A program made the translations under genes and the position numbers. A stretch of DNA of 64,000 bases, taken from Spirochaetota bacterium (GTDB lineage Bacteria > Spirochaetota > Spirochaetia > Treponematales > UBA12059). The notes under the pieces are model-generated. The model did no database searches, had not been told where the DNA came from, and worked only from the letters and a program-made list of their open reading frames with translations. Numbering within the stretch: the first letter of the stretch is position 1; each line of letters begins with the position of its first letter. Where the stretch lies: assembly GCA_022703505.1 (NCBI GenBank), contig JAKLDN010000004.1:62001-126000 (forward strand), given 5' to 3'. Positions 1 through 64,000 of this stretch are shown one piece after another.

Positions 1-263
1 TCCTGGAAACCATGGCCCAGTGCGGGGGTGTGGGGGTCAAACTCCAGGGGATCGTGCCCGCGGGAACCTTCTTCTTCGCCGCCATGGACGGCATCAAGTT
101 CCGCAAGCCCGTGTACCCCGGGGATACCTTCGAGATCGAGATCGTCAACCTCCGGGCCTCCAGCCGGGCGGTCAAGCAGCAGGGCATGGGCTACGTGAAC
201 GGCGAGAAGGCCGTGGAAGCCTCCTGGCTCTGTCTGGTGGGGGTGGAGGGAGGTCCGTCGTGA
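1..263 (+). CDS. fabZ: 3-hydroxyacyl-ACP dehydratase FabZ, C-terminal part (5' end outside window)
   Basis: This is the C-terminal half of a hotdog-fold dehydratase of type II fatty acid synthesis, which removes water from 3-hydroxyacyl-ACP. The frame is open to the window edge, with whole codons from base 3, and reads LETMAQCGGV. This matches the FabZ motif LEAMAQ, which contains the catalytic Glu (codon at 6-8). The catalytic His would lie upstream, outside the window. The later segments GIKFRKPVYPGD and the strand ending in SWLCLV fit FabZ rather than FabA. The stop overlaps the GTG of the next gene by four bases (GTGA), so dehydratase and enoyl reductase are probably translationally coupled. 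Confidence 0.85.
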   Translation, partial: LETMAQCGGVGVKLQGIVPAGTFFFAAMDGIKFRKPVYPGDTFEIEIVNLRASSRAVKQQGMGYVNGEKAVEASWLCLVGVEGGPS

Positions 264-1435
264 AGCCGATGATCCGGAACAACATCTGCATGAACGCCCA
301 CGGCCCGGGCTGCGAGGCCCTGACCGAGGGGTGGATAGCCCGGGCCCTGGAAGGAAAGCCGGCTATCCAGTCCGCCGTCGGAACCTCGGCCAAGAAGTAC
401 CGGTCCGTCCTGGTCCTGGGGGGCTCCACAGGCTACGGCCTGGCTTCCCGGATCGTGGCCGCCTTCTGCCTGGGAGCCGACACGGTATCCGTCTCCTTCG
501 AGCGGGAACCGAGCGACAAGCGGGCGGGAACACCGGGCTGGTACAACAACCGTGCCTTCGACCGGGCGGCCGTCGGGGCGGGCCTCCGGTCCTGGGGCCT
601 GGACGCGGACGCCTTCGCGGACTCCACCCGGGAGGCGGTGATCGCCCTGGCCCGGGAGAAGGGGCTCATCTTCGACCTGGTGGTCTACTCCCTGGCCTCC
701 CCGGTGCGTACGGATCCCAAGACCGGCCAGATGTACCGCTCGGTCATCAAGCCCCTGGACCGGCCCTACGAGGGGATCAACCTGGACGTCTTCTCCGGGA
801 AGATCTCCCGGGCCACGGTCCAGCCGGCCTCTGCCGAGGAGGCGGAGCACACGGTCAAGGTGATGGGCGGCGAGGACTGGGAACTCTGGATCCGCGCCCT
901 GCGGAACACGGGGGTCCTGGCCCCGGACGCCGAGACCCTGGCCTACACCTACATCGGCCCGGAGCACTCCTGGCCGATCTACCGGTCCGGCGCTCTGGGC
1001 AAGGCCAAGGCCCACCTGGAGGCCACGGCCCGGACCCTGGACTCCCTGCTCAAGCCCGGCGGGGGAGCCGCCTGGGCGGCGGTCATGAAGGCCGTGGTGA
1101 CCCGGGCCTCCGCGGTCATACCGGTCATCCCCCTCTACGTCTCCACCCTCTTCAAGGTGATGAAGGAGAAGGGAGTCCACGAGGACTGCCTGGACCAGGG
1201 ACTGCGGCTTTTCCGGGACCGCCTGCTCCGGAAGGACGTGCCCACGGACCCGGAACGCCGGATCCGCCTGGACGACCTCGAGATGAGCCCGGAGATCCAG
1301 TCGGAGACCACCCGCAGGATGATGACCGTGACGGAAGAGAACGCCGAGGCCGTGACGGACGCCGAGGGCTTCCGGACGGACTTCCTCCAGGCTCACGGTT
1401 TTGCTGTACCCGGCGTGGACTACGGGGAGGACTGA
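260..1435 (+). CDS. fabV: trans-2-enoyl-ACP/CoA reductase FabV
   Basis: NADH-dependent enoyl reductase of the FabV type, 391 residues (family about 400), catalysing the last step of each fatty-acid elongation cycle or crotonyl-CoA reduction. The N-terminus VKPMIRNNICMNAHGPGCEA is family-typical. The dinucleotide site is GGSTGYGLASR, and the catalytic Y-x8-K is Tyr241/Lys250 within YIGPEHSWPIY. I chose the GTG at 260 because GGAGGGAGG lies just upstream and the product then begins like known FabV proteins; the frame is open further upstream only by chance. It overlaps fabZ by four bases. FabV enzymes are naturally poorly sensitive to triclosan (family knowledge). No FabI or FabK is seen nearby. 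Confidence 0.93.
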   Translation: MKPMIRNNICMNAHGPGCEALTEGWIARALEGKPAIQSAVGTSAKKYRSVLVLGGSTGYGLASRIVAAFCLGADTVSVSFEREPSDKRAGTPGWYNNRAFDRAAVGAGLRSWGLDADAFADSTREAVIALAREKGLIFDLVVYSLASPVRTDPKTGQMYRSVIKPLDRPYEGINLDVFSGKISRATVQPASAEEAEHTVKVMGGEDWELWIRALRNTGVLAPDAETLAYTYIGPEHSWPIYRSGALGKAKAHLEATARTLDSLLKPGGGAAWAAVMKAVVTRASAVIPVIPLYVSTLFKVMKEKGVHEDCLDQGLRLFRDRLLRKDVPTDPERRIRLDDLEMSPEIQSETTRRMMTVTEENAEAVTDAEGFRTDFLQAHGFAVPGVDYGED

Positions 1436-1442
1436 TGTACCG

Positions 1443-1462
1443 CGGGCGGCCCGTGCCGCCCG
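1443..1462 (+). terminator. GC-rich hairpin after fabV
   Basis: A perfect 8-bp stem (CGGGCGGC / GCCGCCCG) with loop CCGT starts eight bases after the fabV stop. There is no T-tract, so it may protect the 3' end or act as a weak or factor-assisted terminator. Confidence 0.45.
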
Positions 1463-1890
1463 CCCGTGAACCGAGCACCGCACGCTTTCCCGGCCGCCGG
1501 GAAAGCCTTGCCGGTGAGGCCTCCGCCCCGGGCGGGATCTTCACCGGCCAGCCGCGGCCGCGCCCGGACCGTCGAGGAGGAGGCAGCCCAGAACCAACAT
1601 GAACCCACAAGGATACCAACCCGTAGATTGTCCGGAGCCCGGATACCTCCGGGGCTCGACGGCGGGCGAACGGCGGCAAAAAAGGAGACAGTCCCCAGGA
1701 TCCAGGACTCAGATGACGGGAGCCGGGTGTCGGGACTCGGGGGACGGGAACCCGGGAGAGCCGGACCCGGACCACCCCGGGTCCTTCCTGTCGGATGCCC
1801 CGGAAGCCGGAAATCAGGCTGATTCTACGAAACTTCACATAAAACCATACTGAACAATATTATCTGAACTCACCCCGTATTCTCTCTTCC

Positions 1891-1926
1891 GTCCACTGTC
1901 CACTGTCCACTGTCCACCGTCCACCG
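1891..1926. repeat. CACTGTC tandem heptamer array
   Basis: About five head-to-tail copies of a 7-base word (CACTGTC, the last ones CACCGTC) end one base before the rsmE -10 hexamer. A relative (TGTCCACCGACCACCGACC) occurs at about 8373. The repeat sits where the -35 region of rsmE should be. Confidence 0.7.
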
Positions 1927-1927
1927 C

Positions 1928-1933
1928 TATACT
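1928..1933 (+). promoter_or_regulatory. -10 box of a leaderless rsmE promoter
   Basis: TATACT is followed by six bases and then the ATG of rsmE, so a start site seven bases after the box would fall on the A of ATG. There is no Shine-Dalgarno. The -35 region lies within the CACTGTC array and has no good TTGACA match. Confidence 0.55.
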
Positions 1934-1939
1934 CCCCCC

Positions 1940-2719
1940 ATGAACCTCCTGGTCCTGGAACCCCGCGAAATCGGAACCCCCCTGCCCCGCTCCGATCGAC
2001 GGGTGGAGCACACGAGGAAAATCCTCAAAAAAGGGGTCGGCGACGTTCTGGCCGCGGGACTCGCGGGAGGACCCGGGGATCCCTGCCCCCTGGGCACGGC
2101 CCGGGTGGAATCCTGGGACGGGAGCCGCATGGTCTTCTCCTTCGCACCCGAGCGGGAGGCCCCGCCCCTGCGCCCGGTCTCCCTGATCCTCGGATTCCCC
2201 CGGCCCATCCAGGTGACCCGCATCCTCAAGGACCTGTGCAGCCTGGGGGTCCGCCGCATCCTCATGGCCCCCACGGACCTGGGGGAGAAATCCTACGCGG
2301 ACAGTACGATCTTCAAGGAGCGGGACTTCCTCCGCCCCCTTTTGGAGGGGGCGGAGCAGGCGGGGAATCCCCGGCTTCCTGAGGCGGATGCCTTCCCGTC
2401 CTTGGCCGCCGCCCTGGCGGCCCTGGGCTCCGCCGCACCCGGGGAAACCCGGTGGGCCCTGGATCCGTACCGGGCGGAGGGAGCCTTCGGGAGCCTCCTG
2501 GACTTCGGCGCGGGCACTCCGGGCCCCGGTCCTTCGGGATCGGCCTCCCGGGCCTTCACCTTGGCCGTGGGCTCCGAGCGGGGCTGGACGGACCGGGAAC
2601 TCGACGCCCTGGCCGCCTCCGCCTTCCGCTTCGCCTCCCTGGGGGACCGTATCCTCCGCACCGAGACCGCCTGCGCCGTCGCGGTGACCCTCGCCCTCGC
2701 CTCCCTCGGCCGGCTTTAA
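1940..2719 (+). CDS. rsmE: 16S rRNA (uracil1498-N3)-methyltransferase RsmE
   Basis: SPOUT-class methyltransferase of about 259 residues that methylates U1498 in the decoding centre of 16S rRNA using S-adenosylmethionine. The N-terminal PUA-like part contains RVEHTRKILKKGVGD. The C-terminal knotted domain carries AVGSERGWTDRELDAL and SLGDRILRTETA, the RsmE signature around the SAM-binding knot; the usual GPEGG is altered to GSERG. A 20-residue Gly/Pro/Ser-rich insert precedes the knot. The start is the only ATG in reach, seven bases after TATACT. It converges on pepF; the stop codons overlap in TTAA. Confidence 0.88.
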   Translation: MNLLVLEPREIGTPLPRSDRRVEHTRKILKKGVGDVLAAGLAGGPGDPCPLGTARVESWDGSRMVFSFAPEREAPPLRPVSLILGFPRPIQVTRILKDLCSLGVRRILMAPTDLGEKSYADSTIFKERDFLRPLLEGAEQAGNPRLPEADAFPSLAAALAALGSAAPGETRWALDPYRAEGAFGSLLDFGAGTPGPGPSGSASRAFTLAVGSERGWTDRELDALAASAFRFASLGDRILRTETACAVAVTLALASLGRL

Positions 2720-4515
2720 GCCAGAAGCCCCTCCAGTTCGTCCACCAGGCGGGCGAACTCGGCGCAGGCCGCTTCCACGGGCCCCGGGGTGGACATGTCC
2801 ACCCCCGCCAGCTTCAGGGACTCGATGGGGAAGCGGGACCCCCCGGACTTGAGGAAGGCGAAGTAGGCGTCCCGCTCCGCCTTCCCGCCCTCCAGGACCC
2901 TCCGGGCCAGGGCCGCTGCCGCGGACACCCCGGTGGAGTACTTGTAGACGTAGAAGGCGTTGTAGAAGTGGGGAATCCGCAGGCCCTCCAGGTCGCTCGT
3001 CGGCTCGAAGACCAGGTCCGGCCCGAAGTATTTCTCAAGGAGTTTCCGGTATTCCGCCCGCAGGAAATCCACCGTCAGGGGGGTGCCGCCCTCCAGGGCG
3101 GCGTGGGAGAGCCGCTCGAACTCGGCGAACATGGTCTGCCGGTGCAGGGTCGCCAGAAGGTCGTCGACCTTGGTGTTCACCAGATAGGCCTTGAGGGCCT
3201 TGGAATCCGCGTTCCGGTACATGTACTCGAACAGGAGTTCCTCGTTGAAGGTGCTGGCCACCTCGGCCTCGAAGATCGTGTAGTTGTACTGGAGGAAGGG
3301 ATTGTTCCGGGCGGAATAGTAGGAGTGCATGGAATGTCCGCCCTCGTGGGCCAGGGTGAAGACGTCCCGGAGCACGTCCTCCTTGTAGTTCAGGAGGATG
3401 TAGGGATCCCCCGTGAAGGAGCCCGCCGAGAAGGCCCCGCTCCGCTTGCCCTTGTTCTCGTAGCGGTCCACCCAGGCGCCCGTGAGGCCCGCGCGGAGGG
3501 TGTCCACGTACTCGGGACCCAGGGGGGCCAGGGCCGCGCAGACCACCTCCACGGCCTCGTCGTAGGTGTACCGGGCCTTGGCCGCGGGCACCAGGGGGAC
3601 GTAGACGTCGTAGTGACGGAGCTCCGAAACGCCCAGGACCCGCTTGCGCAGGGAGTAGTACCGGTGCAGGGCCGGCAGGCTGGCCCCGACAGCGGACACG
3701 AGGTTGTCGTAGACAACCTCGGAGACGTCGTCCGGAAAGAGGGCCGCCGCCCGGGCGGAGGGGAAGTTCCGGACCTGGGCCCGGTACTTGTCCAGCTTGC
3801 AGGAGCCCGCGTAGAGCTGGGCCAGGGTGGTCTTGTGGGCCTCGAAGGATCCGTAGAACTGGAGATAGGCCTTGCGCCGCACCTCCCGGTCCGCGTGTCG
3901 GAGGAGGGAGGCGAAGGTGGACTGGCTGAGCTTGCGGGGCCCCTCGGGAGTCTCGACCTCCCCGAAATCCAGGTCCACGTTCGTGAGGACCGAGAAGGTC
4001 TCCTGGGCGGTCTGTGCGGCTTCGGCCTGGAGGGCCAGGAGGCGCTCCTCGGGCTCCGAGAGGACGTGGGGCTTGAAGCGGATCAGCTTGCGGAGGAAGA
4101 CCCGGTACTCCGCGAAGTCCTCGCGTCCGAGCCAGGCTTCCAGGGACTCGTCCGGTATCCTCTGGATCTCCGGAACCAGCCAGCTCCACTCGCCCTGTCC
4201 CTCCGTGGCGGCCATCATGTACCGGCCGGCCCGGGCGCGGTTCTCGGAATCCCCCTCGTCCTCGGTCTGCCGGAGATCGGCGTAGTACCCCAGACGCTCC
4301 TCCAGGATGCCGTAGTCCCGGAAGAAGGCCAGGGCCGCGAGGAGGCTCTCCGGTGACCGGGCCAGGGTTCCCTTGAAGGAGGCGATGCGGGGTATGCGGG
4401 ACTTGAGGTCCGAGAGTCCCCGCTCCCAGGCGGCGTCATCCGGAAAGAGCTTCGAAAGGTTCCAGCGGTCCTCGGGGCGGACATCCTTGCGCACGGGTAT
4501 ATCGTTCGCTGCCAT
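2716..4515 (-). CDS. pepF: oligoendopeptidase F (M3 metallopeptidase)
   Basis: Cytosolic zinc oligopeptidase of 599 residues, the usual PepF length, trimming short peptides. The zinc site is HEGGH at residues 390-394, in FTLAHEGGHSMHSYYS. The third ligand region follows with FEAEVASTFNEELL. I chose the ATG at 4515 over upstream in-frame codons because CAGGAGGATGACC immediately precedes it and the product then starts near the conserved RPEDRWNLSKLF. The gene is divergent from zwf and its stop shares bases with the rsmE stop. A cytosolic peptidase suits an organism with the oppABCDF importer found 9 kb away. Confidence 0.93.
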   Translation of the reverse strand: MAANDIPVRKDVRPEDRWNLSKLFPDDAAWERGLSDLKSRIPRIASFKGTLARSPESLLAALAFFRDYGILEERLGYYADLRQTEDEGDSENRARAGRYMMAATEGQGEWSWLVPEIQRIPDESLEAWLGREDFAEYRVFLRKLIRFKPHVLSEPEERLLALQAEAAQTAQETFSVLTNVDLDFGEVETPEGPRKLSQSTFASLLRHADREVRRKAYLQFYGSFEAHKTTLAQLYAGSCKLDKYRAQVRNFPSARAAALFPDDVSEVVYDNLVSAVGASLPALHRYYSLRKRVLGVSELRHYDVYVPLVPAAKARYTYDEAVEVVCAALAPLGPEYVDTLRAGLTGAWVDRYENKGKRSGAFSAGSFTGDPYILLNYKEDVLRDVFTLAHEGGHSMHSYYSARNNPFLQYNYTIFEAEVASTFNEELLFEYMYRNADSKALKAYLVNTKVDDLLATLHRQTMFAEFERLSHAALEGGTPLTVDFLRAEYRKLLEKYFGPDLVFEPTSDLEGLRIPHFYNAFYVYKYSTGVSAAAALARRVLEGGKAERDAYFAFLKSGGSRFPIESLKLAGVDMSTPGPVEAACAEFARLVDELEGLLA

Positions 4516-4557
4516 GGTCATCCTCCTGGTTCGATTCGGGCCTGGGTCGATCGGGTG

Positions 4558-4563
4558 AGTATA
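4558..4563 (-). promoter_or_regulatory. -10 box of the pepF promoter
   Basis: On the minus strand TGTATACT reads as an extended -10 element 42 bases before the pepF ATG. The -35 match is poor, which fits a TG-extended promoter. On the plus strand TTGACA at 4594-4599 could serve zwf, but no good -10 follows it. Confidence 0.45.
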
Positions 4564-4655
4564 CACCACCGGGCGCGTTTATCCACGGCGGGATTGACAC
4601 CCCGCGGCGGGGGGACGAACATTCCCGGGATACGACTCCACGAAAGGCGGACCGG

Positions 4656-6152
4656 ATGCGGGAAGGCATGGATACAGGACTCCGCTGCGACCTGGATTCG
4701 GAGCGGCCCGCCCCGGGCCCGGCGATGATCGTCGTCTTCGGCGGGACCGGGGACCTGGCGCGCCGGAAGATCGTACCCGCCCTGTACAACCTCCTGCGCG
4801 AGGGGCGGCTCCACCCGGACTCCCGGATCCTCTGCGCGGGCCGGAGGGCCCTGGATCCCCGCGAATACCGGGAGGGCCTTCGGGAGGCCGCCGCACGGTT
4901 CTCCCGGACCGGATTGGACCCCGCGGCCTGGGACCGCCTGGCCGCCCGGATCGAATACCGGGAGGGCGACCTCGATTCCCCGGCCCTCTACGATTCCCTG
5001 GCGCGGACGCTCTCCTCCCCGGGATCGCCCGCGGACGCCCTCTTCTACCTGGCGGTCTCTCCGGAGCAGTTCGGACCCGCGGCCCGGGGACTGGCCCGGG
5101 CGGGCCTGGGCACCGCGGGCCGGCACCCCGACGACACGGCGCCCTACCGGCGCCTGATCGTGGAAAAGCCCTTCGGCCGCGACCGGGCGAGCGCCCGGGC
5201 CCTCAACCTGGAGCTCCAGGACTGCTTCGCGGAGCGGGACATCTTCCGGATCGACCACTACCTGGGGAAGGAGACGGTCCAGAACCTCCTGTACCTGCGC
5301 TTCGCCAACTCCGTGTTCGAGCCCCTGTGGAACCGGCGCTACGTGGAGAGGGTGGAGATCGACGTGCTCGAGGAGGAGGGAATCGGCACCCGGGGGGGCT
5401 ACTACGATGGGGCGGGGGCCGCCCGGGACATGCTCCAGAACCACCTGGTCCAGCTGCTCTGCCTCACCGCCATGGAGCCCCCCGCGGGGCTCGATCCGGA
5501 GTCCATCCGGGACGAGAAGGTCAAGGTCCTGAAGTCCATCCCCGCCTATTCCCCGGAGGAGCTCCGAAGGCGTAGCCTGCGCGGCCAGTACGGGGCCGGA
5601 TCCGACGCCGCGGGCCGCCCCCTCCGGGGCTACCGGGAGGAGGACCGTGTACGCCCCGGGTCCCGGACCGAGACCTTCGCGGCCCTCCGCCTGGAGGTGG
5701 ACAACTGGCGCTTCGCGGGGGTGCCCTTCGTCCTCCGCACGGGCAAGGCCCTGGACCGCCGGGTCAGCGAGATCCGGGTCCTCTTCCGCAGGCCCCCGGG
5801 GACCCTCTTCCAGGGCAGCTGCGGGGACCGCCTGGGTCCCAACGGCCTCATCCTCCGGATCCAGCCCGACGAGGGTCTCTGGCTGACCTTCAACGCCAAG
5901 GTCCCCGGCCGGGCCGCAGTGGAAAGCGGGGCCCTCCGGTTCTCCTACCGGGAGAAGGCCGATTCCCTGCCCGAGGCCTACGAACGGCTCCTGGCCGACG
6001 CCCTGGCCGGGGACTCCACCCTCTTCATCCGGTCCGACGAGACCGAGGCCGCCTGGTCCCTGGTGGACCGCCTGGAGGAGGCCTGGGCGGACCCGGCCGC
6101 CGCGCCGCCGGTCCTCTATCCCGCGGGCTCCCCGCCCCCCGCGGCGCCCTGA
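4656..6152 (+). CDS. zwf: glucose-6-phosphate 1-dehydrogenase
   Basis: Oxidises glucose-6-phosphate to 6-phosphogluconolactone with NAD(P)+, the entry to the oxidative pentose phosphate pathway. It has 498 residues, the normal length. Visible are the dinucleotide motif FGGTGDLARRK near residue 28, EKPFGRD, and the catalytic and substrate site RIDHYLGKE at 198-206. The C-terminal half contains FVLRTGKAL and LILRIQPDEG as usual. The start could be 4656 or the ATG at 4668; AAAGGCGG upstream favours the first. The last 15 residues are Pro/Ala-rich and probably non-functional. pgl follows after seven bases, so the two successive enzymes are one operon. Confidence 0.95.
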   Translation: MREGMDTGLRCDLDSERPAPGPAMIVVFGGTGDLARRKIVPALYNLLREGRLHPDSRILCAGRRALDPREYREGLREAAARFSRTGLDPAAWDRLAARIEYREGDLDSPALYDSLARTLSSPGSPADALFYLAVSPEQFGPAARGLARAGLGTAGRHPDDTAPYRRLIVEKPFGRDRASARALNLELQDCFAERDIFRIDHYLGKETVQNLLYLRFANSVFEPLWNRRYVERVEIDVLEEEGIGTRGGYYDGAGAARDMLQNHLVQLLCLTAMEPPAGLDPESIRDEKVKVLKSIPAYSPEELRRRSLRGQYGAGSDAAGRPLRGYREEDRVRPGSRTETFAALRLEVDNWRFAGVPFVLRTGKALDRRVSEIRVLFRRPPGTLFQGSCGDRLGPNGLILRIQPDEGLWLTFNAKVPGRAAVESGALRFSYREKADSLPEAYERLLADALAGDSTLFIRSDETEAAWSLVDRLEEAWADPAAAPPVLYPAGSPPPAAP

Positions 6153-6159
6153 GGCCCCC

Positions 6160-6921
6160 GTGGAGATCCTGCGGTTTCCTACCGAGGAGGCGTGGATCGA
6201 GGCCGCCCGGACCGCCTTCCGGACGGCGGCCGCCGCCGCGAAGCTCCGCGGATCGGACACCCTCCGGCTCTGCCTGGCCGGAGGCCGGACCCCGGAGCCC
6301 GTGTACCGGGCCCTGGCCCGGATCCCCCTCCGGGACGTGCGGGTCGAGCTCTGGCTCGGGGACGAACGGGAGGTCGACCCGGCCTCCCCGGACCGCAACG
6401 GGGGCCTCGTCCTTCGGGCCTTCCGGGACTGCGCCTGGGATCCGGCCCCGGTCTTCTTGCTTTGGCCGGGAGGTCCCGGCACGGAGGCCTGCCGGGCCGT
6501 GGAAGCCCGGCTCGCGGGGCTGGCCGAGCCCATTTTCGACCTGTCCTTCCTGGGAATCGGCGAGGACGGCCACACCGCCGGGATCTTCCCCGGGGGTCCC
6601 GAGGCCGTTGAGACGTCGAGGCTGGCCGTGCCGAGCCGGGCTCCCTCGGAACCCCGGGCCCGGATGACCCTCTCCCCCCGCGCCCTGGCCTCCACCCGGA
6701 CGCTCCTCTATCTCCTCCGGGGGCCGGCCAAGCTCGGACTGGCGGAACGTTTGGCGGCAGGACCCGTCCCGGACGGACGAGCGGCTGTGGAGTACCCGCC
6801 GGACGGGCCGCGCTCCGGCGGAGCCTCCGGGACGCCCCGGGTACTCTTGCCCGCGGAGCTCGTGGCGCAGCGGGCCCGGGCCGTCGGCGCCGACGTGATC
6901 CTGTCGTACTGCGCGACCTGA
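6160..6921 (+). CDS. pgl: 6-phosphogluconolactonase
   Basis: Hydrolyses 6-phosphogluconolactone to 6-phosphogluconate directly after Zwf in the pathway. 253 residues of the NagB/DevB fold are visible. Motifs are LCLAGGRTPEPVYRAL, the strand VELWLGDEREVDP, and the family hallmark FLGIGEDGHTAGIFPG with the catalytic His. The GTG start lies seven bases after the zwf stop without a strong Shine-Dalgarno, so it probably relies on coupling to zwf. No gnd gene is in the window. Confidence 0.9.
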   Translation: MEILRFPTEEAWIEAARTAFRTAAAAAKLRGSDTLRLCLAGGRTPEPVYRALARIPLRDVRVELWLGDEREVDPASPDRNGGLVLRAFRDCAWDPAPVFLLWPGGPGTEACRAVEARLAGLAEPIFDLSFLGIGEDGHTAGIFPGGPEAVETSRLAVPSRAPSEPRARMTLSPRALASTRTLLYLLRGPAKLGLAERLAAGPVPDGRAAVEYPPDGPRSGGASGTPRVLLPAELVAQRARAVGADVILSYCAT

Positions 6922-6982
6922 AACCCGATCCCCCGGGCTCGATAAATGGCCCGAACGTCTTTCAAATCTCCGGGCCGCGTCC

Positions 6983-6988
6983 TACAAT
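6983..6988 (+). promoter_or_regulatory. -10 box of a leaderless promoter for the SpoIIE-type phosphatase gene
   Basis: TACAAT is followed by seven bases and the ATG at 6996, with no Shine-Dalgarno between. A transcript starting at the usual distance would begin at or one base before the ATG. The -35 candidate TTTCAA (6960-6965) is weak. Confidence 0.5.
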
Positions 6989-6995
6989 TACCCCG

Positions 6996-8228
6996 ATGGA
7001 AACCAAGTCCCCGGCAGATTCCGACGGCTCGATCCTGGCCGCGGTCATGGGCTCCGCCCACCAGCACCTCCTGTCCCTGGGGGAGGACGGCACCGTCCTG
7101 GCCTTCCTTCCGACGGAAACACCTCTCCTGGGCCGGACCCGGGAGGAGGTCGTGGGGCGGAAGCTGGACGCCCTGTTCCGGGCCGACTACGTCCGGGTCT
7201 TCGACGGCAAGGACGCCTGGAACGAGATCGTCTACCTGGAGGGAACGGACGGGAAGCCCCGCCCCTTCGGGGTCCGCCGCATACCCGCGGACCGGGAGCC
7301 CTTTCCGGCCCTGGTACCCGGAGCCCGGGAGCATCTCCTGGTGAACGAGCTCCTCATCTACGGGGCCCTGGAGGACCTTCACGAACGGACCCTGGCCGAG
7401 CACGCCCAGGAGCTGGAGGCGGTCAACGAAAAGCTCAAACGCCAGACCCACCAGCTCCGCAAGGCCCTGGAGATCCTGGAATCCCGGAACCGGCAGATGA
7501 TCAAGGAGCTCAACCTGGCGGTGGAGCTCCAGAAATCCCTCCTGCCCAAGTCCTATCCCCCCACTCCCTCGGCGGTCTTCACCCACCGGTACATACCCCT
7601 GGCCATGGTCGGGGGGGACTTCTTCGCCCTCTCCAAGATGGAGGGGGACCGGGTGGGAATCCTCATCGCCGACGTATCGGGGCACGGCGTGGCCCCGGCC
7701 TTCATCACCGCCATGATCCGGAGCCTCTTCGACTACCTGCATCCCCGGGAGGACTCGCCCGCGGAGGTGATCCGCCGGATCAACGAGGAGTTCTCCAAGA
7801 TCGTGAACACCGACCACTTCGTCACGGCCTTCTACGGCATCTTCGATTTCGAGGCCATGTCCTGCACCTACTGCGGGGCGGGCCACCCTCCTCAGCTGAT
7901 CGTCCATTCCGACGGGACCGTGACCCGCCTGGCCTCGGAGGATCCCATCATCGGAATGACCGAGGACTGCGACTACCACGACCGCTCGGCCGCCCTGGCG
8001 GGCGGGGACCTCCTGTGCTTCTACACCGACGGGGTCCAGGAAGCTCGGAACGCCCAGGACGAGATGTTCGGGGTCCGGGGGATCGAGGAGACGGTGATCC
8101 GGAACCGGAACTCGGACCTGGAGGCCGTGGCGGACGCCCTGATCACCGGGGTCATCCAGTTCATGAAGGATCCCTTCTTCGAGGACGACATCACCGTGGT
8201 GCTGGGGCAGGTCATCGAGAGCCTATGA
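6996..8228 (+). CDS. PAS-like/SpoIIE PP2C-type serine phosphatase
   Basis: A 410-residue signalling phosphatase. The N-terminal 110 residues look like a divergent PAS sensor (SAHQHLLSLGEDGTVLAF). Residues about 125-180 form a charged helix, likely a coiled coil (EHAQELEAVNEKLKRQTHQL). A SpoIIE/RsbU domain follows with GGDFFAL, the metal-site motif IADVSGHGVAPAF, CGAGHPPQL and FYTDGVQEA. No signal peptide or membrane segment is seen, so it is cytosolic. Relatives dephosphorylate anti-anti-sigma factors; no such partner is adjacent, so its target is unknown. The last codons and the stop lie inside the left arm of a perfect hairpin (8216-8255). Confidence 0.88.
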   Translation: METKSPADSDGSILAAVMGSAHQHLLSLGEDGTVLAFLPTETPLLGRTREEVVGRKLDALFRADYVRVFDGKDAWNEIVYLEGTDGKPRPFGVRRIPADREPFPALVPGAREHLLVNELLIYGALEDLHERTLAEHAQELEAVNEKLKRQTHQLRKALEILESRNRQMIKELNLAVELQKSLLPKSYPPTPSAVFTHRYIPLAMVGGDFFALSKMEGDRVGILIADVSGHGVAPAFITAMIRSLFDYLHPREDSPAEVIRRINEEFSKIVNTDHFVTAFYGIFDFEAMSCTYCGAGHPPQLIVHSDGTVTRLASEDPIIGMTEDCDYHDRSAALAGGDLLCFYTDGVQEARNAQDEMFGVRGIEETVIRNRNSDLEAVADALITGVIQFMKDPFFEDDITVVLGQVIESL

Positions 8229-8279
8229 TCGGCTTTAGCCGATCATAGGCTCTCGGCAACGAAGCGCTTCGCGCTTCGT
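8216..8279. repeat. Two perfect tandem hairpins, the first overlapping a stop codon
   Basis: Hairpin one has an 18-bp perfect stem (8216-8233 with 8238-8255, arm CGAGAGCCTATGATCGGC) and loop TTTA. Its left arm encodes the last residues and the stop of the phosphatase gene. Hairpin two has a 9-bp perfect stem (ACGAAGCGC, 8259-8267 with 8271-8279) and loop TTC. The following TCGATCTCTTTAAGG has a short T-run. Together they would terminate the phosphatase transcript. The arrangement resembles the cluster at 56403-56529. Confidence 0.8.
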
Positions 8280-8372
8280 CGATCTCTTTAAGGACCCAGG
8301 CGAAAGGGCCGACTAGTGGTCGATGACTCCGACGCCTCAGCGGATACCGTTCACGTCACCCTGGTATGCCTC

Positions 8373-8400
8373 TGTCCACCGACCACCGACCACTGTTCAC
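8373..8400. repeat. CCACCGA/CCACTGT short tandem words
   Basis: TGTCCACCGACCACCGACC followed by ACTGTTCACCG is a degenerate relative of the CACTGTC array upstream of rsmE. It lies between the phosphatase hairpins and the 3' end of the M28 gene, covering its last codon and stop. Confidence 0.5.
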
Positions 8401-9290
8401 CGTATCCGTCTCACCCTCGGTATCCTCAGATCCCCGAAGGCGTCCAGGATACGGGCCATGAGGTCGAAGGACTCCTCCTCCAGGATCTCGGGGCGGTCGC
8501 CGGGGCCGTGGAGGAGGGCCCAGGTGGCGGGGGGCTCCGCGGGAAACTCCCCGTGCGGGGCTTGTGTCCCGTCCGGGCGCCCGTGGCGAGGGGCGGGACT
8601 CCTCGCGTCCAGTTCGGACCGCGGCAGGAGGGTCACGGTGACCGCGGGAATCCCGCCCAGGGCGAAGCCCAGGTCGTCGGACCAGGGCACGGGCAGGCGG
8701 AGGGGAGCCGCGCCGGCACGGCGGAGGGTCCGGGCCGCCCAGGACTCCAGGTCGCCGATGCGCCCGGCCAGGTCCCCGCAGTCCGGCCCCCGGGAGGCAA
8801 GAAGGTCCCGGGCGGTGGTGGACAGGATCGGCACGGTGCCCCGGCCGGTCACGTCGAAGACGAAGACCGCCGGCGGCTCCTCCCCCTCCCCCGCCAGGGC
8901 CTTGACCCGGCCCGCCAGGGCGCGTGCCACCGCAAAGGAGCCCTGGTCTCCCGCCCCCGAGGACTCCTCGGAATCCGTGAACAGGATCACGGTGTTGTGC
9001 GGCTCCTCCCGGAGGGCCAGGCGCCCGGCCAGGTCCGCAAGCTGGAGGCAGGCGGCGCCGTTGTCCAGGGCGCCGGAGCTACCGGGCCTGCGGTCATGGT
9101 GGGCCACGAGCAGCTTGGTCCGGTACCGGGGATTGTAGGAGGAATCCGGGAATTTCACAGCCAGGTGAAGGCTTCCGGCCAGGGGAATCCGGGCGGAAGC
9201 GACCCCGCGATCCCGGAGTAAGGCCTCCAGCACGGCGGGTCGGTCGGCGTCCGGTACGGTCAGGGCCCGTAGGAAGAGGGAGGGTATCAC
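8397..9290 (-). CDS. M28-family zinc aminopeptidase-like protein
   Basis: About 297 residues with the co-catalytic dizinc site of M28 peptidases. Visible motifs are AHHDRRPGSSGALDNGAA (His and bridging Asp), FTDSEESSGAGDQG (Glu pair), FVFDVTG (Asp) and a late His in ALLHGPGD. No signal peptide is visible, so it is probably cytosolic; family members release N-terminal amino acids or process small amides. The start is a GTG at 9290 without Shine-Dalgarno, placed nine bases after a good promoter, suggesting a leaderless message. Substrate is unknown. It is transcribed away from the small kinase-like gene. Confidence 0.82.
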   Translation of the reverse strand: MIPSLFLRALTVPDADRPAVLEALLRDRGVASARIPLAGSLHLAVKFPDSSYNPRYRTKLLVAHHDRRPGSSGALDNGAACLQLADLAGRLALREEPHNTVILFTDSEESSGAGDQGSFAVARALAGRVKALAGEGEEPPAVFVFDVTGRGTVPILSTTARDLLASRGPDCGDLAGRIGDLESWAARTLRRAGAAPLRLPVPWSDDLGFALGGIPAVTVTLLPRSELDARSPAPRHGRPDGTQAPHGEFPAEPPATWALLHGPGDRPEILEEESFDLMARILDAFGDLRIPRVRRIR

Positions 9291-9299
9291 GCTGGCGGC

Positions 9300-9328
9300 A
9301 GTCTACCCCCGCGTATCCGGGGGGTCAA
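9300..9328 (-). promoter_or_regulatory. Sigma-70 promoter of the M28 gene
   Basis: On the minus strand TTGACC (9328-9323), a 17-base spacer and TAGACT (9305-9300) are followed by nine bases and the GTG start. This is one of the clearest consensus-like promoters in the window and leaves room for only a one- to three-base leader. Confidence 0.65.
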
Positions 9329-9372
9329 GGGAAGCGGCCCTTCATGTGGTGTTACCCCCGCGGGATCCCGTT

Positions 9373-9389
9373 GTTTCATTATTAGAAAC
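9373..9389. promoter_or_regulatory. GTTTC-N7-GAAAC inverted repeat, possible operator
   Basis: A 5-bp inverted repeat centred in a short A/T-rich island lies between the divergent M28 gene and the 84-residue gene. A further GTTTCAT occurs at 9423. It could be a regulator site; the spacing does not match the LexA boxes I know. Confidence 0.3.
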
Positions 9390-9469
9390 ATTCTCGCCCC
9401 GCGGGAAGCCGTCGCCCGGGTGGTTTCATGTTCCGGCCCCTTCCCGCCCGAGCGGGACAAGGAGGAGCC

Positions 9470-9724
9470 ATGGACAGCATCGGAACCTGGCGGATCCTGT
9501 CCCTTCTGGAGACGCACGGGGAAGAGGAAGTTTATTCCGCCACGGACTCGGCCGACGAGGACCTCCGGCTTCGGATCCTCCATCCGAAGGCTCCGGAGGA
9601 GGACAAGATCGCCTTCGAGGAGATGGAGCGGACCGAGGAAGCCACCCTGGAGGGGTCGCGCCGGATCCGGGAGATCGGCCGGACCGAGGACGGACGGCCC
9701 TACGCCGTCTATTCGGCCCTCTGA
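9470..9724 (+). CDS. 84-residue protein resembling an isolated kinase N-lobe
   Basis: A small gene with a strong ribosome site (AAGGAGGAG, six bases before ATG). The product reads like the first lobe of a Hanks-type Ser/Thr kinase. IGTWRILSLLETHGEEEVYSA corresponds to a glycine-rich loop, LRLRILHP to the strand with the ATP-binding Lys, FEEMERTEEATLEGSRRI to helix C, and EIGRTEDGRPYAVYSAL to strands 4-5 up to the hinge. The glycines of the loop are mostly missing and the VAIK-type lysine is absent (Arg/Leu instead). No catalytic lobe follows. The resemblance is my reading of the pattern, not a database match. It may be a regulatory remnant. Confidence 0.6.
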   Translation: MDSIGTWRILSLLETHGEEEVYSATDSADEDLRLRILHPKAPEEDKIAFEEMERTEEATLEGSRRIREIGRTEDGRPYAVYSAL

Positions 9725-9788
9725 GGCCGGAGGAACCCTCCGGGACCGGGCGGAACCGGCCTGCGGACGCCGTCCCGGATCGGCGGCA

Positions 9789-9818
9789 TTGACGGAACGG
9801 CCCGCTCTCTTGGATACT
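9789..9818 (+). promoter_or_regulatory. Sigma-70 promoter of the signal peptidase gene
   Basis: TTGACG (9789-9794), an 18-base spacer and GATACT (9813-9818) lie ten bases before the ATG at 9829. The bases in between contain no Shine-Dalgarno. CTTGGA/TCCAAG (9809-9828) form a small inverted repeat touching the ATG. Confidence 0.55.
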
Positions 9819-9828
9819 GCTTTCCAAG

Positions 9829-11721
9829 ATGAAACACCCAGCCAAGCCCCGTCCCGCCGCCGAATCCGGAGAGCCGGTACCCATACAACCGTCCGCCGCC
9901 CCGGGACCCGAGGTTAAGCGACCCGGAATCGCCGCCCTCGCGTACGCCGGGATCCTGGTCGGATCCGTCCCTCTCACCGGATTCTCCCGGCTCGACGGCC
10001 TGTACGTCGTTTACCTGCTCCTGACCCTGGCCGTCGCGGCCGGGGAGTTGGCCTTCCTGAGCGCGATTTTCCGCAAGGGCCGGACCGGGCTCTTCCCGGC
10101 CTGGAAGAAATTCACGGGGTATTCCATCCCGGTCTACTACTTCGCCCACGCCCTGCCGCGGATCGAGTGGAGCAACGCGGGCCTCATCGGCCCCGGACGG
10201 GTGCTTTTCCTTTTCATCCTGACCCTCGCGGCCGCGGCCGCGGGCGGCCTCGCCTTCTTCCTGGCCGGACGGCCCGGGGCCCTGGCCGCGGCGGGGGTGA
10301 TCGAGTCCGAGGAGGTCTCCGACCGGGCCTTGCGGAAGCGCCGGGCCCGGGAACGCAAGCCCCGGGGCCTGGTCGCGGTCGTCCTGGACTGGGTCGACGC
10401 CATAGCCTGGGCGGCCATCGCCGTGCTGGTGGTGAACATCTTCGTCTTCCAGCTCTACGAGGTGCCCTCGGAGTCCATGGTGCCCGCCTTCCTGGTCAAG
10501 GACCGGCCCTTCACGGTCAAGCTCTCCTCAGGTCCCCGGGTCCCCCTGACCGAGTGGCGCCTTCCCTTCCTGCGCCTGCCGCGCCGGGGGGACGTCGTGA
10601 CGATCTCCAACCCCCGGTACCCCGAGAACCACCGGGTCGACCTCAAGAAGCACGTCTCCCAGTTCGTCTACATGGTCACCCTGACCGCGGTCCACCTCGA
10701 TTCGACCCTGCCGGACGGAACCCCCAAAGCGGATCCCCTGGTCAAGCGCATCACGGGAGTGCCGGGGGAAAAGCTCATGATGGTGGACGACGTCCTGTAT
10801 GCCCGCCGGAAGGGCGAGCCCGGGTTCCGGAAGGTCGAGGAACCCTGGGCCGCGACGGACCTGTGGAAACAGGACGCGGCCCTGCGCCGTAAAATACAGC
10901 ACCTGCCCCTGGACGAGGCGACCCGGGCCCTCCTCGCCCGCGTGGACGCCCTCAAGAACGGAGCCAAGCCCGAGGACCTGGGCGCGGCCGTCGGATCCTC
11001 GCTCGGACGGATCGAGGCGGCCCTGTCCAGGCTGGAAGCCTCGGGCCGGGAGGCGGCTTCCGGACCGGACATGTCCCGGACGGACCCCGCCCTTCGCACC
11101 CGCCGGGACGAGGCGGCCTCGGCTGCAGCCCGGGGCGAGAACCCCTTCGCGGAAGCCGGAGCCGCGGCCGAGGACCTCTCCCTGGCTCTGGCGGCCTCCG
11201 CGTCACCGGCGGTCCGATCGGCCCTGCGCGCCTATGCGGAGGGAGCGGCGGCCGCCGCGGCCGCTCCGGCGGCGAACGCCTACGACCGGGGCTCCCGGTC
11301 CCTGAACCTCCTTGTGAAGGCCAATCTCCTGGCCCGGATGGAGCGCGTGCTCGGCCTGCTGGCGGCGGGGACTCCCCTGGAGACCGCCGCCCGGGACCCC
11401 GAGCGGGGCCGCCTGGTCGCGGAGGCCCGGGAGCTCTACCTGTACCTGCAGGGCTTCTACGACAACCGGAATTTCCCCGAGTTCCCCGCCGGGGAGGCCT
11501 TCCTGGCCCCGGACGAGTACTTCGCCATGGGCGACAACCGCTACAACTCCCTGGATTTCCGGTTCCGGGAAACCCCCGCGACCCGGGCGCTGGATCCCGC
11601 GGATCCCGCCTCGGTCCGCTACGTCTCGATCCTGGAACCCTTCGCGGTCAAGCTCAAGTTCATCGAGGGCCACGCGGTCTTCCGGCTCTGGCCCCCGTCC
11701 CGGCTGGGAATCATTCGTTGA
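9829..11721 (+). CDS. lepB: Signal peptidase I with a large internal insertion
   Basis: Membrane serine protease that removes signal peptides at the outer face of the inner membrane. At 630 residues it is about twice the usual size. Residues about 35-160 contain several extra membrane helices. The anchor near 185-205 leads into VPSESM with nucleophile Ser216. The general-base Lys306 sits in DPLVKRITGVPGE, and the conserved GDNRYNSLDFR starts at 568. Between these motifs about 260 residues replace the 60-130 seen in common enzymes; the extra part is Ala-rich, helical and partly low-complexity. udk-like follows after 19 bases. Confidence 0.88.
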   Translation: MKHPAKPRPAAESGEPVPIQPSAAPGPEVKRPGIAALAYAGILVGSVPLTGFSRLDGLYVVYLLLTLAVAAGELAFLSAIFRKGRTGLFPAWKKFTGYSIPVYYFAHALPRIEWSNAGLIGPGRVLFLFILTLAAAAAGGLAFFLAGRPGALAAAGVIESEEVSDRALRKRRARERKPRGLVAVVLDWVDAIAWAAIAVLVVNIFVFQLYEVPSESMVPAFLVKDRPFTVKLSSGPRVPLTEWRLPFLRLPRRGDVVTISNPRYPENHRVDLKKHVSQFVYMVTLTAVHLDSTLPDGTPKADPLVKRITGVPGEKLMMVDDVLYARRKGEPGFRKVEEPWAATDLWKQDAALRRKIQHLPLDEATRALLARVDALKNGAKPEDLGAAVGSSLGRIEAALSRLEASGREAASGPDMSRTDPALRTRRDEAASAAARGENPFAEAGAAAEDLSLALAASASPAVRSALRAYAEGAAAAAAAPAANAYDRGSRSLNLLVKANLLARMERVLGLLAAGTPLETAARDPERGRLVAEARELYLYLQGFYDNRNFPEFPAGEAFLAPDEYFAMGDNRYNSLDFRFRETPATRALDPADPASVRYVSILEPFAVKLKFIEGHAVFRLWPPSRLGIIR

Positions 11722-11740
11722 GATTAGGAGGAACCTCCCG

Positions 11741-13396
11741 ATGAAAGAGATCCGCGTTACCTACCCGGACGGCCGGGTCCTCTCCTACCCCTTCCTGATC
11801 AAGGCCTCCGACGCCCTGGAACCCCTCGGGACCCTCCCCCGCCCCCTGGCCGCGGCGCTCATCAACAACGAGCTCTGCCCCCTGGACTACTTCCTCACCA
11901 CCGACTGCACCCTGGCACCCGTGACCGTGGACACCAACCTGGGCGCGGTCACCTACCGCCGCTCCCTCTGCTTCCTCCTGGCCATGGCGTCCCGGGAGCT
12001 CTTCCCGAATCGCCGCCTGGTCGCGGGCATGGCCATCGGGACGGGGTTCTTCCATTTCTTCGACGACGACGAGAAGGACGACCCGAAGGACATCCGGATC
12101 CTGGAGAAGCGGATGCGCGAACTTGTGGCCCGGGACATACCGATCCACCGGGAATGGATGTCCTACTCGGGAGCGCTGGAGTATTTCCGCACCCAGGGCC
12201 AGACGGACACCCTGGCCCTGCTGGAGCACATGAACGACCCCCGGATAGCCGTGAACGAATGCGCCGGATTCCGGGACCTCCACGTAACCCCCCTGGTGCC
12301 GTCCACGGGGGTCCTGGCCGTCTTCGAGCTTCTGCCCTACCACGACGGCTTCCTCCTGCGCTACCCCCACAAGGAGGACGACAAGGTTCCCCCCTTCGAG
12401 GACGACCCGGTCCTCTACCGGATCGCCACGGAGTACCGGGAGCGAGGCAAGATCCTGGGGGTCTCCTCCGTGGGGACCCTGAACAGCATCAACTCCCCCA
12501 AGAAGATCAAGGAGTACATCCAGGTAGCGGAAGCCCTCCAGAACAAGAAGATGGCCGAATTGGCAGACCAGGTTGCCGCCCGGGCCGGCACGGTCAAGGC
12601 CCTCCTGATCGCCGGCCCCTCCAGCTCCGGGAAGACCACGACCTCCAAGAAGCTGGCCATCCAGCTCAAGGTCATGGGCTTCGAGCCCGTGGTCATCGCC
12701 CTGGACGACTACTTCGTGGACCGGGACCACACCCCCCGGGACGAGAACGGGGAATACGACTTCGAGTGCCTGGAGGCCCTGGACGTCGAGTACCTGAACG
12801 AACAGCTCGTGGAGCTCTTCCGGGGGGACGAGATCGAGCTGCCGGCCTTCGACTTCAAGACCGGGACCCGCCGGCCCTCGGGGAAGAAACTGCGGCTCTC
12901 CACGGGCCGGGAGATCGTCGTCATGGAGGGCATCCACGGCCTGAACGACAAGCTCACCCCGCGGATCCCCCGGGAGCAGAAATTCAAGGTCTACGTCTCC
13001 GCCCTGACCCAGCTCAACCTGGACGACCACAACCGCATCTCCACCACGGACAACCGCCTGCTGCGGCGGATCGTCCGGGACTGGCAGTTCCGGGGCAAGA
13101 CCGCCCTGGATACCCTCAAGATGTGGGCCTCGGTCCAGCGGGGCGAGCGGCGCCACATCTTCCCCTTCCAGAACTCCGCGGACGCGGCCTTCAACTCCGC
13201 CCTGGACTACGAGCTCGGGGTCCTCAAGATCTACGCGGAACCCGTGCTCCGCTCCGTCAAGCCCATAGAGCCCGAGTACGCAGAGGCGGGCCGCCTGCTC
13301 GCGTTCCTGGCGAATTTCTCGCCGATACCCGCCCAGTTCGTGCCCGGAAACTCGATCTTGAGAGAGTTCATTGGGGAGAGCGAATTCAAGTATTGA
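11741..13396 (+). CDS. TGS/ThrRS-like N-terminus fused to uridine kinase
   Basis: A 551-residue fusion. Residues 1-60 (MKEIRVTYPDGRVLSYPFLI) look like a TGS domain. About 60-230 resemble the ThrRS second additional domain, with NECAGFRDLHVTP echoing the CRGPHV segment. The editing-type HxxxH is replaced by RRSLCFLL, so hydrolysis of mischarged tRNA is unlikely. Residues about 285-551 are a P-loop nucleoside kinase of the uridine kinase/phosphoribulokinase fold with GPSSSGKTT at 292-300, ALDDYFVDRD and VVMEGIHGLND. The AGGAGG ribosome site is strong. Such fusions occur in other anaerobic bacteria; the biochemical role is not settled. Confidence 0.88.
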   Translation: MKEIRVTYPDGRVLSYPFLIKASDALEPLGTLPRPLAAALINNELCPLDYFLTTDCTLAPVTVDTNLGAVTYRRSLCFLLAMASRELFPNRRLVAGMAIGTGFFHFFDDDEKDDPKDIRILEKRMRELVARDIPIHREWMSYSGALEYFRTQGQTDTLALLEHMNDPRIAVNECAGFRDLHVTPLVPSTGVLAVFELLPYHDGFLLRYPHKEDDKVPPFEDDPVLYRIATEYRERGKILGVSSVGTLNSINSPKKIKEYIQVAEALQNKKMAELADQVAARAGTVKALLIAGPSSSGKTTTSKKLAIQLKVMGFEPVVIALDDYFVDRDHTPRDENGEYDFECLEALDVEYLNEQLVELFRGDEIELPAFDFKTGTRRPSGKKLRLSTGREIVVMEGIHGLNDKLTPRIPREQKFKVYVSALTQLNLDDHNRISTTDNRLLRRIVRDWQFRGKTALDTLKMWASVQRGERRHIFPFQNSADAAFNSALDYELGVLKIYAEPVLRSVKPIEPEYAEAGRLLAFLANFSPIPAQFVPGNSILREFIGESEFKY

Positions 13397-13457
13397 GCCC
13401 TACGAATCGCGCCGGTACTCAAATCCGGGGCGGACGTTTGCGCACCGGCGAGACCGA

Positions 13458-13482
13458 ACGTCCGGCGCGAGGCGCCGGGCGT
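13458..13482 (+). terminator. Hairpin after the uridine-kinase fusion
   Basis: A stem of seven perfect pairs (CCGGCGC / GCGCCGG, loop GAG) extends to 11 pairs with one wobble, followed by ATCTTCAT. It separates the kinase gene from oppA. Confidence 0.55.
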
Positions 13483-13607
13483 ATCTTCATACAGTAACAA
13501 TAGATATATCAGCCGGAACCCTCTTCCCACGCCGGTTCCGCTTTACTTCCCGTTCCGGATGATCCATAATACGCGCAGGTTTCTCGAATTCCAAAGGAGG
13601 AGTTGAG

Positions 13608-16172
13608 ATGAGCAGAAAAGTGTTGATCATCCTCGCCATCGTCACCGCGGCGGCCTTCGCGCTGGCCGGGTGCGGCGGCGGGGCCGGGGCGGGAGCCGGG
13701 GTCGCCAAGGGCGACACGGGCCCGCTCGTAGACAAGATCATCATCGACGTCCGGATGGACCAGTCCATCGCGGCCAAGGATACGGTGGAAGGCAAAACCG
13801 ACATCTTCGCCTACGGCATGGACGCCAGCGTCTTCTTCGGCCTGCCCCAGGCGGACCGGGAGAAGCTCTCCGTCTACCCCGTTCCGTCCGGATCCTGGTC
13901 CTATCTCATGAACCCCATCCCCAACCAGGCGCCCTACGTCTGGAAGACCAAGACGGGGAAGGAATACTTCAACCCCCTGGCCATCCGGGAGGTCCGGTAC
14001 GCCATCAACTGGCTCATCGACCGCAAGAAGATGGTCGACGAGATCCTCCTGGGCGGCGGCGAGCCGGCCTTCACCTCCATGACCCCCGGCCAGCCCGGCA
14101 CCTACCGCTACAACATCATCGCCACCAAGCTGGGTATGACCGAGCGCGGCGACGAGAAGCGGGCCATCGCGGAGATCACCGCGGCCCTGGAAGCCGCGGC
14201 CAAACTCCCCGAGAACAGCGGCAAGCTCCGCAAGACCGGCCAGTTCTGGACCTACAAGGGCGAGCCCATCGTCGTGAAGTTCATCATCCGGGTGGACGAT
14301 CCCCAGGGCCGCCTCCCCGCGGGCCGCTACGTGGCGGACCAGCTGGAAAAGGCGGGCATCAAGGTCGAGCGCCTGGAGTACGACCGCTCCAAGGCCGGAC
14401 GCATGGTCTACGGCGGGGATCCCGCGGCCTATGAATGGACCATGTACACCGAGGGCTGGGGCGCCGGAGCCACCCGCCGCTGGTGGGACGTCTCCATCTC
14501 CCAGATGTACGCCCCCTACTACGGGTACATGCCCGGCGGCGCCACCGAGGGCTTCTGGAACTACAAGCAGGACGAGATCGACAAGCTGGCCATGAAGAGC
14601 TACAACGGCTGGTTCCTGACCGACGAGGAGTACTGGAACGACAACCTCAAGGCCCAGGAGTTGGGCCTTACCGAGGCCGTCCGCATCTGGGTATGCTCCC
14701 AGATCGACTACTTCATCGCCAACAAGGACCGGGTCACGAACCGCTTCGTCTACGGCCTCGGGGACGGCCTGAACGGCTGGTCCTTCATCACCGCGGACGT
14801 GAAGCCCAACGACAAGGGCGAGAAGATTCTCCGGGCCACCCAGTTCTCCGCCAAGGGAGGCCTCTTCATGAGCGCCTGGGACCCCGTGGGCGTGGACGGA
14901 TTCTCGGACACCTACGTTTCCATGATCGTGGAACAGTGCACCATGCGGGAGTACTTCGAGGCGCCCAACACCGCCATCGACACCCCCTACCTAGTCCAGT
15001 GGGACCTCAAGGACGTCCAGTCCAACGTCGGCCCTGACACCACCGGGGACGGCAAGCCCGAGGGCCTCATCGACGTGCCCGCGGACGCGGTCAAGTACGA
15101 TTCCGCCACCAAGACCTGGAAGAAGGTCGGCTCCGGCGTCAAGTCCTACTCCACCGCCAAGTACACGGTGAAGGATTCGGTCTGGCACGACGGGAACAAG
15201 ATCGGCCTGGCGGACTTCGTCTACTCCCTGGGCTTCCAGACCGACTGGTCCACCAAGGACGGGGACGCGGACCTGGCCTACGAGGAAGCCTACGCCTCCC
15301 AGTACCAGCCCACCCTGGAGACCCTTAAGGGCGTGATCTTCAACAAGGACGGAAGCTTCACCACCTACTACGACTTCAATTGGCCGATGGACAAGAACCG
15401 CGTGGCCTACGGCGGCCTTCTGTCCCCCAAGGCCGGAAACCCCGGACGGCCCACCATGGTGCCGTGGACGATCACCGAGGCCATCGGTCTCCTGGTGACC
15501 GAGGGCGCGGCCAGCGGCACCGTCTACGCGATCACCGAGGATCCCTCGATGACCCAGATCGACGTGGCCAGCCCGGCCTGCGTGGCGGATCTCAAGGCCA
15601 AGCTCAACGAGATGGTGGAGAAGAAGCACGTCCCGGTCTACGTCAAGGACCACATGAAGCCCGCCGAGGCCGTGGACGCCTACAAGAAAACCCTGGCCTT
15701 CATCGAGAAGTACGGCCACGCCTACGTCTCCAACGGGCCCTTCTACATCTCCAAGATCGACTCCACCGCCAACTACATGGAGCTCTCCGCCTACCGCAAG
15801 GGCTACCCCTACAAGAAGGACTACTGGGGCAAGTTCTTCGCCCTCGAGGTGACCCAGATCGACAACGTGGCCATCCCGGCCAACGCCCGGCGCGACGCGG
15901 ACGCGGTGATCGACCTTACGGTCTCCCAGTTCACCTACCCCAGCGACCAGACCAAGCCCGCCGACAAGGACGCCAAGGTCCAGGTGACCCTGATTTCCCA
16001 GGACGGCGAGAAGGCCTACCCGGCCAAGTACGTGAAGGACGGATCCTTCCAGGCCGTGATCCCCGCCGCCGACCTGGCCAAGCTCCAGCCCGGCAGCTAT
16101 ACCCTGGTGTCCGAGTCCAAGTTTGCGGACGAAGCCCCCTCGGTGAAACCCGGAAACCTGGTCCTGTTCTAG
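13608..16172 (+). CDS. oppA: ABC-type oligopeptide-binding lipoprotein (OppA-like)
   Basis: The 854-residue solute-binding protein of the importer encoded just downstream. The signal peptide ends in the lipobox LAGC (Cys22), so it is a lipoprotein exposed in the periplasm. It belongs to the SBP_bac_5 type, seen in ADREKLSVYPVPSGSWSY, NPLAIREVRYAINWLIDR and the late SNGPFYISKID. It is some 300 residues longer than E. coli OppA (about 540). The C-terminal 80 residues (VQVTLISQDGEKAYPAKYV) look like an added beta domain. AAAGGAGGAG gives a very strong ribosome site. A GC hairpin after the gene would favour high expression of this subunit. Confidence 0.9.
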   Translation: MSRKVLIILAIVTAAAFALAGCGGGAGAGAGVAKGDTGPLVDKIIIDVRMDQSIAAKDTVEGKTDIFAYGMDASVFFGLPQADREKLSVYPVPSGSWSYLMNPIPNQAPYVWKTKTGKEYFNPLAIREVRYAINWLIDRKKMVDEILLGGGEPAFTSMTPGQPGTYRYNIIATKLGMTERGDEKRAIAEITAALEAAAKLPENSGKLRKTGQFWTYKGEPIVVKFIIRVDDPQGRLPAGRYVADQLEKAGIKVERLEYDRSKAGRMVYGGDPAAYEWTMYTEGWGAGATRRWWDVSISQMYAPYYGYMPGGATEGFWNYKQDEIDKLAMKSYNGWFLTDEEYWNDNLKAQELGLTEAVRIWVCSQIDYFIANKDRVTNRFVYGLGDGLNGWSFITADVKPNDKGEKILRATQFSAKGGLFMSAWDPVGVDGFSDTYVSMIVEQCTMREYFEAPNTAIDTPYLVQWDLKDVQSNVGPDTTGDGKPEGLIDVPADAVKYDSATKTWKKVGSGVKSYSTAKYTVKDSVWHDGNKIGLADFVYSLGFQTDWSTKDGDADLAYEEAYASQYQPTLETLKGVIFNKDGSFTTYYDFNWPMDKNRVAYGGLLSPKAGNPGRPTMVPWTITEAIGLLVTEGAASGTVYAITEDPSMTQIDVASPACVADLKAKLNEMVEKKHVPVYVKDHMKPAEAVDAYKKTLAFIEKYGHAYVSNGPFYISKIDSTANYMELSAYRKGYPYKKDYWGKFFALEVTQIDNVAIPANARRDADAVIDLTVSQFTYPSDQTKPADKDAKVQVTLISQDGEKAYPAKYVKDGSFQAVIPAADLAKLQPGSYTLVSESKFADEAPSVKPGNLVLF

Positions 16173-16196
16173 GACGAAGGCGCGCATCCGAAAACC

Positions 16197-16222
16197 GCGC
16201 GGCGCCCTGCGGGGCGCCGCGC
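16197..16222 (+). terminator. Intercistronic hairpin between oppA and oppB
   Basis: A perfect 11-bp stem (GCGCGGCGCCC, 16197-16207 with 16212-16222), loop TGCG, preceded by AAAA. There is no T-run on the plus strand, so partial read-through or mRNA protection of oppA is more likely than full termination. Confidence 0.6.
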
Positions 16223-16309
16223 TCGCCTTCCCGAGCTCCCGGTCGGACGCGTCCCCTCGACGGGCGACTGGTCTGCGGAGCGAAATCCTTCCCAGGACAG
16301 GTGGCCCCG

Positions 16310-17350
16310 ATGTACAAGTGGTACGCGATAAAACGCATCCTGAAGGGCGTGGCGATGTACGCCCTCCTCATGTTCACCTTCTCCGCCCTCTTCAACACGG
16401 TCTCCGAGACTACCCTCAAGGGCCAGATCGAGGAGCAGGTGCGCCAGGAGTCCCAGCGGCTCCGGAACCTGAAATCCGAGCAGATCCGCGCCTTCCAGAT
16501 CGACCGGCGGGACCAGCTCTACAAGCTCTATAAACTCGACCGGCCCTGGACGGAGCGGGTCGTCTCCCGGGCCGTCAACGCCCTGACCTTCAAATTCGGC
16601 CGTTCCACCATCATCAAGACCCAGAAGGGCGAGCGGGAAGTCATCAAGATCATCATGGAAGCCATGCCGCGGTCCATATTGCTCTTCACGACCACCATCG
16701 TCTTCGAGATATTCCTCGGGATCTGGCTGGGTTTGAAAAAAGCCCAGAAGCCCGGGGGGTCCCTGGACAAGTCCACCAGCTTCATCACCATGGTCGTCTA
16801 CGGCCTGCCCTCCTGGTGGCTGGGGATGATGCTGATCATGATCTTCGTCTACGGGATCAAGCTCTTTCCCTCCGGGGGCCTGCATTCCGTGCCCACACCC
16901 GGGGGAATCCTCAAGGTCCTGGACCTGATCTGGCACATGATCCTGCCCATGCTGACCCTGCTGCTCATCGGATTCTGGAGCCTGGGCTTCGTGGTACGCA
17001 ATATCGTCCTGGGCGTGCTCCAGGAGGACTACATCATGAGCGCCCGCGCCCGGGGCATCCCGGAGAACAAGGTGCTCTTCGGACACACCATGCGAACCGC
17101 GGCCCCGCCCCTCATCACCATGGCCCTGCTGACCCTCCTGGCGTCCATCTCGGGAAGCATCATCTTCGAAGGGATCTTCTCCTGGCCCGGCTTGGGCAAC
17201 CTGTACTGGATCGCCATCCAGCAGAACGACATTCCGGTCCTCCTGGCGGACCTGGCCATAACCACCGGCATATATCAGGCGGGACTGATCTTCCTGGATC
17301 TGACCTACGGATTCCTGGACCCCCGCATCAAGATAGGCGGCAAAGCATGA
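16310..17350 (+). CDS. oppB: Oligopeptide ABC transporter permease OppB
   Basis: First inner-membrane permease, about 346 residues. After TM1 (ILKGVAMYALLMFTFSALF) there is a charged periplasmic or helical segment of about 90 residues (GQIEEQVRQESQRLRNLKSE). Five further helices follow. The EAA loop that contacts the ATPases is EDYIMSARARGIPENKVLFGH. The start ATG at 16310 is preceded by CAGGTGG. The stop overlaps the oppC start (ATGA), indicating coupled translation of the two permeases. Confidence 0.92.
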   Translation: MYKWYAIKRILKGVAMYALLMFTFSALFNTVSETTLKGQIEEQVRQESQRLRNLKSEQIRAFQIDRRDQLYKLYKLDRPWTERVVSRAVNALTFKFGRSTIIKTQKGEREVIKIIMEAMPRSILLFTTTIVFEIFLGIWLGLKKAQKPGGSLDKSTSFITMVVYGLPSWWLGMMLIMIFVYGIKLFPSGGLHSVPTPGGILKVLDLIWHMILPMLTLLLIGFWSLGFVVRNIVLGVLQEDYIMSARARGIPENKVLFGHTMRTAAPPLITMALLTLLASISGSIIFEGIFSWPGLGNLYWIAIQQNDIPVLLADLAITTGIYQAGLIFLDLTYGFLDPRIKIGGKA

Positions 17351-18741
17351 AACTGGAAGACGCGGCCTACAGGCTCAAGGAATTCTGGGGTGAGTTCCGG
17401 AAGGAACGGAACGGCTTGGTCGGGCTCGGCATCCTGATCGCAGCCGTCCTGGCGGTGCTCCTGGAACCCCTGATCCTGCCCTTCCCGGAGGCCAGTTCGC
17501 GCTGGCGGGATATCACCTACTGGCAGGACAACTCGAAGAGCGCGCCTCCGGCATGGACCAACCTCTTCACCGCCCGAAAATCGGCGGTCGCCCTGACCCT
17601 CTGGGATTCCCGGACGGAGGACAGGGGGCCGGGCGAGAAAGCCTACATCTTCTCCTACGATTACGAATTCAGCCGGGCCCCCTACGACCTCCTGCTCCGG
17701 GGCGAGGGCAGCGGCACCATTCCCCTGACGGTGACCGTTCGCAGGCCGGACAGCAACGCCGTGGAAATCATCCGCTATGTCCTCCAGGACCTGGCGGGCC
17801 AGACCTTCCGACTCTCCTTCACCAACGAGGGCAAGGCCAACGCCCTGGAGTTCCTGAGGAAGACGGAGCGGCCGGAAAACGCCGCCCAGATCGCGACGAT
17901 GAGCTACGGCGTGCCGGAGATCCTCTTCTCCCGGGCCGAGCCGGATTTCGTCAAGGGACCCAAGCCCCTCGCGGGCCGCTACGAGATCGAGGTGACCGCG
18001 GGCTTCACGGATCCCCGGGCCTCCATCGAGCACATGGAGATCGTCGTGGTGGGTCGGGTATCCGGCATCCTCGGCACGGACTCCATGAAGCGGGACATCT
18101 TCTCCGGCGTGGTGGCCGGGATGAAATGGGCCCTCATGATCGGCCTACTGACCAGCATCGTCTCCGTCCTGGTCGGGGTGTTCTACGGCATCACCGCCGC
18201 CTACTTCGGGGGCCGCGTGGATTCCGTGATGATGCTGATCTTCGACTACTTCATCTCCCTGCCGGTCCTGCCCATCCTGATCGTATTCTCCGCGGTCTAC
18301 AAACCCAGCATCTGGACCATCATCGCGGCCCTGATCCTCTTCTTCTGGGTGGGCCCCGTGAAGACCGTCCGGTCCATGGCGCTGCAGATCAAGGAGGAGA
18401 CCTACATCGAGGCGGCCAAGGCCCTGGGCGCCGGGCACGGGCGGATCATCTTCCGCCACATGGCCCCCCTGCTGATCCCCTACTCCTTCGCGTCCATGGC
18501 CCTGGCCGTGCCGGGGGCCATCGTCTACGAGTCCTCGGTGAGCCTCCTGGGCCTGGGGGACGCGACCATCGTGTCCTGGGGACAGATCCTCCACGACGCC
18601 CTCGGCTCGGGCGCCGTGCTCTCGGGCCTCTGGTGGTGGGTGGTCCCGCCGGGACTCCTGATCGCCGTGATGGGCATGACCTTCGCGTTCCTCGGGTTCG
18701 CGATGGACAAGATCCTCCATCCGAAACTCAAGACGAGGTAG
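17347..18741 (+). CDS. oppC: Oligopeptide ABC transporter permease OppC with large periplasmic insert
   Basis: Second permease, 464 residues against about 300 for E. coli OppC. After the first membrane helix (VGLGILIAAVLAVLLEPLIL) about 200 residues precede the conserved LGTDSMKRDIFSG at about 240. In ordinary OppC that spacing is about 50. The extra part (FSYDYEFSRAPYDLLLRGEG) is polar, strand-like and predicted outside. The rest is canonical, with EAA loop KEETYIEAAKALGAGHGRIIFRH and a C-terminal FAMDKILHPKLK. The long binding protein and long OppC may have co-evolved. The gene ends three bases before oppD. Confidence 0.92.
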   Translation: MKLEDAAYRLKEFWGEFRKERNGLVGLGILIAAVLAVLLEPLILPFPEASSRWRDITYWQDNSKSAPPAWTNLFTARKSAVALTLWDSRTEDRGPGEKAYIFSYDYEFSRAPYDLLLRGEGSGTIPLTVTVRRPDSNAVEIIRYVLQDLAGQTFRLSFTNEGKANALEFLRKTERPENAAQIATMSYGVPEILFSRAEPDFVKGPKPLAGRYEIEVTAGFTDPRASIEHMEIVVVGRVSGILGTDSMKRDIFSGVVAGMKWALMIGLLTSIVSVLVGVFYGITAAYFGGRVDSVMMLIFDYFISLPVLPILIVFSAVYKPSIWTIIAALILFFWVGPVKTVRSMALQIKEETYIEAAKALGAGHGRIIFRHMAPLLIPYSFASMALAVPGAIVYESSVSLLGLGDATIVSWGQILHDALGSGAVLSGLWWWVVPPGLLIAVMGMTFAFLGFAMDKILHPKLKTR

Positions 18742-18744
18742 GCC

Positions 18745-19716
18745 ATGAGCGAAACCGTACTACAGGTCAAGAACCTGAAACTCTACTACCACACCTCCAA
18801 GGGGGCCGTGAAGGCCCTGGACGACGTGTCCTTCGACCTGAAAGCCGGGGAAACCCTGGGGCTCGTCGGGGAATCGGGCTGCGGCAAGACGACCATGGGC
18901 ACGGGCCTTTTGCGCATGCCCACCCCTCCGGGACGCTTCGAGGGGGGACAGATCCTGGTGGAGGGGCGGGACATCCTGCCCCTGCCGGAGAAGGAGATCC
19001 GGAAGGATTTCCGGTGGGAGAAGGTCTCCATGGTCTTCCAGGGGGCCATGAACTGCCTGACCCCGGTCTACACGATCGGCAAGCAGATGATGGAAACCCT
19101 CCAGGAGCACCGGTCCATGGAAAAAGCCGAGGCCCAGGAGCTCATCAAGGAATACCTTAGCTACGTGGGGCTTCCGGCGGACGTGACGAGCCGGTATCCC
19201 CACGAACTCTCCGGCGGCATGAAGCAGAGGGTCGTCATCGCGACGGCGCTCTTCCTCAAGCCCCGGCTGGTCATCCTGGACGAGCCCACCACGGCCCTGG
19301 ACGTGATAGTCCAGGCCCAGATCATCAACCTCCTCAAGAAGCTCAAGAAGACCTTCGACCTCTCCTTCATATTCATCACCCACGACCTGGCCCTGGAGGC
19401 GGAGGTCTCGGACCGCATCTGCGTTATGTACGCGGGAAAGATCGCGGAGCTGGGGACGAACGAGCAGGTCTACGGGGGCAAGGGCCCCGCCCACCCCTAC
19501 ACGGAACGGCTCCTGGCCGCGACGCCCCGGCTGCGCCGGAAGGTGGAGAGCCTGTCCTTCATACCCGGCACCCCTCCCGACCTGATCGCCCCTCCATCGG
19601 GCTGCCGTTTCCATCCGCGCTGCCCCAGGGTCTACGAACGGTGCCGGATGGAAGAACCTCCCGTCCGGGAGATCGAACCGGGCCATCTTGCCGCCTGCTG
19701 GAGGTGCTTCGAATGA
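18745..19716 (+). CDS. oppD: Oligopeptide ABC transporter ATPase OppD
   Basis: Cytoplasmic ATPase of 323 residues. Motifs are Walker A GESGCGKTT, Q-loop VFQGAMN, signature LSGGMKQR, Walker B LVILDEPTTALD and the switch FITHDL. The C-terminal oligopeptide-transport domain contains GCRFHPRCP and further Cys residues (CRMEE, ACWRCFE), the cluster found in many OppD/DppD proteins. The start is three bases after oppC and the last codons overlap oppF by four bases (ATGA). Confidence 0.95.
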   Translation: MSETVLQVKNLKLYYHTSKGAVKALDDVSFDLKAGETLGLVGESGCGKTTMGTGLLRMPTPPGRFEGGQILVEGRDILPLPEKEIRKDFRWEKVSMVFQGAMNCLTPVYTIGKQMMETLQEHRSMEKAEAQELIKEYLSYVGLPADVTSRYPHELSGGMKQRVVIATALFLKPRLVILDEPTTALDVIVQAQIINLLKKLKKTFDLSFIFITHDLALEAEVSDRICVMYAGKIAELGTNEQVYGGKGPAHPYTERLLAATPRLRRKVESLSFIPGTPPDLIAPPSGCRFHPRCPRVYERCRMEEPPVREIEPGHLAACWRCFE

Positions 19717-20732
19717 GCAACGGAATCGACGGGGACGTCATCCTGCGGGTGGACGACCTTAAGAAACACTTCACCCCCCATCAGGGCTTCCTCCAGTCCT
19801 TCGGCAAGGTCCGGAAGGTCGTCCGTGCGGTGGACGGGATCTCCTTTGAGATCCGCCGGGGGGAGATCTTCGGTCTGATCGGAGAATCCGGCTCGGGCAA
19901 GACCACGACGGGCAAGCTCGTCATGAAGCTGATCGACGCCACGAGCGGCCGGATCCTCTTCAACGGCCGGGACGTCACCTCCATCGGACACGAGGAAACG
20001 AAGGAGTACCGGCGGCAGGTCCAGATGATCTTCCAGGATCCCTACGCCTCCATGAATCCCCGGTTCAAGATCCGGGACGTCCTGGAGGAACCCCTGGAGA
20101 TACACAGGATCACCGCGGACCGTAAGGAACGCGAAACCCGGATCGTCCGGGCCTTGACGGAGGTCAAGCTCACGCCTCCCGAGGATTTCATGGGCCGCTT
20201 CCCCCACATGCTCTCCGGGGGCCAGCGCCAGCGGGTGGCCACGGCCAGGACCCTCATCCTGAACCCGGCCATGCTGGTCGCGGACGAGCCGGTGTCCATG
20301 ATCGACCTGTCCACCCGGGCGGAGATCCTCCACATGATGAAGGACGTGCAGAGGGACCTCGGACTCACCTACCTCTACATCACCCATGACCTGTCCACGG
20401 CGCGGTACTTCACGGACCGCATCGCGGTCATGTACCTGGGACGCATCGTGGAGATGGGCAAGGCGGACGACATCATCGACCATCCCGCCCATCCCTACAC
20501 CCGGGCCCTGATCGAGGCGGTTCCGGAGCCCGCCACCGGCAAGGTGGACGTCGTGAAGGAACTGCCGATTTCCGGGGAAATCCCCTCGCCGTCCAACATC
20601 CCGGCGGGCTGCCGCTTCCACACCCGATGCCCCTACATGAAGCCCGAGTGCAAGGAGGAGGCCGAGCCCGAACTCATGGACCTCGGCAGCGGTCATTATC
20701 ATGCGTGTCGCAGGTGGAAGGAGATCGGCTGA
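19713..20732 (+). CDS. oppF: Oligopeptide ABC transporter ATPase OppF
   Basis: Partner ATPase of OppD, 339 residues. Walker A is [12 protein letters not shown], signature LSGGQRQR, Walker [12 protein letters not shown], switch [22 protein letters not shown] near the C-terminus is the family cysteine cluster. The start chosen is the ATG at 19713, which overlaps the oppD stop and gives the usual N-terminus; the frame is open further upstream. This completes an oppABCDF operon of seven kilobases with all parts intact. A strong double hairpin follows. Confidence 0.95.
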
Positions 20733-20761
20733 CGAATTCCTGAAGCCAGATCCGGGCCGCC

Positions 20762-20812
20762 GGTTCGCGCCTATGCGCGAACCGAACCGCCGGGCGCCTT
20801 CGGGCGCCCGGC
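20762..20812. terminator. Double hairpin between convergent oppF and the DUF1361-like gene
   Basis: Stem one is GGTTCGCGC/GCGCGAACC (20762-20770 with 20775-20783) with loop CTAT. Stem two is GCCGGGCGCC/GGCGCCCGGC (20789-20798 with 20803-20812) with a TTCG loop, followed by GCTATTTG. The pair serves the end of both converging transcripts and is the most terminator-like structure in the window. Confidence 0.75.
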
Positions 20813-20813
20813 G

Positions 20814-21596
20814 CTATTTGGGCGGGTCGCGGAGGGAGAAGGCCAGCACCAGCATCCCGTAGGTGACGGCCACGAAGAAGCTGAAGGTCAGGGAGAAGAG
20901 CACGGCCTTCGGATCCGACAGCGCCGCCAGGGTGCCCCGCACGGCCCGCACGGGGGTGAGCACCGCGTCCCAGGAGTTGAGCCTCACGAAGCGACCCAGG
21001 TAGACCCCGAACCCCGCAAGGATCACCGCCACCGTAAGGAAGACTCGCTCGAATCCACGGCCCCAGGCGTGGTCCAGCACCCTTCCCTCCACCCACATGG
21101 ATACGAGTCCCAGGAAATGCCCCACGAAGGCGAAGGCCCCGCTCATGACGATGTCGTACCAGAGGACCCCCCGGGTCCCGAGCCATTGGATCGTATCCGA
21201 GCGTATCCAGGTCTTCTCGGCGACGTGGATGAAGTCCGTGAACAGGTAAGGCGCGTTCGGGAAGAAGAGCAGCCACCCCAGGGCGCAGACGGAAACCAGG
21301 ACCGTCCGGGCCGGGCCGGGATTCAGGGTCCGGAGGAGGATTACCTGGACGGCTGCCATCCCCAGGGGGACGCAGGCAAGGAGGAGGTTCATCCCAAGGA
21401 AGGTGTAGAAGGGGTTGCCCAGAAGGGCAACTCGGACTGCCAGGAGGGACAGGCAGCCCGTGAGCGCCAGGGCGGCCAGGACCCCCAGGGAGAGGACGGA
21501 GCGGAAGGAAGGGATGGCGCCCGGGCGGGATTCCTCCCGGTCGCCTTCCTTGAGCAGGTCGGTCAAGGTTCCCTTCCCCCCGCCCCGCTGTGTCAC
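20814..21596 (-). CDS. DUF1361-like multi-pass membrane protein
   Basis: A protein of about 260 residues with roughly seven membrane helices, for example SVLSLGVLAALALTGCLSLLAV and ARTVLVSVCALGWLLFFPNAPYL. The segments FFPNAPYLFTDFIHV, WYDIVMSGAFAFVGHFLGL and LGRFVRLNSWD are those I associate with DUF1361, a family without assigned function. The GTG start at 21596 overlaps the thrS stop (GTGA), so translation is coupled to thrS and the gene would share T-box control. Why a membrane protein sits with a tRNA synthetase is unknown. The long open frame extending upstream into thrS is a by-product of high GC, not a fusion. Confidence 0.7.
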   Translation of the reverse strand: MTQRGGGKGTLTDLLKEGDREESRPGAIPSFRSVLSLGVLAALALTGCLSLLAVRVALLGNPFYTFLGMNLLLACVPLGMAAVQVILLRTLNPGPARTVLVSVCALGWLLFFPNAPYLFTDFIHVAEKTWIRSDTIQWLGTRGVLWYDIVMSGAFAFVGHFLGLVSMWVEGRVLDHAWGRGFERVFLTVAVILAGFGVYLGRFVRLNSWDAVLTPVRAVRGTLAALSDPKAVLFSLTFSFFVAVTYGMLVLAFSLRDPPK

Positions 21597-23326
21597 AGAT
21601 CCAACGCCTTGGCCCGGACCTTCCGGAGGACCCGGTCCGTGAAGTCCGCGATCTTGAGGGCCCCGAGCTGGGTCCCGTCCCGAAGACGCACGGCCACCGC
21701 CCCCTCCTCCGCCTCCTTCTGCCCCACGACCAGGATGTAGGGGATCTTCGAGTTCTGGGCGTTGCGGATCTTGGCGTTCATGCGGTCGTCCGAGAGGTCC
21801 GCCCGGGCACGGAGGCCCGCGGCCGCAAGCTCCCCGGCGACCTTCTTGGCATACTCGTCGAAGGCGGGGGCCACGGGCACAACCACCGCCTGCTCCGGGG
21901 ACAGCCAGATCGGGAAGGCCCCCGCGGTGTGCTCCAGATAGACCCCGAAGAAGCGCTCGATGGACCCCAGGAGGGCCCGGTGCACCATGTAGGGCCGCTT
22001 GCGCTGGCCGTCGGCGTCCACGTAGGTCATGTCGAAGCGCTCGGGTTCGTTGAAGTCGAACTGGATGGTGGTCAGCTGCCACTCCCGGCCGATGGCGTCC
22101 TTTACCTTGAGGTCGATCTTGGGACCGTAGAAGGCCCCGCCCCCTTCGTCCATCTCGTAGGCCAGGCCCTCCCTGTCCACCGCCTTGCGCAGGGATTCCA
22201 AAGCCTGGGCCCAGCGGGTGTCGTCCCCGACCGCCCCTTCCTTGGGCTTGGTGGCCAGGTAGGCCTTGATGTCCTTGAACCCCAGGGTCTTGTGCATGTA
22301 CAGGGAGAAGCGAAGGACCTCGAGGATCTCGTCCTCGATCTGTTCGGGGGTGCAGATGATGTGGGCGTCGTCCTGGGTGAAGCCCCGGACCCGCATGAGG
22401 CCGTGGAGGGTCCCCGACCGCTCGTAGCGGTACACGGTCCCGAGCTCGGCCCAGCGCAGGGGCAGGTCCCGATACGAGTGGACCCCGTTCTTGTAGATCA
22501 TGATGTGGAAGGGGCAGTTCATCGGCTTGATGTAGTAGTCGTCCTCGTCGATCTTCATGGACGAGTACATCCCCGCCTTGTAGAAGCCCAGGTGCCCCGA
22601 GGTCTCCCAGAGCCAGCTCTTGCCGATGTGGGGGGTGAAGAGGATCTCGTAGCCGTTCTGGTAGTGCTCCTCCCGCCACCAGTTCTCCAGGGCCACCCGG
22701 AAACGGCCCCCCTTGGGGTGCCAGTAGATCAGCCCGGGACCCGCCTCGTCGTGGGTGGAGAAGAGGTCGAGCTCCTTGCCCAGGCGGCGGTTGTCGCGCT
22801 TCTCCGCCTCCTCCAGCATCTTGAGGTGGGCTTCCAGGTCCGCCTTGGACCCGAAGGCGTAGGCGTAGATCCGGGTGAGCATGGGGCGCTTCTCGTCGCC
22901 CCGCCAGTACGCCCCGGCGATGGAGCGGAGCTTGAAGGCGTCGGGACGGAGGTCCCGGGTGGAGTCCACGTGGGGACCCCGGCAGAGGTCCCGGAAGGCG
23001 CCCTGCTCGTACACGGAGATGGTGCCGTCCGCGAGGCCCTCGATCAGCTCCAGCTTGAAGGGCTCGTCGGCGAAGAGGTTCTTGGCCTCCTCCTTGCTCA
23101 CTTCCCTGCGGACGAAGGAGGCCCCGCCCGCGATGATGCGCCGCATCTCCTTCTCGATGGCCGGGAGGTCGTCCGGCTGGAGGGGCTGGGGGAACTGGAA
23201 GTCGTAGTAGAATCCGTCCTCGATGGCGGGTCCGATGCCGACCTTGGTTCCGGGATGGAGCTTGACGACGGCTTCCGCCATGACGTGGGACAGGGAGTGG
23301 CGGACGGTTTCGACGGGATGGGACAT
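21593..23326 (-). CDS. thrS: Threonyl-tRNA synthetase lacking the TGS domain
   Basis: Charges tRNA-Thr; 577 residues against about 640 in E. coli. The protein starts directly at the editing domain, so the N-terminal TGS domain is absent. Editing motifs are present: HSLSH (H10, H14) and DLCRGPHVDST. The catalytic core shows class II motif 2 (YRYERSG), the zinc site MNCPFH, TQDDAHIIC and RPYMVHRALLGS, and motif 3 GSIERFF. The anticodon-binding domain is complete at the C-terminus. The ATG at 23326 has GAGGAG seven bases upstream. A T-box leader precedes it. A separate gene at 11741 carries the TGS-like and editing-like domains on a kinase. Confidence 0.96.
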   Translation of the reverse strand: MSHPVETVRHSLSHVMAEAVVKLHPGTKVGIGPAIEDGFYYDFQFPQPLQPDDLPAIEKEMRRIIAGGASFVRREVSKEEAKNLFADEPFKLELIEGLADGTISVYEQGAFRDLCRGPHVDSTRDLRPDAFKLRSIAGAYWRGDEKRPMLTRIYAYAFGSKADLEAHLKMLEEAEKRDNRRLGKELDLFSTHDEAGPGLIYWHPKGGRFRVALENWWREEHYQNGYEILFTPHIGKSWLWETSGHLGFYKAGMYSSMKIDEDDYYIKPMNCPFHIMIYKNGVHSYRDLPLRWAELGTVYRYERSGTLHGLMRVRGFTQDDAHIICTPEQIEDEILEVLRFSLYMHKTLGFKDIKAYLATKPKEGAVGDDTRWAQALESLRKAVDREGLAYEMDEGGGAFYGPKIDLKVKDAIGREWQLTTIQFDFNEPERFDMTYVDADGQRKRPYMVHRALLGSIERFFGVYLEHTAGAFPIWLSPEQAVVVPVAPAFDEYAKKVAGELAAAGLRARADLSDDRMNAKIRNAQNSKIPYILVVGQKEAEEGAVAVRLRDGTQLGALKIADFTDRVLRKVRAKALDL

Positions 23327-23416
23327 ACGGTACTCCTCGGGCGGGAAAGCGTTCCGGGCGCGTCCTGGCGCCTCCGGGATCCCTTCCCGGCGTTCTGGCG
23401 TAAGGACGAATCCCCG

Positions 23417-23435
23417 AAAAGCCCTCGAAGAAGGC
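23417..23435 (-). terminator. Candidate intrinsic terminator of the T-box leader
   Basis: On the minus strand GCCTTC-TTC-GAGGGC (one wobble) is followed by TTTTC. It lies about 40 bases after the T-box sequence and 90 before the thrS start, the position of a regulatory terminator. Its overlap with the antiterminator is not obvious, so control at the ribosome site cannot be excluded. Confidence 0.5.
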
Positions 23436-23716
23436 CCCCGCCCCCGGCGACGCCGGACGCGGTCTCGCGAATCCGCGGTACCACCTTACTTCGGACCCCG
23501 CCACCGGGCGGAATCCGCGCTCGAAACGCTGTGACGGGCGTCCCCGGCTTCCATTACGGACCCGTCGGATCGGGACGCGCACTGGGCGTGCCCCGGATCC
23601 TCCGGGCGGTTCACGGAAACGGCTCCGGAGTGGTTTTCGGCGGGTCCGCGACGGGGCCCTCTCAGCCGCGGGGCGCCCTCTCTCGGGACGCGGCGGTCCG
23701 CCTACTCGTCTCCATC
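23417..23716 (-). ncRNA. T-box riboswitch (tRNA-Thr sensing) in the thrS leader
   Basis: Read on the minus strand, the leader shows the T-box elements in order. GGAGACGAGTAG (about 23712-23701) is the Stem I base motif. CGAGAGAGGGCG (23685-23674) is the AG-bulge region. GGCTGAGAGGGCC (23667-23655) is the distal arm. GTGAACCGCC (23614-23605) is a specifier loop with the Thr codon ACC. AAGGTGGTACCGCGG (23487-23473) is the hallmark antiterminator sequence, followed by GCGTCC. Uncharged tRNA-Thr would stabilise the antiterminator and raise thrS expression. Boundaries are approximate and fine pairing was not computed. Similar leaders are typical of Firmicutes. Confidence 0.85.
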
Positions 23717-23760
23717 AAAGCCTGTGGGGTAAATATGGCGACGGAAGTGGCGGTTGGTCA

Positions 23761-23840
23761 AGGTAGTGAATACGTGAATAGTGAATATGTGAATAGGGCG
23801 CGCCCATTCACCCATTCACCCATTCACAGCAAGACTACCT
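23761..23840. repeat. Inverted GTGAAT heptamer element
   Basis: Four GTGAATA-type words lead to a GGCGCGCC centre and three ATTCACC words complete the other arm. Outer arms AGGTAGT (23761-23767) and ACTACCT (23834-23840) are perfect. The right arm reaches the stop codon of the EamA gene (23841-23839). The hairpin can serve as its terminator. No gene lies between here and the T-box leader. Confidence 0.75.
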
Positions 23841-24726
23841 ACCTCGCCACCACGATCCCCCCCACGACCAGGGCCATGCTGAAGGCTTGGGCCGCCGTAG
23901 GGGCCTCCCCCAGGAAGACCCAGGCCAAAAGGCCGCTCCAGATCGGCAGGGTGTAGTAAACCAGCCCGGCCTTGGCGGTCCCGATCCTCTCGATAGCCTG
24001 GTTCCAGGACACGAAGGCCGCCAGGGAGGCGAAGACCCCCACGTAGAGGACGGCCCCCAGAAGCGCCGGAGTCCAGGCTACGGGCGGGGCCGAGGCGCGC
24101 TCCCAGGCGAAGGCGGGAGCCAGCATCAGGGTGCCCAGGGCGAAGGTGGCGAACTGCAGGGTGGAAAGGCTCAAGCCCTCGGGTTTTCGCTTGAGCAGCA
24201 GGGTGTAGACCGAGAAGACCAGGGCGGCCAGGAGCATGAGCAGGTCCCCGGGGGCGAATCCGATGGACCGGAGGGCGTCCAGGCGGCCCTTGGTGACTAA
24301 AACCGCCACCCCGGCCAGGACCACGGCGATCCCCGCCAGGCGGCGGAGGGGCATCCGTTCCCCCAGGAAGATCCGGGAGAGCAGGAGGATGATGACAGGG
24401 AAGATCAGGGAGATCAGGGAGAGGTTGAGGGCCGTGGTAGTACGGCCCGCGTAATAGATCAGGGTATTGAAGAGGCTGACCCCCAGCAGGGCCGTGAGGG
24501 CCAGGTAGGGCAGGCTCCGCAGGACCGCCCGGCGCTCCCGGACGGCTCCGGGCAGGGCGAAGGGCAGGAAGGCGAGAGTCGCGGCAGCCCACCGGAGGAA
24601 GGCCAGGCTCACCGGGGGGATCGACTCCCTAAGGGCGCGGGCGATGAAATGGTTGCCGGACCAGAAGGCCGTGGCCGCCAGGGCGAAGAGGTACCCTTTG
24701 ACTCCATCCTTTACCGTTTCGGTCAT
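23839..24726 (-). CDS. EamA/DMT-family inner-membrane transporter
   Basis: A 295-residue protein with about ten membrane helices in two EamA halves. The first half begins GYLFALAATAFWSGNHFIARAL; the second begins LLMLLAALVFSVYTLLLKRK. Family members export small metabolites such as amino acids; substrate cannot be read from sequence. GGGGGGAAAGC precedes the ATG. It diverges from clpS. A second EamA gene lies at 52348-53283, not closely similar by eye. Confidence 0.85.
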   Translation of the reverse strand: MTETVKDGVKGYLFALAATAFWSGNHFIARALRESIPPVSLAFLRWAAATLAFLPFALPGAVRERRAVLRSLPYLALTALLGVSLFNTLIYYAGRTTTALNLSLISLIFPVIILLLSRIFLGERMPLRRLAGIAVVLAGVAVLVTKGRLDALRSIGFAPGDLLMLLAALVFSVYTLLLKRKPEGLSLSTLQFATFALGTLMLAPAFAWERASAPPVAWTPALLGAVLYVGVFASLAAFVSWNQAIERIGTAKAGLVYYTLPIWSGLLAWVFLGEAPTAAQAFSMALVVGGIVVAR

Positions 24727-24805
24727 GCTTTCCCCCCGACGCGCATCCTACCGGATCGTCCGGGCTTCTTCAAGACCGGGAAGCCGGGCCGCCCCCCGGC
24801 GGCAG

Positions 24806-24834
24806 TTGTTTTTTTCCCCCCCTCTGGGTATGTT
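24806..24834 (+). promoter_or_regulatory. Promoter of the clpS-clpA-PAP2-aat operon
   Basis: TTGTTT (24806-24811), a 17-base spacer containing a T-tract then a C-tract, and TATGTT (24829-24834) lie 17 bases before the clpS ATG. The leader would be about ten bases and has no Shine-Dalgarno. Confidence 0.5.
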
Positions 24835-24851
24835 AATAGTCCGAAGCTTAT

Positions 24852-25157
24852 ATGGAAGAGTCGACAGAGGGCGAGGTCCTTGTCCGGGAGGACGAAGAGA
24901 TCCAGGAGCCCGAGGAATTCCGGGTCATTCTGCTCAACGACGACTACACGACCATGGAGTTCGTCGTGGCGGTGATCATGACGGTCTTCCACAAGGGCCT
25001 GGCGGAAGCCACGAGGATCATGCTGGATGTCCACAAGAAGGGTCGAGGCGTCGTGGGGGTGTATCCCTTCGACATCGCGGCCACCAAGGTGGATCAGGTC
25101 CACACTCTGGCCCGGGACAACGGATACCCCCTCAAGTGCACGATGGAGAAGGCGTAA
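24852..25157 (+). CDS. clpS: ClpS N-degron adaptor
   Basis: Adaptor of 101 residues that binds proteins with destabilising N-terminal residues and hands them to ClpA. The core starts FRVILLNDDYTTMEFVV; NDDYTTMEFV forms the N-degron pocket. VHKKGRGVVGVYPFDIA is the conserved segment contacting ClpA. An acidic N-terminal tail of about 20 residues (EEVLVREDEEIQEPE in outline) is the type that modulates ClpA. clpA follows after six bases. Confidence 0.95.
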   Translation: MEESTEGEVLVREDEEIQEPEEFRVILLNDDYTTMEFVVAVIMTVFHKGLAEATRIMLDVHKKGRGVVGVYPFDIAATKVDQVHTLARDNGYPLKCTMEKA

Positions 25158-25163
25158 GGGACC

Positions 25164-27494
25164 ATGAAAGTCAACCAGGAAGTTCAGGCCATATTCAACG
25201 CGGCCTATAACGAGGCGAAGATCCGGAGCCACGAGTACCTGACCCCGGAGCACATCCTCTACGCGGCCCTCTCGTTCGAGCAGATCCGCACCATCCTCGA
25301 GTCCTGCGAAGCGGACGTGGAACACATCAAGCAGGGGATGGAGTCCTACTTCGAGCAGAAGATCCCGGTGGTCAAGAACCAGGAGCCCATCCAGACCGCC
25401 GGATTCCAGAGCGTGATCGAACGGGCGGTCCTCCAGTCCCAGTCCGCGGGCAAGGACGAGGTCCGGGTCGCGGACGTCCTGGTTTCCCTGTACGACGAGG
25501 AACGGAACTACTCCGCGTACTACCTCCGCAAGGCGGGGGTCAAGCGCCTCCAGCTATTGGACATCATCTCCCACGGCCTGGACGAGGAATCCCTGGGCGA
25601 GTACGCTCCGGAGCCGGAAGCCAAGGACGAGGAGCCCGGGGAGACCGAAGACTCCGCCGCCCCGGACGCGGAGGACGAGGACGAGGACGCCGAACCGGCC
25701 CCGTCCCGCCGCGGCACCGCGCGCCCGGGCGCCCTGGAGCGTTTCACCTCGGACCTGACCAAGCTTGCCCGTGAGGGCCGCCTGGAACCCGTGATCGGCC
25801 GGGAGGCGGAGATCGAGCGGACCGTCCAGGTCCTTTGCCGCCGCCTCAAGAACAACCCAATCCACGTGGGGGACGCGGGGGTCGGGAAGACCGCGGTCAC
25901 CGAGGGCCTCGCCCAGCGGATCGTGGAGGGGAAGGTCCCCCCGCGGCTCCGGGACTACACCATCCATTCCCTGGACATGGGATCCCTCCTGGCGGGCACG
26001 AAGTTCCGGGGGGATTTCGAGGAGAGGGTCAAGCGCGTGGTGGACGAGCTCCTCAAGAAGGATCGGGTCATCCTATTCATCGACGAGATCCACACCATCG
26101 TGGGGGCCGGCTCCGTGTCCGGGGGCTCCATGGACGCGTCCAACCTCTTGAAGCCCGCCCTTACCAGCGGCCGGCTCCGGTGCATCGGCAGCACCACCTA
26201 CGAGGAATACAACAAGTTCTTCGAGAAGGACCGGGCCCTCTCCCGGCGCTTCCAGAAGATCGACATCGTGGAACCCTCCCTGGCGGAAACCTCCGAGATC
26301 CTCAAGGGACTCCGGCCCAAGTACGAGGAGTACCACAAGGTCCGGTACTCGGACGAGGCCCTGGACCTGGCGGTCCGCCTCTCCGCCCAGTACGTCACGG
26401 AGCGGCGGCTGCCGGACAAGGCCATCGACGTCATGGACGAAGCCGGGGCCTGGGCCCGGATCGCATCCTTCAAGAGGTCCGGCGCCGACCAGCCGGAGGA
26501 GGACGTCCTGGACATCGGGGCCCGGGAGATCGAGACCGTGGTGGCCAAGATCGCCCGGATCCCGGAAAAGACCGTCTCGGGCTCCGAGAAGGAGAAGCTG
26601 GCGGGCCTGGAGGAGGACCTCAAGAAGGTGGTCTTCGGCCAGGACCCGGCGGTGGAGGCCGTGGCCAAGGCGGTCAAGCGCAGCCGGGCCGGGTTCCGGC
26701 ACCCCGACAAGCCGGTGGCCAACTTCCTCTTCGTGGGACCCACGGGGGTCGGCAAGACCGAGCTGGCCCGCCGACTGGCGGAGCGCCTGGGTGTGGCCCT
26801 GCACCGTTTCGACATGAGCGAGTACCAGGAGAAGCACACGGTCTCCCGCCTCATCGGATCCCCCCCCGGGTACGTGGGCTACGAGGAGGGGGGCCTCCTG
26901 ACCGACGCGATCCGCAAGACCCCCCACGCCGTGGTGCTGATGGACGAGATCGAGAAGGCCCACCCGGACGTCTACAACATCCTCCTTTCGATCATGGACT
27001 ATGCAACCCTCACGGACAACCAGGGCCGGAAGGCGGATTTCCGCAACGTCGTCCTCATCATGACCAGCAACGCGGGCGCCCGGGAGATCGGAAAGTCCAT
27101 GATCGGATTCGGGGAACGGGCCGTGACGGACTCAGCCCTGGACGACGCGGTACAGAAGACCTTCACCCCGGAGTTCCGCAACCGCCTGGACGCGGTGGTC
27201 CGCTTCGGCCACCTGCCCCTGGAGATCATCGAGCGGATCGTCGTGAAGGCGGTGGACGATTTCCGGGTCCAGCTCGCGGAGAAGAAGGTCGAGCTCGAGA
27301 TGACGGACGCCTGCGTCAAGCTCCTGGCCGAGAAGGGATATTCCAAGGAGTTCGGGGCCCGAAACGTGGGACGCCTGGTCGAGGACAAGGTGAAGACCTG
27401 GTTCGTGGACGAGGTTCTCTTCGGGCGCCTGGAAAAGGGCGGGAAGGTCCTGGCGGACGCGGTGGACGGGGAAGTCGTCCTGCGCACCCTCTAG
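25164..27494 (+). CDS. clpA: ATP-dependent Clp protease ATP-binding subunit ClpA
   Basis: AAA+ unfoldase of 776 residues, normal for ClpA. Residues 1-145 are the N domain that docks ClpS. An acidic Glu/Asp/Pro-rich linker runs from about 150 to 180. AAA module one follows (degenerate Walker [10 protein letters not shown], Walker B LFIDEIH). Module two has [13 protein letters not shown] and [13 protein letters not shown]. The IGF-type loop that plugs into ClpP is likely SMIGFGER, near residue 640. No clpP gene is in the window. Stands with clpS and aat as a substrate-selection set. Confidence 0.95.
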
Positions 27495-27525
27495 GGCCCC
27501 GCGCGAAACCATCCGGAATACCGCC

Positions 27526-28536
27526 ATGATAGGATACGAACGGGACACCCTGCGGGAAGGTCCCCTGCTCCGGCCGATGGACGTCCCCGGCCTGGCCGCC
27601 CTGGCCTTCTTCATCGTCGCTTCGATCCTCGTACCCCATACCGGCACGACCCAGGCGGGCCCCTGGACGATGCCCCGGGGCTACGCCGTGGCGGCCGGCT
27701 ACGGGGCGGCAGCCGCCCTCATCCTGGCCCTGGCCGCCGCGGAGCGCAGGTACGGGGGACGGATCCTGTGCTTCCTCCGCACCCTCTATCCCCTGCTCCT
27801 GATCACCCCTTTGTTCCTGGACAGCATCCTGCTGTCCGCCCAGATCTTCGGGGGACGGTCCCACGACGCCTTCTTCCGCGCCCTGGACGAGGCGATCTTC
27901 GGGTTCGAGCCCTACCTGGAGTTCTACAAGTCCTTCGAGTCCTTTCCCAGGTTCAACGAGCTCATGTTCGGCTCCTACTTCACCTACTACGTGATGATCG
28001 CCACGGTGCTCTGGATCCCCTGGATCAAGGGCGACCGGGAGGAAACCGAGCGAGCGGTCTTCACATATTTCATGATACAGCTGATCGTAGCCGTCTGGTA
28101 CGTCTTTTTCCGGGTCCAGGGCCCGAAGTACTGGGTCCCCGAGCTCCGGGAACACTGGTACGGCAACTTCGTGGGTTTCTTCTTCGTGCCCTTCTTCCAG
28201 CGGGGCTTCGAGACCGTGACCCTCTCGGGGGCCGCCTTCCCCTCCTCCCACGTACTGTTCACCACCCTCTGCGTCCTCTTCGCCTGGCGCTGGGACAGGC
28301 GCCTTTTGGCGTTCTACCTGCCCATGCTGGCCCTGGTCCTCCTGGCCACGGTCTACATCTTCGCCCACTACGCCGTGGACGGTCTGGCGGCCCTAGTCCT
28401 GGCCCCCGCGCTCTACGCCTTCTCCTTCCGGCTCTACGACCCCGTGCGAAAGCTTCTGGGGTATCAAGTCCGGTCCGGCCGGGCGGTCCGGGGCGCCGCC
28501 GCGAGGGCCGCCGCGAACGCGGCCGAAGGGACATGA
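27526..28536 (+). CDS. PAP2-superfamily membrane phosphatase/transferase
   Basis: A 336-residue membrane protein with six or more helices. The active-site segments are AAFPSSHV and YIFAHYAVDG, as in PAP2 enzymes of the inositolphosphotransferase (Aur1-like) branch. The first motif is weak (VQGPKYWVPELREH). It would act on a lipid phosphate or phospho-alcohol at the outer membrane leaflet. It lies between clpA (31 bases) and aat (ATGA overlap), so it is co-transcribed with the N-degron genes for no obvious reason. The C-terminal tail is Arg/Ala-rich. Confidence 0.8.
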   Translation: MIGYERDTLREGPLLRPMDVPGLAALAFFIVASILVPHTGTTQAGPWTMPRGYAVAAGYGAAAALILALAAAERRYGGRILCFLRTLYPLLLITPLFLDSILLSAQIFGGRSHDAFFRALDEAIFGFEPYLEFYKSFESFPRFNELMFGSYFTYYVMIATVLWIPWIKGDREETERAVFTYFMIQLIVAVWYVFFRVQGPKYWVPELREHWYGNFVGFFFVPFFQRGFETVTLSGAAFPSSHVLFTTLCVLFAWRWDRRLLAFYLPMLALVLLATVYIFAHYAVDGLAALVLAPALYAFSFRLYDPVRKLLGYQVRSGRAVRGAAARAAANAAEGT

Positions 28537-29300
28537 GCGACGGCACCCCGGCCCCCTCGGAGGTTCCCTTCCTTTCCGAGGATGAGCGGATCGAGTTTCC
28601 GGACCCCCGGAGCGCGGACCGGCGGGGGATCCTCTGCGTCGGCGCCAACCTCTCCCCCGGGGTCCTTCTGTCCGCCTATTCGCGGGGGATCTTCCCCTGG
28701 TTCTCCGAAGGGGACCCCATCCTCTGGTGGAGCCCGAATCCCCGGTTCGTCCTCTTCCCCCCGGAGATCCGCGTCTCCGAGTCCATGCGCAAGGTGCTCC
28801 GCAAGGGCACGTACACCCTGACCCTGGATCGGGACTTCCGGGGGGTGATCGAGGCCTGCTCCTCGGCGCCCCGGCCCGGCCAGGACGGCACCTGGATCAC
28901 CCGGGACATGATCGAGGCCTACGTCCGTCTCCACCATCTGGGCTTCGCCCACTCCGTGGAGGCCTGGAAGGGGTCGGAACTGGCCGGAGGGCTGTACGGC
29001 GTGAGCCTGGGCCGCCTATTCTGCGGGGAGTCCATGTTCTCCAGGGCGCCGAACGCCTCCAAGGCGGCCCTGATCGCCCTGGCTTGGCGCCTGGCGGACG
29101 AGGGCTTCCCCGTGATCGACAGCCAGGTCCGTACAGAGCACGTCGCGTCCATGGGGGGAAGGAACATACCCCGGACCCGGTATCTCGATCTGGTCCGGGC
29201 CTGCCTGGAACTTCCGGGCCTGCGGGGGTCCTGGGACGGGCTCCTGGCCGGGTTCCCCGATTCCGCCGGATGGCGGAAGGGGGTTCTCCGCCGGAGCTGA
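28533..29300 (+). CDS. aat: Leucyl/phenylalanyl-tRNA-protein transferase Aat
   Basis: Adds Leu or Phe from charged tRNA to proteins starting with Lys or Arg, creating N-degrons that ClpS recognises. 255 residues are seen. Family motifs are AYSRGIFPWFSEGDPILWWSPNPR, given here only in outline, then the acyl-transfer core GGLYGVSLGRLFCGESMFS and VIDSQVRTEHVASMG. The start ATG at 28533 overlaps the PAP2 stop. Having the transferase in one transcript with adaptor and unfoldase is an unusually complete arrangement. Confidence 0.95.
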   Translation: MSDGTPAPSEVPFLSEDERIEFPDPRSADRRGILCVGANLSPGVLLSAYSRGIFPWFSEGDPILWWSPNPRFVLFPPEIRVSESMRKVLRKGTYTLTLDRDFRGVIEACSSAPRPGQDGTWITRDMIEAYVRLHHLGFAHSVEAWKGSELAGGLYGVSLGRLFCGESMFSRAPNASKAALIALAWRLADEGFPVIDSQVRTEHVASMGGRNIPRTRYLDLVRACLELPGLRGSWDGLLAGFPDSAGWRKGVLRRS

Positions 29301-29323
29301 AAGACAGACGGATCCCTTTCTGA

Positions 29324-29329
29324 TATACT
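29324..29329 (+). promoter_or_regulatory. -10 box upstream of the radical-SAM-like gene
   Basis: TGATATACTG contains TATACT 45 bases before the GTG start at 29375. It shows the same C in position five as the other boxes in this window. Confidence 0.4.
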
Positions 29330-29374
29330 GGAACGTACCGATTCCGGCCCCGCCGTAGCCCGAGGTTCCATCCC

Positions 29375-31183
29375 GTGAGAATCCTGTTCATCCGACTGCC
29401 CGCCCCCGATCCCTCCCGCCAGGCCCTGAGGGAGGCCGTACCCCTGGCCGCCGCCCGCGCCGCCGCCCTGGCGGAATCCCGGGGACTCCTGGACCGGGGG
29501 GACTGGTCTTTCCTGGACCGGAACGTGACGGATTACGGGGGCGACGCCGCCGTCGTCGCGGCGGCCGCGGCCTCGGGGGCCCGGGCCGTCCTGTTCGAAC
29601 TGGAGCCCCACAACCTGGACCGGAGCGCCTGGATCGCCAAGCGCCTCCGGACCCGTTCCCCGCGCGTCCTCCTGGCCGCCCACGGACCGGAAGCCCGCCG
29701 GGACATGCCCATATTCCGGGCCTCGACCTTCGACGCCGTCCTGGAGGGGGAGCCCGAGGAATCCTTCTGCTCCTTCCTGACGGACCTCGCCGCGGGCTCC
29801 GCCCGCCCCCATTACCTCTCGGAGCCATCCCGGGAGTTCGGAGCCTGGCCGGACCCCTACCTGGCGGGTACCCTGGCGGTGGAGCCGGACCGCCCCGTGT
29901 TCATCGAGACCGTCCGGGGCTGCCCGCCGCCCTGCCTGGACGCTCCGGGCTCGGGGGGGAGCCTCCGGTTCCGTCCGGAAGACCAGGCGGCCCGGATCGT
30001 GCGGCTGGCTTCCAAGAATGGAGCCCCGGAACTTCGGTTCCAGGACAAGGCCCTGTCCCTCAGGCCGGACCTGCCCAAGTTCTTCCGGGAAGCCGCGGGG
30101 GCCAACGACGCGGGGGTGCCCATCGAACTGGAACTCGATCCGGGCATCCTGACCGAGGAGCTCGGGGGACTCATGGCGGACGCGGCGGTGGAGACCGTCC
30201 GGACCGGCCCCTGGTCCACGAATCCCGCGGCCCTTGCGGCCCTGGGGACCGCCTGGAACCGGGAGGAGTTCGAGCGGGGCTGCGGGATCCTGACCTCCCT
30301 GGGAATCCGGGTCCGTCCCTCCCTGCTCCTGGGCCTGCCCTTCGACGACTACGACGCGGTCATCGACTCCTTCGACTTCCTGGGCATGGCCGGCCTGGGG
30401 CAGGACGCCCTGGTGTCCCCCCTGTCAGTCCTGCCGGGCACCCGCATCCGGGACCGGGCCGAGGACCTGGGAATCAAGGAATACCTGCGCCGGCCTCCGT
30501 ACTACGTGATGGAGACCGAGTGGATCGACGAGGACGGCATCGCAGACGCCGCCGCGGCCTTCGAGGAGAGCTTCGACGTGGCCCTGGCGCCCCCGGTGGC
30601 CCCGGCCTTCGAGGAGACGATCCGGGGTTTCCTGTCCTTCGCGGACCTGCGCAAGCCCGGCAGTCTGGACAGGCTCCTGGTCAATCCGGAAACCCTGGGC
30701 AATTCCCTGACCCTCCTTCTGTCCGGGGACGACGAGGAGGGAATCCAGCGCCTGGCCCGGGCCGCCCGGGACCTGCGCAAGGAGAATCCCTTCGGGCTCT
30801 ACCAGATCGTCCTCTACTCGGACAAGCGGATCCCCGGGGAGGCCGTCCAGCGGAAGATCGCGGACGCCTTCATTGAACCGGACCACTGGTACGAACTCTC
30901 CCGGATCTATTCCCTGGATCCCCAGAGATCCTTCCAGGCCCGGGTCTTCTTCGCTACCCGCAAGCCCTCCCTGGCCCTGGCCGCCCTGCGGGAAGCCCAG
31001 GACCTGGAGACCATCTTCGTCCTGGACGCCGAGCCCGCCCGGGGCTGGGAGCGGGTCTTCGACGCCCTGCCCTTCCTGGCCTTCGACCGGGACTCCGTAC
31101 CCTTCGGCCTCTTGTACGACGCCATGAACGCCTACCGGGCCTACCCGGACTTGCTGATCGAGGCGAGGGCGGAAGTGTGGTGA
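29375..31183 (+). CDS. B12-binding/radical-SAM-like protein with a broken cluster motif
   Basis: A 602-residue protein laid out like B12-dependent radical SAM enzymes. The N-terminal Rossmann-type part (MRILFIRLPAPDPSRQALRE) is followed by AHGPEARRDMPIFRASTFDAVLEGEPE. Next comes the position of the [4Fe-4S] motif, VFIETVRGCPPPCLDAP. Cys183 and Cys187 are present, but the residue expected as third Cys (190) is Ala, so normal cluster binding is unlikely. Barrel-like segments continue (RVRPSLLLGLPFDDYDAVI). The last 200 residues match nothing I recognise. It is probably a pseudoenzyme or uses the cluster site differently. Start GTG at 29375. Confidence 0.6.
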   Translation: MRILFIRLPAPDPSRQALREAVPLAAARAAALAESRGLLDRGDWSFLDRNVTDYGGDAAVVAAAAASGARAVLFELEPHNLDRSAWIAKRLRTRSPRVLLAAHGPEARRDMPIFRASTFDAVLEGEPEESFCSFLTDLAAGSARPHYLSEPSREFGAWPDPYLAGTLAVEPDRPVFIETVRGCPPPCLDAPGSGGSLRFRPEDQAARIVRLASKNGAPELRFQDKALSLRPDLPKFFREAAGANDAGVPIELELDPGILTEELGGLMADAAVETVRTGPWSTNPAALAALGTAWNREEFERGCGILTSLGIRVRPSLLLGLPFDDYDAVIDSFDFLGMAGLGQDALVSPLSVLPGTRIRDRAEDLGIKEYLRRPPYYVMETEWIDEDGIADAAAAFEESFDVALAPPVAPAFEETIRGFLSFADLRKPGSLDRLLVNPETLGNSLTLLLSGDDEEGIQRLARAARDLRKENPFGLYQIVLYSDKRIPGEAVQRKIADAFIEPDHWYELSRIYSLDPQRSFQARVFFATRKPSLALAALREAQDLETIFVLDAEPARGWERVFDALPFLAFDRDSVPFGLLYDAMNAYRAYPDLLIEARAEVW

Positions 31184-31187
31184 CCGT

Positions 31188-32168
31188 TCAGTAACTCGCC
31201 CGCAGGTCCACCTTCGAGCCGCAGCTTCCCGTGCGCAGCCACTCGGCCACGTTGTCCACGGTCTGGACTGCATTGTTCGCCACAGCCTCCCAGGTGGAGC
31301 CGGCAACGTGGGGGGAGAGGACCACGTTGGGCAGTTCGTGGATCGGGAAGCGGGAGGGAGCCCCGGCGGTCTCGCCCTTGGGAGGATAGGTATACCAGGT
31401 GTCGATGGCGGCTCCGGCGAGGATACCGTCCTTCAAGGCCCGGTAGAGCCCCTCCTCGTCCACGATCCCGCCCCGCCCCACGTTCACCAGGAACTTGCCC
31501 TTCATGGACTCCAGGATACGCCGGGACAGGAGCCCCTCGGTCTCGGAGGTCAAGGGCAGGGCTACGAACACGAGCTCTGCGTCCCGGACGGCCTCGTCCA
31601 GGTCGGCGGTGACCCGGTCGAAATGGGGGGGGACCCCGGCGCCGGGTCTCCGGCGGTACCCGATGACCCGGCAGTCGAAGGCCGAAAGGAGCTTGGCCAG
31701 GGCGGTCCCGATCGCCCCCGTGCCCAGGACCGCGCAGGTCTTTCCCTGCAGGGAATGCCAGAAGTCCTCGTGTCCTTTGCCGACCCAGAAGCCGTGCCAG
31801 ATGCCTTGACGGAGATCGTTGTGGAACTCGATGATCCGGCCGAAGGCGGCCAGGGTCATGGCCAGGGCCCGCTCGGCCACGCTGAAGGCGTTCCCGTGGC
31901 AGTTGAACACCTCCACCCCCCGGTCCAGGAGGAGGTCGGCGGGCAGGTGGTTGATCCCCACGAAGGGCACGAAGAGGGCCTTCAGGTTCCGCGCCCCCTC
32001 GTACTTCTCCCGGGGGACCGGATTGGCCACCACGGCGTCCAGGCTCTCGAACTCCGCCAGGGACCGGTCGGGATCCGCCACGAACTCGACGCCGGGAAAG
32101 GCTCGGGCCAGGCGTTCGATGTTGTCTCTCCAGTGCTGGTTCAAGGGCAGGCAGAATCCGATCTTCAC
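31188..32168 (-). CDS. D-isomer-specific 2-hydroxyacid dehydrogenase
   Basis: NAD(P)-dependent oxidoreductase of 326 residues of the phosphoglycerate/D-lactate dehydrogenase superfamily. The coenzyme fold carries VLGTGAIGTALAKLL. The catalytic Arg lies in NVGRGGIVDE and the catalytic His in LSPHVAGST. The acidic residue usually found in DVFEKEP is not there; the segment reads AIDTWYTYPP, which I have seen in an uncharacterised branch. The substrate is therefore open. It converges on the preceding gene with four bases between stops. Confidence 0.85.
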   Translation of the reverse strand: MKIGFCLPLNQHWRDNIERLARAFPGVEFVADPDRSLAEFESLDAVVANPVPREKYEGARNLKALFVPFVGINHLPADLLLDRGVEVFNCHGNAFSVAERALAMTLAAFGRIIEFHNDLRQGIWHGFWVGKGHEDFWHSLQGKTCAVLGTGAIGTALAKLLSAFDCRVIGYRRRPGAGVPPHFDRVTADLDEAVRDAELVFVALPLTSETEGLLSRRILESMKGKFLVNVGRGGIVDEEGLYRALKDGILAGAAIDTWYTYPPKGETAGAPSRFPIHELPNVVLSPHVAGSTWEAVANNAVQTVDNVAEWLRTGSCGSKVDLRASY

Positions 32169-32335
32169 GGGCTCCTCCGGAGTGATGGGCTTGTGATAGA
32201 AAGTACCAAACGGAAGGGAACCGCGGCAACCCGGTCGACGATTCGCCCTCGGTGCGGTACTATCCTACCCAGTAGAACATGCCCGGCTAGGCGGACGACG
32301 CGTTCGATCCCGGCCCGGGCCTCGGAGGGGCGGTG

Positions 32336-35131
32336 ATGAAAAAAGTATCCGTTCGGGCGGCTATCATTCTTTCGATCCTCGCGGCGCTATCCGCCTGCGT
32401 TTCCTCCCCCCCTCCCGCGGAAGAGCCCGTTCCCGCGGCACCCGCGGAACCGGACGTGGCGGCCCTGGCCCGGGCGGGAGACCTCGCCGCGGTCCGGGAC
32501 CTGGGCAAGGGCCGGGCCCTGGTCAACAAGCCCGGGGCGAACGGGGACTATCCCCTCCATGCGGCCGCCGTCCGGGCGGAACCGGAGATGGCGGCCCTCC
32601 TCCTGGAACAGGGCGCCGACCTCGAGAGCCGGGACGCGGCCGGGAAGACCCCCCTGCGGAGAGCCCTGGAGGCCGGCACCCTCAAGACCGCCGAGTTCCT
32701 GGCCTCCCGGGGGGCGGACCTCTTCGCGGCGGACTCCGCGGGCGCCACCCCCCTGGACGACGCCCTGGCCAAGGGACCGGATCCCCTGGCCGCCGTCGTC
32801 CAGGCGGCCAACGTCGACCGGAAGGGCGCGGACGGGCGGACCGCCCTGCACGCCGCCGCGGACCGGCTCCTGGTACCGGCGGTTACCTACCTGCTCACCC
32901 TCTCCCCGGACCTGTCCATCCGGGACAACGCCGGGCGCACGGCCCTGGACTGTGCCCTCCTGCACCCCTCCCGCAAGGAGAGCGCCCAGATCGCCCGACT
33001 CTTAGTCCTGCGGGGAGCCGTCCCCGGGTTCGGGGACTTCGAGTGGTTCATCCTGGCGGCCCGGTCCGGCGACTGGGCCCGGCCGCGGTTCTCGGAGGGG
33101 GATACGGTCCTCCACCGGGCGGTGCGGAACAACCTGAAAGGCTTCGCGGAATACTTCCTGGACGAGAAGGTCCCGGTGGACCTCAAGAACGCCGCGGGGG
33201 CCACCAGCCTGCACGAGGCGGTCCGGGCCGGCCGCTACGACATCGCGGAGCTCCTCCTGGCCCGGGGGGCCAACCCGAACGCCCGGGACGGTTTCGGGAA
33301 CACGGCCCTGCACATCGCCCTTCCCGAGTCGGGGCGGCGGGACGGGGTCGAGCTTCTCGTCCGGTACAAGGCGGACCCCTCCCTGAAGGACCGGAGCGGG
33401 AACACCCCCCTCCACGTAGCGGTCCAGCTGGGATACGGGGCGGACACGGCCCCCATCTTCCTGGACGCCGGAGCCTTCGTGGATTCCGCCAACGCGGAGG
33501 GGGACACCCCCCTGGCCCTGGCGGTCCGCAAGGCGCGGCCCGACTGGAGCCGTCTGCTCGTGGAGAAGGGAGCCGCCGTCTTCGCGCGCAACAGCACCGG
33601 ACTCACCCCCCTGGCCGCAGCGGTTTCCATCGGCCCCGAGGCTGTGGACCCCCTCCTCATCCCCTCCACGATCCGGGCCCGGGACGACTCGGGCAACGGA
33701 CTGCTGCACGCGGCGGTCCTCCTGAAAGCCATCCCCGAGACCCTGGTCCTGATGATGGAGCGGGGTGTCGATCCCTCCACCCGGAACAACGCCGGGGACA
33801 CCCCCCTCCACATCGCGGTTCGGACCGACCAGACGGAATCCGCCCGGGTCCTCCTGGCCGCCCGGACGGACATCTTCGCGGCCAACGTTCGGGGCGAGAC
33901 CCCCCTGGGCCTGGCCCTTGCGTCGCCGTCCAATCCCAAGCGGTGGTTCTTCACGGAGCCGGTCCTGGCGGCCCGGGACGGGGCGGGCAACACGCCCCTT
34001 CACTACGCAGCTTCGGAAGGACTGGCCCAGGCCGCGGACTTCCTGGTCTCCGTCGGAGCCTCCCCGGAGGCCCGGAACGCGGACGGACAGACCCCCCTCC
34101 ACTCGGCGGTCCGCAAGGACTCCCCGGACAGCATCCGCGCCCTCGTGACGGCGGGCGCGGACCTCTCGGCCCGGGACCTGACGGGAGCGACTCCCCTGCA
34201 CCAGGCGGTGTACTGGAACGCCCGCCGGAGCATGGAATCCCTGGTCCTGGCCGGGAGCGACGTCAACGCCCGGGATTTCGCCGGGGCTTCCCCGGTGTTC
34301 GAGGCGGTGCGCCGGCAGGACGCCTCCGCGGTGCGCTGGCTCCTGGACCGGGGCGCGGACCCCGCGGCCCGCAACGACGCCGGCCGGACTCCGCTCCACG
34401 ACGCCGCGGTGAACGGAGACCTGGGAACGGTACAGCTACTCCTGGCCGCCGGCGCGGCCCCGAACGCCCGCGGAGACGGCGGAGCAACGGCCCTGCACGA
34501 GGCGGTAGGCTCGGATCGGGTGAACGTCATCCCCGCCCTGATCGCCCGGGGGGCGGACATCCACGCCCGTAACTTCGCCGGGGAGACCCCCCTGACCCTG
34601 GCCTTGGGCCGGGGCACCGAGGTCCTCAAGGCCCTGCTGACCGGGGGCGCCGCCCTCTCCGTGGACTCCGACGGCCGTTCCGTGCTCCGGGTGATCCTGG
34701 AGGCCAAGCCTACCGCGGGCTTCGTGGAGATCGCCCTGGCCGCGGGGGCGCGGACGGGGGACCGGGATCGGTCCGGCGCGACCGCCCTGCATGCCGCGGT
34801 CTCCCAGGGATACACGGAGATCGTGCGCCTGCTAGTGGTGGGCGGGGCGGATGTCTTCGCCCGGGACCGGGACGGGAACTCCCCCCTGTCCCTGGCCATG
34901 GCCGCGGGACAAGAGGCCCTGGGAGCGGTGGTCACCGCCTCCAACGTGAACGCCCGGGACCTGCTCGGGAACCGTCCCCTGCACTACGCGGCCCAGACGG
35001 GAAACGCGGCGGCGGCGGAATTCCTGCTCAACCTGGGAGCGGACCGGGGAGCCCGGAACTCCGCCGGGGATACCGCTGCGGAGGCGGCGGAGAAGCGGGG
35101 CTTCATGGAGTTGGCGGGGAAATTGAGGTGA
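32336..35131 (+). CDS. Ankyrin-repeat lipoprotein (about 26 repeats)
   Basis: A 931-residue lipoprotein. The signal peptide ends in LSAC, placing the protein on a membrane facing the periplasm or outside. From residue about 45 to the end I count 26 ankyrin cores of the form G-x-TPLHxA, for example GNTPLHVAVQ, GDTPLHIAVR and GNRPLHYAAQ. Every few repeats a shorter unit with a V/I-x-ARD link appears, giving a higher-order period. No other domain is present. GGAGGGG lies six bases before ATG 32336; a GTG just upstream is less likely. Role: protein binding; partner unknown. Confidence 0.88.
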   Translation: MKKVSVRAAIILSILAALSACVSSPPPAEEPVPAAPAEPDVAALARAGDLAAVRDLGKGRALVNKPGANGDYPLHAAAVRAEPEMAALLLEQGADLESRDAAGKTPLRRALEAGTLKTAEFLASRGADLFAADSAGATPLDDALAKGPDPLAAVVQAANVDRKGADGRTALHAAADRLLVPAVTYLLTLSPDLSIRDNAGRTALDCALLHPSRKESAQIARLLVLRGAVPGFGDFEWFILAARSGDWARPRFSEGDTVLHRAVRNNLKGFAEYFLDEKVPVDLKNAAGATSLHEAVRAGRYDIAELLLARGANPNARDGFGNTALHIALPESGRRDGVELLVRYKADPSLKDRSGNTPLHVAVQLGYGADTAPIFLDAGAFVDSANAEGDTPLALAVRKARPDWSRLLVEKGAAVFARNSTGLTPLAAAVSIGPEAVDPLLIPSTIRARDDSGNGLLHAAVLLKAIPETLVLMMERGVDPSTRNNAGDTPLHIAVRTDQTESARVLLAARTDIFAANVRGETPLGLALASPSNPKRWFFTEPVLAARDGAGNTPLHYAASEGLAQAADFLVSVGASPEARNADGQTPLHSAVRKDSPDSIRALVTAGADLSARDLTGATPLHQAVYWNARRSMESLVLAGSDVNARDFAGASPVFEAVRRQDASAVRWLLDRGADPAARNDAGRTPLHDAAVNGDLGTVQLLLAAGAAPNARGDGGATALHEAVGSDRVNVIPALIARGADIHARNFAGETPLTLALGRGTEVLKALLTGGAALSVDSDGRSVLRVILEAKPTAGFVEIALAAGARTGDRDRSGATALHAAVSQGYTEIVRLLVVGGADVFARDRDGNSPLSLAMAAGQEALGAVVTASNVNARDLLGNRPLHYAAQTGNAAAAEFLLNLGADRGARNSAGDTAAEAAEKRGFMELAGKLR

Positions 35132-35133
35132 CA

Positions 35134-35276
35134 GGACTCAGTCGATAGGAGCCAGGTAACAGGACTCAGGCGACTGGAGCAGTTCCAGTCGGCCGCGGAC
35201 TACCTCCAGGCATCTGTCATCTGGAGGTCCCTCTGAGTCCTGAGTCCGGAGTCCTGAGTCCCGGCTCCCGTCACCT
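35134..35276. repeat. Inverted GGACTCA repeat element between convergent genes
   Basis: The left side holds GGACTCAGTCGATAGGAGCC and a second copy GGACTCAGGCGACTGGAGC. The right side holds the reverse complement of GGACTCA four times, then of GACGGGAGCCGGG. A 7-bp hairpin CCTCCAG/CTGGAGG lies near 35208-35232. A related copy is in the 1.7 kb gap. The element's end overlaps the last codons of the sigma gene. It separates the convergent ankyrin and sigma genes and probably terminates both. Confidence 0.7.
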
Positions 35277-36287
35277 GCCGCCTGACTCCTGATACTCCGA
35301 CAGCTGTTGCAGCTCTTTGAGCTTCAGGATCGCCTTTTCCTGAATCTGGCGGACCCGCTCCCGGGTGATTCCCAGGATCTTGCCGGTCTCCTCCAGGGTC
35401 CGGGGGCCTTCCCCGTTCAGACCGTAGCGGAGGGTGATGATGGTCATCTCCCGCTGGTTCAGGTTCTTCAGCACGCTCCCCAGGGTGTCCTGGAGAGTCA
35501 TGGAGAAGACCTCCTCGAAGGGCTCCACCGCGGTCTCGTCCTTGATCAAGTCGGACAGGTGAGTGACGTTGTCCTCGTCCACCGTGGTGTCCAGGGAGGC
35601 GGTCTCCTGGGAGAGCTTCATGATCTCCTTGACCTTCCGGGAGTCCATGCCCAGCTTCTCCGCCAGTTCCTCGGGGTTCGGATCCCGGCCGAGCTCCTGG
35701 GTGAGCTGTTTGGCCACGAAATAGCATTTCTTGATGGTGTTGAGCATGTGGATGGGAATGCGGATGACCCGCCCCTTGTCCGCCAGGCTCTTGATGATGG
35801 CCTGCCGGATCCACCAGGTGCCGTAGGTCGAGAAGCGGCAGCCCCGGGTGTAGTCGAACCGCTCCACCGCCTCGATCAGGCCGATGTTCCCCTCGTCGAT
35901 CAGGTCCAGCAGGGAAAGACCCCGGTGCTGGTAGTTCTTGGCTATGGACACGACCAGGCGAAGGTTCGAGGAGATCATCCGATTCTTACAGTGCACCAGT
36001 TCCCGATCCGATTCCGCGCGCTCCGCCTGGCGTTTCATCGGGAGCTTGCCCAGGGCGGCCTCCTCGTCGATCCTCCGGACCGAGGCCCGGGATCGGACGA
36101 TGCGTTCCCCGAGCTCCAGTTCCTCCTCCGCGGTCAGGAGGGGATAACGGGAGATCTGCTTGAGGTAGAGGGCCAGGGGATCCGTTTCCTTGGGATGCTT
36201 CGGCTTCTTGTGCTTCTTCAGGATGAAGGCGGGAACCAGTTTTTTCTTCTTGACGGCGGTTCGCATCGGGAAGGCGCTCTCACTCAT
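35271..36287 (-). CDS. rpoD: RNA polymerase sigma factor, RpoD/RpoS-like
   Basis: A 338-residue group 1/2 sigma-70 factor without the long acidic region 1.1. Region 1.2 is DPLALYLKQISRYPLLTAEEE. Region 2 contains NLRLVVSIAKNYQHRG, DLIDEGNIGLIEAVERFD and the -10 recognition helix FSTYGTWWIRQAI. Region 3 follows (RIPIHMLNTI). Region 4.2 is the -35 helix LEETGKILGITRERVRQIQ. The N-terminal 35 residues are Lys-rich. I chose the ATG at 36287, preceded by AAGGGAG; the frame opens upstream without a site. The small size fits spirochaetal sigma factors. It may be the housekeeping factor, but an RpoS-like role is not excluded. Confidence 0.88.
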   Translation of the reverse strand: MSESAFPMRTAVKKKKLVPAFILKKHKKPKHPKETDPLALYLKQISRYPLLTAEEELELGERIVRSRASVRRIDEEAALGKLPMKRQAERAESDRELVHCKNRMISSNLRLVVSIAKNYQHRGLSLLDLIDEGNIGLIEAVERFDYTRGCRFSTYGTWWIRQAIIKSLADKGRVIRIPIHMLNTIKKCYFVAKQLTQELGRDPNPEELAEKLGMDSRKVKEIMKLSQETASLDTTVDEDNVTHLSDLIKDETAVEPFEEVFSMTLQDTLGSVLKNLNQREMTIITLRYGLNGEGPRTLEETGKILGITRERVRQIQEKAILKLKELQQLSEYQESGGR

Positions 36288-36355
36288 GTTCGCTCCCTTC
36301 CTGGTATCCACCCCGAAGAACGGCCGAATTGGCTGGGTCCTCCGGAGTGTGATTG

Positions 36356-36383
36356 AATATATCGCAGTTGACAAAAAAAACAA
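36356..36383 (-). promoter_or_regulatory. Promoter of the sigma-factor gene
   Basis: On the minus strand TTGTTT (36383-36378), a 16-base spacer of mostly T, and TATATT (36361-36356) lie in the most A/T-rich stretch of the window. The leader is about 65 bases. Confidence 0.55.
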
Positions 36384-36406
36384 GCATTATTTTACTCATA
36401 TTTTAC

Positions 36407-36435
36407 AAAATATCAATTTTTATTCCTGATATTTT
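36407..36435. promoter_or_regulatory. AAAATATCA-N11-TGATATTTT inverted repeat
   Basis: A perfect 9-bp inverted repeat lies 24-52 bases upstream of the sigma -35 box and just after the LysM/M23 stop on the same strand. It may be a regulator site, an UP-like element or a weak terminator for the upstream gene. Confidence 0.5.
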
Positions 36436-36450
36436 AGGTACCCGTCCGGA

Positions 36451-37302
36451 TCACTCCCGGGGAACTTTGGCGGGGTCCAGGGGGTTCCCCTGCTTGAAGA
36501 CCAGGAAGTAGACGATGGGCCGCCCCTCCTTCAGGTCGATACCCGCGCGTCCGATCTCGGTGCCGGATCGGACGGATTCCCCGATCCGCACGGAAAGGTT
36601 CTGGGCCCCGCCGTAGACGTAGACCAGGCCGTCCTTGGCCTGCACGAAGGCCACCCTTCCGTAGCCCCGGAAGGGACCCGCGGAGATCACCGTTCCGGAG
36701 CGCACCGCCCGGATCGGGATGTTTTCCTCCGTCCGGATGCCCACCCCGAAGAGCTTCCCGTCCAGGTAGACCGCCTCTCCCGGGGCGGGCCAGGCCCCGC
36801 CGGTCGGAGGCTTTGCGGGAGGCTTGGCCGCGGGTTCGACGGGCGCAGCCGGATCGGGCTTCGTGCCGGGGGGCGCAGTCGTGCCGCCTGCTCCGGATGC
36901 CGGAGCCGGGGCGAGGGCCCCGGGGGCCGGAGGGGGAACTCGGACGGCGGCGCCGGGGATCACCAGCAGGTCTCCGGGCTTGATAAGGGAGTTCGGGGCC
37001 AGCTTGTTGACCTTGAGGATGTCTTCCAGGGGAATCCCGTAGGCCCGGGCTATACCGTAGAGGGTCTCTCCCTTGGCCACCTTGTGGGAGGAGGGGATCA
37101 CCAAACGGGTGCCGGGCAGGATCCTGCGCGGATCCTCGATCCCGTTGGCCGCCAGGATGGACTCGAAGGGAACCCCGTAGGTCCGGGCTATGCCGTAGAT
37201 CGTCTGGCCCTTTTCCACGACGTGCACCAGGGACTCCGGACACAGGGCCGCCGCGGCGATGGAGAACAGCAGGGCGGAGAACAGGAATCGGTTGAGTCTC
37301 AT
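36451..37302 (-). CDS. LysM/degenerate M23 (LytM-like) envelope protein
   Basis: A 283-residue exported protein. Signal peptide about residues 1-22, then two LysM peptidoglycan-binding modules (VEKGQTIYGIARTYGVPFES and VAKGETLYGIARAYGIPLED). A Pro/Ala linker of about 50 residues and a C-terminal peptidase-fold domain follow. In that domain the zinc His residues are missing: YVYGGAQNL stands where YAHLS is expected and IVYFLVFKQG where LHFEVR is expected. Like EnvC/NlpD it probably activates or positions another hydrolase. Start ATG at 37302 chosen because the signal peptide begins there. It sits between a membrane gene and the sigma gene, all minus. Confidence 0.85.
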   Translation of the reverse strand: MRLNRFLFSALLFSIAAAALCPESLVHVVEKGQTIYGIARTYGVPFESILAANGIEDPRRILPGTRLVIPSSHKVAKGETLYGIARAYGIPLEDILKVNKLAPNSLIKPGDLLVIPGAAVRVPPPAPGALAPAPASGAGGTTAPPGTKPDPAAPVEPAAKPPAKPPTGGAWPAPGEAVYLDGKLFGVGIRTEENIPIRAVRSGTVISAGPFRGYGRVAFVQAKDGLVYVYGGAQNLSVRIGESVRSGTEIGRAGIDLKEGRPIVYFLVFKQGNPLDPAKVPRE

Positions 37303-37337
37303 CCGACTTCTATTCTCGGCCGGGGACGGAGGAATCC

Positions 37338-38159
37338 TTACCCTTGGAAGAGCCACCTGCCGGCGTCGTCGATCAGGCGGGACAGGATGACGACGTGCAC
37401 GTCGTTCTTGGCCTTCTCGACCTCCCGGCTCCAGCGTTCGGCGTCGAAACGCTTCCGGAGCCGGTCCCGGAAGCCTTCCGCGGTCGACCGGGCCGCGTCG
37501 CGGTCCGGCCCCGCGGGAAGGGCCGGAGCGGCAAGGTTGGCGGTCAGATACGCGGCCAGGAGGGAAAGGACGGGATCCTTCTGCCCGGATGCCTTCCGGA
37601 GCCAGGGCAGGGCCTCGGGGGCCCGGTTCCGGAGGACCAGGCTGAAGGAATAATCCAGCCAGAGCCATCCCCGGGCCTCGACCTCGGGGGACTCCAGGAA
37701 GGGTTCGAAAAAGGCCAGGGAGGAATCCGCCTCGTTTCGTAGGAGGTAGCCGACCCCGAAGAGTACCGCCAGCCGGCGCAGGAGGGCCGGCTTCTTTTCC
37801 CGGAGGAGGGCTTCCAACCGGTCGATGGCTTCCAGGTCGGAGCGGAGCATGGCAGAGTTCACGTACAGGCGCACGTACTGACCGCGAAGGGAACCCTTCC
37901 GGAAGATCCGCTCCTCCAGCCAGGAGCTCAGGGCGGACCAATCCTCGCGCTCCACCAACTGGAAGAGCTTCCAGTTGGACAGGAAGAAGCCGTTCAGGAT
38001 CCCCAGGACGGCCAGGAACGCCGCCCCTAAAAGCCAGTTGGTCTTCCAGAATCCCGCTGCGTACTCCCCGCCCAGGATCAGGATGGGAAAGAGGAATATG
38101 AACAGGAAGGAGAACGCGACGACGGCGTTGAAAAGATAAAAAATTGTCTTAAACTTCAT
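37338..38159 (-). CDS. Membrane protein with helical (TPR-like) cytoplasmic part
   Basis: 273 residues of unknown function. Two membrane helices occupy about 5-60 (FYLFNAVVAFSFLFIFLFPI and LLGAAFLAVLGILNGFFL). The rest is helical and rich in Leu/Arg/Glu with repeats such as DLEAIDRLEALLREKKPALL, resembling TPR solenoids. The stop is 35 bases before the LysM/M23 start, so the two are likely co-transcribed. I recognise the gene order, membrane protein-M23-sigma, as typical of spirochaetes, but no function is known to me. Confidence 0.65.
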   Translation of the reverse strand: MKFKTIFYLFNAVVAFSFLFIFLFPILILGGEYAAGFWKTNWLLGAAFLAVLGILNGFFLSNWKLFQLVEREDWSALSSWLEERIFRKGSLRGQYVRLYVNSAMLRSDLEAIDRLEALLREKKPALLRRLAVLFGVGYLLRNEADSSLAFFEPFLESPEVEARGWLWLDYSFSLVLRNRAPEALPWLRKASGQKDPVLSLLAAYLTANLAAPALPAGPDRDAARSTAEGFRDRLRKRFDAERWSREVEKAKNDVHVVILSRLIDDAGRWLFQG

Positions 38160-38226
38160 CCGGGAACGCTCCGAAAGGTATGCGGGATGCGCTGATCCCG
38201 GCAGATGGGCGATACGGGAAACAGCC

Positions 38227-38256
38227 TTGCCGGAAGCCTCGCTGGTAGTCTAGTAT
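38227..38256 (+). promoter_or_regulatory. Promoter of the HD-GYP gene
   Basis: TTGCCG (38227-38232), an 18-base spacer and TAGTAT (38251-38256) are followed by the ATG 18 bases later. It lies between divergent genes. Confidence 0.45.
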
Positions 38257-38274
38257 GAAGGTTTCGGGGGGTCA

Positions 38275-39450
38275 ATGGGGACCATGAACGAGATACCCGT
38301 CAAGGACCTGGAACCGGATACCTATTTCTCGAAGCCCGTCCTCTTGGATCAGGATTACATACTCCTCTCCACGGAAACCCCCGTAACCCGGACCTTGATC
38401 AATCACCTGATCGAATGGGGGTACAGGAAGGTCTTCACCGAGGGCGTTCCCCAGCAGATCATTCCGGACGCGGACTCGGAGGGGGCCGCCGCCTCGGAGA
38501 ACGGGAATCCCGTCGTGGCGGTGAACGCCGTGGACAGCGAGCGGCTGGAGCACGTCCGGGGGTTCTACGAGCAGTTCGCCACCTTCGTGGAGTCCGTCTA
38601 CGACCGGTACGTCACCAAGAGCGAGCTGGTGCTGGCGGAGGTTTCCGTCCGCATCAAATCCCTCTGCGAGGTCATCGCGGAGAATCGCAGGTTCATCCTG
38701 AGGGTCCAGTCCCTGGTCCAACCGCATTCAAACTACCTGGTGTCCCACTCCACCCGCACCACGGTGCTCTCCATCGTGATCGGGTCCGCGCTCCGACTGC
38801 CGAACCACCGGCTCATCGAACTGGGCACCGCGGCCCTCCTGCACGAGATCGGGATGGTGCGCCTGCCGCCCCAGCTCTACATGGCCAGCCGCCAGCTCAG
38901 CCCCCAGGAGCGCAGGTCGATCACCGCCCATCCCATCCTGGGCTACAACGTGCTCAAGGACAAGCAGGTCCCCCTGGCCATCAGCCTGGCGGCCCTGGAG
39001 CACCACGAACGGATGAACGGCACCGGCTATCCCCGGGGCATCGCGGGGGACAAGATCTCCCTTTACTCCCGGATCATAGCCGTGGCCTGTTCCTTCGACG
39101 CGGTGACCGCCAGCCGTCCCTTCAAGGAAGCCCGGGACGGGTACTCCGGGATGGTGGACCTGCTCAAGAACGAGGGCAAGAAATACGACGAGACCGTGAT
39201 CCGGGCCCTGGTATACTCCCTGTCGATCTATCCCATCGGCTCCTACGTCCTCCTGACGAACGGCAAGCCCGCCCAGGTGGTGGACGTGAACCCGGAGAAT
39301 CCCCGCTTCCCGGTCGTCCAAATCGTAGGCATGCGGACCCCCGACGGGAAGGACCTCATCGCCCGCACCGCGGAGACCGGGGTGCGCATCCTCCGGCCCA
39401 TGACCCCGGAGGAGATCAAGGACCTGACCAAGGAGCCCGCGTCCTCCTAA
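38275..39450 (+). CDS. HD-GYP-type c-di-GMP phosphodiesterase-like protein (HE variant)
   Basis: 391 residues. The N-terminal 70 residues ([18 protein letters not shown]) look like DUF3391. The HD-GYP domain follows from about 150. The HD pair is changed to His190-Glu191 (LLHEIGM), while THE later ligands are kept: [27 protein letters not shown] (the GYP loop) and [16 protein letters not shown] enzymes cleave cyclic di-GMP to GMP; whether the Glu variant is active is not visible. The ATG at 38284 is an equally good start. A loop-conserved hairpin follows immediately after the stop. Confidence 0.82.
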
Positions 39451-39452
39451 GC

Positions 39453-39497
39453 TAAGCAGGTTGTTGAAATACCTCGAGCATTTCAACGACCTGCTAG
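39453..39497. repeat. Hairpin H1 of the CTCGA-loop family
   Basis: Arms AGCAGGTTGTTGAAAT (39455-39470) and ATTTCAACGACCTGCT (39480-39495) enclose the loop ACCTCGAGC, with one wobble pair. It begins right after the HD-GYP stop and may act as its terminator. Family members are at 43477 and 56403. Confidence 0.75.
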
Positions 39498-39592
39498 ACT
39501 TCCCTAATCCTTCCCCCTTGCGCTACACTCAGGGCGAACATTCGGCCGGGTCGGCAGGTCCGCCCGGCGGACGCCGAAACAAGGAGCCGAAC

Positions 39593-41242
39593 ATGGATGA
39601 ATCCCCCCTCCAGACCATCCGCTACCGCTACGAGCCGAAGCTTCCCGCCATCCTCCGCAGCGGCGTCGACCGCGTCGCCGTATCCCTGGGCGAACCCTCC
39701 CGGGCCGCCGACGGGATACGGGACCTGTTCCCGAAAACCTACGGAAAACCCGTGGCCCGCTTCGTCGAGGGAGCAAATCCGGACATGCGCAGGAAGCTGA
39801 CGGTGGGAGTCATCCTCTCCGGAGGGCAGGCCCCGGGAGGGCACAACGTGATCGCCGGCCTCTTCGACGGCCTCAAGAAGGGAAACCCGGAATCGCGCCT
39901 TGTCGGGTTCGCCGGGGGCCCCGGGGGGCTCGTGAACGACAAGGCCGTGGAGATCACCGCGGACCTCATGGACCGGTACCGGAACACCGGAGGCTTCGAC
40001 ATCATCGGTTCCGGGCGCGACAAGATCGAGACCCCCGAGCAGTTCGAGAAGGCCGCCGCGGCCGTGCGGTCCCGGGGCCTGGACGCGGTCGTCGTGGTGG
40101 GCGGGGACGATTCCAACACGAACGCGGCCCTCCTGGCCGAGTTCTTCGCGGGCCGGGGCGAGAGCGTGTCCGTCATCGGGGTGCCCAAGACCATCGACGG
40201 GGACTTGAAGAACGAGTACATCGAGACCAGCTTCGGGTTCGATACCGCGGTCAAGACCTACTCCGAACTGATCGGGAACATCGAGCGGGACGCCGCCAGC
40301 GCCCGCAAATACTGGCACTTCATCAAGCTGATGGGACGGTCCGCCAGCCACATCGCCCTGGAGTGCGCCCTCCAGTGCCGGCCCAACGTCGCCCTGATCT
40401 CCGAGGAGGTCGAGGCCCGGGGCTGGACCCTGGCCCGGATCACCGACTATATCTGCGACGCCGTGGCCGCCCGTGCGGAGAAGGGGGAGAACTTCGGAGT
40501 GGTCCTGGTGCCCGAGGGCCTGGTGGAGTTCATCCCGGAGTTCAAGGCCCTGATCTCCCGGCTGAACGACCTCCTGGCGGCCCAGGCCCAGGGGTTCGCA
40601 GCCCTCTCCGAGCCCGCCGCCCGGGTCGAGTTCGTGGCATCCCGCCTGCCCGGGGAACTCGCCGCCCTCTACCGCGGCTTGCCCGGGGACATCAAGCTCC
40701 AGCTGATCATGGACCGGGACCCCCACGGAAACGTACAGGTCTCCCGGATCGAGACGGAGAAGCTCCTGATCGCCCTGGTCGAGGCACGCCTGGCCGAACG
40801 GAAGGCGGCGGGGACCTACAAGGGCAAGTTCAGCTGGCAAAACCACTTCTTCGGCTACGAGGGGCGCTGCGCCTTCCCCTCGAACTTCGACGCGGACTAT
40901 TGCTACTCCCTGGGTTTCACGGCCTTCGCCCTGATCGCCTCGGGCCTCTCGGGCTACATCTCGTCGGTGCGGAACCTCACCGCCAAGGCCGAGGACTGGA
41001 CGGCCGGGGGGGCGCCCCTCACCATGATGATGAACCTGGAACGCCGCCACGGCTCGCAGAAACCGGTCATCCGGAAGGCCCTGGTGGACCTGGAGGGCAG
41101 ACCCTTCCAGGCCTTCGCCGCCGGCCGGGAGGACTGGGCGGTCCGCACGGCCTACCGCTTCCCCGGGGCGATCCAGTACTTCGGGCCGCCGGAGGTCTGC
41201 GACGCGGTCACCCGGACCCTGGAGCTGGAGCGGGGGAAGTAG
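39593..41242 (+). CDS. pfp: Diphosphate--fructose-6-phosphate 1-phosphotransferase (long clade)
   Basis: 549-residue PPi-dependent phosphofructokinase, reversible and using pyrophosphate rather than ATP. The diphosphate-type site GGDDSNTNA is at 170-178: Asp where ATP enzymes have Gly. [10 protein letters not shown] supplies the catalytic Thr-Asp and the Lys that excludes [16 protein letters not shown] and [13 protein letters not shown] are as in the plant-beta/spirochaete long clade. AAGGAG precedes the ATG at 39593; upstream codons fall in the H1 hairpin and are not used. It suggests glycolysis with pyrophosphate. Confidence 0.93.
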
Positions 41243-41265
41243 GCGCCCCGGCGCCCGACATACTC

Positions 41266-43245
41266 CTAGCGGGGAAGCTGGGTCACGTCGATCCGGACCA
41301 GCTTTCCGCCCCGGGTGCCCACGTAGAGGGTATCCCCTACCAGGAGGGGGCGGGCGCTGGGCACGTCCCCCAGGGGGACCGAGCCCCGGATCCTCCAGGG
41401 ATCGGCTTGGGCCGCCACGAGCTCCCCCTTCTCGGTCCCGTAGTACACCGAGCCCCGGGCCAGGAGGGGCGGGGCGCTCACCCCCGACACGGGGGCCATG
41501 AGGACCTCCCCGTCCAGGCGGTACCCGAACAGGGTGCCGTTCCCGTACGCCAGGACCCCTTCCCGGGCGAGTTCCAGATCCGTGAGCACCGGCACCCCCG
41601 CGCGGCGCTCCCAGAGCACGGCCATCCTCTCCAGGTCCACCATCACCACCAGCCCCGTGGGATCGGCGAAGCAGGCCTTCTCCTCGAGGATCCGGGGGGA
41701 TACCGCCGAATAGCCCCGGGCCCCCGTGGGCGTGCTGGCCCGGACCGTGCCGGATACGGGATCCACCAGGAGGAGGGTCCCCTGCCGATCCACCACCAGG
41801 GCGAAGCTGTCCCTCTGGACCGGGAGGGTGCCCGGCCCGGCGGCCAGGGGTAGCGAGGTCCGCCGTTCCAGGGTCCGGGGATCCAGCACCTCGATGCCCG
41901 CCTGAGTCGGCAGGAGGAGGGAATCCGGGAAGGGCGAGGGGCGGGTTCCGGGATCCAGGCCCGGTTCCGTCCCGCGACGGGCTACCACCGCCCCGGTCGC
42001 CCCGTCCACGGCCACAAGTTCGGCGTTACCCGCGTAGTACGCCGTGCCCTTGAAGGAGACCGGATACCCGCGGGGATCCCCCCGGTTGGCGGTCCGGAGA
42101 CTCCAGCGGACCCTTCCTTCCGGATCGAAGGCGTACAGGACGCCCTTCCCGTCCGCGGCCAGGAGTATTCCCGCGTCGGGAACCCGTGCCAGGGAACCCG
42201 CCAGGGGGTCCGGGGATATGCCCGTCCTCCCGAGCTCCGCGGGATGGGGGGAAGGGGTCGCCGGGCCGGACGCCGCGGGCGGTGGGGAAAGACGCCCGGA
42301 GCGGAAGTCCCGGAACCGGTCGAACCCTCGCAGGGTTTCCGGCCCCGCGGCTACGGGCACCGCCAGGGCCGGCGCGGCGGCCGCGGCGGATTCCCGGGCC
42401 CGTGCCAGGGAATCCCGGGCCCGGGGATCCGGCGCCGGAAGCTCCGGCGGGGACGCCGCGAACCAGGGTTCCTCGGGGAATCCCGGCGGCAGGGGCAGCG
42501 GAGCCAGGCCGTCCAGGGCGGATTCCAGGGCCGCGTAGGCCGCCTCCGCCCGGGCCAGGGCCGGATCGTCCACCCGGATCTCTCGGCCGGGCTCCGCGAC
42601 GGGCGCCAGGGCCACCAGGGTCCGCAGGGCCGCCCGGGCGACCCCGTCGGTCCGGGCCGCAGCCGCCAGCCTGTCCAGGACGGGCCCCGAGGGGAGGACG
42701 GCCACCCGGCCCTCCCGGACCGCCGTCACCGAGGCCTCCCCCGCCCGGACCAGGAACCGGGTGCCCCGTACCCCGGACAGGATCCGCGGGGCGGCGACCA
42801 GGAAGGATTCCCCCGCGGAGAGGGACCGGACGTCGAAGAGGGCGGCGCCCGAGGAAACGAAGACCTCGACGTGGGCGGCCCCGGGGGCCAGGCGGGCGGC
42901 CCGGAGCTCGACCTCGGTATCCGGAAGGAGGAGGACCGCGGCCAGTCCGCCCAGGCGGAGCTCCGCCGGGTCGGACGCGCCGGTCCGGACCCGGTCTCCC
43001 AGGGCCAGGAGGGTTCCGGGTTCCGCGGGAAGCCGCTCCTCCCCGCGCAGGATCCGGGCTCCCGTGTCCCCGCGGACGAGCTCGGCCTGCCCGCCTTCGG
43101 GGAAACGGGGGGCGGGGACTTCGGATACGGCGGACGCCGGAGAACCGGGCTCGGGAGCCGCGGGGGCGGCCTGTCCGGAATCGCCGGCCCGGGAGCAGGA
43201 GGCCAGCACGGCCGCCGCGATGAACAACACCACCCTCCGATCCAC
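41266..43245 (-). CDS. FecR-domain/PQQ-like beta-propeller lipoprotein
   Basis: A 659-residue lipoprotein (lipobox LASC) with two parts. Residues about 55-210 form a FecR-like domain (LGDRVRTGASDPAELRLGGL and ILSGVRGTRFLV). An Ala/Pro-rich linker follows, and from about 355 a WD/PQQ-like propeller (LLAADGKGVLYAFDPEGRVRW, LVAVDGATGAVV, GTLFGYRLDGEVL). Proteins of this shape bind partners at the cell surface. The GTG at 43245 was chosen for its signal peptide and the upstream GGGGGCGAG. Its 3' end lies 23 bases from the pfp stop, convergent. Confidence 0.8.
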   Translation of the reverse strand: MDRRVVLFIAAAVLASCSRAGDSGQAAPAAPEPGSPASAVSEVPAPRFPEGGQAELVRGDTGARILRGEERLPAEPGTLLALGDRVRTGASDPAELRLGGLAAVLLLPDTEVELRAARLAPGAAHVEVFVSSGAALFDVRSLSAGESFLVAAPRILSGVRGTRFLVRAGEASVTAVREGRVAVLPSGPVLDRLAAAARTDGVARAALRTLVALAPVAEPGREIRVDDPALARAEAAYAALESALDGLAPLPLPPGFPEEPWFAASPPELPAPDPRARDSLARARESAAAAAPALAVPVAAGPETLRGFDRFRDFRSGRLSPPPAASGPATPSPHPAELGRTGISPDPLAGSLARVPDAGILLAADGKGVLYAFDPEGRVRWSLRTANRGDPRGYPVSFKGTAYYAGNAELVAVDGATGAVVARRGTEPGLDPGTRPSPFPDSLLLPTQAGIEVLDPRTLERRTSLPLAAGPGTLPVQRDSFALVVDRQGTLLLVDPVSGTVRASTPTGARGYSAVSPRILEEKACFADPTGLVVMVDLERMAVLWERRAGVPVLTDLELAREGVLAYGNGTLFGYRLDGEVLMAPVSGVSAPPLLARGSVYYGTEKGELVAAQADPWRIRGSVPLGDVPSARPLLVGDTLYVGTRGGKLVRIDVTQLPR

Positions 43246-43279
43246 CCTCGCCCCCAAATCCGGCCTCCCTTTATAATTC

Positions 43280-43383
43280 CAACAGGATGAACAAGATGTT
43301 GAATGGATGAACAAGATTTGGAACCCAGAATTCTTTGATCTATACCATCTTGTTCATCTCGTATTCATCTGTAGATCCTGTCG
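43280..43383. repeat. Inverted GAACAGGAT/GAACAAGAT element
   Basis: The left side contains AACAGGATGAACAAGATG and GGATGAACAAGATT. The right side contains the reverse complements of GATGAACAAGATGG and ACAGGAT. The middle is an A/T-rich GAACCCAGAATTCTTTG. It lies between divergent genes, so it is not needed as a terminator. A longer relative is at 56593-56699. Confidence 0.75.
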
Positions 43384-43476
43384 GACTTTTCGAACCCGTC
43401 CATAGTATATCCCGCCCGGGAGTCCGGAGCTTGCCCGGCGGACGGAATCCGGCTAGTATGGCCCCGACGGCAGCCT

Positions 43477-43517
43477 AGCAGATTGTTGAAATACTCGAAG
43501 CATTTCAACACCCTGAT
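43477..43517. repeat. Hairpin H2 of the CTCGA-loop family
   Basis: Arms AGCAGATTGTTGAAAT (43477-43492) and ATTTCAACACCCTGAT (43502-43517) enclose the loop ACTCGAAGC. Two or three pairs at the base are mismatched. It lies 28 bases before the TPR start, probably within its 5' leader. Confidence 0.75.
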
Positions 43518-43545
43518 AGAGCGGTGAATCGGGAGGTTGAGGGGC

Positions 43546-46032
43546 ATGTTCGAGTTCCTGAAGCGGATGTTCAGAAAGGCCCCGGAGCGGGAACCCGGGC
43601 TGATCCCGGAGGAGCTGTGGACCTCGGAACTCGACCAGCCCGCCTCCGGCCGCTTCCTCCCGGTTTCCGAAGACCGATACCGGGCCTCCTACCGCAAGGA
43701 CGGAGGCTTCGAGCTGACCCTGCTCCGGAAGAACCTCTTCGCCTGGGCGGAGGTCCCGGAGCCCCGGCACGAGGACCTGGCCCTGGAGGCCCAGATCGAA
43801 TTCACCGGAGGGGAGGGCCTGGGCGCGGCGGGATTCCTCCTGCGGGCCGAGGGGGACCGGGACTTCCTGTACGTCCTGGTGTCGAACCGGGGATTCCTAC
43901 GGGTGGACGCGGTCTTCAACGGCAAGCCCCACCCCGTGGTCCCCTGGACCGAGTGTCCCGAGCCCGTCGGCCCCTCCTTCAACCTGAAGATCGTGCTGTC
44001 CGGGTCCCTCCTCGTCGCCGCGGTGGACGACCTGTGGACCGCGGAGTGCGAGGACGAGACCGTGCGTCAGGGCCGCCTGGCCTTCGCGGCCCAGAACTAC
44101 GACGAGGCCGGGGAAGCTTCCTGCGTCCTCCGGTTCATCCTGACGGAAACCCGGCCAATGGAGGTGGAAGCCCGGCGCCTTCGCTGGTCCGTCCTGGAGA
44201 AGGCGGACCCGGGACAGCGCGTCCGCCTGGCCCGGAGCCTGGCGGCGGGGGGCCTGGACGTCCCGGCCCTGGTCCAGCTCCGGAAGGCGGAGAAGTCCCG
44301 CCCCCTGGACGCCGACGGGCTCTTCCTGCGGGCCGAGTGCTCCCTGCGCCTGGGGCTACTGGAGGACGCGGAAACCGCGCTCCGGGCCTGCCTGGCCGCC
44401 TCCGGGGACGACCCGGGGGAACGGGCCCGGCTTGCCCGGGAGGAGCTGGCCAACCTCCTCTATCTGCGGGGGAACTATCTCGAGCTCCGGGACGAGCTGG
44501 CCGGCCGGGACCTCTCGGCCAGCCCCCGCCTGGCGGGACTTTTGGGCCACGCCTACTGGAACCTGGGGAACTGGGGCGATGCCGCCGACTGCTACGGCCG
44601 GGCCGCCCGGGCGGAGCCGGACATGCCCATCTTCGCCCTGAACGAGGCGCGGAGCTGGGACCAGGCCGGGCGCCGGGAGGAGGCCGCCGAGGCCTACGAG
44701 CGCGCCGCCCGGGGCTTCCTGGCCCAGGAGTCCCCGGAGGACCTGGAGGAATGCCTCGGACGCCTGAAGGCCCTCCGACCGAGGTCCGACGCGACCGCGG
44801 CCCTGGCGGCGAAGATGCTCTTTCGGGACGGGAAGAAGGCCGAGGCGGAAAAGATCTTCCGAAAGCTGGCCGCCAAGGGGACCGAGGACTCCGCGGTCCT
44901 CTACCTCCTGGGCCTGATCCTCTCGGAGCGGGGGGAGCGGGCCGAGGCGGTGGGGCTCCTGCGGAGGGCCTGCGCCCTGGAGTCGGGCTTCCCCCTCTAC
45001 TGGTTCCGCCTGGCGGAGGCCCTCTTCCTCTCCGGGGACGCCGAGGGGGCCGCGGAGCCCTTGTCGAGGGCCCGGGACCTGGCCCCCGGGGACGGATGGA
45101 TCCTGAACCTGGGGGGGCTCCTGGCCGAGCGCCGCGGCGACTCCGGGGAGGCGATCCGGTGCTTCCGGGCCGCCCGGGAAACCCTCCCGGACCAGGTCGA
45201 GCCGGCGGTCAACCTATCCGAGGCCCTCGACGCCGCGGGATCCACCGCAGAGGCCCTGGAGATACTGTCCGGCTTCCCGGACTCCCCCGCGGCCCGCAAC
45301 CAGGCGGGCAACATCCTGGCCCGGCGGGGACGGCTGGAGGAGGCGGCGGCCGAATACGACCGTGCCGTGCGCGCCGCCGCGGGAACGGCGTCCCCGGAGA
45401 TCGAGGCGGAGTACCGGGCCAACTACGCGGCCTGCTGCCTGGAGCTGGACCGGTACTCGGACGCGGAGGACCAGCTCCGGCGCGCCCTCCAGCGTTCCCC
45501 CTCCCGTAGGGTCTACCTCCTGACCGGGGACCTGGCGGCCCGCTACGGGGACCGGTACCGGGCGGAGACAGCCTGGATGGCGGGCCTGGAGCTCTTCCCC
45601 GGGGACCCGGACCTCCTGGAGCGCCTCTTCCGGCACCGTCTGTACCGGGGCGCCCTGGGGGAGGCGGAACAGACCGCCCGGGAACTCGAGCGGTCGGATC
45701 CCGCCCGCGGGGAGCGGGCCCGGGCGGAGCTCCGGGACGCGACAACGGTCCGCTACGAGTGCGCCTCCTGCGGCCGGGAATGGAGGGCCCCCAAGGACCT
45801 GCCCGCCCGGGCCGCCAGGACCATCCGGGCCCAGCCCCCCGACGATTCCCCGGCCGGAGCCTGCCCGGACTGCGGAAAGGTGTACTGCGTGGGGTGCCGG
45901 AAGGACCACCTGGAGGACCTGCGCTTTACCTGCCCGGGATGCGGGACCTTCCTGAAGCTCTCCGACGACCGGCTCCGGCACCTGGTGCTCGAGAGCCTGG
46001 GAGGGAAGCGGAAGGGATCCCGGGGCGCGTAG
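43546..46032 (+). CDS. TPR-repeat protein with C-terminal zinc ribbons
   Basis: 828 residues. The N-terminal 200 residues form a beta-rich unit (FELTLLRKNLFAWAEVPEP), perhaps a concanavalin-like jelly roll. From about 220 to 730 it is a solenoid of tetratricopeptide repeats (AYWNLGNWGDAADCYGRAAR, LYLLGLILSERGERAEAVGL). The last 90 residues carry Cys pairs: CASCGREW, CPDCGKVYCVGC and CPGCGTF, suggesting two or three zinc sites. No signal peptide is seen, so it is cytosolic. It is probably a scaffold. Start ATG 43546 has GGGAGG nine bases upstream. Confidence 0.8.
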   Translation: MFEFLKRMFRKAPEREPGLIPEELWTSELDQPASGRFLPVSEDRYRASYRKDGGFELTLLRKNLFAWAEVPEPRHEDLALEAQIEFTGGEGLGAAGFLLRAEGDRDFLYVLVSNRGFLRVDAVFNGKPHPVVPWTECPEPVGPSFNLKIVLSGSLLVAAVDDLWTAECEDETVRQGRLAFAAQNYDEAGEASCVLRFILTETRPMEVEARRLRWSVLEKADPGQRVRLARSLAAGGLDVPALVQLRKAEKSRPLDADGLFLRAECSLRLGLLEDAETALRACLAASGDDPGERARLAREELANLLYLRGNYLELRDELAGRDLSASPRLAGLLGHAYWNLGNWGDAADCYGRAARAEPDMPIFALNEARSWDQAGRREEAAEAYERAARGFLAQESPEDLEECLGRLKALRPRSDATAALAAKMLFRDGKKAEAEKIFRKLAAKGTEDSAVLYLLGLILSERGERAEAVGLLRRACALESGFPLYWFRLAEALFLSGDAEGAAEPLSRARDLAPGDGWILNLGGLLAERRGDSGEAIRCFRAARETLPDQVEPAVNLSEALDAAGSTAEALEILSGFPDSPAARNQAGNILARRGRLEEAAAEYDRAVRAAAGTASPEIEAEYRANYAACCLELDRYSDAEDQLRRALQRSPSRRVYLLTGDLAARYGDRYRAETAWMAGLELFPGDPDLLERLFRHRLYRGALGEAEQTARELERSDPARGERARAELRDATTVRYECASCGREWRAPKDLPARAARTIRAQPPDDSPAGACPDCGKVYCVGCRKDHLEDLRFTCPGCGTFLKLSDDRLRHLVLESLGGKRKGSRGA

Positions 46033-46140
46033 GAGGCGCGGTTTCCGCCCGCCTTGTCTTTTTCACCCCCCCGGGATACTATAGGCGGACGGCGTCGCCG
46101 CAGGAATCGGACGCCGGAAATCTTCCTGTAGGACCGTCCC

Positions 46141-46818
46141 GTGAAGCGCAGCATCCTTTCCCTATCGATAGCCCTGCTCCTGGCCGCCGCGACCCCGGCC
46201 CAGGATATCGTCACGGCGGAGCAGTACTTTGCCGGAGTATCCGAACGGTACGCCCAGATCACGGATTACGAGGCCCGGATCTCGATCCGGACCCAGCGAA
46301 CCACCATGCTGGGCACCGTATGGTACAAGGCCCCGAGGCTCCTCCGCATCGACTTCACCCAGCCCGCGGACCAGGTGATCTGCTTCAACGGGGAGAACCT
46401 CGTGGTCTACGTCCCGGAGTACCGGGCCGTGCTCTCCCAGTCGGTCTCAACGAGCGGCTCCGGCGGAGCCGGCTTGGCCACCGCGGACGGCCTCCGAACC
46501 CTGCGCAGGAACTACACCGTAGCCTACGAGCAGACCCCCAATCCCGTCCCCCTGGAGGAGGGCAGCCCGGAGCTGGTGGTCAAGCTGCTCCTGAACCGCC
46601 GGACAGTGGCGGAGGGATTCCGGACCATCGTGCTCTCCGTCAACCCGGATACCCGGATGATCCGCCGGATCTCCGGCATCACCGTCTCCAACGAGACCTT
46701 CGTCTTCGACTTTTCCGGGATCCGAACCAACCAGGGGATCCCGGAGACCCGGTTCGTATACGACTCCCCCGCTTCCGCGAACGTGTACAACAATTTCCTC
46801 TTCAAAACCGAAAACTGA
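46141..46818 (+). CDS. lolA: Outer-membrane lipoprotein carrier LolA-like protein
   Basis: 225 residues with a signal peptide (about 1-20, ending in ATPAQD). It has the LolA/LolB beta-barrel pattern, with DYEARISIRTQRTTMLGTVWYKAPRLLRIDF and GENLVVYVPEYRAVLSQ. LolA carries lipoproteins across the periplasm. The gene starts with GTG at 46141. GATACT at 46074-46079 is a likely -10 box. It is first in an operon with rodZ-like, rimO, uvrD and an unknown gene. Confidence 0.85.
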   Translation: MKRSILSLSIALLLAAATPAQDIVTAEQYFAGVSERYAQITDYEARISIRTQRTTMLGTVWYKAPRLLRIDFTQPADQVICFNGENLVVYVPEYRAVLSQSVSTSGSGGAGLATADGLRTLRRNYTVAYEQTPNPVPLEEGSPELVVKLLLNRRTVAEGFRTIVLSVNPDTRMIRRISGITVSNETFVFDFSGIRTNQGIPETRFVYDSPASANVYNNFLFKTEN

Positions 46819-46835
46819 AAACCAGGAAGAATGCG

Positions 46836-47972
46836 ATGATTTCCATCGGCGAACAACTGAAGGCGGCTCGGGAACGGACGGGGCTGGACCTGGATCGCAT
46901 CAGCGACGATACCAACATCGCCAAGCGTTTCCTGGCCGCCCTGGAGGAGGAGAATTTCTCCATCTTCCCCGGGGATCCCTACGTGATCGGGTTCCTCCGG
47001 AACTACGCCGAGTATCTCGGCCTGGACGCCCGCGAGCTGGTCACCGCGTTCAAGAACGTCCGGATCCAGGAGCAGCCCATCCCTGTGGAATCCCTGATCC
47101 CCAAGCGCGGTCCGTCGCCCTGGATCTTCGCGGCGGGAGGGATCGCGGTCCTGGCCGTGGTTGTCGTCCTCTTCCTGGTCCTGGGCCGGAAGGATCCGGC
47201 AAACCGGGGCGCCCCCGAGGAGGCCGCGGTCCGGACACCCCAGGAGTACGCCATGGACGTCCCGGTCCTGGAGAAGCGGTTCTACGAGGGCGACACGGTC
47301 CTCATCCCCCTGGGGGAGCAGAAATACCGCCTCCTGGTGGCGAAGATCTCCGACCGGGTGGCCGTGGAGTCCCCCGTCGGGCGGGCCCTGTTCATGCTCG
47401 GGGAAAAGGGAACCCTGGACCTGGACCGGGACACCGCGCCGGAGCTCCAGATCTTCGTGAACGACTTCCAGAAGGGGGATCCCTCCAAGGGCGCCCTGAT
47501 CACCCTGAGCGCCGAGGGAGCCTTGGCCGCGGTCCTGGGCGCTCCCGGCGTCGCGGCGCAGGCCGACCCCGCGGAAACCCCGGACGCGCAGGCCACCGCA
47601 GCGGCCCCCGCCCCGGAGACCCCGATCACCCCGGACCTCAAGACCACCGTGATCTTCGACAAGGTCGCCTCGCCCTTCCCCATCGTGCTGACCACGGTCT
47701 TCCGCAACTACTGCATGTTCCGCTACGAGGCGGACCGCCGGGAGCGGGAGGAACGGTACTACCACAAGGGCGACCAGATCACCGTCAACGTCACGAACAC
47801 CGTGAAATTCTGGACCTCCAACGCCGCGGCCTCCAAGACCACGGTCCTGGCGACCGGGGGCCGCTCGGTGGACCTGGACCTGGGCGGCCAGGGGGAGGTC
47901 GCGGTCAAGCAGATCCGCTGGGTCGCCGCCGAGGGCGGCGGGTGGAACCTGGTCCTCGTGGATGTTCCGTAA
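46836..47972 (+). CDS. RodZ-like helix-turn-helix membrane protein
   Basis: 378 residues. Residues 1-70 are an Xre-type HTH (ISIGEQLKAARERTGLDLDR, FLAALEEENFSIFPGDPYV), as in RodZ, which links MreB to the membrane. One membrane helix lies near 92-113 (FAAGGIAVLAVVVVLFLVLG). The periplasmic part is longer than in E. coli and includes an Ala/Pro linker. The C-terminal domain (FWTSNAAASKTTVLATGGRS) resembles the DUF4115 beta domain. CAGGAAG precedes the ATG at 46836. Confidence 0.8.
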   Translation: MISIGEQLKAARERTGLDLDRISDDTNIAKRFLAALEEENFSIFPGDPYVIGFLRNYAEYLGLDARELVTAFKNVRIQEQPIPVESLIPKRGPSPWIFAAGGIAVLAVVVVLFLVLGRKDPANRGAPEEAAVRTPQEYAMDVPVLEKRFYEGDTVLIPLGEQKYRLLVAKISDRVAVESPVGRALFMLGEKGTLDLDRDTAPELQIFVNDFQKGDPSKGALITLSAEGALAAVLGAPGVAAQADPAETPDAQATAAAPAPETPITPDLKTTVIFDKVASPFPIVLTTVFRNYCMFRYEADRREREERYYHKGDQITVNVTNTVKFWTSNAAASKTTVLATGGRSVDLDLGGQGEVAVKQIRWVAAEGGGWNLVLVDVP

Positions 47973-49332
47973 GGAAACCGTGAACCCCGCATCCCCCGAA
48001 ACGCCCCGGACCTTCTGGATCGACCTCCACGGCTGCGCCAAGAACCAGGTGGACGCGGAGGAGATCCGCGCCCGCCTCGAGGCCGAGGGCTGGACAGCCC
48101 GGGAGAGCCCCGAAGGGGCCGGGATCCTGGTCGTCAACACCTGCGGTTTCATAGAATCAGCCAAGAAGGAGAGCCTGGACGCCGTCCTGGACCTGAAGGC
48201 CCGGTACCCCGGCTCCCGGGTCCTCCTGGCCGGGTGCCTGGCCCAGCGCTATTCCGAAGCCCTGTGCGCGGACCTGCCCGAGGCGGACGGGATCTTCGGG
48301 AACGGGGATCTATCGCGGGTTACCGAGGCCGCGGAAGCCCTGCGCCGGGGAGGACGGCCCGTCCTGGTTCCCGGGACGGCGCCTCCCGCCCGGGCTCCCC
48401 GGGACACCCTCTTCTCCTACCCCCGGAGCGCCTACCTCAAGATCTCCGAAGGCTGCTCGAACCGCTGTTCCTACTGCGCCATCCCCCTGATCCGGGGGGA
48501 CGCCCGCAGCCGGGATGTAGCCGACGTGGCCGGGGAAGCCCGGGATCTCGTGTCCCGGGGGATCTTCGAGATCAACCTGATCGGCCAGGACCTGGGGGCC
48601 TACGGACTGGACAGTATCGGACGGCAGGCTCTCCCGGACCTCCTAACGGAACTCCGGCGCATCGACGCGGACTTCCGGGTCCGCATGCTCTACATCCACC
48701 CGGACCACTTCCCCGGGGCGATCCTGGACCACTGCGCGGCGGATCCCCGGATCCTGCCCTATTTCGACCTCCCCTTCCAGCACGCCTCCCGGTCCGTCCT
48801 TTCGGCCATGAACCGCCGGGGCGACGCCCCGACCTACCTGCGCCTGATCGACGGGATCCGGGAACGCCTTTCGGACGCCGTCCTCCGCTCCACCTTCCTG
48901 GTGGGCTTCCCCGGGGAGACCGAGGAGGACTTCGCGGTCCTCCGGGACTTCCAGGACCGGGCCCGGCTCACCTGGCTGGGGGCCTTCGAGTACTCCCGGG
49001 AGGAGGACACCCCCGCGGCCGCCCTCAAGGGCCGGGTGCCCCGGAAGACCGCCTCCGAGCGCCGCCGCCTCGTGGAGGAAGCCCAGCGGCCCATCACCGA
49101 GGCCGACCTGCGCCGCTTCCTGGGCCGGGACCTCGAGGTCCTGGTGGAGGAGCCCGTGGAGGGCGAGGAGCTCTCCCTGGGCCGGAGCTACGCCCAGGCC
49201 CCGGAGGTGGACGGCCTTGTGGTCCTGAACGCCCGCCTGGACCCGGGCCGGGTCGTCCGGGCCCGGGTCGTCGCCGTGAACGGGGTGGATCTGGAGGCGG
49301 CCCTTTACATCCCCCCCTCCCCCGCTCCATAG
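47962..49332 (+). CDS. rimO: Ribosomal protein S12 methylthiotransferase RimO
   Basis: Radical SAM methylthiotransferase of about 450 residues acting on Asp88 (E. coli numbering) of ribosomal protein S12. The N-terminal UPF0004 cysteines are in HGCAKNQVDAE, NTCGF and AGCLAQRY. The radical-SAM cluster is SEGCSNRCSYCAIPLIRG. A TRAM domain ends the protein. The ATG at 47962 overlaps rodZ by 11 bases; GTG at 47980, with AAGGA upstream, is an alternative start. Confidence 0.95.
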   Translation: MFRKETVNPASPETPRTFWIDLHGCAKNQVDAEEIRARLEAEGWTARESPEGAGILVVNTCGFIESAKKESLDAVLDLKARYPGSRVLLAGCLAQRYSEALCADLPEADGIFGNGDLSRVTEAAEALRRGGRPVLVPGTAPPARAPRDTLFSYPRSAYLKISEGCSNRCSYCAIPLIRGDARSRDVADVAGEARDLVSRGIFEINLIGQDLGAYGLDSIGRQALPDLLTELRRIDADFRVRMLYIHPDHFPGAILDHCAADPRILPYFDLPFQHASRSVLSAMNRRGDAPTYLRLIDGIRERLSDAVLRSTFLVGFPGETEEDFAVLRDFQDRARLTWLGAFEYSREEDTPAAALKGRVPRKTASERRRLVEEAQRPITEADLRRFLGRDLEVLVEEPVEGEELSLGRSYAQAPEVDGLVVLNARLDPGRVVRARVVAVNGVDLEAALYIPPSPAP

Positions 49333-49340
49333 TCGACCCC

Positions 49341-51452
49341 ATGCCCGAGCTCCCCGAGTACCTGCAGGACCTCAACCCCGAACAGCTGGCCGCGGTGCGC
49401 CACGAGGGGGGGAACCTCCTGATCCTGGCGGGGGCGGGGTCCGGGAAGACCCGGGTGATCACCACCAAGATCGCCTGGCTGGTCCGGGAGCGGGGCGTGG
49501 CCCCGGAGTCCGTCCTGGCGGTCACCTTCACGAACAAGGCGGCCCGGGAGATGCGGGACCGGGCCTCGGCCATCGACCCCGAGTGCGCCCGGGCCTACCT
49601 CCGGACCTTCCACTCCTTCGGGGCCTGGTTCCTCCGGCGGAACGCCGCGGCGGCCGGCCTCGACCCGAACTTCACCATCTACGACGACGACGACTCCACG
49701 ACCCTCCTGCACGGGACCGCGCCGGACCTGACCCGGGCGGAGTGCGGCCGCCTGGCCTCCCGGATCGCCCGGGCCAAGGACTACGGCCTGGCCCCGGACG
49801 CCCCGGACCTGGAGGCCCGGTTCCCGGACCGGAACTTCCGCCGCCTCTACGCGGGCTACGAAAAGCGCCTCCGGGAGACCGGGAACGTGGACTTCGGGGA
49901 CCTCATCCTCCTGCCCGCCCGGGTCCTCCGGGACGACGAGGCCATCCGGAACCGCTTCCACCAGCGCTTCCGGGTGATCCTGGTGGACGAGTACCAGGAC
50001 TCCAACGTGGCCCAGTTCGAGCTGCTCAAGGTCCTGGCCGGGGGCGGGGCCTACGTCTGCGTGGTCGGCGACGACGACCAGTCCATCTACCGGTTCCGGG
50101 GCGCCGAGGTGCGCAACATCCTGGAGTTCCCCGAGGTCTTCCCCGGCACCGAGATCGTACGTCTGGAGCGCAACTACCGGTCCTTCCAGAGCATCCTGGA
50201 CGTGGCCGGGGCCGTGGTGGCCCGGAACGAGGGACGCCTGGGCAAGACCCTGAAGGCCGTCAAGGCGGGGGGCCCCAAGGCCAAGCTGGCCCTGCTGGCG
50301 GACCAGGACGAGGAGGCCGCCTACGCCTCCCGGGTGGCGGAGGCCCGGGCGTCCCGGACGGGCCGCTGGTCGGACACGGCGGTCCTGTACCGGACGAACG
50401 CCCAGTCCCTGGCCTTCGAGCACCTCTTCAACAAGCGCGGCATCCCCTACCGGATCGTGGGCTCCGTACGGTTCTACGAGCGGGAGGAGGTCAAGGACGC
50501 CCTGGCCTACCTGGCCGTCCTGTCCAACCCCCGGGACGAGGTCAATTTCCGCCGGGTGGTCAACAAGCCCTCCCGGGGGGTCGGGGATACCAGCGTCCAG
50601 GCCATCCTGGAGGCGGCCTACGCCTCCGACGGCGACCTGCTCTCGGCCTCCCGCGGCGCGGGCCCCCTGCTCAAAACCGCCAAGTCCCGGTCGGGGCTTT
50701 CCGCCTTCGTCTCCCTGGTCGACGGCCTGCGGGGCCTGCTGGACGCCCCGGGGGAGGGCCGTCCCCTTTCCGGCCTGGTGGAGCGGACGGTCAAGGACTC
50801 GGGCCTTGCGGAGTACCACCGGGACCAGGACGAGATCGCGGGGACCCAGCGGGCCGCCAACCTGGACGAGCTCGTGAACGCGGCCGCGGACTTCGAGCTC
50901 TCCCCGGCGGGCCTGGCGGAGTTCCTGGAGACCATCGAGCTGGACCGGAGGCTGTCCGACCAGGAGGAGAGCCTGGAGGCGGTGACCCTCATCACGATGC
51001 ACAACACCAAGGGACTGGAGTTCCCGGTGGTGGTGGTCACGGGACTGGAGCAGGGCCTCTTTCCCCGGGACGACGACGAGGGGGAGGACCTGGAGGAACA
51101 GCGCCGGCTCTTCTACGTGGCCGCCACCCGGGCCAAGGAGGAGCTCCACCTCTGCTCCTGCCGCAGCCGCCTCCTGCGGGGACGGCGGGCGGACTTCCTC
51201 CCCTCCCGGTTCATCCACGAGATCCCCCCGGGGCTCTACGAGACCCTGGGAGGCCGCCTGCCCGCCCCCGCCCCCGAGGGCCCCTGGAAGCCGGGACTTC
51301 CGGTCTACCACGACGACCACGGCTCGGGGTACGTAATCCAGGTGAAGGCGGGCCCCCCGGACTCGGGGCCCCTGGTCTTCGTCAAGTTCGAGACGGGACG
51401 GGTGCTCCAGTTCTTCCCCAAGTTCACCCGGAAACTGGAGGCCCTGAAGTGA
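49341..51452 (+). CDS. pcrA: UvrD/PcrA-type SF1A DNA helicase
   Basis: 3'-5' helicase of 703 residues for nucleotide-excision repair and replication restart. Motifs are I (LAGAGSGKTRV near residue 27-37), Ia (FTNKAAREMRDRA), II (VDEYQDSN), III (QSIYRFRGA), IV (LERNYRS), V (TMHNTKGLEF) and VI (FYVAATRAKEEL). The C-terminus VYHDDHGSGYVI...VKFETGRVLQFFP matches the PcrA/UvrD Tudor-like domain that contacts RNA polymerase. The stop overlaps the next GTG by four bases. Confidence 0.93.
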   Translation: MPELPEYLQDLNPEQLAAVRHEGGNLLILAGAGSGKTRVITTKIAWLVRERGVAPESVLAVTFTNKAAREMRDRASAIDPECARAYLRTFHSFGAWFLRRNAAAAGLDPNFTIYDDDDSTTLLHGTAPDLTRAECGRLASRIARAKDYGLAPDAPDLEARFPDRNFRRLYAGYEKRLRETGNVDFGDLILLPARVLRDDEAIRNRFHQRFRVILVDEYQDSNVAQFELLKVLAGGGAYVCVVGDDDQSIYRFRGAEVRNILEFPEVFPGTEIVRLERNYRSFQSILDVAGAVVARNEGRLGKTLKAVKAGGPKAKLALLADQDEEAAYASRVAEARASRTGRWSDTAVLYRTNAQSLAFEHLFNKRGIPYRIVGSVRFYEREEVKDALAYLAVLSNPRDEVNFRRVVNKPSRGVGDTSVQAILEAAYASDGDLLSASRGAGPLLKTAKSRSGLSAFVSLVDGLRGLLDAPGEGRPLSGLVERTVKDSGLAEYHRDQDEIAGTQRAANLDELVNAAADFELSPAGLAEFLETIELDRRLSDQEESLEAVTLITMHNTKGLEFPVVVVTGLEQGLFPRDDDEGEDLEEQRRLFYVAATRAKEELHLCSCRSRLLRGRRADFLPSRFIHEIPPGLYETLGGRLPAPAPEGPWKPGLPVYHDDHGSGYVIQVKAGPPDSGPLVFVKFETGRVLQFFPKFTRKLEALK

Positions 51453-52351
51453 AGACCGACCTGCCCCCCGTCCGTCGCATGCGGCTCTGGCGGCTCTACG
51501 CCGAGGACGGCCGGCGCTTTTTGGACCTCCGGCTCCTGGACAACCGGGGCTTCCTGGGGGCCAAGGGCCGCTTCGCGGGCACCCGGGCCAAGAACGGGAT
51601 CGACCTGGGCCTGCTCAAGGAGGCCCCCGGACGGCACGCCGAGCGCCTGCGGAAGGCCCTGGCGGCCGAGTTCCCCCGTCTCGCGGCCTTCCGCTTCTTC
51701 CGGAACGAGGAGCGGGCCCTGGCGACCCTCTCGCGGACCCGAAGCGGCCTGTACGACCCTCTGGCCCGGCATGCCGAGGCGGAAGACAGGCCGGCCGCCG
51801 GGGCGGGAAGGTCCCCCGCCGCGGGAATGGCCGCGGCCGAGGGAGCGCCCGCCCTCGCGGTCCACCGCTTCTTCCTGGCCGAGGAGGACCGGGCCCGTCT
51901 CGAGGCCTTCCCGGCGCTGCTCATACCCCTCCCCTGCCCCGAGCCCTTCGGGCCCGCGGTCCTGGGCTTTTCCGAAGCGGAGGCGGCGGCCTCCGTTCCC
52001 GAAGACGAGCTTCCCCCGATCATGCCCTTCACGGCCATGCGGGCCTGGGAGGATTTCCGGGGCATGAGCGTCCGTCTGACCGGGGGGCGCCGGGCCCGGA
52101 GCGGAGAGGGAACCCCGGCCTACGCGGAGGACCTGTGGAAGCGGTCGGATCGCAGGCTCACGCCTTTCTTCGAACGCCGGGGACCCTACCTCTACGCCCG
52201 CTGCGCCCGGGCGGACTGGGAGGGCTTCCGGGCCCGGGCCCTGGAAGCGGGCTGCGTACTTACGCCCGAATGGGAGCTTCCTTCCATCGTGCCCGGGGAC
52301 TTCGACGACGGGGAGTTGAAGAACTTGGCTAAAGCTCTGGAGATACTCTAA
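51449..52351 (+). CDS. Unknown conserved-looking protein coupled to the helicase
   Basis: 300 residues with GTGA overlap with the helicase stop. I recognise no family with certainty. The N-terminus (RLWRLYAEDGRRFLDLRLLD) recalls the start of class-III PLP aminotransferases; no Schiff-base lysine segment is visible, so this is an impression only. No signal peptide or membrane helix. The 52348 EamA gene converges on it and the stop codons overlap by three bases. Confidence 0.6.
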   Translation: MKTDLPPVRRMRLWRLYAEDGRRFLDLRLLDNRGFLGAKGRFAGTRAKNGIDLGLLKEAPGRHAERLRKALAAEFPRLAAFRFFRNEERALATLSRTRSGLYDPLARHAEAEDRPAAGAGRSPAAGMAAAEGAPALAVHRFFLAEEDRARLEAFPALLIPLPCPEPFGPAVLGFSEAEAAASVPEDELPPIMPFTAMRAWEDFRGMSVRLTGGRRARSGEGTPAYAEDLWKRSDRRLTPFFERRGPYLYARCARADWEGFRARALEAGCVLTPEWELPSIVPGDFDDGELKNLAKALEIL

Positions 52352-53283
52352 GCCCGCCGGGCGGCGGCCTGGATCAAGACCACGGCGCCCACGATCAGCA
52401 CCCCTCCCGCGATCTGCTGGAGACCGAAGCGCTCCCCCAGGATCAGGGCGGACAGGAGCACCGCGATCAGGGGTTCCACCGTGGAGACCAGGGAGGTGTT
52501 GGAAGCCCCGATCCTCTGCATGGCCCCGAAGAGGGTGACGATGGGGATCACCGTGGCCGCCACCGCGATTCCAGCCAGGCCCAGGACCGAGGAGAGGGCC
52601 TCGGGGGCCTTGAAGCCTCCCGTCAGGGCCGTAAGGGTCCAGTAGGCCGCGGCCGCGGCGGTCATGATGAAGGCCGTGGAGTGCACGGGCTTCCGACCCT
52701 CAAGAACCCTCTCCCCCACGACCAGGTAGGCCGCGTAGGTCAGGGCCACCAGGATGCCGAAGCCTATCCCGATCGCGGGGTACCGGCCGGCCCGGAAGAA
52801 GGTGGTCACGCAGCCCGTCAGGGACAGGGCCAGGGCGGCCAACTGGACACCCGTGGGCCGGCGGCCCAGGAAGACGGCGGACAAGAGAACCACGAAGGAC
52901 GGGTAGAGGTAGAGGAGCAGGGAGGTGATCCCGGCGTCCAGGAAGCGGAGGGTCACGAAGTAGAGCCCCGCCTGGGGCGCGAAGCCCAGGAGTCCCAGGG
53001 CCAGGACCGGGAGGTTGGGACGCAGGGGGGGCAGACGCCGATCCGCGGCCAGGATCCAGATCCAGAGGAAGGCCGCGGCCCCGGTGAAGCGCCAGGCCAG
53101 GGCCTGGGAGGTGGAGAAGCCCTCGGCGTAGATCAGCTTGGCGAAGATGCCCAGGGTGGAAAAGCTGGCCGCCGAGAGCAGGGCCAGGAGGACCCCGGTC
53201 CCGGCTCCCCGGGAGGGGTGGACCGGGACTGCCGCCGCTTCCGTCCCCGGCGCGCCCCCGGCCGTCTTTGTCGTGTTCCGCAT
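52348..53283 (-). CDS. EamA/DMT-family inner-membrane transporter (second)
   Basis: 311 residues with ten membrane helices in two EamA halves: GVLLALLSAASFSTLGIFAKL first, GFGILVALTYAAYLVVGERV second. Substrate unknown. AAAGGAAG precedes the ATG at 53283. It follows the 53315 gene by 31 bases on the same strand, so it is the last gene of a glgA-containing transcript. Confidence 0.85.
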   Translation of the reverse strand: MRNTTKTAGGAPGTEAAAVPVHPSRGAGTGVLLALLSAASFSTLGIFAKLIYAEGFSTSQALAWRFTGAAAFLWIWILAADRRLPPLRPNLPVLALGLLGFAPQAGLYFVTLRFLDAGITSLLLYLYPSFVVLLSAVFLGRRPTGVQLAALALSLTGCVTTFFRAGRYPAIGIGFGILVALTYAAYLVVGERVLEGRKPVHSTAFIMTAAAAAYWTLTALTGGFKAPEALSSVLGLAGIAVAATVIPIVTLFGAMQRIGASNTSLVSTVEPLIAVLLSALILGERFGLQQIAGGVLIVGAVVLIQAAARRA

Positions 53284-53314
53284 GATGCTTCCTTTCCGAC
53301 GCGCGACGGATCCC

Positions 53315-54829
53315 TCAGCCTGCGCCGGGGCCTTCCGAGTCGAAGACCGCCCCGCCCAGGGCGTAGTCCTCGGGCTTGACGGCCCTGCGGGCGGCCTCGA
53401 CGTCCGCCTTTCGGCGGGCCAGCTCCGGGAAGGACCAGGCGCCGCCCGCGTCGGGCTCGCCGCCGGCCCAGGCGGCCAGCTCCTCCACGGCCTTTTCCGC
53501 GGCCTTCCGGTCCGCGGGGTTCGCCGCCTCGTCCGGGACCGCTGCGGCCCCGGGGCTCACCCGCCCCGGCTCGTCCCAGACCCGGGCGTAGACCAGCTTG
53601 CGCAGGTTCTGCCGCTTGATCTCCTCGTTGGTCCGGGCCAGGCGCAGGGAGCGCAGGAAGGGTACCAGGTAGAAGAGGACCGCGAAGGCCGCGGGCACGA
53701 AGCCCAGGCCCCAGAGGATGGCGGACAGGGGGTCCGCGGCGACCTGGGAGATCAAGGCGTACACGATCAGGTAGAAGTCCGCGGGTATCCGCTCGGCCCC
53801 GGGCGGGAGACGGGGAATGCCCCGGGACAGGGCATTGACCAGGAAGAAGGAACCGAAGGCCAGGTTGACCCCGTTCAGGGCCGCGAACCAGACGTTGGCC
53901 TTCCGGGGGTTGGAGGAGAAGGGCACCAGGCGCTTCAGGGGGGCCGAGCCGCCGAAGGTCCGGTCCCGCTCGTCCTTCCTCCGCATCAGGGCCGGGAAGA
54001 AGTAGTAGATCGTGCCGCTCGGGGTGACTTCGGGGCTGCCCTCGAACTCGTAGAGGTAGCGGTTTATCGCGTCCTCCGCCTCCCCGGGCCGGTGCCCGGT
54101 CAAGGTCATGAACTCCTCCAGGGAGATCAGCCCCCGGTTGGCCTGGATGAAGGCCGTCACCGCCTTCTTCTCGGTCTCGGCCCAGGGCTCGTTGGGGTCC
54201 CCGTCCCCGAAGACGAAGGAGAAGACCGCCTTGTGCAGGGGGCGCCGGTCCGCGGACCGGGCCAGGCGCCGCTCCCGCTCGTGGTACCGCTGCTCCGGGC
54301 TCTTGAAGAGCTCGCCGTAGAACCAGATCCGCACGAAGAGCTCCAGGATCCGGCCCGTGAACATCAAGCCTCCCCCGCCCCCCCGGTTCCGGCCCCGGGA
54401 GTCCCGGTTCCCCGCGGTCTGGGCGGCAATGGAGGCCGCCAAGGCGGCCAGGGTCAGGGCCAGGAAGAGGACGAAGTAGCCCACCAGCATGACCACGATC
54501 CAGATCTTGAAGAGGAAGGCCGCGACGGCCGCGGCGCCCTTGCGCAGGGCTTTCCACAGGCGCTTCAGGGTCGGACCGAGGCCCCGGTACCGGCTGTGGA
54601 GGCCCCGGGGGAAGGAGTAGAGGATCTCCCCGCTCTCGGTCACCCGGAGACGGGCCCCGAACTCGTCCGCCACCGCCCGGACCTCGGTCTCCACCTGGTA
54701 CTTGGGCAGGCCCGTGCGGACCACCAGGTCCGCCACCGTGGCTTCCCCGCGGGTATTCCGGAACTCCGAGGCCAGACGGTCCCGTACGGCGGCGGTCTTG
54801 TAGTCGTATACCTTCGTTTCCTTGGCCAT
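53315..54829 (-). CDS. Membrane protein with N-terminal wHTH-like region, unknown function
   Basis: 504 residues. The first 75 residues resemble a small helical DNA- or protein-binding fold (VADLVVRTGLPKYQVETEVR, EILYSFPRG). A hydrophobic hairpin follows at about 95-135 (IWIVVMLVGYFVLFLALTLA). A second fold similar to the first appears at about 225-275 (ISLEEFMTLTGHRPGEAEDA, GTIYYFFP). Two more helices lie near 320-390. The repeated module looks like an internal duplication. It follows glgA by 17 bases with an AGGAG site. Function is unknown. Confidence 0.65.
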   Translation of the reverse strand: MAKETKVYDYKTAAVRDRLASEFRNTRGEATVADLVVRTGLPKYQVETEVRAVADEFGARLRVTESGEILYSFPRGLHSRYRGLGPTLKRLWKALRKGAAAVAAFLFKIWIVVMLVGYFVLFLALTLAALAASIAAQTAGNRDSRGRNRGGGGGLMFTGRILELFVRIWFYGELFKSPEQRYHERERRLARSADRRPLHKAVFSFVFGDGDPNEPWAETEKKAVTAFIQANRGLISLEEFMTLTGHRPGEAEDAINRYLYEFEGSPEVTPSGTIYYFFPALMRRKDERDRTFGGSAPLKRLVPFSSNPRKANVWFAALNGVNLAFGSFFLVNALSRGIPRLPPGAERIPADFYLIVYALISQVAADPLSAILWGLGFVPAAFAVLFYLVPFLRSLRLARTNEEIKRQNLRKLVYARVWDEPGRVSPGAAAVPDEAANPADRKAAEKAVEELAAWAGGEPDAGGAWSFPELARRKADVEAARRAVKPEDYALGGAVFDSEGPGAG

Positions 54830-54846
54830 CCTGATCTCCTAGCCCG

Positions 54847-56319
54847 TCAGTCGACCCGCACCCGCCTGAGAGCCCGGGCGTAGAGCTCCCCGTACTCCCC
54901 CGCGGCCCGGTCCCAGGTGAACTCCCGGGTCATGGCCCGCTTCCGCATGGCCGCGATGTGGTCCTTCTTGTTGTAGTACGCCCAGACCGCCCAGCCGACG
55001 GTGTCGTAGATCGACCGGGGGGTCAAAAGGTCGAAGAGGAAGCCCGTCCCCTCCCCCGTGTCTTGCCGGTAGTTCTCCACCGTGTCCGCGAGTCCTCCTG
55101 TGCGCCGCACGATGGGCAGGGTCCCGTAGCGCAGGGAGTACATCTGGTTGAGCCCGCAGGGTTCGTAGCGGCTGGGCATGAGGAAGAAATCCGAGCCCGC
55201 CTCGATGAGGTGGGCGGTCCGGTCCGAGTACCCGATCTTGGCCCGGAAGTTGGGAATCCGGGCGGCCAGGGCCTGGACCTCGTCCTCGCACCAGCGGTCC
55301 CCGGAGCCCAATAGGACAACCTGCAGAATCATGTCCGTGCAGATCCGGTAGGCGCTGCCGTACAGGGGTCCGAAGAGCTCCCCGATCCCCTTCTGGTCCG
55401 TCAGGCGGGTGACCATGCCGATCAGGGGCACGTCCGGGTCCTCGGGAAGGCCGAACTCACGCTGGAGGGCCGCCTTGCACGCGGCCTTTCCGGACAGGTC
55501 CGCGGCCGAGTAATGGGCGGGCAGGTGGCGGTCCGAGGAGGGGTCCCAGTCGTCGAAATCCACCCCGTTCAGGATCCCGATCAGGTCCGAGCTCCGGGAC
55601 CGGAGGAGGCCGTCCAGGGAGCACCCGAACTCGGGGGTCTGGATCTCCCGGGCGTACGTGGGGGACACCGTGGAGAGCTGGTCCGAGGAGGCCAGTGCCC
55701 CTTTGAGGAGGTTGATGGCGTCGTAGTACTCCAGCCCCGCCTTGTGGAAGAGGTCCCAGGGCAGGCGGAAGTAGGGGAAAATCTCCTTGGAGTAGATCCC
55801 CTGGTAGCCCAGGTTGTGGATGGAGAAGACCGTGGCGGTCCGGGCGAACTCGGAAGCGGACTCCACGTAGCGGCGGTAGACCGGCACCAGGCCCGCGGGC
55901 CAGTCGTGGGCGTGGAGGACATCGGGGATCCAGTCCAGCTTGCGGCAGAGCTGGAAGGCCGCACGGGAGAAGAAGGAGAAGCGCTGGGGGTTGTCCCGAA
56001 AATCCGTCTCCTCCTTGGTCCCGTAGATCCCGTCCCGGCCGAAAAAGCGCTCGTGGTCCAGGAAATAAACCGGGGCCTTGCAGCCCGGGAGAGTCGATTC
56101 GTAGACCGCGCACCACTCCTCCCCCCAGCCCACGGGGACGCAGAGGGGCCCCTCCAGCTTCTTGAGGGTCGTCTTGGGAACGCAGTAGTACCGGGGAAGG
56201 ACGATCCGGACGTCGTGGCCCGCCCGGTCCAGGGCCCGGGTCAGGGCCCCGACCATGTCCGCCAAGCCGCCGGACTTCGCGAAGGGGGTCGCCTCGCTGG
56301 ATACCATGAGGATCTTCAC
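54847..56319 (-). CDS. glgA: Glycogen synthase GlgA (GT5)
   Basis: 490-residue ADP-glucose-dependent glucan synthase. The N-terminus MVSSEATPFAKSGGLADM contains the K-x-G-G nucleotide-sugar site with Ser replacing the usual Thr. DVLHAHDWPAGLVPVY and FSIHNLGYQGIY are typical. The E-x7-E region is SRYEPCGLNQMYSLRYG, with RRTGGLADTVENY after it. The GTG at 56319 has GAGGAGGGA upstream. No other glycogen gene is in the window. Confidence 0.92.
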   Translation of the reverse strand: MKILMVSSEATPFAKSGGLADMVGALTRALDRAGHDVRIVLPRYYCVPKTTLKKLEGPLCVPVGWGEEWCAVYESTLPGCKAPVYFLDHERFFGRDGIYGTKEETDFRDNPQRFSFFSRAAFQLCRKLDWIPDVLHAHDWPAGLVPVYRRYVESASEFARTATVFSIHNLGYQGIYSKEIFPYFRLPWDLFHKAGLEYYDAINLLKGALASSDQLSTVSPTYAREIQTPEFGCSLDGLLRSRSSDLIGILNGVDFDDWDPSSDRHLPAHYSAADLSGKAACKAALQREFGLPEDPDVPLIGMVTRLTDQKGIGELFGPLYGSAYRICTDMILQVVLLGSGDRWCEDEVQALAARIPNFRAKIGYSDRTAHLIEAGSDFFLMPSRYEPCGLNQMYSLRYGTLPIVRRTGGLADTVENYRQDTGEGTGFLFDLLTPRSIYDTVGWAVWAYYNKKDHIAAMRKRAMTREFTWDRAAGEYGELYARALRRVRVD

Positions 56320-56402
56320 GGAGTTCCCTCCTCGGAATCGGGACAAGGATCGGGATCGAGTATAGCCAGAAACCCGCTTAGGGGCAAGGAAAGAGTTTTA
56401 GC

Positions 56403-56529
56403 AGGGTGCTGACAAACTCGAAGCTTGTCAGCACCCTTCTATGCAATTGCTCGAAAAGCTTGCGCTTCTCTGCGCAATTGCGACATTAAGGAAGCTGTTG
56501 ACAAAGGCGCCATCGCCTTTGTCAACAGC
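56403..56529. repeat. Cluster of three hairpins (H3, middle, H4)
   Basis: H3: AGGGTGCTGACAA (56403-56415) and its exact complement (56425-56437), loop ACTCGAAGC, identical to H2. Middle: GCAATTGC (56443-56450 and 56474-56481), with an inner AAGC/GCTT pair. H4: GCTGTTGACAAAGGCG (56494-56509) and its exact complement (56514-56529), loop CCAT. The outer GCAGGG and CCTGTTAG resemble the outer ends of H1. It lies between the giant gene and glgA. Confidence 0.8.
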
Positions 56530-56592
56530 CTGTTAGGGAACTCACCACGGAGAACACGGAGGGCACAGGGGAGAAGGGTCTAGCGGAGAATT

Positions 56593-56699
56593 CGGACAGG
56601 ATGCACAGGATGGAAGACGGATGAACAGGATAGAATCCGAGTATTGATTCTACTTAACCTATCCTGTCCATCCTCTCCAAATCCTGTTCATCCTGTCCG
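56593..56699. repeat. Large GAACAGGAT inverted repeat
   Basis: Two arms of about 45 bases are near-complementary. Each contains CGGACAGGATG, another ACAGGAT and TAGAATC at the loop end. The loop CGAGTATT is eight bases. It starts 31 bases after the giant gene's stop (minus strand) and would make a long hairpin in its 3' end, a likely terminator. Related to 43280-43383. Confidence 0.8.
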
Positions 56700-56729
56700 C
56701 CCTATGGTTCCAAGACCGAACGCGGGGGC

Positions 56730-59700
56730 CTAATACCGCACCACCATCACCTTACGGATCTCGTCGATTCCCGGGGCCACGATACGGATGAAGTACATCC
56801 CCCGGGCCACGGGGTCTCCGGCTCGGTTCCGGCCGTCCCAGGAGGCCGTGTAGTCCCCGGGGGTCATGGTCCCCCTCTGCAAGGAGCGCACCACGTCCCC
56901 GTCCAGAGTGAAGACCGTGATCGTCACCGGCCCCGCCTGGCCTATCGTGTAGTGCAGACGGGTCCGCTCCCCCGTAGTCGGATCGATCACGTTGTTCAGG
57001 ATCGAGACCCCGCCCTTCTGGGTGACCACGTTCCGGATCAGGATCCCGAAGGGCCGCACCCTCCGATACCAGTCCGCAGGAATGGCCGTAGCGTCCGGGT
57101 CCATGTCCAGACGGCCCGCGTAGAGGTCCGCGGGATACGGTCCGGGTAGGCGGAAGTAGAACTCGAACCGCGCCCGGTCGTAGATCTCCGGGTCCGAGGC
57201 CAAGAACGAGTAGTCCCAGATCGGTGTAGTACCGGTCCCCGTGAGATTCGAGACGAAGCCTGTGAAGGGATAGGAGGCCAAGCCCGAGAAGTCCGGCTCC
57301 GCGTAAGTGGGCAGCCAGATCCCCGGTACCGCGCTGAGATACGCGGCCGAGACGTCGGATTTATACAGGATCTGCGGCGCCGAACCCAGTCCCAGGGCGT
57401 CCTCCACCTGCAGGTCGAAGTCCTGGTCCCGGAGGAACCGGGACCCGTCGAAGAGGCGAACGAAGCCCACGTACTGTCCCGAGGCGTCCAGTTCCGGGAT
57501 CGTCGGGTAGTCCACGTCGGGCACGCCGGGCACGTAGGCCTCGTCCTTGGCCCAGAGGGGCCAGACGAAGAAGGAGTCCGCATTGGCACCGCCCGAATAG
57601 CTCCAGGCCCCGACCGTGTCCGAGGGGGGCACGGAGACCAGGAGGTCCGAGACGCGGTGGGTGTTGGAGGTCAGGCTGATCGGGTTGGGTAGGGAGCCCG
57701 CGGGATAATCGGGAACGGTCGTGATATAGGCGGAAGCCACCGGGTCGGTCGACCAATCGTAGAGGGGCACCGCTTGGTCGGTGATGCCCGCGTTCACCGT
57801 CCGGGCAAGTTCGCCGACTATATTGGCGATCGAAAAATTCCCGCCGTAGGCGGCAAGGACTCCGTAGACGTCTCCGTCGCCTATCAGACCCGGCAGGGAG
57901 ACCGACACCGACCCGGGGATCTCCGCGGCGGTTAGTACGCCGCCTCCCGCTCGTTCCACCCTCTCGTTGAAGGCGAAGAATACGTCCGGGGTGGACGGTA
58001 CGGCGAGGGTATAGGCGATCCTCGGGGGTACGGTGTCCGCAGGGATCATCGGATCCGCGAGGTTCAACACCAAGGTATAGTCGTTCGGGAAGGCCGCGTT
58101 GCTCTTTAAGGCCGTATTGTTGGTCATGGTCCAACTGGGGGTCCGTGAGGAGTCCAGGTAGGGCTTTTCGACCAGATGGATGTAGAAGTCCGCGTCGCCG
58201 ACAGTTCCAGAAAACCCGGAAGGATACACTGTCGTGTCGATTTCATACCCCGTAACGGTTATCTCCAGATCGGAGAAGTCCATATTCAAGGCACCCTGGG
58301 CGGTAACCCGGATCCGGTCGATGCGTCCATCGTCGTCCGAATCCTCGGTGTAGCTGTACACGACCGTCATGCCGCTGAACCAAGCATAGCAAGTAAGACC
58401 CTGTTCTAGGGGAGGAGCTCCATCGGGGACGACCGTCCTTAGGGTGACGTACAAGCTGTTGTAGGCGATGGGATTCGATCGGGCGTCACTATACCAGACA
58501 TCGACATATTGGAAGTCAAGGTTCCCCGTTCCCGTCTTGTCCAACTGCCACATCAACACCGGATTGGGAGGAACGCCGGTCAGCCAGTTCAGGTCGGCCC
58601 CGTCATCCCCGAGATCATCCCGTGTAATGGTCACGTGATTCGCGATCGTCCCGATGGCCTGGAACGTCCCGCCCGCGACGATACGCTGGATATTGCTCCG
58701 TTGGAACCGAATCCTCCCGCCGGGCTGGTTGTACCTCAGGTTGTACCACTGGTTCGGCCCGGACACCGTCGCGAGTGCGGAGTCGGTGAACTCAACGATC
58801 CCAGTGCCGGGCGTGAAGGCTGTGATGACTCCGGTCGCGTTGGTCCAGTTCCCGGCGATGGTGATCGTGAAATTCCCGGACGCGAGGGTCCCCGTCTGGA
58901 TCGTCAGATCATTCGCCAGGCCGAGATTCGCGGCGATGGTGATGGTCCCTCCCGCGTTGGCGATGAAGTTCCCCAGGGGGATAGTGGCGTTAAGATTGGT
59001 CGGGCTCCCTGTCATACGGAGCGTCGAGTTGAGGGGTGTCGCGAAGGTTCCGGAGATCGTGACGTTCCCGTTGGTGGAAATTGTGTTCGAGAAGGTATTG
59101 TTGATGGCACCCGAGCTGGTGACGAACCCCGCCGCAGTCCATGTCGCTCCTGCGGCGGTGTCGAAAGTGATCGTGCCCGTGTTCGTCACGGACCCGGTGG
59201 AGGCGGTCCCGCCCGCCAAGGTGATGATACCGGCGTTCGTGACGGGCCCGGCGGAGAGGGAGGGGGCCCCCGCCCCCGTGAAGGCGATCGAGCCGCCGGC
59301 CGCCAAGTTCAAGGCGGAGGCGCCCGTATTGATCCTACCCGTCGTCGCCGTGACGGAGCCGTTCGTGATCGTGAGGCCGCTCGTGGCGTTGATCGTCCCG
59401 GTCGTGACTTGGGCATCGCCGTCGGTCAGCGTAAATCCAGTACCTCCCGAGACGTTCAAGGTCTGGACGCCCACATCGACCAGCGCACCCGCTCCGTCCA
59501 GTGTGAGACCTCCGGAGAAGGTAGCGGTCCCGTCCAGGATCAGGATATCCGAGGGGTCCAGGGTATGCGCCACGGCGGTGGAGAACCCGCTCACGTGCAG
59601 GGTCAAAGCGTTCAAGTCGAGTTGGTTCCCGCTGAGGGTCATCGTGCCGGGGGAGACGATGGAAACCGCCCCGGCGGATGAAACCACCTGAAGGGTCCCG

Positions 59701-62700
59701 CCGGTGTTGTTCAGGGTTCTGCCGTTGGCCATCGACAGTGTCGCCATGCCCGCCGCGTTGGAGGCACCAAGGTTGAAGGTACCAGAATTCGATGAATTCA
59801 ACCCCAGGCTCAGAACCGCCGGAACCGCGGCTGTGGACCGGAACGTCAGGGTGCCCGCGTTGGCCAATGCTCCGGTGACCGTCAGGTTCGTGGCCGTCGC
59901 GCCGCCCAGGGTGAAGGTCTCCCCGACGCTTACCGAAAGACTCCCGAACGTCGCGGTGCCGACCATGGAGACGCCCCCGGTGCCCGTCATGGAGACGGCC
60001 CCGAAGGTCTGGGCGTTCGGGGTGAGGACCTGGGCGGCCGCGCCGTTCAGGTCGAAGGAGGAATTGGCGGGATTGTTCGTGGTTCCCGTCGCGCCGAAGT
60101 CCAGGTTCCCCGCCACAGTGACCGTAGAGGCGTTCACGAAGTCCAGGACGCCTCCTACCGTAAGGCTCGTTCCGACTGTAAGGTTCCCGGTATTTGCCAG
60201 GCGCAGCCTCTCCGTGACGGTGACGCCCCCGGTGATCGTGGTCGTGGACCCGACACCCACCGTGAAGATGCCCGAGCCGACCGCGAGGGACGCGGCCGTG
60301 AGGCTGCCGCTGGTAGTCACCGCGGTGGCGGCCGTCTTGGCTACCGAAATGGGACCGAAGGACACGAGTCCGCCGGTCGTGAAGGTTTGGGCGTTCCCGG
60401 CGCTGAACCGGAGGATGTCACCCGCCGGATTCACCGTGGAGGCTGCGGAGAAGGTCAGGTTCCCCTGGAAGTCCCAATTGGGATCCCCGCCCGCGGCCCC
60501 GTTGACGGTCCCGCCCGAGAAGTCCGCGGCCCCCGACACGGAGAGTCCGCCGGTCCCGACGTTCACCGTCCGGGCCCCGACCCCGGGGGTCGTTATCGAG
60601 GCGAGGGTGACGAGTCCGACTCCCGTCAGGGTACCGAAATTCCCCAGGCTGCCGACGTACGTCTGGGTTCCCCCCGTCACCGTCTGGATAGTGCCGTAGT
60701 TGGAGTTCGCGGCAGCGCCGGTAGCGGAGAAATTCCCAGAGGTCACCGTGATCGTGCCGTAGTTGGTGACCACACCGGACACAGCCATACCGCCGGTTCC
60801 GACCGAGACGGCGCCGAAGGCTCCCGCGGTCTGGGTAAAGGGACCGTTTACCGTCAGGGCTCCGGTCCCCATCGTGACGCCCCCGGTGGCCGCTCCGGTC
60901 CAGAGGCCCCCGCCGGCGCCGGCGGTCACGGTTGCCGTGCCGTTCGCCGTGAGGTTCCCGGCCCCGGCGAACTCCAGGGTGCCGACGCCCAGGGCCAGCC
61001 CTGTGTTCACGGTTAGGCTTCCGGCCCCGATCCGGAGGTACTCGATATCCGTGGCAGAGCCCGCCCCGGCCAGGGTCCGGGCGCCGGACAGGACGACGGT
61101 CCCCGAGAGCCCGACGGTCCCGACGGAGACGTTCCCGCCCGCCCCGGTGAGGGTGATCACGGAGGTTCCGGCGGTATGGACACCGGTACTCGTGAAGGCT
61201 AGGTCGCCGTTCGCGGAGACGGTGGAGGTCCCCAGATCGCTGGCCGCGGTCCCGGACACACTCAGGTTCGTCACACCGGTCACGGTCTTGCCGCCCAGGA
61301 CAAGGGTTCCGGACGTCGCGGAGAGGATACCCGCCAGTGTGAGGGTTCCCGCCCCGGTCCCGTCATACGTACCCCCGCTCACCGTCATCGAGGAACAGGA
61401 CAGGGTGCCGGTCCCGTGGGTCAGGATCCCTCCCGAGATCGTGAGGGTGGAGGTGACTCCGAGGTTGTTGTTCCCCATCGCCAGGACGCCGGCGCCCACG
61501 GCCGCCGTGTTGGTCGCGGTCACGGACGTGTTCAGGTTCGTCGTGCCGCCCGTCGTCTTAGAAAGGTTGAAGAAAGCCGTGCCGCTGTAGACGGTACCCG
61601 TGCCCGTGAAGGCGACGGTTCCGTTGCCGCTAGTGAAATTTGTGACGTTCCAATCCGTCCCGACATTCACCGTGCTTGTCGTCGGAGCCAGGAGGGTTCC
61701 GAGCGGGACTCCGTTGGTGCCAATATTCCCGGTGACCGTAAGGGTATTCGCCCCGGCGATCGCGTCCGCGTCCAGGGTTCCCGGACCCCGGACGTTCCCC
61801 CCGATCGTCTGCCCGGGTACGTTGGCCAAGGCCAGGCTTGCGCCCGCCGCGGAGACGACGCAGTCCCCGTTCCAGGTGAAGGCGGCCGTGTTGTTGAGGG
61901 TGACTCCGACCGTATTGCTCACCGAGAGATTCGGGATGGTGGAGGCCGTGAAATTGACGGTCTGGGCGGCCGAACCGTTCAGGGTGATGGTGCCCGTCGT
62001 CCCCGTGGAGGAGAGGAAACCGGTTCCCCGCGTCACGTTTCCGGCTACGGACAGATCCGTCGTGCCCAGGGCGAAGGTGCCGGCCGTCAGGGCCAGGTTG
62101 CCCGCAAGAGTCAGGGCCGCGTTGTTTGTTATGGATCCCGCGGAATTGACGGCCAGGGATCCCAGGGTCGGTACGGAGTCCAGAGTCACCCCGTTCCCGG
62201 TCATCGTGAGGGTGTTGTTCGCGGGGGTGCCGAAGCTTCCCGTGATCGAGACGGATCCCGAGGCGTTGAGGGCGTTCAAGCCGGAGTTCGTGATCGTCCC
62301 GGCGCTCGTGAAGGCGGCCGCGTTGACCGTGCCCGAGGTCTGCAGGGTACCCGCGGCCCCGACCGAGAAGGCGGTCGAGGAGTTGAAGGTGACGGCCGCG
62401 GGGACGACGAAGGTTCCCCCGGTGACGCTGGTCGTCCCGGAGACGGTCCTTCCGGTTACGGCGGCCGTGATGGTTCCCCCGGATATCGTGAGGTTGTTGT
62501 AGGTGGCCAGTTGGGGATGAAGGTCGACCGCCCCCACGCAGGAATATACGAAGGTGCCGCCGACGGTCGTGATGCCGCCTCCCAGGGTAAGAGTTCCCGG
62601 GTCGGTATAAGTGATGGTCCCGGAATTGGACAGGGTCGTGGAGATCGTCAGGTTCTGTCCGCCGTTGGACCAGGAGGCTCCGGCTTGCACGGTCAGGCCC

Positions 62701-64000
62701 CGGAGGCTTATGGGGGCGGTCTGGACGGGCTGGTTCCCCGTCACCGGGACCGACGCCGAATCGTACTGCCCGGGAACGACGCCCGTAGCCCAGTTGGAGG
62801 CCAGGTTGGCGTTCGTGTTGGTCGCCCCCGTCCAGGATACGGCGCCGAAATTCCAGTTGGTGTTGTCTCCCGTATCGTCGATGGAGTCCGTCGCGGAAAT
62901 GCCGGCGGCGCCTGCTACGCAGTGGGACACCCGGACTCCACTGACCGACTGGGCGGCCGAATTGTTCAGGGTGAAGGTGGCGGCGGTGCTCGATGATACG
63001 GTGATCATATTGACGCCGGTCCCGCCGATCAGGGTCAAGGTGCCAGAAATCCCGAAGATCCGTCCAGCCGTGAAGGTTAGGACGGATGCGGTCTCCGTGT
63101 CCGTTAGGTTGTTGAAATTCGTATTCTGGGTTCCGCCGATCAGGTGGGTTGTTCCGATTCCCGTGAATCGGATGGTGGAATTCGCGTTCAAGAATCCGGC
63201 CACACCCACATTGTTCGTCCAGTTCCCGGCGATCTGGTGGATGTTCGCCCCGGCGGTCCAGGCTCCGGCGGAGATCGTAAGATTGCCGCCGATCGTCCAG
63301 GCTCCGCTCGAGGTGACGGCCCCGGCGATCACCACGTTGTTGAAGGTGTACGCCCCCGTGGTGCCGCCTGTGAAGCGTAGGGTGCCCCCGTTGTGGTTGA
63401 AGGTGGTGATCGTCAGGTTTCCGCCGACCGTGGTCTGGATGGAGGTGGCGCTGTCGTTGAAGGTGCCCGTCCCCCCGACGGCCGCGAAGGTGTAGGTCCC
63501 GTCCCCCAGGGTGAGGGTGCCCGTACCGGTGATCGTCGTCGCCTGGGCGACCGTTATGCCCCGGTCGTTGGGAACGTCCGTCAGGCTCGTCCCGTTCACG
63601 ACACTCAGGGTGCCCGCCAGGTTCAGGGGGTTCGTGACTACGGTCACCGTCGTTCCCGCTCCGCTCGTGGCCAGGTTCCCGATCTGCACCACCGTGTTGA
63701 TGGTCCGCCCGGCCCCGGTCAGCGTGATTGTCGAGTTCGTCGGCGAGTTGAAGGTATTTGATATCGATACGTTCCCGGACACGCCGATGGAGTTCGCCAC
63801 CGTGTTCGTCACGGTTCCAGAACTCGTGAAGTTTCCCGCTACGGTCCAGGATGCGCCGGCCGCGGTTCCGAAGGTGACCGATCCCGTGTTGTTCACGGCA
63901 CCCGTGGACGCGGTTCCCCCCGCCAAGGTGATGGACCCGGCGTTCGTGACCGCACCGGAGTTCATAGAACCCGCGCCGGTGAAGGTGACGGTCCCGCCCG
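56730..64000 (-). CDS. Giant repetitive surface protein with FlgD-type Ig C-terminus (5' end outside window)
   Basis: At least 2420 residues; the frame is open at the window edge. About 1750 residues consist of Thr/Ser/Gly/Asn-rich beta-strand repeats such as GNVTISGTFATPLNS and TLSVVNGTSL, expected to form a beta-helix or filament. Two longer segments are near-copies 1570 residues apart. A mixed-domain region of about 500 residues with charged and aromatic content follows. The last 90 (VTITVFTLDGDVVRSLQRGT, DGRNRAGDPVARGMYFIRI) are a FlgD-type Ig domain, as on spirochaete and Bacteroidetes surface proteins. The protein is probably exported, acting in adhesion or as a coat; the signal peptide is out of view. 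Confidence 0.85.
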   Translation of the reverse strand, partial: GGTVTFTGAGSMNSGAVTNAGSITLAGGTASTGAVNNTGSVTFGTAAGASWTVAGNFTSSGTVTNTVANSIGVSGNVSISNTFNSPTNSTITLTGAGRTINTVVQIGNLATSGAGTTVTVVTNPLNLAGTLSVVNGTSLTDVPNDRGITVAQATTITGTGTLTLGDGTYTFAAVGGTGTFNDSATSIQTTVGGNLTITTFNHNGGTLRFTGGTTGAYTFNNVVIAGAVTSSGAWTIGGNLTISAGAWTAGANIHQIAGNWTNNVGVAGFLNANSTIRFTGIGTTHLIGGTQNTNFNNLTDTETASVLTFTAGRIFGISGTLTLIGGTGVNMITVSSSTAATFTLNNSAAQSVSGVRVSHCVAGAAGISATDSIDDTGDNTNWNFGAVSWTGATNTNANLASNWATGVVPGQYDSASVPVTGNQPVQTAPISLRGLTVQAGASWSNGGQNLTISTTLSNSGTITYTDPGTLTLGGGITTVGGTFVYSCVGAVDLHPQLATYNNLTISGGTITAAVTGRTVSGTTSVTGGTFVVPAAVTFNSSTAFSVGAAGTLQTSGTVNAAAFTSAGTITNSGLNALNASGSVSITGSFGTPANNTLTMTGNGVTLDSVPTLGSLAVNSAGSITNNAALTLAGNLALTAGTFALGTTDLSVAGNVTRGTGFLSSTGTTGTITLNGSAAQTVNFTASTIPNLSVSNTVGVTLNNTAAFTWNGDCVVSAAGASLALANVPGQTIGGNVRGPGTLDADAIAGANTLTVTGNIGTNGVPLGTLLAPTTSTVNVGTDWNVTNFTSGNGTVAFTGTGTVYSGTAFFNLSKTTGGTTNLNTSVTATNTAAVGAGVLAMGNNNLGVTSTLTISGGILTHGTGTLSCSSMTVSGGTYDGTGAGTLTLAGILSATSGTLVLGGKTVTGVTNLSVSGTAASDLGTSTVSANGDLAFTSTGVHTAGTSVITLTGAGGNVSVGTVGLSGTVVLSGARTLAGAGSATDIEYLRIGAGSLTVNTGLALGVGTLEFAGAGNLTANGTATVTAGAGGGLWTGAATGGVTMGTGALTVNGPFTQTAGAFGAVSVGTGGMAVSGVVTNYGTITVTSGNFSATGAAANSNYGTIQTVTGGTQTYVGSLGNFGTLTGVGLVTLASITTPGVGARTVNVGTGGLSVSGAADFSGGTVNGAAGGDPNWDFQGNLTFSAASTVNPAGDILRFSAGNAQTFTTGGLVSFGPISVAKTAATAVTTSGSLTAASLAVGSGIFTVGVGSTTTITGGVTVTERLRLANTGNLTVGTSLTVGGVLDFVNASTVTVAGNLDFGATGTTNNPANSSFDLNGAAAQVLTPNAQTFGAVSMTGTGGVSMVGTATFGSLSVSVGETFTLGGATATNLTVTGALANAGTLTFRSTAAVPAVLSLGLNSSNSGTFNLGASNAAGMATLSMANGRTLNNTGGTLQVVSSAGAVSIVSPGTMTLSGNQLDLNALTLHVSGFSTAVAHTLDPSDILILDGTATFSGGLTLDGAGALVDVGVQTLNVSGGTGFTLTDGDAQVTTGTINATSGLTITNGSVTATTGRINTGASALNLAAGGSIAFTGAGAPSLSAGPVTNAGIITLAGGTASTGSVTNTGTITFDTAAGATWTAAGFVTSSGAINNTFSNTISTNGNVTISGTFATPLNSTLRMTGSPTNLNATIPLGNFIANAGGTITIAANLGLANDLTIQTGTLASGNFTITIAGNWTNATGVITAFTPGTGIVEFTDSALATVSGPNQWYNLRYNQPGGRIRFQRSNIQRIVAGGTFQAIGTIANHVTITRDDLGDDGADLNWLTGVPPNPVLMWQLDKTGTGNLDFQYVDVWYSDARSNPIAYNSLYVTLRTVVPDGAPPLEQGLTCYAWFSGMTVVYSYTEDSDDDGRIDRIRVTAQGALNMDFSDLEITVTGYEIDTTVYPSGFSGTVGDADFYIHLVEKPYLDSSRTPSWTMTNNTALKSNAAFPNDYTLVLNLADPMIPADTVPPRIAYTLAVPSTPDVFFAFNERVERAGGGVLTAAEIPGSVSVSLPGLIGDGDVYGVLAAYGGNFSIANIVGELARTVNAGITDQAVPLYDWSTDPVASAYITTVPDYPAGSLPNPISLTSNTHRVSDLLVSVPPSDTVGAWSYSGGANADSFFVWPLWAKDEAYVPGVPDVDYPTIPELDASGQYVGFVRLFDGSRFLRDQDFDLQVEDALGLGSAPQILYKSDVSAAYLSAVPGIWLPTYAEPDFSGLASYPFTGFVSNLTGTGTTPIWDYSFLASDPEIYDRARFEFYFRLPGPYPADLYAGRLDMDPDATAIPADWYRRVRPFGILIRNVVTQKGGVSILNNVIDPTTGERTRLHYTIGQAGPVTITVFTLDGDVVRSLQRGTMTPGDYTASWDGRNRAGDPVARGMYFIRIVAPGIDEIRKVMVVRY
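59001..59294 (-). repeat. Long internal repeat copy 2 in the giant protein
   Basis: Encodes about 98 residues beginning GSIAFTGAG and continuing PVTNAGIITLAGGTASTG, VTSSGAINNTFSN and NGNVTISGTF. It matches copy 1 in order and spacing with scattered changes. See 63708-63998. Confidence 0.75.
63708..63998 (-). repeat. Long internal repeat copy 1 in the giant protein
   Basis: Encodes about 97 residues, GTVTFTGAGS then AVTNAGSITLAGGTASTG, FTSSGTVTNTVAN and SGNVSISNTF, matching copy 2 in order. The copies lie 4.7 kb apart. The repeat may extend past the window edge. Confidence 0.75.

Follow-up and report, generated by a model that had tools for sequence, protein, structure and literature searches.

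A threonyl-tRNA synthetase gene on the minus strand of the 64,000-nucleotide stretch of spirochaete DNA analysed here (the window) raises the question of whether its leader is a T-box riboswitch and, if so, how such an element came to be there and how it would turn the gene off. Wels et al. (2008) found a T-box in 0 of 6 Spirochaetes (PMC2494555), and a survey of 2013 confined T-boxes to Firmicutes, Actinobacteria, Chloroflexi and Thermus/Deinococcus together with Geobacter (PMC3766115). Translational T-boxes were sought chiefly in Actinobacteria for the TBDB database (PMC7778990). The openly licensed full-text literature yielded no description of a spirochaetal T-box; TBDB or Rfam may list some leaders without comment.

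Architecture of the thrS leader

The gene, thrS (21593-23326, minus strand), encodes a protein of 577 aa in which Pfam recognised the class II synthetase core, the anticodon-binding domain and the SAD domain (PF00587, PF03129, PF07973); no TGS domain was found by Pfam at the N-terminus. The product is 80% identical to a spirochaete ThrS and falls into the Spirochaetota ThrS clade described below, which supports the earlier suggestion that the host is a spirochaete; its order is probably Treponematales.

Sequence reading and folding gave a leader of about 400 nt on the minus strand. It begins at a sigma-70-like promoter, TTGACC-18-CATATT (23732-23761, minus strand), which was recognised by consensus scan and by conservation. 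CTTGAC and CATATT-like boxes occupy the same position relative to the T-box in nearly all relatives, while the flanking sequence differs. Because the boxes are kept at a constant distance from the T-box, the transcript most likely starts at about 23725, at the T-box itself. An inverted array of the octamer GTGAATRG is located immediately upstream of this promoter (23766-23827). The octamer is present genome-wide in 110 + 124 copies, compared with 1 + 1 for the reversed control, and often forms facing arrays, that is, a dispersed palindromic repeat. Weak matches to microRNA families at 23740-23849 were dismissed as chance, the underlying sequence being the palindromic repeat.

A local search with the Rfam T-box model (RF00230) gave a full-length alignment with 23450-23727 of the minus strand (43.1 bits, E 4.3e-8). 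The same T-box was recovered in a whole-genome search (E 4.6e-8) and was the sole T-box of the 3.66-Mb genome. At the gathering cut-off, which is 93 bits for RF00230, there were no Rfam matches. The earlier note had named a score below threshold as grounds for refutation, and formally the score is below it. However, this cut-off has a low recall: matches were obtained in 5 control genomes, and just 2 of these reached it. We regard it as too strict for the score to count as a refutation. Orthologous leaders of relatives (e.g. L100-L109) do exceed it. The low score of the window leader is due in part, as judged from the alignment, to an insert in the antiterminator loop, owing to which Rfam misplaces the 3' arm. 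The motifs quoted in the earlier note were all found on the minus strand in the order given, among them GACGAGTAG (within 23702-23716), AGAGAG (within 23677-23687) and AAGGTGGTACCGCGG (around 23475-23489), and the E value of the match shows that their arrangement is far beyond chance.

Stem I extends from 23621 to 23722 (minus strand) and comprises the specifier loop with its AGUA side, the AGAGAG motif and a distal GGCUGAGAGG loop, as delimited by the Rfam alignment and by an alignment of 24 sequences from relatives. In the latter, 92% of the Stem I pair cells hold standard pairs. Both sides were altered in a compensatory manner in 16 of 22 pairs, a value attained in 0 of 500 shuffles, and none of the controls in which the pairing was slid came near the observed pairing.

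The specifier is ACC, a threonine codon, at 23632-23634 (minus strand) in the context GAAA-ACC-ACUCCGGAGC (GAAA-ACC-ACUCC), and coincides with the Rfam-aligned specifier position. ACC stands at this place in 149 of 159 pattern-matched leaders, and inspection shows it in most of 30 further leaders that the pattern did not catch. It fits both the downstream thrS and the tRNA-Thr(GGU) of the same genome, with whose anticodon it pairs. The match of the specifier to tRNA-Thr is thus supported, while the position first assigned to the specifier was wrong: GTGAACCGCC (23605-23614) exists but lies outside Stem I, after it, and in relatives reads GTGAACGCC or GTGAAAGCC and is not conserved.

Downstream of Stem I, a Stem III hairpin formed by CGGAUUCCGCC / GGCGGGGUCCG was read from the sequence at 23492-23517, and equivalent hairpins precede GAAGUAAGG in relatives. 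It is followed on the minus strand by the 5' arm of the antiterminator, GUAAGG-UGGUACC-GCGGAUUC (23469-23489), recognised from sequence and conservation. This arm contains the T-box bulge UGGUACC (23477-23483), the predicted receiver of the tRNA 3' end, whose variable base is U. The 3' arm, GGAUUCGUCCUUAC (23400-23413), is conserved in relatives and pairs with the 5' arm through 6 pairs below the bulge and 8 above. The loop between the arms is enlarged by a hairpin-forming insert of 55 nt (23414-23468), which is found in most relatives with differing sequence and is absent in L082.

The fit between bulge and tRNA is incomplete. The genome has three tRNA-Thr genes, and each carries the discriminator U73, as does every tRNA-Thr(GGU) examined in relatives. 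The contact with the tRNA end, for which the earlier note asked as an NCCA-binding bulge, is canonical in part only: the UGG of the bulge can pair with the CCA of the tRNA end UCCA, but the variable U faces U73 in a U.U mismatch. UGGA, which pairs with UCCA, is the commonest bulge in leaders of the class outside the order. Pairing with the tRNA does not explain the bulge U, given that no tRNA-Thr(GGU) examined had a discriminator other than U.

Taken jointly, the match to the T-box model, the Pfam assignment of the gene, the conserved specifier, the paired structure and the position of the promoter are best explained if the leader is a genuine T-box riboswitch that senses the charging of tRNA-Thr, as the earlier note had proposed. 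On this comparative basis we consider that identification highly probable.

The competing hairpin and the ribosome-binding site

Stem I would recognise tRNA-Thr(GGU) through the specifier ACC. The CCA end of an uncharged tRNA would then dock in the bulge UGGUACC and stabilise pairing of the two antiterminator arms, leaving thrS switched on. With charged tRNA, the 3' arm would instead be taken up by a competing hairpin (23349-23422, minus strand), and thrS expression would fall. Binding of the tRNA, the response to its charging and the direction of regulation are inferred here from comparison.

Antiterminator and competing hairpin are mutually exclusive, because both contain the 3' arm. The segment, including a few flanking bases, folds with -38.8 kcal/mol, and the pairing CGUCC:GGACG recurs in nearly the whole family. 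The candidate terminator of the earlier note, GGCCTTCTTCGAGGGCTTTT (within 23417-23438), had to be rejected: its UUUU hairpin sits in the antiterminator-loop insert, and the real competitor of the antiterminator ends at 23349 with the tail UUUCCCG and without a U-tract. Two congeners have the tail CCUUCCC with just UU, compared with UUU in the window, and a scan found no terminator-like site in the window leader. In a sister family and across the class, an equivalent hairpin built from the same 3' arm often ends in at least five U's and is a classical terminator. Having neither U-tract nor scanned terminator, the window element is without the defining part of a transcriptional (class I) T-box.

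A further feature is located at the ribosome-binding site. The Shine-Dalgarno sequence and an adjoining GUACC, together GAGGAGUACC (23329-23338, minus strand), were recognised by conservation, and GUACC is complementary to the GGUAC of the bulge. GUACC before the start codon is kept in 19 of 19 family members, and among the 32 genes of the window thrS alone has GUAC before its start.

How the off state is read out may be considered in the light of these features. The competing hairpin lacks a U-tract, and its end lies about 20 nt upstream of the start codon. This makes a block of translation initiation, by itself or combined with weak or Rho-dependent termination, marginally more probable than intrinsic termination of the ordinary kind. 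One form that such a block might take is that, when no tRNA is bound, the bulge GGUAC pairs with the GUACC beside the Shine-Dalgarno sequence and masks it. This is a real possibility, if somewhat short of an even one. It is consistent with the distribution of GUAC near the start among 179 leaders (present in 55 of the 96 whose bulge has U and in 0 of the 83 whose bulge has a different base), with exact complements near the start in two bulge-A leaders (GGUUCC in L152 and GGUUC in L130), and with a bulge U for which the tRNA discriminator does not account. Several Treponematales leaders have just 29-36 nt between the 3' arm and the start codon, and thus little space for a terminator; in several, unconstrained folding gave a probability near 1 for pairing between bulge and Shine-Dalgarno sequence. 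Formation of the antiterminator opened the Shine-Dalgarno sequence in GUAC leaders and not in terminator leaders (p 5e-4), although such differences in exposure are confounded with G+C content. Several observations weigh against masking. The window leader itself gave a bulge:Shine-Dalgarno pairing of 0.01 and no opening with the antiterminator (0.42 to 0.38), and blocking the bulge arm in folding opened the Shine-Dalgarno sequence no more than did blocking other segments. Once relatedness on the tree is allowed for, few independent contrasts are left, about 4 in favour and 0 against (median p 0.125); the covariation of bulge and Shine-Dalgarno region is consistent but not significant. Because GGUACC is self-complementary, likeness and complementarity are not always separable, and among the exceptions to the pattern (L328, L355, L358) one, L328, which has bulge C, shows likeness.

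Transcription termination, in which the hairpin at 23349-23422 would halt RNA polymerase despite the tail UUUCCCG, or would do so together with Rho, is a somewhat more doubtful reading. The hairpin is very stable and matches the position of the U-tract terminators of relatives, three of them in the same family (L094, L096, L099; also L101, L109, L149), and short U-tracts persist in others (UUUUCC in L091 and L093). Against it stand the UUU of the window, the UU of its two congeners and the negative result of the terminator scan. That the element is a decaying T-box whose regulation has been lost might be suspected from the low Rfam score, the discriminator mismatch and the eroded U-tract; retention of specifier, bulge, antiterminator, promoter and Stem I pairs in the genus and the family makes decay improbable.

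Masking of the ribosome-binding site by the bulge is therefore suggestive for some lineages, and the folding of the window leader lends it no support. We put forward, tentatively and as something that we would still rate unlikely rather than likely, that in some spirochaete lineages, perhaps including that of the window, the thrS T-box has switched from control of termination to control of translation, with the bulge doubling as an anti-Shine-Dalgarno sequence and its variable base following the sequence before the start codon and not the tRNA discriminator. If this were true, the same seven bases would be contested by the 3' end of the tRNA and by the ribosome-binding site. Another possible bulge complement was observed in four leaders of thrS T-boxes (L209, L216, L245, L252): their bulge is UGGUAAC, and GUACCA stands immediately ahead of the Shine-Dalgarno sequence.

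Among known systems, the window leader resembles the class I T-boxes of thrS in Firmicutes (RF00230) in its long Stem I, which includes a specifier loop and the distal loop motif, and in the ACC specifier, the UGGN bulge, the antiterminator, the competing hairpin and the downstream thrS. It differs from them in that the hairpin of its genus lacks a U-tract, the antiterminator loop carries the 55-nt insert and the bulge U is opposed to a discriminator U. With the translational ileS T-boxes of Actinobacteria it shares the lack of a terminator, and for those a hairpin near or over the ribosome-binding site has been proposed (PMC1262725, PMC7583486). In most of the actinobacterial elements Stem I is short and the distal motif is missing, whereas the window element has a long Stem I and precedes thrS, and it is the bulge that is proposed as the masking partner. 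The leader carries a candidate for a new type of expression platform. Spirochaetial leaders form a natural gradation, from those that end in U-tract terminators to those that have hardly any space for one, in which the shift from a transcriptional to a translational T-box could be followed within a single gene.

Distribution and descent

A T-box was found upstream of thrS, one per genome, in 19 of the 23 genomes of the family. For the order, T-box matches were obtained in 78 of 294 genomes. For the class Spirochaetia the figure was 181 of 395 sampled genomes, with several single-contig genomes among those matched, and the large majority of the loci read in order and class precede thrS. A phylum-wide sample yielded one match outside the class Spirochaetia. 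In a tree of 69 ThrS sequences, those of Spirochaetota formed one clade (support 99), the nearest neighbour of which was a ThrS of the Anaerolineae (L023) whose gene bears a T-box motif.

The earlier note had left the choice between transfer together with thrS and a wider spread. The counts in order and class and the monophyly of ThrS decide for a wider spread and against a recent transfer; sequence comparison thus indicates that the thrS T-box is inherited lineage-wide within Spirochaetia. That the element was acquired horizontally not long ago, or that the contig is a contaminant, might be proposed because the closest ThrS outside the spirochaetes comes from a T-box-bearing member of the Anaerolineae, but with a well-supported Spirochaetota clade and T-boxes present throughout the class, also in single-contig genomes, either is very improbable. 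An ancient exchange with Chloroflexota is possible. The Anaerolineae have the T-box bulge motif upstream of several of their thrS genes; compared by this motif, they differ from the window in having UGGAACC where it has UGGUACC. Widespread as they are in Spirochaetia, thrS T-boxes are apparently undescribed in the openly licensed literature. Finding them there by vertical descent takes the known range of the T-box into a diderm class and has a bearing on the question of late spread versus old origin.

Two good-quality genomes of one genus within the family of the window (G020, G021) had no T-box match and have apparently lost the element. T-boxes also occur before other genes. In one genus of the order (g16), two with clear terminators (L122, L144) precede a tryptophan-synthase-beta-like gene. 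Two with the bulge UGGCACC (L118, L354) precede an aspartyl-tRNA-synthetase-like gene, and four precede transporter-like genes (L112, L131, L316, L324), the bulge being UGGUAUC in L112, L316 and L324. Members of family f16, which have small genomes, carry up to two T-boxes per genome before genes other than thrS (L194-L200, L224-L229, L239).
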